Shown piece by piece: positions 1 through 23,665 of a stretch of DNA of 23,665 nt. The first letter of the stretch is position 1, and every line of letters begins with the position of its first letter. Made by a program: the position numbers and the translations under genes. The notes under the pieces were generated by a model. The model did no database searches. It was not told where the DNA came from and saw only the letters and a program-made list of their open reading frames with translations. The DNA is from a virus. Location of the stretch: positions 1 through 23,665 of IMG/VR virus record IMGVR_UViG_3300014960_000093, one strand, 5' to 3'.

Positions 1-74
1 ATTATATTGCTGTCAGTAAAGTGATTTTGTGCAGCGGCCATAGTGCTACTAAACACATCACTTAGCGTGCTCAT
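1..74 (-). CDS. Partial hypothetical protein (N-terminal 24 codons)
   Basis: The reading frame opens leftward from an ATG at 74 and runs off the left edge. It begins MSTLSDVFSS and has no stop in the visible part. The start is supported by an AAGGAG ribosome-binding site 5 bases upstream and by a 4-base ATGA overlap with the stop of the preceding gene, the same junction used elsewhere in this operon. Too little is visible to assign a family. It shows that the leftward operon continues beyond the window. Confidence 0.6.
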   Translation of the reverse strand, partial: MSTLSDVFSSTMAAAQNHFTDSNI

Positions 75-298
75 CGTTGCTCCTTTTTGCTTTCTTTGCA
101 AGAATGCAGACCTGAGAAAAACGCAATAGATAAATCCTCTCTCTGCGCTTCCCTTCCAGCATTAAACCCTGCTAAAAAAACATTGTATAGCTCGTTATAA
201 ACTTTAAACTTAAAACCTGATTTTCTAACCGGTAAATCACCATAAACTTTCTTGTAATACTTTATGAATTGCATCAGTTCGCGGTTTTCTTGTGTCAT
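71..298 (-). CDS. Small phage protein, AGF motif, paralogue A
   Basis: A 75-residue hydrophilic protein of unknown function. The ATG at 298 is preferred because it overlaps the upstream stop as ATGA and lies about 9 bases after a GAGGA site. The frame is open further upstream, and an ATG two codons earlier cannot be excluded. The central part (YYKKVYGDLP, then VYNELYNVFLAGFNAGRE) matches the preceding gene's product (YKRKYGSIP, then QYKELLSVYCAGFKSGQ), so the two look like a tandem duplication. The aromatic/AGFxxG pattern resembles short proteins seen in many phage early operons, but I do not recognise a named family. No signal peptide or membrane helix. Confidence 0.75.
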   Translation of the reverse strand: MTQENRELMQFIKYYKKVYGDLPVRKSGFKFKVYNELYNVFLAGFNAGREAQREDLSIAFFSGLHSCKESKKEQR

Positions 299-486
299 CC
301 CCATTTTTCCTCTTGCTCTTGCAATAGTGTTTTTTGTCCAGATTTGAACCCTGCACAATACACAGAAAGCAATTCTTTGTATTGCTCATATTCATAGCTT
401 TCTAAATTTTTCGGGATTGAACCATATTTTCTCTTATAAAACTTGTCAAATAAAATATGGTCTGGTTTTTTCTTTGGCTTGCTCAT
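295..486 (-). CDS. Small phage protein, AGF motif, paralogue B
   Basis: A 63-residue lysine-rich protein of unknown function. It starts at 486, two bases after the DnaN stop codon, with a GAGGG ribosome-binding site inside the end of the clamp gene. Its stop overlaps the next start as ATGA. It shares a Y-K-x-x-Y-G-x-x-P segment and a C-terminal AGFxxG segment with the following 75-residue protein. Position at the end of the replication operon, coupled to dnaN, suggests early expression. Its function cannot be read from the sequence. Confidence 0.75.
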   Translation of the reverse strand: MSKPKKKPDHILFDKFYKRKYGSIPKNLESYEYEQYKELLSVYCAGFKSGQKTLLQEQEEKWG

Positions 487-488
487 GT

Positions 489-1568
489 CTATACCCTCAC
501 CGGCATAATCAATTGTAAACTGTTTACCTCGCCCTGATTCACAGGCTCTAACGTGACAGTATTGCTCCCGTCAATGTATCCTATTATAGACTGCTCTTTA
601 ATCGCTTTCAGCGCGTCTAATAAATAGCGGCTATTTAAACCTATGATCGCTGGCTTCCCGATATTTTCCACGTCGATTTCCTCCGTCGCTCCACTGCTAG
701 TTATAACTGCGCTCGAATCGTCAATGTTGAGCGTGAGCATATTATTAGTGGCTACCAGCGCGGCACGCTCAACCGCTGCAATAACATCATCGGGCAACAT
801 TAAATAGTCAGTAACGCGAGGGATAACGCGCTCATAATCGGGAAAGCGCCCATCAACTAAAGCTGTCTGTAACGATATATCCCCCAGATCAATTATTAGC
901 GCGTTGCTGTATACCTCTAAAGTAATGATATTGTCGCTTTTTGGCGACAGTATCGAGCGAATAGCGTCGATACTGGGGCGTGGGATAATAACGCTAAAGC
1001 TGGGGCCATCTGTCGGAATGCTTGCTTTTGCTAGACGATGCCCGTCTGTCGATACAGCAATTAAATTGCTCCCCGTTGATTTTAATAGCGTGCCGACAAG
1101 GAAATATCTCACGTCAGTGACGGCCATCGCGTGACGGGTATAATCCAGCAGAGAAAGCAAAAAATCCTCCCTTACGCTGATTTTGCTAGCTTCTCCGTTG
1201 TTTTCTTTCTGTGCCGGGTAACTCAGCGCGTCCATCTGTTCTAATTTGTATTTAGATTTACCCGCTTTTAGGATAATCGTATCCTCCGAGTTCTTTACGT
1301 CTAGCTGCACCGTTTCCGTGGTTATTTTGCTTAATAATTGATACAGCTTATGAGCGGGGAGCGTAAATTCAGATACCGGGGCGGAACAATCTAGCGCGTC
1401 GCACGTTGCGCGTAGCATCAAGCTCATGTCAAAACCGGTTAGCAATAAACCGGTGTCATTAATTGCTATGTGACAATGCGACAGGATGGGTAGCGTTGTC
1501 GTTTTCTGAATAGCGGGTAAAACGTGTTTTACCGCTACCAACAGTTCATCTGTATTAACGCTTATCAT
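489..1568 (-). CDS. dnaN: DNA polymerase III beta subunit-like sliding clamp (DnaN)
   Basis: A 359-residue protein with the length and layout of bacterial beta clamps (E. coli DnaN is 366). The family protein forms a dimeric ring round DNA and tethers polymerase and other partners. Landmarks are TLPIL near residue 26, the central segment STDGHRLAKASIP (E. coli ATDGHRLAVCSMP), DYERVIPRV (family YRRVLP) and the C-terminus LQLIMPVRV (E. coli YVVMPMRL), which is the end that builds the partner-binding cleft. The start at 1568 is chosen over the longer open frame (to 1610) because MISVNTDELL matches the family N-terminus and a GGAG site lies 8 bases upstream. It overlaps the end of the preceding small gene by 14 bases. 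No polymerase gene is visible, so it may serve host Pol III or a polymerase encoded elsewhere. Confidence 0.93.
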   Translation of the reverse strand: MISVNTDELLVAVKHVLPAIQKTTTLPILSHCHIAINDTGLLLTGFDMSLMLRATCDALDCSAPVSEFTLPAHKLYQLLSKITTETVQLDVKNSEDTIILKAGKSKYKLEQMDALSYPAQKENNGEASKISVREDFLLSLLDYTRHAMAVTDVRYFLVGTLLKSTGSNLIAVSTDGHRLAKASIPTDGPSFSVIIPRPSIDAIRSILSPKSDNIITLEVYSNALIIDLGDISLQTALVDGRFPDYERVIPRVTDYLMLPDDVIAAVERAALVATNNMLTLNIDDSSAVITSSGATEEIDVENIGKPAIIGLNSRYLLDALKAIKEQSIIGYIDGSNTVTLEPVNQGEVNSLQLIMPVRV

Positions 1569-1722
1569 TGGTTTGCTCCTCGTTTGTTTGTAGTTTCTTG
1601 ATAACCTCAATTACTATTCCAGTTATCTCGCTATGATTACCGCCCGCCCATAAATACTGTTGCCTTGGGTATAACTCTTTTATTGCCTCGCTAGTCAGTT
1701 TGTCTATCTCTTTATAGTCCAT
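1555..1722 (-). CDS. Hypothetical small protein (55 aa)
   Basis: A short frame between dCMP deaminase and dnaN. The ATG at 1722 follows a strong GGAGGAG site 5 bases upstream and lies one base past the deaminase stop. The stop falls 14 bases inside dnaN, so translation is probably coupled to the clamp. The product (MDYKEIDKLTSEAIKEL...) is charged and predicted mostly helical, with a C-terminal Asn/Glu/Lys-rich tail. No family recognised. Confidence 0.65.
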   Translation of the reverse strand: MDYKEIDKLTSEAIKELYPRQQYLWAGGNHSEITGIVIEVIKKLQTNEEQTNDKR

Positions 1723-1723
1723 C

Positions 1724-2146
1724 TCACTCCTCCACCAGGATATGCACGTTAACCCCATTCTTTTTTAGAATGTATTGTGCGTTAGTAATACTGTTTTTCC
1801 AGCTCCCCATCATGTCGCTCTCGTATGTGCTAGCCGGTACAAAAATATCTTTTATTTCCGTATCAATCAATGCCTTAGCGCAGGATTCGCAAGGGCAGTG
1901 CGTTAAATAAAGCACGCTGCCATTATGCAATGATACTGTGTTGATTAGCATCATTTCAGCGTGCTCCATCACGCTATTTTTTTCCTCCTTTGTTTCTGGC
2001 ATAGTTACGCCAGGTGGAAGCCTATTATACCCGCCCCCGATAATTTCACTGTTTGCATTAGTCAGAATGCACCCAACCTTTTTATTCGGGTCAGGGCTTA
2101 GTTTGGCCACTGTAAACGCCATGTACATAAATAAACGATGATTCAT
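1724..2146 (-). CDS. Deoxycytidylate (dCMP) deaminase
   Basis: A 140-residue zinc deaminase, probably converting dCMP to dUMP, the precursor of dTMP. The HAE motif (His62, Ala63, Glu64) supplies a zinc ligand and the catalytic glutamate. The PCESC motif (Cys86, Cys89) supplies the other zinc ligands. The N-terminal PNKKVGC region is also typical of the deoxycytidylate deaminase family. The start at 2146 is supported by an ATGA overlap with the helicase stop and a GGAGG site 8 bases upstream; the frame is open a little further up. It works in the same pathway as NrdJ encoded upstream. No thymidylate synthase is visible here. ComE-type or riboflavin-type deaminases are less likely given its length and phage context. 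Confidence 0.9.
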   Translation of the reverse strand: MNHRLFMYMAFTVAKLSPDPNKKVGCILTNANSEIIGGGYNRLPPGVTMPETKEEKNSVMEHAEMMLINTVSLHNGSVLYLTHCPCESCAKALIDTEIKDIFVPASTYESDMMGSWKNSITNAQYILKKNGVNVHILVEE

Positions 2147-3732
2147 AACACTGCCTCCTGTTTCCATGCTCTATCTTTAATTTTAGGATATTTCCCATCC
2201 ATCACATAAGTGATGGCGTGAGGTGGTGACTTTTTATTCATTATCTTTGCTATTTCTTCGCCGTCTTCTAGTTTTGAAATATCCGCCGATGTTTTCAGCT
2301 CTATTTCGTGCAATATCTTACGCGCTGTTTCCCCGGCAAACCCATCACTAAATATCGTTAGATACTCGTGTATTGGTTGCGCTGAATAGTCAGCACTATA
2401 ATAAGTGATTCTTATCATGTTATTCCCTGCGAGTGACGTATGCGGACGCCAACGCCAATCACGCACTTTCATCTCATTAATCGTTTTACCAATTATATCA
2501 TTCTCGCGTAAGAGTAACACCTTTTCTTTTTCGGGGAACACATAACCACAAGAACACTCTTTCGCGCTCAGATGCAATATCTCCTGACACTCAGGGCAGA
2601 CTTTTGTCGGCGCTTCGCCCGTTCCATTTCCGCCTTTGCCAGGGGTCACAATATGCGTGATAGGGCCGTGCATCTCAACCACCCCGGCAAAGTCTAAGAC
2701 TAAACAATTTTGCTTGTCTGGTGCGATTCTAAGCCCCCTACCGGCCATCTGTAGATATAAACCTGGCGACATGGTGGGCCGTAGCATCACAATTAGGTCT
2801 ATATTTGGCGCATCAAAACCGGTGGTGAGCACGTTATTATTAGTGACCGCTTGTATCTCGCCTGCTTTAAATCTCGCTAAAATAGATTCCCGCTCTTCTT
2901 TGGGCGTGCTTCCCAAAACGCAAGCCGATTTTATGCCTTTCTCTTGCAATAGCTCGTTGATTCGTTCAGCGTGAGCAACGCCAGAGCAGAAAAATAGCCA
3001 TGATTTCCGATTTCCGGCCCTGGCTAACGTTTGCTCAATGGCTGAATGGTTGTATTTATCGTTATTGACCGCCTCCTGCAATTCTTTCTCTATGTATTCC
3101 CCGCCCCGTTTATGCACGCCAGAAACGTCTATTTTAAATATCGGATCTTGCTTAGAGATTAAGCGCGATAGATACCCCTTGCCAATTAAATCAAGAATAG
3201 AGGTTGGCTCGATTAACGCATCAAATAAAGCGGGCTTTTCAGTGATTAAGCCGTGGCCCAAGCGATAAGGTGACGCGGTTAATCCAATAATCCGAACGTG
3301 AGGATTTATCTCCTGCAACGCGCCAATAAATGAGCGGTAAATCCCTTGCTCGTTATGGCTTATGGTGTGCGCTTCGTCGATAATCAATAAATCAATCTCA
3401 CCCACTTTGTCCGCGTGTTTATAGATTGATTGTATTCCTGCAAACGTAATTCTATTTATTTCTTTCTGTCCAATGCCCGCGCTGTATATTCCTAATGGTG
3501 CCTCTGGCCACACTGCAAGCATTTTTTCGGCATTCTGCTCTAAGATTTCCTTAACATGGGATAACATTAAAATCCTCGTGTCCGCCCATTGTCGTATGGC
3601 GTCACGGCACAGCTCCGCGATCACATGGCTTTTACCGCTTCCTGTCGGTAACACAATGCACGGATTTCCCGGATTGCGTTCTAGCCAGCTATATGTCATT
3701 TTAATCGCCTTGTCTTGGTAATCGCGGAGCAT
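2143..3732 (-). CDS. SF2 DEAH-box helicase with C-terminal zinc-binding segment
   Basis: A 529-residue superfamily 2 helicase. It has Walker A PTGSGKS (29-35), the DEAH box (119-122), motif III TAS (152-154), the second RecA-like lobe with TTGFDAPN (303-310) and motif VI QMAGRGLR (328-335). A four-cysteine zinc-binding segment follows (Cys379, Cys382, Cys393, Cys395) and then a C-terminal region of about 130 residues without recognised motifs. This resembles the restriction-ResIII/UvsW-like helicases of phages, which unwind or remodel branched DNA in replication and recombination. Start at 3732 with an AGGGGG site; the stop overlaps the deaminase start. It may act with the Sak4/exonuclease set upstream or at replication forks; the sequence does not say which. 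Confidence 0.9.
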   Translation of the reverse strand: MLRDYQDKAIKMTYSWLERNPGNPCIVLPTGSGKSHVIAELCRDAIRQWADTRILMLSHVKEILEQNAEKMLAVWPEAPLGIYSAGIGQKEINRITFAGIQSIYKHADKVGEIDLLIIDEAHTISHNEQGIYRSFIGALQEINPHVRIIGLTASPYRLGHGLITEKPALFDALIEPTSILDLIGKGYLSRLISKQDPIFKIDVSGVHKRGGEYIEKELQEAVNNDKYNHSAIEQTLARAGNRKSWLFFCSGVAHAERINELLQEKGIKSACVLGSTPKEERESILARFKAGEIQAVTNNNVLTTGFDAPNIDLIVMLRPTMSPGLYLQMAGRGLRIAPDKQNCLVLDFAGVVEMHGPITHIVTPGKGGNGTGEAPTKVCPECQEILHLSAKECSCGYVFPEKEKVLLLRENDIIGKTINEMKVRDWRWRPHTSLAGNNMIRITYYSADYSAQPIHEYLTIFSDGFAGETARKILHEIELKTSADISKLEDGEEIAKIMNKKSPPHAITYVMDGKYPKIKDRAWKQEAVL

Positions 3733-3741
3733 ATTTTCCCC

Positions 3742-4167
3742 CTAAGCACGCTTTATTAGCCTAACTGCATATTCTTCATCTTTTGGTTCTTCTGTACACA
3801 TTTCATCATAACCAACAAAATGAAAGCACCATTCATACAAATACTCATCATACATTTCTTTTACTGCATTTTCGGGAATGCAATCATTATCTAATGCCCA
3901 AAACTCTTTGGCGCTGTTTGGAAAAAGTTTGTCATTAATTTTTCGTTTATATCTAGCGTCAATTAATGACACAAGCTCAGAAACATAGGGTAGCCGCCAT
4001 TCACCCTTTGCATATTTTTTTGCTTCGTTATATGTCAATTCCACAGGCTCACCTACGCAAGTTTTTTGCTTTGCGTCCCAAGTTTGCCCCAAACAACAAC
4101 GATCCCAGGTTATTTTTCTTGCTGTGTCAGTTACTTCGTCGCCTTTCGCGTTTATCTGGTATCCCAT
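3742..4167 (-). CDS. DUF1566 (Lcl C-terminal) domain protein, copy 1
   Basis: A 141-residue protein of the DUF1566/Lcl family, which has a C-type-lectin-like fold. Shared features with copy 2 are an N-terminal GDEVTDTxxxxTWxRC, GQTWDAxxxxCVGE, an A-x-x-YA segment, WRLPxxxEL and a C-terminal AVRLIK. The ATG at 4167 is chosen because it aligns with copy 2; an in-frame GTG at 4182 is possible and the ribosome-binding site is weak for both. It lies directly after nrdJb and before the helicase. The central part (EYLYEWCFHFVGYDEMC) has diverged from copy 2. Family members are often binding or receptor-type proteins, so a place between nucleotide-metabolism genes is odd. No signal peptide. Function unknown. 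Confidence 0.8.
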   Translation of the reverse strand: MGYQINAKGDEVTDTARKITWDRCCLGQTWDAKQKTCVGEPVELTYNEAKKYAKGEWRLPYVSELVSLIDARYKRKINDKLFPNSAKEFWALDNDCIPENAVKEMYDEYLYEWCFHFVGYDEMCTEEPKDEEYAVRLIKRA

Positions 4168-4172
4168 GTTGA

Positions 4173-4775
4173 TCACCCGCACTTAGAGTTAGCACAATTA
4201 ACGCACGTCATACATCCGTCCATCCTAATCACCGTTTTTTCATTACATACTGGACACATTTCCGCTTGCGCCATGTCGGCCTTTTCCTTCTTGCTGTCAA
4301 TGTACGCTTTCCGCTCCGCGTCCATTTCCTGCGCTTTAATCACCCCAATTAATTTTAAGTGAGACTCGATAACGTCGCCAATTTCAGCAACGAGTGACGG
4401 CATATATTTACCGCCTCGCTTAAAATAGCCCCCCTTGGGGTCAAAAACAGAGCGCAATTCTTCAACGAGGAACTCAACCTCCCCACCCTTGCGAAACACG
4501 GCGGAAATAATCCGCGTGAGCGCCACAATCCATTGAAAGTCACCCATGTTTTTCGAGTTTATGAATATCTCGAAAGGGCGGCGCTGGTCATTAATTAAAA
4601 TATCGTTAATCGTGATATAAAGCGCGTGCTCTGTAATCGGCGTTTTGACTTTGTAAGTATTTCCTACAAGCATTTCAGGCCGGTCTAGCTTTTCGTGTAG
4701 GTTTTGCACAGTAACCTGTGTTTCTGTTGCGGCTATTTCGTATTTCACTATTTTGCTATTGATTTTCTTGCTCAT
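4173..4775 (-). CDS. nrdJb: Class II ribonucleotide reductase, C-terminal TSCPD-domain subunit (NrdJb-like)
   Basis: A 200-residue protein matching the C-terminal part of adenosylcobalamin-dependent RNR, which some bacteria such as Pseudomonas aeruginosa encode separately as NrdJb. Residues 65-145 carry the conserved stretch RRPFEIFINSKN, WIVALTRIISAVFRKGG, VEELRSVFDPKGGYFK and YMPSLVAEIGDVIE. The tail holds Cys174, Cys177, Cys188, Cys191, Cys194 and Cys199, the kind of C-terminal cysteine pairs that pass reducing equivalents to the active site. A near-perfect AGGAGG lies 8 bases before the ATG. The catalytic half is nearly 700 bases upstream, separated by two complete genes. Both genes start and stop cleanly, so this is a gene split, not a frameshift. 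Confidence 0.88.
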   Translation of the reverse strand: MSKKINSKIVKYEIAATETQVTVQNLHEKLDRPEMLVGNTYKVKTPITEHALYITINDILINDQRRPFEIFINSKNMGDFQWIVALTRIISAVFRKGGEVEFLVEELRSVFDPKGGYFKRGGKYMPSLVAEIGDVIESHLKLIGVIKAQEMDAERKAYIDSKKEKADMAQAEMCPVCNEKTVIRMDGCMTCVNCANSKCG

Positions 4776-4778
4776 TGT

Positions 4779-5183
4779 TTATCCTCCTGTTTTTACTAAA
4801 CGTACCGCGCCGTTGCCGCTGCGTAGATTGAGGTAGATAACGCCATTAAGGAAATAAAGAAACCATGCGGCATTGGAATGACTTACATGAGGCGAAGAAG
4901 ACCAATAAAACCATTTTCCCGTATTAGGAAACGTAACATTATCAATTGTAGGTTGATAGTTTTTATCCACTAATGTAGCTAGTTCGTCTATGGTTGGCAA
5001 CCGCCATCCTTCTTGGCTGTCTGCGTATTTCATCGCGTCATCCCAATTCATTTTCTGTACTTCACCAACGCAATTTTGTTTTTCTGCGTCCCAGGTTTGC
5101 CCAACAGAACACCGCGCCCAGGTCAATCCGGTAACAGTGTCCGTCACTTCATCTCCCGCTTCGTTTATTTCGTATCTGCTCAT
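4779..5183 (-). CDS. DUF1566 (Lcl C-terminal) domain protein, copy 2
   Basis: A 134-residue complete DUF1566 domain: GDEVTDTVTGLTWARC, GQTWDAEKQNCVGE, the WRLPTIDELATLVD core, FYWSSSPH, then a C-terminal AVRLVK. The YWSSS...AVRLV half is the segment that forms the ligand face in lectin-like members. The start overlaps the stop of the 81-residue gene as ATGA, with an AGGG site upstream, and the gene ends 3 bases before nrdJb begins, so it is translationally embedded between the two RNR halves. About 40% of residues match copy 1 by eye in the N-terminal 80 positions. This family contains targets of diversity-generating retroelements, but no reverse transcriptase is visible here. Role unknown. 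Confidence 0.85.
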   Translation of the reverse strand: MSRYEINEAGDEVTDTVTGLTWARCSVGQTWDAEKQNCVGEVQKMNWDDAMKYADSQEGWRLPTIDELATLVDKNYQPTIDNVTFPNTGKWFYWSSSPHVSHSNAAWFLYFLNGVIYLNLRSGNGAVRLVKTGG

Positions 5184-5425
5184 TGTCTGCCCTCTTTAAT
5201 GTTTTTATTAAACTCACAAACTGATTTTAATAAGCCAGGGTTTTTATTAGCTATTAATTCCAATTTGCGGGCTATTGCTGATACATACAACTTCCACCAT
5301 GTTTCTGTCCTGCCAGAGCCATGCTCAACCGGAAACCTGAGCGCGTTTACCAACAGCATTAAATCATCGCTCGTTTCCGCAATTTGTGCTTCTAAGGCCC
5401 ATTGTTTTTCGCCATCTTCAATCAT
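5180..5425 (-). CDS. Hypothetical protein between the RNR halves (81 aa)
   Basis: An 81-residue, probably all-helical soluble protein (MIEDGEKQWALEAQ..., with a TWWKLYVSAIARKLEL helix). It begins 10 bases after the nrdJa stop with a GAGGAG site about 7 bases upstream, and overlaps the next gene by ATGA. No family recognised. Its fixed place between nrdJa and the DUF1566 gene, with coupled junctions, suggests co-expression with the reductase, but nothing in the protein itself indicates a role in RNR. Confidence 0.7.
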   Translation of the reverse strand: MIEDGEKQWALEAQIAETSDDLMLLVNALRFPVEHGSGRTETWWKLYVSAIARKLELIANKNPGLLKSVCEFNKNIKEGRQ

Positions 5426-5435
5426 TATCTTCTCC

Positions 5436-7403
5436 TCAAAATTTCCCGTAGTAGCCTTCTTTTAAGGCATCATATAGATTCGCTGCGCTATGTTTCTCCC
5501 CGTCGTACTCTATTTCCTCGTTGCCCTGTGCCGTTACCACCTCCCCGGTTTCAAGCGTGAATTTGTAAGTGGTGGCTGCTAAGTCCTTTTCTTTTACCAA
5601 AACGCCCTGGAAGTTTTCCGGGTTATAACGAAACGTGGCGCATCCTTTTAAACCGCTTCGGTAGGCGTTTAAATAAATATCAGTAAATTCGTGATAGGGA
5701 ATATCCGATGGAACATTGATTGTCTTTGATATTGAAGAATCAATCCACTCCTGTGCGGCGGCCTGGATTGCTATATGCTCTGACGGTTTTACTGTATCAG
5801 CCTGAACAAAATAATCAGGCAGATTATCTGGCGTGGCGTTTTTATCGACTAACGCACGATAAGCAAGTAATTCGTAAGAATAAACATCTACTTTCTCTTT
5901 TGTCTTTTTACCCTCCGTTATGACATTGCGCGAGTAATGATGTGAGAAACTCGGCTCAATACCATTACTAGCATTATTAGCCAAAGAAAGGGAAATCGTG
6001 CCAGTAGGCGCGACGCTCGAATGGTGAGAAAAACGAGAACCAAATAAAGCCAATTCATTAATGAGTTCAGGCTCTATTTCCCCCAGCTTTTGCATATAAC
6101 GACTATATCGAGCAAACAAAATGCGCCCCGGTAGCGTGTCACCTACCTTGATTCCATCTTTTGCCATTTCGGGGCGGAGTTCCATCATTTTGGCGGTGAC
6201 GGTAAATTCTTCGTCCATAATTGGCGCTGCCCCTTTTTCCTTAGCCAACGCTAATCCCTGCTTAAATCCAGTGATTGCAAGTTCTCTGGTTAATTGTTTT
6301 GTAAATTCTATAGATTCAGGCGAGCCATACTTGATGCCCATCATCGCAAGAGCAGAACCTAAACCCAAATATCCCATTCCATGGCGACGCTTACGGATAA
6401 TCTCGTCCCGTTGCTTACCTAGCGCTAATCCGTTTATTTCCACGACATTATCCAGCATTCGCGCAAACACTGAAACAACGTCCCGAAACTTATAAAAATC
6501 AAATTGTGCATTACCTGTGAATGGGTCTGTCACAAATTGAGTCAAATTAATAGACCCCAACAAGCAGGAGCCATACGGGGGCAATCCTTGTTCCCCACAC
6601 GGATTCGTTGCGCGGATATTTTCGCACCACCAGTTATTATTCATCTCATTGTATTTATCAATGAGAATAAAACCAGGCTCTGCATAATCATAATTAGAGC
6701 GCATAATTAAATCCCATAATTCGCGGGATTTAATTGTTTTGTAGATTTTCCCATCAAACGCTAGATTCCAATCCTGATCCTGTTCTACCGCCTCCATAAA
6801 TTCCTTTGTTATCAATAGCGAGATATTAAATTGTCTAAGTCTTCCGTCCTCTCTTTTCGCTCGAATAACATCTATTACATCGGGATGGCCTACGTCAAAG
6901 GTTGCCATCTGCGCCCCGCGCCGTCCTCCGGCAGAGGAAACGGTAAAGCACATTTTGTCGAAAATATCCATGAACGACAGGGGGCCAGAGGTATACGCCC
7001 CCGCACCAGAGACATACGCCCCGCGAGGCCGCAATGTGCTAAACTCGTAACCAATCCCCGAGCCGGATTTTAAGGTCAATCCCGCTTCGTGCACCTTGGC
7101 CAGAATGTCGTCCATTGAATCGTGGATAGTGCCGGATACCGTACAATTGATAGTGGAGGTGGCGGGCTTATGCTCTAGCGCACCCGCGTTTGAAATAATC
7201 CGACCTGCTGGAATGGCTCCATTCTCAAGTGCCCATAAAAATGCTTTTTCCCAGTGTTGGCTATCCGCTTCCCCTGCAGCCAGCGCAACCGCAACGCGCT
7301 TATAAGTATCATTCATGCTTTTATCTATTTCATTTCCATTTTTGTCTTTCAATTGGTATTTCTTCGCCCATATTTCTTGTGACGTTGCTTGCACGGGTAT
7401 CAT
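5436..7403 (-). CDS. nrdJa: Adenosylcobalamin-dependent (class II) ribonucleotide reductase, catalytic subunit (NrdJa-like)
   Basis: A 655-residue class II RNR catalytic subunit, which reduces ribonucleotides to deoxyribonucleotides using vitamin B12. Numbering from the ATG at 7403, NPCGE (267-271) gives Asn267, the thiyl-radical Cys269 and Glu271. Cys87 (STINC) and Cys280 (GSCLLG) fit the redox pair. The spacing 269 to 280 equals that in Thermotoga NrdJ (322 to 333). RRHGMGYLGLG and PTGTISL are also present. The start at 7403 is chosen for a GAGGA site 7 bases upstream and because family similarity begins at IPVQATSQEIWAKKY; the open frame to 7565 would overlap the upstream gene by over 100 bases. 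It ends before the TSCPD/cysteine tail, which is encoded at 4173-4775. An aerobic or anaerobic host should both permit it, if cobalamin is available. Confidence 0.93.
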   Translation of the reverse strand: MIPVQATSQEIWAKKYQLKDKNGNEIDKSMNDTYKRVAVALAAGEADSQHWEKAFLWALENGAIPAGRIISNAGALEHKPATSTINCTVSGTIHDSMDDILAKVHEAGLTLKSGSGIGYEFSTLRPRGAYVSGAGAYTSGPLSFMDIFDKMCFTVSSAGGRRGAQMATFDVGHPDVIDVIRAKREDGRLRQFNISLLITKEFMEAVEQDQDWNLAFDGKIYKTIKSRELWDLIMRSNYDYAEPGFILIDKYNEMNNNWWCENIRATNPCGEQGLPPYGSCLLGSINLTQFVTDPFTGNAQFDFYKFRDVVSVFARMLDNVVEINGLALGKQRDEIIRKRRHGMGYLGLGSALAMMGIKYGSPESIEFTKQLTRELAITGFKQGLALAKEKGAAPIMDEEFTVTAKMMELRPEMAKDGIKVGDTLPGRILFARYSRYMQKLGEIEPELINELALFGSRFSHHSSVAPTGTISLSLANNASNGIEPSFSHHYSRNVITEGKKTKEKVDVYSYELLAYRALVDKNATPDNLPDYFVQADTVKPSEHIAIQAAAQEWIDSSISKTINVPSDIPYHEFTDIYLNAYRSGLKGCATFRYNPENFQGVLVKEKDLAATTYKFTLETGEVVTAQGNEEIEYDGEKHSAANLYDALKEGYYGKF

Positions 7404-7453
7404 TATTGCTTCCTCGGTAAACTCCACAGAGCAATTCTGTGGAGCAATATGGG

Positions 7454-7825
7454 TTAAATGTGGATAGAGATTAAATCGTGCAATTCCTTTTCTATCTTTT
7501 GTAATTCCTCTATCCGTTTCGCTTTCTTTTTTGCGCTCCATGATAATAACGTTACTTTCTGGCAAAGTTCGACGAACTCCGCCGGGGTGTATTTTTTCCT
7601 TTCTTGCGTCGTATCTTGCTTCATTTCTTGTTTCTCCGGTTGTCTCACAACGCTATATTTAGCGTCGCGGTCTTTTGTGACTAGCCCACTCTTTAATAAT
7701 TGGTGGGCGGCTTTGCTTACGTCTAGCACGCTCAACCCAACATATTCCGCAAGCGCTTTTGCGCCTACGGGTGATTCCATCTCGCTTAACGCTTCAAAGA
7801 CTTCCTGCACTAATGACTCATTCAC
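7454..7825 (-). CDS. Winged helix-turn-helix protein (123 aa)
   Basis: Residues 1-60 look like a winged helix: VQEVFEALSEMESPVGAKALAEYVGLSVLDVSKAAHQLLKSGLVTKDRDAKYSVV, with a recognition helix followed by a beta wing. The rest is a charged linker and a helical, probably coiled-coil tail (KKKAKRIEELQKIEKELHDL). The start is a GTG at 7825, chosen for the GAGGAG site 7 bases upstream; it overlaps the preceding gene by 8 bases. It is encoded just upstream of nrdJa and may regulate the operon or bind DNA in replication; this is inference. An internal ATG at 7624 has its own good ribosome-binding site, so a 56-residue C-terminal form is possible. Confidence 0.75.
   Translation of the reverse strand: MNESLVQEVFEALSEMESPVGAKALAEYVGLSVLDVSKAAHQLLKSGLVTKDRDAKYSVVRQPEKQEMKQDTTQERKKYTPAEFVELCQKVTLLSWSAKKKAKRIEELQKIEKELHDLISIHI
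7632..7642 (-). repeat. CAACCGGAGAA element, copy 1 (internal to the winged-helix gene)
   Basis: Reads CAACCGGAGAA on the minus strand, 8 bases before an in-frame ATG at 7624. It also codes for residues QPEK of the winged-helix protein. Copies 2-4 sit at true gene starts. Confidence 0.7.
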
Positions 7826-8096
7826 TTTTTAACTCCTCAAAATGGGCAAAAAACATTGATTCGGTATAGGGCAAAATACCGCCGTTTTGTAAAACAATAA
7901 AGTCATACGGGGAACAGGTAACATTTAATCCTGTTATATGTGACTTTATGTTCAAAGTTTCCCAATCGTCAAAAAACCAATAGCGAGAATAATCAGTGAA
8001 CCACTCTGGTGCGTTATTCTCAACCCATGCTTTTGTGATGTCGAATGGAAGCTGAAACGCTTTTACTTTTTTCGGCCTTTCTTTGTATTCTTTCAC
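7818..8096 (-). CDS. Small phage protein, possible PGDYG-like family, paralogue 1 (92 aa)
   Basis: A 92-residue soluble protein. The pattern KERPKKVKAFQL near the N-terminus and SPYDFIVLQNGGILPYTESMFFAHFEEL at the C-terminus resembles short phage proteins with a V-x-A-x-Q start and a GDYIV...G...F...Y end. This is a resemblance by eye, not a firm assignment. It starts with GTG at 8096 behind a GGGGTGA site, 3 bases after the previous stop. The preceding 90-residue protein has the same C-terminal layout and looks like a diverged paralogue. Function unknown. Confidence 0.68.
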   Translation of the reverse strand: MKEYKERPKKVKAFQLPFDITKAWVENNAPEWFTDYSRYWFFDDWETLNIKSHITGLNVTCSPYDFIVLQNGGILPYTESMFFAHFEELKSE

Positions 8097-8099
8097 GTT

Positions 8100-8372
8100 T
8101 CACCCCGCTATAAAGTTTTTCTGAAAATCTTTTATGCTATATCCATAAACGAACTGCGCATCAAAAACAACCCATATTCCCTCTCTCATTGGTAATGGCC
8201 AAGTATTGCCGCTTATATATCCTCCAATTCTGAGCACCCCATCCACAATTGACCAATCATCACATTGTAAAAACTCAGGAGGGGCTATCATATACAATTC
8301 GTCAGTGTCGCAACCTGGCGGAATAAAAAACGCATCCCGAAGTCTGGTTTCAATTTTTCTATATTTTTGCAT
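8100..8372 (-). CDS. Small phage protein, possible PGDYG-like family, paralogue 2 (90 aa)
   Basis: A 90-residue soluble protein starting at an ATG with a strong AGGAGG site 5 bases upstream. The C-terminal GIWVVFDAQFVYGYSIKDFQKNF aligns in spacing with the next gene's YDFIVLQNGGILPYTESMFFAHF, and both begin with a basic K/R-rich strand. It follows the exonuclease gene by 12 bases. No catalytic residues stand out and no function can be given. Confidence 0.68.
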   Translation of the reverse strand: MQKYRKIETRLRDAFFIPPGCDTDELYMIAPPEFLQCDDWSIVDGVLRIGGYISGNTWPLPMREGIWVVFDAQFVYGYSIKDFQKNFIAG

Positions 8373-8384
8373 TGTTCCTCCTGA

Positions 8385-9251
8385 TTAAAACGGAATATCA
8401 TCATAAAGCATTGCAAGCTCTGACAGCGGAACAAAATTTTTACACGCATCAGCGTGGTATTCAGCCGGTACGTTGCCGTTGTGATAACGGCAATTCCACT
8501 CAGTGCTCCCGCTGATTGGACTGCCATACTCGCAAGCGCGGCAATGTCCCTTTATGTCTGGGATTGCCTGATCTTTTTTGCTGCCATGGCAAACTTGATA
8601 CAGGGAGCACATTTTGCACTCCCACCATGTTATATCCCCTTTCGGCGGCGGTAGGCGGTTGTCCTCAACCAATCTAATTGCCTTAGCAATTAGGTCAGAA
8701 ACCATCGGCTTATTTGCTTTCACTCTTTCCGTGTATATTTCGTCGTTGTCCTTGTTGATGGAATAATACATTCCATCATTGATTCCAGCGCCCACCATGT
8801 ATAATTGCATCTGCGCGTAGTGTTGCGGTTTTGCCTTTTCTAATCCGTTTTTTGCTAACTCCGCAAACGATTTATGGTTATGCGTTTTAATCTCCAATAT
8901 GTGCGGTGTTTTTAATGCACCTGGCAATCCTCTTACAATTACTTCGTCTGTCTCTCCCTGTAGGTGAGGAACAGCACTAAATTGCACTTTAATACGTCCG
9001 CCAAATTCGCAGCCGATGGCTGCCAGGTCTGAAATTACTGTTTCTTCCTCGCGCTGCCCTCTCCGAAAAATACGACGAACTCGCCCCGGTACGGGGGCGG
9101 AAAACCCGCGAAACGTCAACCAGGCGTAACGCTCGCAGTGGTGCCCAATAATGGAGCACCCTAAATGCTGGCGGGGCGGCTCAGTTTTCTTGGCATGGTG
9201 CGCGTCAATTAGAGCGGCTATGCTGAAATTGCCTTCGGGTATAGTAGTCAT
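8385..9251 (-). CDS. PD-(D/E)XK exonuclease with Cas4/AddB-like Fe-S cysteines
   Basis: A 288-residue RecB/Cas4-type nuclease. The metal-binding core is Asp102 (GETDEVIVRG) and Glu120-Ile-Lys122 (HILEIKTHN), followed by the QxxxY-like helix PQHYAQMQLYM (142-152). Cys39 (HCERYAWL) with Cys212, Cys215 and Cys221 (CKMCSLYQVC) has the one-plus-three cysteine layout that binds a 4Fe-4S cluster in Cas4 and AddB. Four more cysteines at 237, 240, 254 and 270 suggest an added zinc-binding tail. It probably resects DNA ends for recombination with the DUF669 and Sak4 proteins encoded just upstream. The start at 9251 has a GGGAG site. No CRISPR array is present, so a Cas role is unlikely. Confidence 0.87.
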   Translation of the reverse strand: MTTIPEGNFSIAALIDAHHAKKTEPPRQHLGCSIIGHHCERYAWLTFRGFSAPVPGRVRRIFRRGQREEETVISDLAAIGCEFGGRIKVQFSAVPHLQGETDEVIVRGLPGALKTPHILEIKTHNHKSFAELAKNGLEKAKPQHYAQMQLYMVGAGINDGMYYSINKDNDEIYTERVKANKPMVSDLIAKAIRLVEDNRLPPPKGDITWWECKMCSLYQVCHGSKKDQAIPDIKGHCRACEYGSPISGSTEWNCRYHNGNVPAEYHADACKNFVPLSELAMLYDDIPF

Positions 9252-9295
9252 CTTATTACTCCCGCGCCGTCCGTGGCGCTTAGATTAAATAGGGG

Positions 9296-9760
9296 TTATT
9301 TCATCCACAACGGCTTGGATGACGGTGCCGGGGCGGATGGTGCGGATGGTTCGGCGGATTGAGTAGCGCGATAATTCTTTATCACGTTTTCTTCTTTAGT
9401 TTCCCCTTGCCACTCGTTTTTTTTGGAAGACACTTTTATTTCCATTGGCCTCCCGATTAGATCATCGGTGTCTCCAATGCGGGAGATGCCAATAGCTCGC
9501 ATTATTTCTCCAAGCGAACGGCGGCCAATTTCCTCGGCGCTTCTCGATTCGTTTTTCACGTTAAGGTTCACAAATAACTTGCGTCCCCCGTGAGTCGGGC
9601 CAGTCACATTAAATTGAAGCTTAATGTATTCCCCTGTCCCCTTTTTTGTTTGGCACAGCTCGGATTTTTCAATCTCTGCTGTGTACCATCCGGGCGGTAA
9701 CAGCGAAAACTCGCCTTCGCTTTCGGGTAATTCGTTTAAGTCAGCTTCAAAATATGACAT
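9296..9760 (-). CDS. DUF669 family protein, probable single-stranded DNA-binding recombination protein
   Basis: A 154-residue DUF669 protein. The signature is an N-terminal EADLNELPE, then LLPPGWYTAEIEKSE, GTGEYIKLQFNVTGP and GRKLFVNLNVKN, forming an OB-like beta core, followed by ARSLGEIM-like RRSLGEIMRAIG and GRPMEIKV. The last 35 residues are a Ser/Ala/Pro-rich linker ending in PLWMK, comparable with the disordered tail and tip of SSB-type proteins. In many phages this family lies beside Sak4 or Erf/RecT annealing proteins and is thought to bind ssDNA. It starts 3 bases after the previous stop behind one of the repeated CAACCGGAGAA elements. Confidence 0.85.
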   Translation of the reverse strand: MSYFEADLNELPESEGEFSLLPPGWYTAEIEKSELCQTKKGTGEYIKLQFNVTGPTHGGRKLFVNLNVKNESRSAEEIGRRSLGEIMRAIGISRIGDTDDLIGRPMEIKVSSKKNEWQGETKEENVIKNYRATQSAEPSAPSAPAPSSKPLWMK

Positions 9761-9763
9761 GCT

Positions 9764-10159
9764 CTATTCTCCGGTTGTTTCTATTGAAAAGCTGGGTCGG
9801 CCATTTTTTGTCGTAATGGCTTCACTCAGTACGTCTGTGATTTTACTGCTAGTGCGCTTCCATTGCAAAAGGTTTATTTCAGCACTCCATCTGAACAAAT
9901 CATTCAGATGTCCAAGCAATCCATTCTCAACAGCGATAGATTGCAGCTTATCAACGTCTACTTTCCGCGTTAGACGATTGACCACTTTATATTTAAAGTT
10001 CCCGGCTTCTCCGCTTGTGGTTCCCTCAACAAATGGAGCAATCTTTAGCATTCCCGCTAAAATATCCTCTATTTCCCTCCTTTTATCGCTCGCTGTTTTC
10101 TCCTCCGCTTTTAGTTTTAACCATTCAGCCATGAGCGCGTCAACTTCCATCATAATCAT
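9764..10159 (-). CDS. Small phage recombination-module protein (131 aa), function unknown
   Basis: A 131-residue protein with an N-terminal helix rich in Lys and Glu (ALMAEWLKLKAEEKTASDKRREIEDIL), a beta segment around NFKYKVVNRLTRKVDVDKL and a C-terminal LFRWSAEINLLQWKRTSSKI, AITTKNGRPSFSI. The same general layout occurs in proteins encoded between Sak4 and DUF669 genes of other phages, as far as I can recall, but I cannot name the family with certainty. The start at 10159 overlaps the Sak4 stop as ATGA with GGAGG upstream. A role in the recombination set is inferred from position alone. Confidence 0.75.
   Translation of the reverse strand: MIMMEVDALMAEWLKLKAEEKTASDKRREIEDILAGMLKIAPFVEGTTSGEAGNFKYKVVNRLTRKVDVDKLQSIAVENGLLGHLNDLFRWSAEINLLQWKRTSSKITDVLSEAITTKNGRPSFSIETTGE
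9767..9777 (-). repeat. CAACCGGAGAA element, copy 2 (DUF669 start)
   Basis: Provides the GGAG ribosome-binding site of the DUF669 gene and overlaps the last codons and stop of the 131-residue gene. It is preceded by A, giving ACAACCGGAGAA as in copies 1 and 3. Confidence 0.8.
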
Positions 10160-10827
10160 TTTGCACCTCCGATAATCTGTATTATTTCGCCTAAGTTTGG
10201 CTCAACAAATTGAGCCAGCTTCCCACTGCGATCTTTTGCGCTCCACGCACCGTCAGAGTGCGTTTGTATTACCCGATACGGCTTACCTTCTTTATCACGC
10301 TCAACTCTGAGCGCTAACACTTCGTCAAACCAATAAGGCAAACTCTGCCCTAATTTATTACCCGGCATAGATGGCGAATAACTTATTCTACCAAGTTCGT
10401 CCGCCCCTTTTTCCATCTTCGCTGTCATAAGCACGTTTTTACCGGGCAGGTCACGAAACGAGCGGATAATGTCCGCCATCGCGTCACCCATCGCGCCGTA
10501 TGCCTGTCGTGGATCTTTTGCTCCCTTCTTTTCGTGCGCTAACACGACTTCCCCTATCTCGCTAATTGAGTCGATTGCTATTGACTCATAGATTTTTGCT
10601 TCATCGCTCTTGAGTAGCCACGCATACGCTTCCCGTAACGTCGCCATGTCGGCCACTTCAATATAGGGAAGATCGGCATCCTGAATTGATAATAGCCCCC
10701 CCTCTGCGCTCAATACAATCGGTGACGGTAACGTGGGTATGCAGCTAGTTTTCCCCGCCCCAGCTTGGCCGTAAAGCAGGATATTTATGCCTGCTTTAGC
10801 CTGGGATCCCGTTTTCTTTATTAACAT
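10156..10827 (-). CDS. Sak4-like RecA-fold ATPase
   Basis: A 223-residue P-loop ATPase of the phage Sak4 type, a shortened RecA/Rad51 relative that promotes single-strand annealing with an SSB partner. Walker A GQAGAGKTS is at 20-28 and a Walker B-like AIDSISEIG at 84-92. The conserved LSAEGGLLSI, AYGAMGDAM and SYSPSMPG segments fit the family. The start at 10827 follows a repeated CAACCGGAGAA element with a 5-6 base spacer. It heads the recombination set (131-residue protein, DUF669, exonuclease), which matches the usual Sak4 context. Confidence 0.88.
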   Translation of the reverse strand: MLIKKTGSQAKAGINILLYGQAGAGKTSCIPTLPSPIVLSAEGGLLSIQDADLPYIEVADMATLREAYAWLLKSDEAKIYESIAIDSISEIGEVVLAHEKKGAKDPRQAYGAMGDAMADIIRSFRDLPGKNVLMTAKMEKGADELGRISYSPSMPGNKLGQSLPYWFDEVLALRVERDKEGKPYRVIQTHSDGAWSAKDRSGKLAQFVEPNLGEIIQIIGGAK

Positions 10828-10832
10828 TTCGC

Positions 10833-10843
10833 TTCTCCGGTTG
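10833..10843 (-). repeat. CAACCGGAGAA element, copy 3 (Sak4 start)
   Basis: Provides the ribosome-binding site for the Sak4 gene, 5 bases before the ATG, and is followed by GC as in copy 4. Confidence 0.8.
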
Positions 10844-10846
10844 TTG

Positions 10847-11047
10847 CTACTCGTTTGGATTTGTAAGCCCGAGACCTGTCAAATAGTCAAACGCACTATC
10901 TACCCAGTCCTCATAAGTCATTTTCTCGGGAAGTCCTAAATGGCCTTTGTTTAAATCCCGAAAAAAAAGGAAATTAACAACTTCCATATTAAATTGTCGT
11001 AAGAACGTCAATTCAGAAATCTTCACTTTCTCGCTTGTCTGTTCCAT
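10847..11047 (-). CDS. Hypothetical protein (66 aa)
   Basis: The open frame reaches up to 11215, but the first 56 codons lie almost wholly inside the preceding gene. The ATG at 11047 has a GGAGG site 5 bases upstream, so the product is probably 66 residues (MEQTSEKVKISEL...), acidic and helical, with EKMTYEDWVDSAFDYL near the end. Overlap with the preceding gene is 35 bases. No family recognised. Confidence 0.65.
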   Translation of the reverse strand: MEQTSEKVKISELTFLRQFNMEVVNFLFFRDLNKGHLGLPEKMTYEDWVDSAFDYLTGLGLTNPNE

Positions 11048-11267
11048 ATAGCCTCCACCATTTTGGCCTTTGCGACTCTTCGAGCACAATAAACTCGAAG
11101 ATAACTTGCTTAGGTTTTCCGAGCGCTTCGCACTCGGCAACCAATAGGATTTCTCCAATTGGCGCGTTACTAAATACTTCTCGCGCCCGTCTGCGAGCGT
11201 ATGCGTGGTTGTCACGCTCCGCCCTTTTCCAGCAAGAGCAGCTCTGGGTTTTATAGTAGTAAATCAC
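11013..11267 (-). CDS. Hypothetical protein (84 aa)
   Basis: An 84-residue protein beginning at a GTG at 11267, chosen because AAAGGAGG lies 4-5 bases before it. The N-terminal third is basic with two cysteines (SCSCWKRAERDNHAYARRRA); the rest looks like a small alpha/beta fold with a strand GEILLVAECEAL and KQVIFEFIVLEES. It follows a 72-base gap containing a TTCTTG/CAAGAA palindrome and may be the first gene of a sub-transcript. No family recognised. Confidence 0.65.
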   Translation of the reverse strand: MIYYYKTQSCSCWKRAERDNHAYARRRAREVFSNAPIGEILLVAECEALGKPKQVIFEFIVLEESQRPKWWRLYGTDKRESEDF

Positions 11268-11282
11268 TGAGCCTCCTTTTTA

Positions 11283-11297
11283 TTCTTGGGACAAGAA
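11283..11297. promoter_or_regulatory. Palindrome TTCTTG-GGA-CAAGAA, candidate operator
   Basis: Perfect 6-base arms with a 3-base centre, lying 16 bases upstream of the GTG of the 84-residue gene in a 72-base non-coding gap. The AT-rich minus strand just upstream (GGTATAAAATAAGGTATGTT) could hold a weak promoter. Suggests a local regulatory point inside the leftward operon; the binding protein is unknown. Confidence 0.35.
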
Positions 11298-11339
11298 CAT
11301 ACCTTATTTTATACCAAAAAAACAACAAGCGATTTTTTC

Positions 11340-11543
11340 TCATAAAATCCCTTCTCCGAGGCGAGATAATAACCAGAACTCCCAGATGGCTAACGCGACA
11401 CCAAGCGCAATAGCGATGGTCATCGCAATGCTAATTACTAAGTTTTTGATATTCTCAGCGCGAGCACGCGCTAGCCTTTCGTTTTCAAAACTGCGCCAGG
11501 TTTTTCCGTAGCGCTGGAATTTGAAAGCCTGAAAAGTGCTCAT
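11340..11543 (-). CDS. Small single-span membrane protein (67 aa)
   Basis: Starts at the ATG at 11543 behind AGGAGATAAGAAA; the open frame upstream to 11624 overlaps the previous gene and is not needed. The first 32 residues are basic (FKFQRYGKTWRSFENERLARARAENIK) and the next 26 or so are hydrophobic (NLVISIAMTIAIALGVALAIWEFWLL), a clear membrane helix, leaving a short tail. The positive N-terminus predicts N-in, C-out topology. It could be an early host-takeover or superinfection protein. A holin is unlikely with a single helix in an early operon. Function unknown. Confidence 0.7.
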   Translation of the reverse strand: MSTFQAFKFQRYGKTWRSFENERLARARAENIKNLVISIAMTIAIALGVALAIWEFWLLSRLGEGIL

Positions 11544-11583
11544 TTTCTTATCTCCTGGAAATGACAGGTTATGGCCGTGGGGT

Positions 11584-11802
11584 CTAACCACGCTCTTGGT
11601 ATGAGATGACATTGTCATCCTCATCTAGCAGTTTTTCGAGGTATTCAGCGTTGCGCTCGGGAACATCGACAAACGCCAGATCATTCGTTCCGTCAAACCG
11701 CTCAACAGAATTTCTCCATGAACCCTCGACGGTGGCGGCGATTGACTCAACCGCTCTAGATCCACGGTTATCCACGAAAATAATTTGATAGGTAGTAGTC
11801 AT
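11584..11802 (-). CDS. First gene of the leftward operon, hypothetical (72 aa)
   Basis: A 72-residue acidic protein (MTTTYQIIFVDNRGSRAVESIAA...), probably alpha/beta, with a DVPERNAEYLEKLLDEDD segment near the end. The start at 11802 follows a CAACCGGAGAA element with a 6-base spacer. It is the first gene downstream of the leftward promoter. Its position matches that of antitermination or host-takeover genes in lambdoid phages, but it has no arginine-rich RNA-binding segment and I do not recognise it. Confidence 0.7.
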   Translation of the reverse strand: MTTTYQIIFVDNRGSRAVESIAATVEGSWRNSVERFDGTNDLAFVDVPERNAEYLEKLLDEDDNVISYQERG

Positions 11803-11808
11803 TTTTGC

Positions 11809-11819
11809 TTCTCCGGTTG
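11809..11819 (-). repeat. CAACCGGAGAA element, copy 4 (first leftward gene)
   Basis: Provides the ribosome-binding site for the first gene of the leftward operon, 6 bases before the ATG. Confidence 0.8.
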
Positions 11820-11821
11820 GG

Positions 11822-11853
11822 GGTCAGTCGGTTGTGCTGCTTGCTTGCTGACC
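11822..11853 (-). promoter_or_regulatory. Inverted repeat in the leftward 5' leader
   Basis: GGTCAG and CTGACC arms are separated by 20 bases. They lie between the predicted leftward transcription start (about 11856) and the first ATG (11802), so the leader RNA could fold into a 5'-end hairpin just upstream of the ribosome-binding site. Confidence 0.35.
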
Positions 11854-11862
11854 ATGGGAGAC

Positions 11863-11891
11863 AGTGTAGAGGGGCGGTCGGGGGGTGTCAA
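11863..11891 (-). promoter_or_regulatory. Leftward early promoter
   Basis: On the minus strand a perfect -35 box TTGACA (11891-11886) and a -10 box TACACT (11868-11863) are separated by exactly 17 bases, a strong sigma70-type arrangement. Predicted start near 11856, giving a leader of about 55 bases before the first leftward gene. It could drive the whole 11.8-kb operon. Confidence 0.75.
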
Positions 11892-11901
11892 GCGGTTTTT
11901 G

Positions 11902-11932
11902 TTGTGTAGAAAAAAAATTTTTCTGCTATACT
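11902..11932 (+). promoter_or_regulatory. Rightward early promoter with extended -10
   Basis: TATACT at 11927-11932 is preceded by TGC, forming an extended -10. The upstream -35 is poor (TTGTGT at 19-base spacing), as is common for extended -10 promoters. Predicted start near 11939 gives a leader of only about 18 bases before the helix-turn-helix gene. Its -35 region lies about 11 bases from the leftward -35, so one bound regulator could affect both. Confidence 0.6.
11908..11924. promoter_or_regulatory. Palindromic candidate operator in the rightward promoter
   Basis: AGAAAAA and TTTTTCT arms of 7 bases flank a 3-base AAA centre. The site fills the spacer between the -35 and -10 of the rightward promoter, where a bound repressor would block RNA polymerase. 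The adjacent helix-turn-helix protein is the obvious candidate ligand. The A-tract alone might instead be a DNA-bending element. Confidence 0.45.
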
Positions 11933-11956
11933 GCGAACACACACACAGGAGGCAAC

Positions 11957-12160
11957 ATGATGATGTTGACACTAGAAGAGGTGCGGCGGCGACTAGCTGA
12001 CCGCAATCTATCAGCAGTATCTCGCATGATTGGTATGCCATATAGCACGCTCTACGCCGTAGCAAGCGGGCGCGAGGAAAAACCTACTTATGCAACAGTT
12101 AAGGCGTTGAGCGACTATCTGACCGCCACCACACCAGGGGGCGAAAATGGCAATCATTGA
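11957..12160 (+). CDS. Cro-like helix-turn-helix regulator (67 aa)
   Basis: A 67-residue protein that is almost entirely one helix-turn-helix domain: LTLEEVRRRLADRNLSAVSRMIGMPYSTLYAVASGREEKPTYATVKALSDYLTA, where LSAVSRMIG...STLYAVASG is the two-helix motif. Three ATG codons in a row follow AGGAGG; spacing (4 to the first, 7 to the second) allows any of the first two. It is the first rightward gene and probably represses one or both divergent promoters, as Cro does. Its end overlaps the primase gene by 14 bases. No CI-type partner is encoded nearby. Confidence 0.8.
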   Translation: MMMLTLEEVRRRLADRNLSAVSRMIGMPYSTLYAVASGREEKPTYATVKALSDYLTATTPGGENGNH

Positions 12161-14156
12161 CATCTCGCTCAAAGACTGCGACATACCAGAAAAAAAGGTG
12201 ATTGACTATGAGATTCAGCTAATAGAAGAAATCAAAAAAGCCAATCTTAATCCTCCTCAAAACGTAATACTGGACGGGCAGATACACCGGTTTGCGTCCG
12301 ATCCCGATGACCCCAGGGATCTGAAAGGCTGGTACGTCGCTTATAGTGACGGCATACCGGCTGGGGTATTCGGAGACCACAGCACTAAAGAGACTCACTA
12401 CTGGAAGGCTGATGTCGGGCGGGAATTGTCTCTACAGGAAACGATAGAGCATCGTCGTGCAATGCAAGCAGCGGAAGAGGCGAGAGCGAGAGATAGGAAA
12501 ATCAGACAGGCGGAGAGAATAAAGGAGGCGGGCGCACTGTGGGATAGAGCTGAATTAGCGCATTCTCACCCTTACCTCACGAAAAAACAAATAGCCCCAG
12601 GGGTCGCCAGAATTGGCGATGATGGGACGCTATTGTTGCCTATTTATAACGCTGACGGCTCTATTCAGTCGTTGCAGCGTATCAATAATGACGGGGAAAA
12701 GCGTTTTTTTGGGGGTGCTCCCTTTCGCGGGGGATATTGCGTACTGGGGGACTGGAATACGCCAGTAGTCTATTTAGTAGAGGGGTACGCTACTGGCTCG
12801 ACAGTGCGCGAAAAAACGGGGATGACTGTCGTTATTGCGTACAGCCTAAACAATCTGGAACCTGTCTATTTATCGCTCAAACACAAAGCGCAAGAATGGG
12901 TGCTCATTGCAGACAACGATAAAAGCAAAGCCGGGCAAAATGAGGGGGAACGACTAAAAGAGAAACACGGGCTAAAAATGGTACTGCCTGGGGTGGAGGG
13001 ACAAGACGCTAATGATTTTGTCAACGACGGCGGGGATTTATTAGCGATATTGCCAGAGATTAAACCACTTACGCCCATTATTGATTGGTTGATTAATGCT
13101 GATGATTTTAGCCAGCAACCTGCACCATTGCAGTGGTTGGTTAAAGGGTGGGTGCAAAGGGATTCTCTAATGATGGTGCACGGGCCAAGCGGGTGCGGTA
13201 AAACGTTTATCGTATTAGATTGGTGTATGCGTATTGCAACGGATTATGATGATTGGTTCGGTCATAAAGTACGAAATGGGGTTGTTGTGTATTTAGCCGG
13301 AGAAGGGCATCACGGATTACGGGCACGGGTTGCCGCGTGGCAAACTCAATACGGAAAAAAACAAACTAAAATGTGGTTATCTAGTAGCGGGTGCGATTTC
13401 AATTCTGACGAAGGCTATCAGTTGATAGTGTCAGAAATTGAGAAAAAAGGCATTAAACCATTATTAATTGTGGTGGATACGCTGCACCGATTTATGGACG
13501 GCAATGAAAACGATAGCAAGGACGTAAGGGGAATGCTGTCATATTGTGCCAGATTGCAACAACGATTTAATGCCAGCGTTTTGCTAGTACACCACACCGG
13601 CGTTAGTGCGGAAGCGCAAGACAGAGCTAGAGGATCTAGCGCGTGGCGTGCCGCGTTAGATATTGAAGTGTCAATCTCCCCCGCCAAAGAGGAGACTCCG
13701 ATTAAAATATCTCAGCGCAAAAGCAAAGATGCAGAATTGGCGCGTCCCATTAATGTAATGCTATCTAAGGTGGAAATTCCGGGATGGATTGATGAGGACG
13801 GCGAAGCCGTGACAAGCGCGGTAGTGACGCTTGCCGATGCTGACACTATGCAATCTGATAAATCAAAAGGCGGTAAAAGCCGCAAATGGTTTGAAGATGC
13901 CTGGTATGACTCAGAGCGATTGATACAGCAAGGGTCTCCATATTTGTCACGCAGTGATTTTTTATCGTATTTGATTGATAGCGCCGCGCTAACGCCAGAC
14001 TCGGCCAAAAAATACCTTACCCCAACAGGGAAAATAGTCAAGGAGTTGATTGACTCGGAAACGATAGCAGTGCATAGCGCGGGATGGATAGTCATTGATG
14101 ACGATTTAGCTAGTGTGATGATGTTGTTGTCAGGAGACGGAACAAACGGAAAATAG
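12147..14156 (+). CDS. TOPRIM primase / RecA-fold replicative helicase
   Basis: A 669-residue bifunctional replication protein. Residues 1-100 hold no CHC2 zinc finger; a charged helical stretch (105-130) follows. The TOPRIM domain has Glu212 (YLVEGYATGS), Asp256-Asn-Asp258 and a DANDF box (287-291), as in phage P4-alpha/T7-type primases. From about 325 a RepA-like RecA-fold ATPase begins: Walker A GPSGCGKT (346-353), AGEGHHG (384-390), Walker B VVDTLHRF (Asp444), VHHTG (481-485) and ARGSSAWRAALD (494-505). A C-terminal tail of about 100 residues could bind origin DNA. The start ATG lies inside the end of the regulator gene. The CGGAA repeat cluster begins within its last 19 bases. Confidence 0.92.
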   Translation: MAIIDISLKDCDIPEKKVIDYEIQLIEEIKKANLNPPQNVILDGQIHRFASDPDDPRDLKGWYVAYSDGIPAGVFGDHSTKETHYWKADVGRELSLQETIEHRRAMQAAEEARARDRKIRQAERIKEAGALWDRAELAHSHPYLTKKQIAPGVARIGDDGTLLLPIYNADGSIQSLQRINNDGEKRFFGGAPFRGGYCVLGDWNTPVVYLVEGYATGSTVREKTGMTVVIAYSLNNLEPVYLSLKHKAQEWVLIADNDKSKAGQNEGERLKEKHGLKMVLPGVEGQDANDFVNDGGDLLAILPEIKPLTPIIDWLINADDFSQQPAPLQWLVKGWVQRDSLMMVHGPSGCGKTFIVLDWCMRIATDYDDWFGHKVRNGVVVYLAGEGHHGLRARVAAWQTQYGKKQTKMWLSSSGCDFNSDEGYQLIVSEIEKKGIKPLLIVVDTLHRFMDGNENDSKDVRGMLSYCARLQQRFNASVLLVHHTGVSAEAQDRARGSSAWRAALDIEVSISPAKEETPIKISQRKSKDAELARPINVMLSKVEIPGWIDEDGEAVTSAVVTLADADTMQSDKSKGGKSRKWFEDAWYDSERLIQQGSPYLSRSDFLSYLIDSAALTPDSAKKYLTPTGKIVKELIDSETIAVHSAGWIVIDDDLASVMMLLSGDGTNGK

Positions 14157-14254
14157 GCGGAAAATTCCGAATTTTCCGTTTTTAGGCGAGGCGGAGAGGG
14201 ACGGAAAGCACGGAACGGAACACACTCTTTAGAGTGTTCCGTTCTTTCCGTCCC
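14138..14254. other. CGGAA/TTCCG repeat cluster with two hairpins, candidate replication origin
   Basis: Six CGGAA (14138, 14147, 14158, 14202, 14211, 14216) and four TTCCG (14165, 14174, 14237, 14246) lie within 113 bases overlapping the end of the primase-helicase gene. They are arranged as direct repeats followed by two inverted-repeat structures. The second is a long imperfect hairpin: GGGACGGAAAG (14198-14208) pairs with CTTTCCGTCCC (14244-14254), inside which AACGGAAC pairs with GTTCCGTT and ACTCT with AGAGT, with bulges of 5 and 2 bases. The position next to a primase-helicase is typical of phage and plasmid origins. A termination or RNA-stability role is the alternative; no T-run follows the large hairpin. 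Confidence 0.45.
14158..14183 (+). terminator. Hairpin plus T-run after the primase-helicase gene
   Basis: CGGAAAATT pairs with AATTTTCCG round a CCG loop and TTTTT follows at once. The layout is that of a Rho-independent terminator, though the stem is AT-rich and so only moderately stable. It is also part of the CGGAA cluster. Confidence 0.45.
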
Positions 14255-14312
14255 CGACGCGGGGTAAGACGTTCTAAAGCTAGTATTTAACCAACCAAAA
14301 GAGAGGTTTTTT

Positions 14313-14591
14313 ATGAGCAACAAAACTTATAGTACTGAATGGCATTGCATAGGTTATGAGCCAACGTATGAAAACAGCCAAACATCTTTCAGTAATAATG
14401 ATTTTTGGATAAAAACAGAAGCGATGGAGATTCCAGGCGTCGGCGCACTGGTGCAAACTGAAAGATACTACCCAAAACCAAACTTAACGCATATTTCTAG
14501 CCCAGCTTTTGTTCCTGGCGTAAAGCTGATGGAGGTAGATACAGACGATGAATGGATAAGTCATAAATTGGTTAAAATAAATAATTATTAG
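14313..14591 (+). CDS. Hypothetical protein (92 aa)
   Basis: A 92-residue protein (MSNKTYSTEWHCIGYEPTYE...) with a GAGAGG site 6 bases before the ATG. Rich in Tyr, Trp, Asn and Pro, predicted mostly beta; no signal peptide or membrane helix. The segment EIPGVGALVQTERYYP is the most structured-looking. It is separated from the primase gene by the repeat cluster and from the next gene by a hairpin, so it may be a single-gene unit. No family recognised. Confidence 0.65.
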   Translation: MSNKTYSTEWHCIGYEPTYENSQTSFSNNDFWIKTEAMEIPGVGALVQTERYYPKPNLTHISSPAFVPGVKLMEVDTDDEWISHKLVKINNY

Positions 14592-14616
14592 CAATAACCT
14601 ATTGCACCCCAACACC

Positions 14617-14640
14617 GTGAGCGGTATCATTGCCGCTCAC
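14617..14640. other. Inverted repeat GTGAGCGG/CCGCTCAC
   Basis: Perfect 8-base stem with an 8-base loop (TATCATTG), 23 bases upstream of the H-NS-like gene. No T-run follows. It could be a weak or processing-type terminator or an operator for the gene that follows. Confidence 0.5.
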
Positions 14641-14663
14641 ATAACACATAGAGAGCGCAAACG

Positions 14664-14969
14664 ATGGTTGATTTAGCACTGTTGCAAGAGAAAATCAGAG
14701 AACGTAACGCAACTCAGCTCGAGTTACACGCTGCGCTAGAAAATCTAGCTGGTGCAAAGGCTGATGCTGAGTATGCCGAAAACGCATTGCTAGCAGTAGA
14801 AGGCGCGACACCGGCATTACTTGCGTCGCTTGGCGTTGAGCTAAGAAAGCCGCGAAAACGGGGCGTAGCGCCCGCGAAGTGGAAGCACCCCGATGATGAT
14901 AGCCTGACCTGGAGTGGAAAAGGCAGGCGGCCAAAATGGGCCGAGTATGTAAAGCTAGTGGCAATTTGA
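14664..14969 (+). CDS. H-NS-like DNA-binding protein
   Basis: A 101-residue protein with the layout of H-NS/BpH3-type nucleoid proteins. Residues 5-45 form a helical, Ala/Glu/Leu-rich oligomerisation segment, 60-72 a basic linker (RKPRKRGVAPAKWK) and 73-95 the C-terminal DNA-binding domain with DDDSLTWSGKGRRPKWAEY. TWSGxGRxPxW is the hallmark of the betaproteobacterial/pseudomonad branch of the family. Such proteins bind AT-rich DNA in the minor groove and silence it. A phage copy could counter host H-NS silencing, regulate the phage's own late genes or compact DNA. The short length, about 30 residues less than E. coli H-NS, fits the BpH3 branch. The ribosome-binding site is weak (GAGCGC). 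Confidence 0.82.
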   Translation: MVDLALLQEKIRERNATQLELHAALENLAGAKADAEYAENALLAVEGATPALLASLGVELRKPRKRGVAPAKWKHPDDDSLTWSGKGRRPKWAEYVKLVAI

Positions 14970-14978
14970 TGCCGTGCT

Positions 14979-15001
14979 ACCTGCCTGCAAACCAGGCAGG
15001 T
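14979..15001. other. Inverted repeat ACCTGCCTG/CAGGCAGGT
   Basis: Perfect 9-base stem with a 5-base CAAAC loop just after the H-NS-like stop. The following CATCTTTATT is only weakly T-rich, so termination may be partial. It separates the H-NS-like gene from the group leading to the head genes. Confidence 0.5.
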
Positions 15002-15021
15002 CATCTTTATTGGAGGGCGTG

Positions 15022-15222
15022 ATGAAAATTACAATACAAACTGAATGCGGGACGCAAACCTGCGCGGAGTCTAAGCAAAAAGTTTGCGCGTTTCTGCAAT
15101 CGACGATGCTCGGCATTGTTCCCTATTGCGGGCTATTTTCAACGGCACTAGGGGACGTGGATGGTTGGGTTACGCGGTGCGTGCAATGCCTAGAAAAATT
15201 CAAAGGAGATAGCAGCGTATGA
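15022..15222 (+). CDS. Small cysteine-containing protein (66 aa)
   Basis: The ATG at 15022 follows GGAGG 5-6 bases upstream; the frame is open back to 14974 but that part lies in the hairpin. The 66-residue product (MKITIQTECGTQTCAESKQK...) has six cysteines, including TECGTQTC and RCVQC, which could bind zinc or form disulfides, and a hydrophobic middle (MLGIVPYCGLFSTALG) too polar at its ends for a confident membrane helix. Its stop overlaps the co-chaperonin start (ATGA). No family recognised. Confidence 0.6.
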   Translation: MKITIQTECGTQTCAESKQKVCAFLQSTMLGIVPYCGLFSTALGDVDGWVTRCVQCLEKFKGDSSV

Positions 15223-15482
15223 CCTGCCCAATTCGCCCCCTTCGAGATCGCGTTGTAGTCATCCCAGAGGTTCGGGAACTATCTAGCGTGATTTTTGTTC
15301 AAAATAACGAGAAATATAATCTGGGAACGGTTGCAGCCATCGGGCCAAACGTGAGAGAATTGAAAACGGGCGAAAAAATCAGATACGGGAATGGCTCGTA
15401 TCTGGATTGGCCCGTGGTCGAGTTTGGTGGGGTCAAGTATCAGCTTATCCAGGAAGCTGATGTAACCATGGTATTAGAATGA
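15219..15482 (+). CDS. GroES-like (Cpn10) co-chaperonin
   Basis: An 87-residue Cpn10-type protein. IRPLRDRVVV at the N-terminus matches GroES IRPLHDRVIV, LGTVAAIGPN matches RGEVLAVGNG, and LKTGEKIRYGNG, VKYQLIQEADVTMVLE matches the GroES C-terminal half. The mobile loop (about 16-33) is short but keeps a hydrophobic VIF in place of the GroES IVL that docks on GroEL. GroES has 97 residues. No GroEL is encoded here, so it would cap host GroEL, perhaps to fold the coat protein as T4 gp31 does; that is inference. Start overlaps the preceding stop; AAGGAG lies 10-11 bases upstream. Confidence 0.85.
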   Translation: MTCPIRPLRDRVVVIPEVRELSSVIFVQNNEKYNLGTVAAIGPNVRELKTGEKIRYGNGSYLDWPVVEFGGVKYQLIQEADVTMVLE

Positions 15483-15491
15483 GGTGTCGTA

Positions 15492-15638
15492 ATGAGTATC
15501 GAAGAGATTAAAACACGGATTGAACAACTGAAAGAGATGGCAAAAACGCATGAGGCTATTTTGCTCCAAATTAGTGGAGCGATACAAGAATATATGCGAG
15601 TGATTGAGCAATCAGAGAAACAAACTTCGGATCAATAA
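15492..15638 (+). CDS. Short helical protein (48 aa)
   Basis: A 48-codon frame filling the gap between the co-chaperonin and small terminase genes. It starts at 15492 with a GAGGTG site about 8 bases upstream and stops one base before the terminase ATG, so the genes are probably coupled. The product (MSIEEIKTRIEQLKEMAKTH...) is charged and helical, with heptad-like spacing of Ile/Leu/Met suggesting a coiled coil. No family recognised. A longer terminase start could in principle overlap it. Confidence 0.65.
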   Translation: MSIEEIKTRIEQLKEMAKTHEAILLQISGAIQEYMRVIEQSEKQTSDQ

Positions 15639-15639
15639 A

Positions 15640-15990
15640 ATGACCGCTCTATTTGTTCCCACTGATGAAGAAAGAAAGTTAGCAGAGTCAATGGCGGGTT
15701 ATGGCGTACCGCATGAAAACATAGCGGCTTTAATTCGTGGCGGTATTGATAGCGATACGCTAAAAAAGCATTTTAAAACGGAATTAGCGCAGGGAAAGGC
15801 GAAAGCGAACGCGCAGATTGGCAAGACTTTATTCCAAAAAGCTATTGGCGGAGATACTACGGCGGCGATTTGGTGGACTAAGTCGCAGATGAAATGGTCT
15901 GAGACGGTAAAGCAGGAAGTCACTGGTGCTGATGGTGTACCACTGGGGATAAAGGTATCATTTGTCGATGCTGAACGAGACGGAAACTAA
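15640..15990 (+). CDS. Terminase small subunit
   Basis: A 116-residue protein with the helical DNA-binding layout of phage small terminases: TDEERKLAESMAGYGVPHENIAALIRGGIDSDTLKKHF (helix-turn-helix) then ELAQGKAKANAQIGKTLFQKAIGGDTTAAIWWTKSQMKWSE, a pattern common in TerS proteins paired with this type of large subunit. The family recognises packaging sites on concatemeric DNA. The ATG at 15640 is preferred; an upstream TTG at 15604 would overlap the 48-residue gene. Its end overlaps the large subunit start by 23 bases. Ribosome-binding site weak (GGATCAATAAA), consistent with coupling. Confidence 0.82.
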   Translation: MTALFVPTDEERKLAESMAGYGVPHENIAALIRGGIDSDTLKKHFKTELAQGKAKANAQIGKTLFQKAIGGDTTAAIWWTKSQMKWSETVKQEVTGADGVPLGIKVSFVDAERDGN

Positions 15991-17236
15991 CGCGCAATTT
16001 CCCGAAAAACTTCGCCCCCTTTTCAAGCCATACCGATACAAGATCTGTTATGGCGGAAGAGGGGGCGCGAAGTCGTGGGGAATTGCTCGTGCGTTGCTTA
16101 TTTTAGCGGCGCAGTCTCCACTCCGTATATTGTGCGCTAGAGAGTTTCAATCGTCAATGAAGGATTCTGTTCACAAGCTACTATGTGACCAGATTGATTC
16201 TCTAAACCTGCTGGGTTTTTACGAGATAACGCAAAACAGCATACGCGGCAGCAACGGTTCAGAGTTTGCTTTTATTGGCCTCAAGAACAATCCCACTAAT
16301 ATCAAATCTTTCGAGGGTGTCGATATTTGCTGGGTAGAGGAAGGGCAAACGGTATCGAGGCTGTCCTGGAATATCTTAATCCCGACGATTAGAAAGAAAG
16401 GGTCGGAGATTTGGGTATCGTTTAATCCCGATTTAGAAACTGACGAAACTTATCAGCGTTTTGTTTTGCATCCCCCGCAAGATTCAATCCTAATAAGAAT
16501 TAATTGGTCAGATAATCCGTGGTTTCCCGAAACGTTACAGCTCGAAAAGGACGCACTCAAAGAGCGTGACCCCATTGCTTATGCAAACGTCTGGGAAGGT
16601 CACTGTAAACGCACGGTAGACGGCGCTATTTTTGCCGCTGAAATCGAAAAGGCGGAGGAAGATGGCAGAATATGCAAAGTTCCCTACGACCCCGTTAAAC
16701 CCGTGCACGCTATTTGTGATTTAGGATGGTCGGATGCAACCGCTTGGTGGTTTGTGCAATTTGTGGGGATGGAAACGCGGCTAATACGCTATTTTGAAGG
16801 CAGTCAAAGGACAATGACAAGCTACCTGGCCGAATTGCAATCCTTTGGCTATGTCTACGATACAATATGGCTACCCCATGACGCACAAAATAAAACCCTT
16901 GCAGCAGCGGGCCGAAGTATCGAAGAGATTGTTCGCAGTGCAGGCTACAAAACGAGAGTACTTGATAGAGTGCCCGTGGTCGATTCCATTAATGCCGCGA
17001 GAACGATATTCCCCAATGTGTATTTCGACCGAGATTTGTGCTCAGATGGCCTTAATTGCTTGCGCCATTATCGTTATGACGTCGACCCTGAAACCGGTCA
17101 ATTCAGTAAACAGCCGCTCCACGACCGGTATTCACATGGCGCGGATGCGTTCAGATATATTGCGTTGATGATTAAAGAGCCAGAAAAGAAAAAACCGAAA
17201 CAACCTATCACTAATTACGGCGGATGGATGGGGTAA
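15968..17236 (+). CDS. Terminase large subunit
   Basis: A 422-residue packaging motor of the Terminase_3/PBSX-like type. The ATPase has Walker A GGRGGAKS (29-36) and Walker B ICWVEE with catalytic Glu (120-125), then the coupling-like SFNPDLETDETYQRF. The nuclease half (from about 245) has an RNase H-like acidic set: Asp251 and Asp256 (ICDLGWSDATAW), Asp305 (LPHDA) and Asp393 (SHGADAFRY). The family cuts concatemers and drives DNA through the portal. The ATG at 15968 is chosen; a TTG two codons upstream is also possible. The next gene begins 3 bases after the stop. Confidence 0.93.
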   Translation: MLNETETNAQFPEKLRPLFKPYRYKICYGGRGGAKSWGIARALLILAAQSPLRILCAREFQSSMKDSVHKLLCDQIDSLNLLGFYEITQNSIRGSNGSEFAFIGLKNNPTNIKSFEGVDICWVEEGQTVSRLSWNILIPTIRKKGSEIWVSFNPDLETDETYQRFVLHPPQDSILIRINWSDNPWFPETLQLEKDALKERDPIAYANVWEGHCKRTVDGAIFAAEIEKAEEDGRICKVPYDPVKPVHAICDLGWSDATAWWFVQFVGMETRLIRYFEGSQRTMTSYLAELQSFGYVYDTIWLPHDAQNKTLAAAGRSIEEIVRSAGYKTRVLDRVPVVDSINAARTIFPNVYFDRDLCSDGLNCLRHYRYDVDPETGQFSKQPLHDRYSHGADAFRYIALMIKEPEKKKPKQPITNYGGWMG

Positions 17237-17239
17237 ATT

Positions 17240-19360
17240 ATGTCACGCTTTCAGAATGTCGCTAATGATGCTCGTATTGCTGATGCCATTAAACTGCTGC
17301 GCGTAGCGGGTGAGGCCGAGTCAAGCAATCGGCAAGAAGCATTGCAAGATTTGAAATTCTCAGCGGGCGACCAGTGGCCGGTCGAGATTCAAAACAGCAG
17401 AAACATAGAAGCCCGCCCGTGTCTGACGATAAACAAGATCGACGCTTATATCAGGCAAGTTTGCAATCAACAACGCCAGCAACGGCCACGCATTAAAGTT
17501 CACCCCGTCAACGACGAAAGCGATTTGAAAATCGCTGAGGTTATCGAGGGAATAACGCGGCATATTGAGGTTAATAGCAACGCTGACAATGCTTATGATA
17601 CCGCTTTTGATTATGCAGTGCGCATGGGCTGGGGCTATTGGAGAATAGTAACGGATTACGTCAAGCCGGATTCATTTGACCAAGAAATCTATATTGAGCC
17701 GATTGATAACCCCTTCTCCGTCTATTTTGACCCTAATTCGGTAGCCCCCGATGGTTCAGATGCTAAATCGTGCCTAATTACCACGGTTTTATCAAAAGAG
17801 ACATTCCGCGAATTGTATCCCGACGCCAGCGACGGCCAGGGATTTACTTATCGCAGCACGGGCGATGATGTCGCTGAGTGGGTAACAAAAGAAGATATAA
17901 GAATCGCAGAGTATTTTTATATTGAGAATGAAAAGGTCAATTTAATCCTTCTTTCAGATGGCACAAAAGGATTCGAGGACGAACTACCGCCGATGGAGAT
18001 TATTGAAGCGGCAGGCGTGCGGGTTATTGATAAGCGCGTATCGTGGCGCAAAAAGGTTAAATGGTGCAAATTAACGGCGATGGAGGTCTTAGAGGAAAAG
18101 GAGTGGCCAGGGAAATATATTCCGGTGGTTCCCGTTTATGGCGCTATTACGGTCATTGAAGGAAAGCGCAAAAAATACGGGTTGACCCGTTTTGCGAAGG
18201 ATCCGCAAAGAATGTACAACTTTTGGCGGACGGCCATCACCGAGTCAATCGCTCTAGCGCCTAAGGCTAAATGGTTATTAGCTGAGGGCCAGGACGAAGG
18301 GCATGAAAACGAGTGGGCACTGGCCAACATTAAATCATCGCCTGTATTGCGCTACAAACAGCGCGATATAGACGGAATGCCAGCACCGCCCCCGCAGCGG
18401 TTGCAGCCTGAACCTCCGCCGATGGGCGTGATTGAAGCGGCAACGGATGCGAGCAATGATTTACAAACCGTGATGGGCATATTTGACCCCTCGCAGCAGC
18501 TTCCCGGCAATATGTCGGGGAAAGCGTTGCAGGGTCAACAGCAGCAGGTTGATTTAACCAACTATCATTTTTACGACAACCTGACGCGCTCTATCCAGCA
18601 GACCGGGAAAATCATCTTAGATTTAATCCCCAAGATTTACGACACTCAGCGCGTAATGCGTATTATTGGCGCGGATGGCAAGCCCGATATGGTTGTTATC
18701 AATGAATTGCAAGCGACTGGCGAGGTCTTAAATAATCTCACGGTCGGAGATTATGACATTGTAATGGAGACAGGGCCGGGCTATAACAGCAAGCGGGAAA
18801 TGGCGGTTGAAGCGATGATGCCGTTGATGGTTAAGCCTGAAATCTTCCAAGTGGCGGGGGATTTAATGTTCAGGAATATGGACTTTCCCGGTGCTGATAC
18901 GATTGCAGACCGTTTGGCTGCAATTAATCCGTTAGCTCAAATTGATGATAAGTCGCCCGTCCCGCCTCAGGCGCAGATGCTTATAAAAAATTTACAGCAA
19001 ACGGTGCAACAACAACAACAGCAGATGGCCGCGATGCAGATGGATCTAAAATATCGCGGCTCTATTGAAACGATGCGGCAGGACGGCGAGACTAAACGAA
19101 AACTGATGGATGTGACAGCGCAAGCGCACAATACAGAAACCAACGCTGAAGTGAAAGTTCATGATCAGAATACTCGTGCTATCACAAGCCAAAATAAAAC
19201 AGAAATCGACGCTATCGTTAAATTGCTCCTGGCTCAAATGAAACCAGAGGCGCTAAAGAAAGTGATTGATAACGCGAACAGCGAACAATATCTGTTCGCT
19301 AATATCGCAGACAGAGATATTGAGCAAAATCCTAGCCCGTTTTTGGATAAAAAACAATGA
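17240..19360 (+). CDS. P22-type portal protein
   Basis: A 706-residue protein close to P22 gp1 in length (725) and pattern. Characteristic stretches are an N-terminal RxxxxEALQDLKFSAGDQWP, RPCLTINKIDAYIRQVCNQQRQQRPRIKV, AVRMGWGYWRIVTDY, EPIDNPFSVYFDPNS and the GIFDPSQQLPGNMSGKAL segment. The C-terminal 130 residues are Gln-rich and helical (starting at LQQTVQQQQQQMAAMQ), comparable with the helical barrel of the P22 portal that projects into the capsid. Twelve copies would form the DNA gateway that the terminase docks on. Weak GGGG site before the ATG. Confidence 0.92.
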   Translation: MSRFQNVANDARIADAIKLLRVAGEAESSNRQEALQDLKFSAGDQWPVEIQNSRNIEARPCLTINKIDAYIRQVCNQQRQQRPRIKVHPVNDESDLKIAEVIEGITRHIEVNSNADNAYDTAFDYAVRMGWGYWRIVTDYVKPDSFDQEIYIEPIDNPFSVYFDPNSVAPDGSDAKSCLITTVLSKETFRELYPDASDGQGFTYRSTGDDVAEWVTKEDIRIAEYFYIENEKVNLILLSDGTKGFEDELPPMEIIEAAGVRVIDKRVSWRKKVKWCKLTAMEVLEEKEWPGKYIPVVPVYGAITVIEGKRKKYGLTRFAKDPQRMYNFWRTAITESIALAPKAKWLLAEGQDEGHENEWALANIKSSPVLRYKQRDIDGMPAPPPQRLQPEPPPMGVIEAATDASNDLQTVMGIFDPSQQLPGNMSGKALQGQQQQVDLTNYHFYDNLTRSIQQTGKIILDLIPKIYDTQRVMRIIGADGKPDMVVINELQATGEVLNNLTVGDYDIVMETGPGYNSKREMAVEAMMPLMVKPEIFQVAGDLMFRNMDFPGADTIADRLAAINPLAQIDDKSPVPPQAQMLIKNLQQTVQQQQQQMAAMQMDLKYRGSIETMRQDGETKRKLMDVTAQAHNTETNAEVKVHDQNTRAITSQNKTEIDAIVKLLLAQMKPEALKKVIDNANSEQYLFANIADRDIEQNPSPFLDKKQ

Positions 19361-19367
19361 AAATAGG

Positions 19368-19404
19368 TTGACAGAATTTAAAAATTAGTGAAAACTTGTT
19401 GACA
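19368..19404 (+). promoter_or_regulatory. Two TTGACA boxes before the scaffold gene, possible promoter region
   Basis: Perfect -35 boxes at 19368-19373 and 19399-19404, 31 bases apart, in the only sizeable gap (90 bases) of the head module. At 17-base spacing the -10 positions read AAAACT and ACAGAC, both poor, so activity would need an activator or is doubtful. A local promoter would fit the high need for scaffold and coat. Confidence 0.3.
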
Positions 19405-19450
19405 TCCTACCGGATCGGATTACAGACCGGGCTAATTCTTGGGACTACCC

Positions 19451-20374
19451 ATGCCAGACGAACAAACAGCAGTAGAAACAAAACCGACCACGGTTATCGT
19501 AACCAGCGAAAACCTGGCAGAGTTTACTAATAGCCGACTGGGCTTAGTTGATAAAGTGGAACCCACCGTGGCAGATGTTCAATCTGAGCCGGAAACCGCT
19601 GATAATCAAAGTGAACCAGTTGCTAAAGATTCACAGCCTGACGATAAAACGGAACGCAAACCTAATTCTAAATTAGAGAAGCGATTTTCTGAGATAACGC
19701 GACAAAGGGAAGCCGCTAAAGCCGAAGCGCAGCGTGAGAAAGCACAGCGCGAAGCGTTAGAGGCAAAGCTAGCCGCTTTGGAATCAAAGCAATCCGAACC
19801 TGCAACCAAAAAGGCGGAAAGCGAAGAGCCAAAGCCGGAAAATTTCGGGGATATGTTCGAGTATGCGAAAGCATTAGCCGAATATACAACCGAAAAGAAA
19901 CTAGCGGAAAGGGAAAAGGTAGAGACTGACAACAAAATTAAGGCGGCACGCTCAGAGTTAGAAAAGACCTGGGCTAATCGTGTTGAAGAAACACGAAAAG
20001 CATTGCCCGATTTTGATGATATGATTGCCTCGGCTGATGTTTTTGTTTCTGATGCAGTCAGAGATGCCATTCTGGACTCAGAGCAGGGGCCGAGAATACT
20101 TTACCACTTGGCGGAAAATCCGGAAATTGCAGAAACGCTGCGCGGTAAATCAATTATTGCCTCGCTGCGAGAGATTGGAAAACTCGAAGCGCGTTTTGAA
20201 AAGTCGCAGACTGAAAAGATTGAAAAAATACCGGTGACCTCTAAAGCACCGAAACCCATCACCCCGATTCGAGGCACGGTGGCGACCGCTGAGGTAGGAT
20301 TAGACGCTGACAACAAGTTCAGCGGAACTTACGCGCAGTGGAAAGCTGCTAGAATGGCCGGTCGGATTAAATAA
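19451..20374 (+). CDS. Scaffolding protein, P22 type
   Basis: A 307-residue, very acidic and lysine/glutamate-rich protein between portal and coat, the place and size of P22 gp8 (303). The first 90 residues are low-complexity (TADNQSEPVAKDSQPDDKTE), followed by a long coiled coil (about 70-120 and 150-200, with REAAKAEAQREKAQREALEAKLAALESK), then LPDFDDMIASADVFVSD, ILYHLAENPEIAETLRG and a basic C-terminus ending KAARMAGRIK, comparable with the basic coat-binding end of P22 scaffold. The ATG at 19451 is preferred; a TTG at 19439 behind no clear site is possible. The assignment rests on composition and order more than on residue identity. Confidence 0.8.
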   Translation: MPDEQTAVETKPTTVIVTSENLAEFTNSRLGLVDKVEPTVADVQSEPETADNQSEPVAKDSQPDDKTERKPNSKLEKRFSEITRQREAAKAEAQREKAQREALEAKLAALESKQSEPATKKAESEEPKPENFGDMFEYAKALAEYTTEKKLAEREKVETDNKIKAARSELEKTWANRVEETRKALPDFDDMIASADVFVSDAVRDAILDSEQGPRILYHLAENPEIAETLRGKSIIASLREIGKLEARFEKSQTEKIEKIPVTSKAPKPITPIRGTVATAEVGLDADNKFSGTYAQWKAARMAGRIK

Positions 20375-20390
20375 TTACGAGGATTAGGCA

Positions 20391-21635
20391 ATGTCTAATA
20401 ATTTGTTGACTATCAGTATGATTACCAATGAAGCTCTAATGGTATTGGAAAATGAGCTAACCTTTACCGGCGAAGTGACCCGCGAATATGATTCTCAGTT
20501 TGCGATTGCTGGCGCTAAGATTGGTAATACCCTTAACGTTCGCCGCCCCGGTCGGTTTATTGGTACTACCGGCCCCGCGCTGAATGTTGAAGATTTCAAT
20601 GAAACCAGCGTACCCGTCACGCTATCAACTCAGTTTCATGTTGATACCCAATTCACTACTCAGGATTTAGCGTTAAGCCTAGATTCGTTTAGTGACCGCG
20701 TCCTAAAACCCGCTATCGCCGCTATTGCCAATAAGATTGACTTTGATGGCCTGACAATGGCCAAAAACAATACGGCCAATATCGTTGGAACTGCTGGTTC
20801 TCCGCCAACTGGTCTAATTACTTACTTGACCGCTGGCGCTTATTTAGACGCTGAAGGCGCTCCTCGTGATGGCCGACGTTCTTGCATTATTGAGCCGTTT
20901 ACTTCTGCCACTATCGTTGATAGCTTAAAAGGTTTGTTCGTGCCTTCTGAGGTTATTTCTAAACAATATCGCAAGGGCATGATGGGACGGGACTCGGCAG
21001 GAATGAATTGGTTGATGGATCAGAACGTCGTAAATCAAACCTTTGGCTCTTATAGCGGCAAGACGCTGACTGTTGATACCACTTCTACCAGTTTTGGGAT
21101 TAGCTCCGGCTGGGCGCAGACCTCTACTATTACCCTGGTTGCTTCGTCTGCTCTAACCCTGCAGCAAGGCGACGTGATTCAAATTGCTGGCGTGTATGCC
21201 GTCAACCCGCAAAACCGCGCGGCTTACGGTTCTGGCAAACTGCGCAATTTTGTTGTTACTAGCACTAGCGCCGTGGCCACTACCCCAGGATCTAGCGTTA
21301 CTGTTTCCCCTGCTATTATTACCGGCGGCCAATTTCAAAACGTGACCGTCAGTTCTACTAGCTCTACCGCTACTGTGACTCCGTTTAACAACACGGGCAC
21401 AGTGTCACCGCAGAATATCATCATGCACCGCAATGCGTTCACGATGGCGACTGCTGACCTGGAATTGCCAGAGGGCGTCCATTTTGCTGGACGTGCAAGT
21501 GATAAGGACGTGGGCCTGTCGATCCGCGTTGTTCGTCAATATACGATTAACAACGATAGCATCCCAACCCGGTTAGATGTGCTCTACGGTTGGGCACCGC
21601 TCTATCCCGAGCTGGCTTGCCGTGTAGCGGCTTAA
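20391..21635 (+). CDS. Major capsid (coat) protein, P22 type
   Basis: A 414-residue HK97-fold coat protein, like P22 gp5 (430). Typical stretches are NNLLTISMITNEALMVLENE, IGNTLNVRRPGRF, HVDTQFTTQDLALSLDSFSDRVLKPAIAAIANKID and the C-terminal LPEGVHFAGRASDKDVGLSIRVVRQY...LDVLYGWAPLYPELACRV. Residues about 220-340 are Ser/Thr-rich and beta-like (GVYAVNPQNRAAYGSGKLRNFVVTS) and correspond to the inserted I-domain. The GAGGA site is well placed before the ATG. A hairpin with weak T-run follows the gene. Codon choice is more regular than in the flanking genes (for example many GCT/ACT/GGC codons), as expected of a highly expressed gene. Confidence 0.93.
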   Translation: MSNNLLTISMITNEALMVLENELTFTGEVTREYDSQFAIAGAKIGNTLNVRRPGRFIGTTGPALNVEDFNETSVPVTLSTQFHVDTQFTTQDLALSLDSFSDRVLKPAIAAIANKIDFDGLTMAKNNTANIVGTAGSPPTGLITYLTAGAYLDAEGAPRDGRRSCIIEPFTSATIVDSLKGLFVPSEVISKQYRKGMMGRDSAGMNWLMDQNVVNQTFGSYSGKTLTVDTTSTSFGISSGWAQTSTITLVASSALTLQQGDVIQIAGVYAVNPQNRAAYGSGKLRNFVVTSTSAVATTPGSSVTVSPAIITGGQFQNVTVSSTSSTATVTPFNNTGTVSPQNIIMHRNAFTMATADLELPEGVHFAGRASDKDVGLSIRVVRQYTINNDSIPTRLDVLYGWAPLYPELACRVAA

Positions 21636-21643
21636 CCTAATTA

Positions 21644-21665
21644 AAGGGGTCGAATTCGGCCCCTT
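21644..21665 (+). terminator. Terminator-like hairpin after the coat gene
   Basis: AAGGGGTCG pairs with CGGCCCCTT (one G-U) round an AATT loop, followed by ATTTAAT. The T-run is weak, so termination may be partial, letting part of the transcript reach the next genes. Confidence 0.6.
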
Positions 21666-21689
21666 ATTTAATCTATTGGAGATTATTAT

Positions 21690-22112
21690 ATGAGCAATCC
21701 TGGCCCAGCTTCCACCAGCACTAATCACCCGAGCACGCTTGCGTCGAATCAAGCGATTCGGCTTTTGGCGTCATATCAGTCCGTTAATGTTAATGCGACG
21801 GGTGACACGGTTCTACCCATTCAAAATACCGGACGGTATAGCGTAACGAACGTCATTTTCACCAATGCGTCTGTCTCTTTAACTACCGCCGCCGCTGGCT
21901 TGTTTACCGCCCCCAGCGCGGGCGGTACTGGCATTGTCGCTAATGCTGCGCTCAGTGCTTTAACTGGCTCAACTGTCGTTTCTGCGCGTACTGTGGCCTC
22001 TACTGCTGCCCAGACTGGACAGAATTTATATCTGAACGTGGGAACGGCGCAGGGAGCGGCGGCCACTATGGACGTTTTTGTTTACGGGTACGATTTGACT
22101 TTCTTGCCCTAA
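21690..22112 (+). CDS. Probable virion protein, head-associated (140 aa)
   Basis: A 140-residue protein made almost wholly of Ala, Ser, Thr, Gly, Val and Asn, predicted beta-rich, with no charge clusters and no cysteine. The repeated VxxxxSLTTAAAGLF, GTGIVANAALSALTGSTVVSA and LYLNVGTAQGAAATMDVFVYGYD patterns are typical of beta-sandwich structural proteins. A TGGAGA site precedes the ATG. It lies directly downstream of the coat gene, flanked by hairpins, where decoration or stabilising proteins often lie. I do not recognise a specific family. Confidence 0.65.
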   Translation: MSNPGPASTSTNHPSTLASNQAIRLLASYQSVNVNATGDTVLPIQNTGRYSVTNVIFTNASVSLTTAAAGLFTAPSAGGTGIVANAALSALTGSTVVSARTVASTAAQTGQNLYLNVGTAQGAAATMDVFVYGYDLTFLP

Positions 22113-22120
22113 TCACTAAC

Positions 22121-22145
22121 GCGCCCCAGCAATGGGGCGCTTTAA
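22121..22145 (+). terminator. Terminator-like hairpin with GCAA tetraloop
   Basis: GCGCCCCA pairs perfectly with TGGGGCGC round a GCAA (GNRA) loop, followed by TTTAAT. Strong GC stem with short T-run: probable intrinsic terminator or RNA-stabilising hairpin after the 140-residue gene. Confidence 0.65.
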
Positions 22146-22159
22146 TAGGTAAAACGAAA

Positions 22160-22492
22160 ATGGCAACCGTTAACCCTTTCGATCCGTCCAGCAAAACGTA
22201 TTTAATCAGTACTAGCAGCGTGCAAGTCGTGACCGGGGATAATATCAATAACTTATCTTATCGAGTCCGCAATATCGGCACAACGCAAGCCTATTTTCGT
22301 TATGCTCCGCCCGCCCCGCTGGGGGCAAGCGTGACTGTTGGCACAGTAAGCGCTCCCAGCGCTGGAACTCCGTCGGAAAATACCATCGGAATGTTTCCCA
22401 ATTCCGTAGAAGTCTTTACGCTTCCCCCGAATTGCTGGTTTAAATCTGACACGGCAAACGCTTTTGAGGTCACTTGCGGGATAGGTGTTTAA
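22160..22492 (+). CDS. Probable virion protein (110 aa)
   Basis: A 110-residue beta-rich protein (SSKTYLISTSSVQVVTGDN..., YRVRNIGTTQAYFRYAP, FTLPPNCWFKSDTANAFEVTCG) with the strand spacing of a small jelly-roll or Ig-like fold. It starts after the GNRA hairpin with an AGGT site and ends 2 bases before the spike-like gene. Its surroundings suggest a head-surface or head-tail protein. No family recognised. Confidence 0.62.
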   Translation: MATVNPFDPSSKTYLISTSSVQVVTGDNINNLSYRVRNIGTTQAYFRYAPPAPLGASVTVGTVSAPSAGTPSENTIGMFPNSVEVFTLPPNCWFKSDTANAFEVTCGIGV

Positions 22493-22494
22493 TT

Positions 22495-23665
22495 ATGAGA
22501 CGCGGGCAAGGGGTAAAAATGTGGCGGTGTCCAATTTATTGGATACCCTCACTTGATCTTGATTTTACAAAAGGAATTCTTGATTCAAAAGTCACCTTCT
22601 CCCGCGCTTCGTCTGGAACTTATTATGATAGCGCTGGCGTATTGCAAACGGCAGCCACAGATGTCCCGCGTTTCACTTATAACCCCGCTACGTTAACCCC
22701 GCAAGGGTTATTGATTGAAGAGGCGCGGACTAATTTATTAAAGTATTCTGAGCAGTTTGATAACGCTGTGTGGGCGAAATCTAGGTCAAGCATTTCTTCT
22801 AATGCAACAACCGCACCCGATGGAACGCTCACGGCTGACAAATTAGTAGAAGATGCCACAAGTTCAGCGACGCACTATCTTAGTGCCAATCCTACCATAG
22901 CCGATAATACTGTTTATTCTAACACTATTTACGCAAAAGCCGCTGAAAGGACAAACATAGTAGTATGTCTTGTTACTAAAGCAGGTAGCGTTAGAGGCAT
23001 TGGTGTTAACCTGATAAACGGTAATACGTTTGCTCCAACAGGCATTTCAGGTGCTCCTACTTATTCATTGGTAGTACCGTTACTGAATGGATGGTATCGC
23101 ATTTCTGTCGCGCAGGACGTAGGTACAGGGGCGACAACGTCCAATGCACGTTATTTTTTGTCAGACGGTGTAGGCGTTTCTTATACCGGCAACGGAACTT
23201 CCGGTCTTTATATTTGGGGCGCTCAACTCGAAGCGGGCACGTTCCCAACTTCGTACATTCCCACCACGTCCGCACAAGTTACGCGAGCACGCGATTCAGC
23301 GAGCATGACGGGGACGAACTTTTCTTCCTGGTATAACAATACAGAAGGGACGTTCTTGGTTAATGCACAAGTTTCAGCAACAACGACGGATGCGTCAAGT
23401 AGATATTTTATTGATGTAAATGATGGAACAGGAAATAATAGGCAACTAGTTTATAAAGGAGCAAGTTCTGCATTAATTTATGGTCAAACAAATGTTTCCG
23501 CAGTAGCGCAAGCGACGATTTCATCGGGGTCAGTATCCGCTAATACGCCATTCAAAACCGCCTACGCTTATAAACAAAATAATTTTAATGCCGCATTAAA
23601 CGGTACGCTGGGAACATTAGATACAAGTGGCAGCATTCCAACGTGTTCACAAGTAAATATAGGGG
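22495..23665 (+). CDS. Spike/fibre-like structural protein, 3' end beyond window
   Basis: An uninterrupted frame of 390 codons from the ATG at 22495 to the right edge. The segment after residue 30 (VTFSRASSGTYYDSAGVLQTAA, DVPRFTYNP, LTPQGLLIEEARTNLL, YSEQFDNAVWAK) and the later WGAQLEAGTFPTSYIPTTSAQVTRARD are typical of the phage head-spike-fibre/LamG-like family, whose beta-sandwich modules often bind carbohydrate. Residues 290 onward (SWYNNTEGTFLVNAQVS) begin a second lectin-like module. An AGGTG site is 7 bases before the ATG; a second ATG at 22519 follows AAGGGG and is an equally good start. It may be a capsid spike or tail fibre; the remainder of the gene would tell. Confidence 0.82.
   Translation, partial: MRRGQGVKMWRCPIYWIPSLDLDFTKGILDSKVTFSRASSGTYYDSAGVLQTAATDVPRFTYNPATLTPQGLLIEEARTNLLKYSEQFDNAVWAKSRSSISSNATTAPDGTLTADKLVEDATSSATHYLSANPTIADNTVYSNTIYAKAAERTNIVVCLVTKAGSVRGIGVNLINGNTFAPTGISGAPTYSLVVPLLNGWYRISVAQDVGTGATTSNARYFLSDGVGVSYTGNGTSGLYIWGAQLEAGTFPTSYIPTTSAQVTRARDSASMTGTNFSSWYNNTEGTFLVNAQVSATTTDASSRYFIDVNDGTGNNRQLVYKGASSALIYGQTNVSAVAQATISSGSVSANTPFKTAYAYKQNNFNAALNGTLGTLDTSGSIPTCSQVNIG

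Follow-up and report, generated by a model that had tools for sequence, protein, structure and literature searches.

A hypervariable iteron array behind a phage primase-helicase gene, proposed as a replication origin whose word covaries with one predicted recognition helix

Among the closest described systems are the PICI/SaPI islands, whose origin, immediately 3' of rep, comprises two iteron sets around an A+T-rich part (PMC6092414); it is the C-terminal domain of Rep that recognises these iterons (PMC7581432). SCCmec Cch2 is an initiator helicase that uses its C-terminal domain to bind 5-nt iterons located downstream of the operon, which form a putative origin (PMC7581432). In the P4 alpha protein, a winged helix binds the origin repeats (PMC4234260), and the cognate site is mentioned in PMC6092414. 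In pRN1 and phage BIP-1, a large hairpin is found directly behind the primase-helicase gene (PMC4234260). In the PLE satellites of Vibrio cholerae, recombination changes the initiator's DNA-binding domain and the iterons of the origin together, and a phage nuclease, Odn, which copies the specificity of the initiator, may drive this swapping (PMC8263062).

The whole stretch of DNA analysed here (the window) is a 23,665-base viral contig with divergent gene blocks. The leftward block encodes a sliding clamp (489-1610, -), a helicase, a B12-type (adenosylcobalamin-dependent) ribonucleotide reductase (5436-7565, -), an exonuclease-like gene, and a Sak4-like protein. The rightward block comprises genes for a Cro-like HTH protein, the primase-helicase, small genes, a terminase, and genes that we take, from our own reading of the sequence, to be portal and capsid genes, apparently P22-like; it also encodes an H-NS C-terminal-domain protein (14664-14969, +) and a GroES-like co-chaperonin (15219-15482, +). 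Two genes on the minus strand (3742-4182 and 4779-5183) have similar starts (Y-x-I-N-x-x-G-D-E-V-T-D-T, with a Q-T-W-D-A motif) and look like a duplicated pair. A satellite island with the PICI gene order was considered and rejected, since the window encodes terminase genes and the apparent P22-like portal and capsid genes.

The word CGGAA is found on the plus strand at 14138, 14147, 14158, 14202, 14211, and 14216, and in the inverted orientation (-, TTCCG) at 14165, 14174, 14237, and 14246, so that the order along the array is + + + - - + + + - -, direct then inverted, twice over. The ten copies in 113 bases given in the preliminary description are therefore exact (14138-14250), and this count is the maximum over all 5-mers and all 113-base stretches of the window. 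Clustering beyond chance, also claimed there, holds as well: in 200 first-order Markov sequences matching the window in length and composition, the maximum was 4-6 per sequence. Only the clustering is unusual, since the 59 copies of CGGAA/TTCCG in the whole window correspond to the chance level (mean 56). The longer word ACGGAA has seven non-overlapping copies in one 300-base stretch, compared with at most four in shuffles and at most four in each of the 228 other 300-base stretches of the window, among which no second array of the word was found. The hairpin with an 11-base outer stem proved to have perfect arms and is accompanied by a second long hairpin, an inverted repeat of 19 bases (14198-14216/14236-14254, 95% complementary). 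The placement next to the primase-helicase gene was correct as to adjacency, but the array does not lie after the gene: it starts inside the last six codons (stop codon 14154-14156). The features are collected in Table 1.

Table 1. Coordinates of the proposed origin and of the associated genes and domains in the window
Feature	Position	Strand	Remarks
Small Cro-like HTH protein	11957..12160	+	Upstream of primase; PHROG transcriptional regulator
Primase-helicase gene, 669 aa	12147..14156	+	TOPRIM_3, RepA-like AAA_25 helicase, C-terminal winged-helix-like domain (predicted)
C-terminal winged-helix-like domain, residues 574-665, proposed origin-binding	13866..14141	+	Predicted fold
Predicted recognition helix, codons 617-625	13995..14021	+	Residues covarying most with the word; K622 strongest
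Iteron array, proposed replication origin core	14138..14254	.	Ten CGGAA/TTCCG words, two hairpins; orthologous arrays
Hairpin 1	14144..14181	+	Perfect 11-base outer arms AAACGGAAAAT/ATTTTCCGTTT; A+T-rich (A+T-richness in the array layout judged by eye); TTTTT follows
Spacer box GGCGAGGCGG	14185..14194	+	Window version of the conserved GGGGCAA box (GGGGGCGAGGCGG in relative L121)
Hairpin 2	14198..14254	+	19-base arms; CTTTAG tip at 14227-14232
End box CGACGCGG	14255..14262	+	Conserved array end; CGATGCGG in most relatives

An alignment query was needed to find relatives of the primase, since a single-sequence query returned none in viral contigs and one distant match in genome contigs; a DNA-level search of phages matched only at the terminase. 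The alignment-based searches yielded about 150 orthologous primase loci, some contigs having been fetched twice, and 91 without near-copies. A word array is present behind the primase stop in nearly all of these loci (about 150 viral contigs), the preliminary description having named absence of the cluster beside orthologous primases as a refutation of its reading; the word, however, differs by lineage. The relatives share one order of elements, namely direct and then inverted copies, a GGGGCAA box, further direct copies, a hairpin with a CTTTAG tip, and a last set of inverted copies, and many of their word copies are direct repeats outside any hairpin. The words fall into about 30 classes, including GGTACA in Idiomarinaceae phage 1N2-2, GGTTCA in Alteromonas phages XX1924 and PB15, and GGGACA in Salicola phage CGphi29, as well as GGTAAC, CGTAAC, CGCAAC, CGGAAC, CGGACC, CGTACC, CGTATC, GGTAGT, GGACAA, GGGTCA, AGGGTT, AGGGGG, and AGGGGC. 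A TIGR array was also considered because CGphi29 carries a TIGR-Tas system (PMC12045711), and was rejected, as no tandem array is present at the CGphi29 primase.

Of 90 loci, 64 had a best 6-mer above every one of 100 shuffles, and in 57 the array region was the strict locus maximum; the test is conservative, as it dropped 6-mers composed of only one or two kinds of letter and counted the variants of a word with variable bases separately. In three complete relatives, the densest 300 bases are this same array. The enrichment in array regions is 20-fold for the GGGGCAA box between the two halves, 44-fold for the CCTTTAG tip of the last hairpin, and about 5-fold for the CGATGCGG end box; spacer box, hairpin tip, and end box can all be recognised in the window, each in its own version. 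In two loci with no array right after the stop (L125 and L138), a GGTAAC array lies behind an inserted gene, at +999..1101 and +306..408, respectively; the insertions (about +10 to +990, apparently an acyltransferase-like gene, and +40 to +270) sit exactly between the primase stop and the intact array. No clear array was found behind the primase in L187, L250, or L262, in which the recognition-helix region is altered and another origin may be used; L161, L214, and L236 also show none, with little or no sequence following the stop. CTTTAG-tipped word arrays (AGGAACA, TGTGACA, and GGTACACAC) were also seen in L105, L103, and L092, where the primase is distantly related or undetected, and a CTTTAG-type hairpin lies beside repeated ACCGGGCCGCAA units at about 8142-8250 of L099, a contig without a primase match.

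Phages with the same word have primase C-termini more alike than their cores predict, to an extent reached by none of 2000 permutations. Over all pairs the rank correlation was close to zero, because most pairs share no word; the same-word, near-neighbour, and near-identical-core tests were chosen after this result, in which the mean identities already showed the C-terminal difference. The excess similarity is highest at window residues 616-630 and declines from there towards the array, a course that simple linkage to the array would not produce, although recombination linkage adds to the covariation, since array and C-terminus adjoin on the DNA. The nearest neighbour by helix residues 612-632 shares the word in 54% of 65 loci, compared with 9% for the nearest neighbour by the 560-residue core and 5% at random; when only very distant neighbours are considered (core below 68%), the respective values are 29%, 2%, and 4%. 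Among 119 pairs with cores more than 85% identical, the gap in identity between same-word and different-word pairs is 0.44 for the helix (606-635) and 0.00 for the core (0 of 1000 permutations), and column 622 is identical in 100% of same-word and 16% of different-word pairs.

The word switches many times on the primase-core tree, a quick tree with some long branches, that of the window among them; the GGTAAC label alone, borne by 17 rows, requires 15 changes, which is not below the number for shuffled labels. Three loci with cores 96-98% identical (L113, L124, and L149) carry the words CGGAAC, GGTAAC, and AGGGGG, and the first two differ in their words but have retained the DnaA boxes on the flanks and a large part of the flanking sequence. 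The small HTH protein was examined as an alternative reader of the word and rejected, since similarity between HTH proteins did not track the word (435 of 1000 permutations, compared with 0 of 1000 for the primase C-terminus in the same subset). The word thus covaries specifically with the primase recognition helix and not with the adjacent HTH regulator. At the sequence level, this covariation implies that the primase-helicase would recognise the array. The primase of the window is at most 51% identical to the other primases of the set, so its own pairing of word and helix is proposed by analogy with the family.

Part of this pairing appears readable at residue 622. In the first set of loci, compared by eye, Q at 622 accompanied T as the third base of the word (GGTAAC, GGTACA, CGTATC) in every row, and V accompanied GGGAAC or CGGAAC in every row, one V row (L148) having a mixture of mostly GGGAAC-type words with two GGTAAC copies. 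L125 and L138 are Q rows that seemed to be without an array, and the search for the predicted GGTAAC located their displaced arrays. The rule was written down before the next contig scan, in which L238, L232, L261, and L221 agreed with the Q rule and no further V type was encountered; since the rows are related, the counts do not represent independent trials. Two further helix types were consistent, one with GGGTCA (L263, L248, L208, and others) and one with CGGACC (four loci). A weaker rule, by which K at 622 means G, failed in L252. The window helix has K622 and belongs to neither the Q nor the V type.

In the window primase-helicase, Pfam identified AAA_25 (E 2e-37) and Toprim_3 (E 6e-8), and PHROGs assigned the product to primase/helicase families. 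The helicase of P4 alpha belongs to SF3; in contrast, no SF3 Pfam family was found on the window primase, which has the RecA-like AAA_25 helicase of RepA type instead. A PDB sequence search with the primase gave no match. The AlphaFold2 model of residues 574-669 (mean pLDDT 88.9) has the order H-E-E-H-H-H-E-E-H, and the helix at about 617-623 occupies the recognition-helix place in the predicted fold. The PDB fold neighbours are mostly winged-helix regulators (CRP, CadC, MntR) with non-significant E-values of about 0.1-0.4, so that the name winged helix rests on topology and neighbours. Primase, helicase, and a C-terminal winged helix, the last by predicted topology, would be combined in one protein. 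The same predicted domain is present in a viral Prim_Pol-domain protein (BFVD A0A6J5RWR5; TM-score 0.89, E 3e-8), which suggests that this putative origin-reading domain is shared between unrelated primases.

The perfect DnaA box TTATCCACA occurs 45 times in 28 kb of array regions and 8 times in 406 kb elsewhere (81-fold), and of 57 non-redundant loci, 20 have boxes of a looser form, TTATNCACA, in this region, for the most part on either side of the array itself; the window contains no exact DnaA box. Many iteron-type origins, though not all, have DnaA boxes near their iterons. The cumulative GC skew, proposed earlier as a check, has its minimum within about 1-2.5 kb of the array, both in the window and in three complete relatives, which agrees as to distance but does not decide the matter, as the minimum falls at the divergent promoter region each time and is not separable from transcription bias. 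The primase-linked replication origin suggested in the preliminary description nevertheless gains support from the array kept in orthologs, the covariation of word and helix, and the DnaA boxes bracketing the arrays of relatives. We consider it probable that the array is the iteron origin of the phage, read by the C-terminal domain of the primase-helicase as an exchangeable specificity module.

Covariation speaks to recognition and not to initiation, and P4 replication uses two cis sites, ori and crr. The array could accordingly be bound by the primase-helicase as an accessory site, comparable to crr or serving as a copy-control or incompatibility locus, with initiation elsewhere. We regard this as unlikely, given that the window has no second word array, that the same array is the densest stretch in the three complete relatives, that DnaA boxes lie at the array in relatives, and that PICIs and SCCmec have their origin or putative origin directly behind the initiator gene.

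The hairpins could also act as RNA, as a transcription terminator or attenuator ending the primase mRNA. The array DNA folds strongly on both strands (z = -6.2 for the plus and -7.0 for the minus strand), and hairpin 1, with its run of T, sits at the stop codon and could be a terminator or a melting region. Such a role on its own seems very unlikely, since many copies are direct repeats outside hairpins, the array is kept in L125 and L138 although an inserted gene parts it from the stop by 1 kb and 0.3 kb, word and predicted DNA-binding helix covary, the arrays of relatives are bracketed by DnaA boxes, and an Rfam search of the array region matched no curated RNA family; a terminator role in addition to the origin role would be compatible with these data. 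That the array is an operator of the small Cro-like HTH protein, whose gene is conserved beside the primase, is hardly tenable, as the similarity of this protein does not go with the word. There is likewise scarcely any likelihood of a packaging site for the small terminase subunit, although the terminase genes lie about 1.3 kb downstream in the window, as the word goes with the primase helix, and the array remains behind the primase gene at varying distances from the terminase (several kilobases in PB15).

In the iteron-origin reading, the array would consist of some ten short sites to which the primase-helicase encoded by the phage itself binds; the primase-helicase gene terminates within the array. 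The C-terminal winged-helix-like domain would read the word, here CGGAAC-like, by one recognition helix, and many monomers would assemble on the direct and inverted copies. The adjacent A+T-rich hairpin may then open, perhaps with the help of host DnaA in relatives carrying DnaA boxes, after which the ring helicase would be loaded and the TOPRIM domain would lay the first primers; binding, melting, loading, and initiation at the array are all inferred. Word and recognition helix would form an exchangeable module, as near-identical cores with different words and different helices suggest. We hypothesize, more tentatively and with some doubt, that in this phage family one recognition helix and all of the approximately ten iterons co-change repeatedly, by cassette exchange and stepwise, giving rise to dozens of mutually exclusive origin types, that the driver is antagonism (cross-recognition by co-infecting relatives, satellites, or nucleases copying the specificity of the initiator), and that a simple code can be read from the sequence, in which Q at 622 reads T and V reads G.

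A probable replication origin has been located from sequence for a large, mostly uncultured group of tailed phages. The family offers a natural experiment in which dozens of origin words are paired with sequenced recognition helices, including phages that have different words although their primase cores are 96-98% identical, and the rules by which a winged-helix initiator chooses its origin, together with the fast turnover of origin specificity, become directly testable.

Among the described systems, the PICI/SaPI islands resemble this locus in having iterons directly 3' of the primase/rep gene, in two sets around an A+T-rich part, a C-terminal reader domain (a proposed one here), and iteron sequences that differ between islands (PMC6092414, PMC7581432). 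In contrast to them, the window belongs to a phage with structural genes and encodes a TOPRIM primase fused to a RepA-like (AAA_25) helicase, the array has a CTTTAG-tipped hairpin, inverted copies, and, in many relatives, DnaA boxes, and there are about 30 word classes within one primase family. SCCmec Cch2 similarly combines the C-terminal domain of an initiator helicase with 5-nt iterons downstream, but has three iterons, separate primase-polymerase proteins, and a different helicase (PMC7581432). P4 alpha likewise unites a TOPRIM-type primase and a helicase with an origin-binding winged helix (PMC4234260), the winged helix being predicted here; unlike in P4, the array described here follows the gene immediately and has a hypervariable word. 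In pRN1 the origin has been shown, and in BIP-1 proposed, to lie immediately 3' of the primase-helicase gene; these systems also have a large hairpin conserved in shape and not in sequence, and a C-terminal winged helix, but they use a Prim-Pol and an SF3 helicase, and no iterons have been described for them (PMC4234260).

A search of a limited collection of papers found none describing a hypervariable word coupled to a primase helix, which is not proof of absence; co-changing initiators and iterons have already been described in PLE satellites (PMC8263062), so the concept itself is known. PLEs differ in having a RepA_N initiator with an N-terminal binding domain, iterons of about 30 bp, and few variants (PMC8263062), whereas the phages studied here have a C-terminal domain, words of 5-6 bp, about 30 classes, and no known driver. 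The pattern parallels the module swapping of PLE satellites on a much larger scale, and the new elements here are that the word is hypervariable and that it is coupled to one primase helix, at this larger scale and with a partly readable code.
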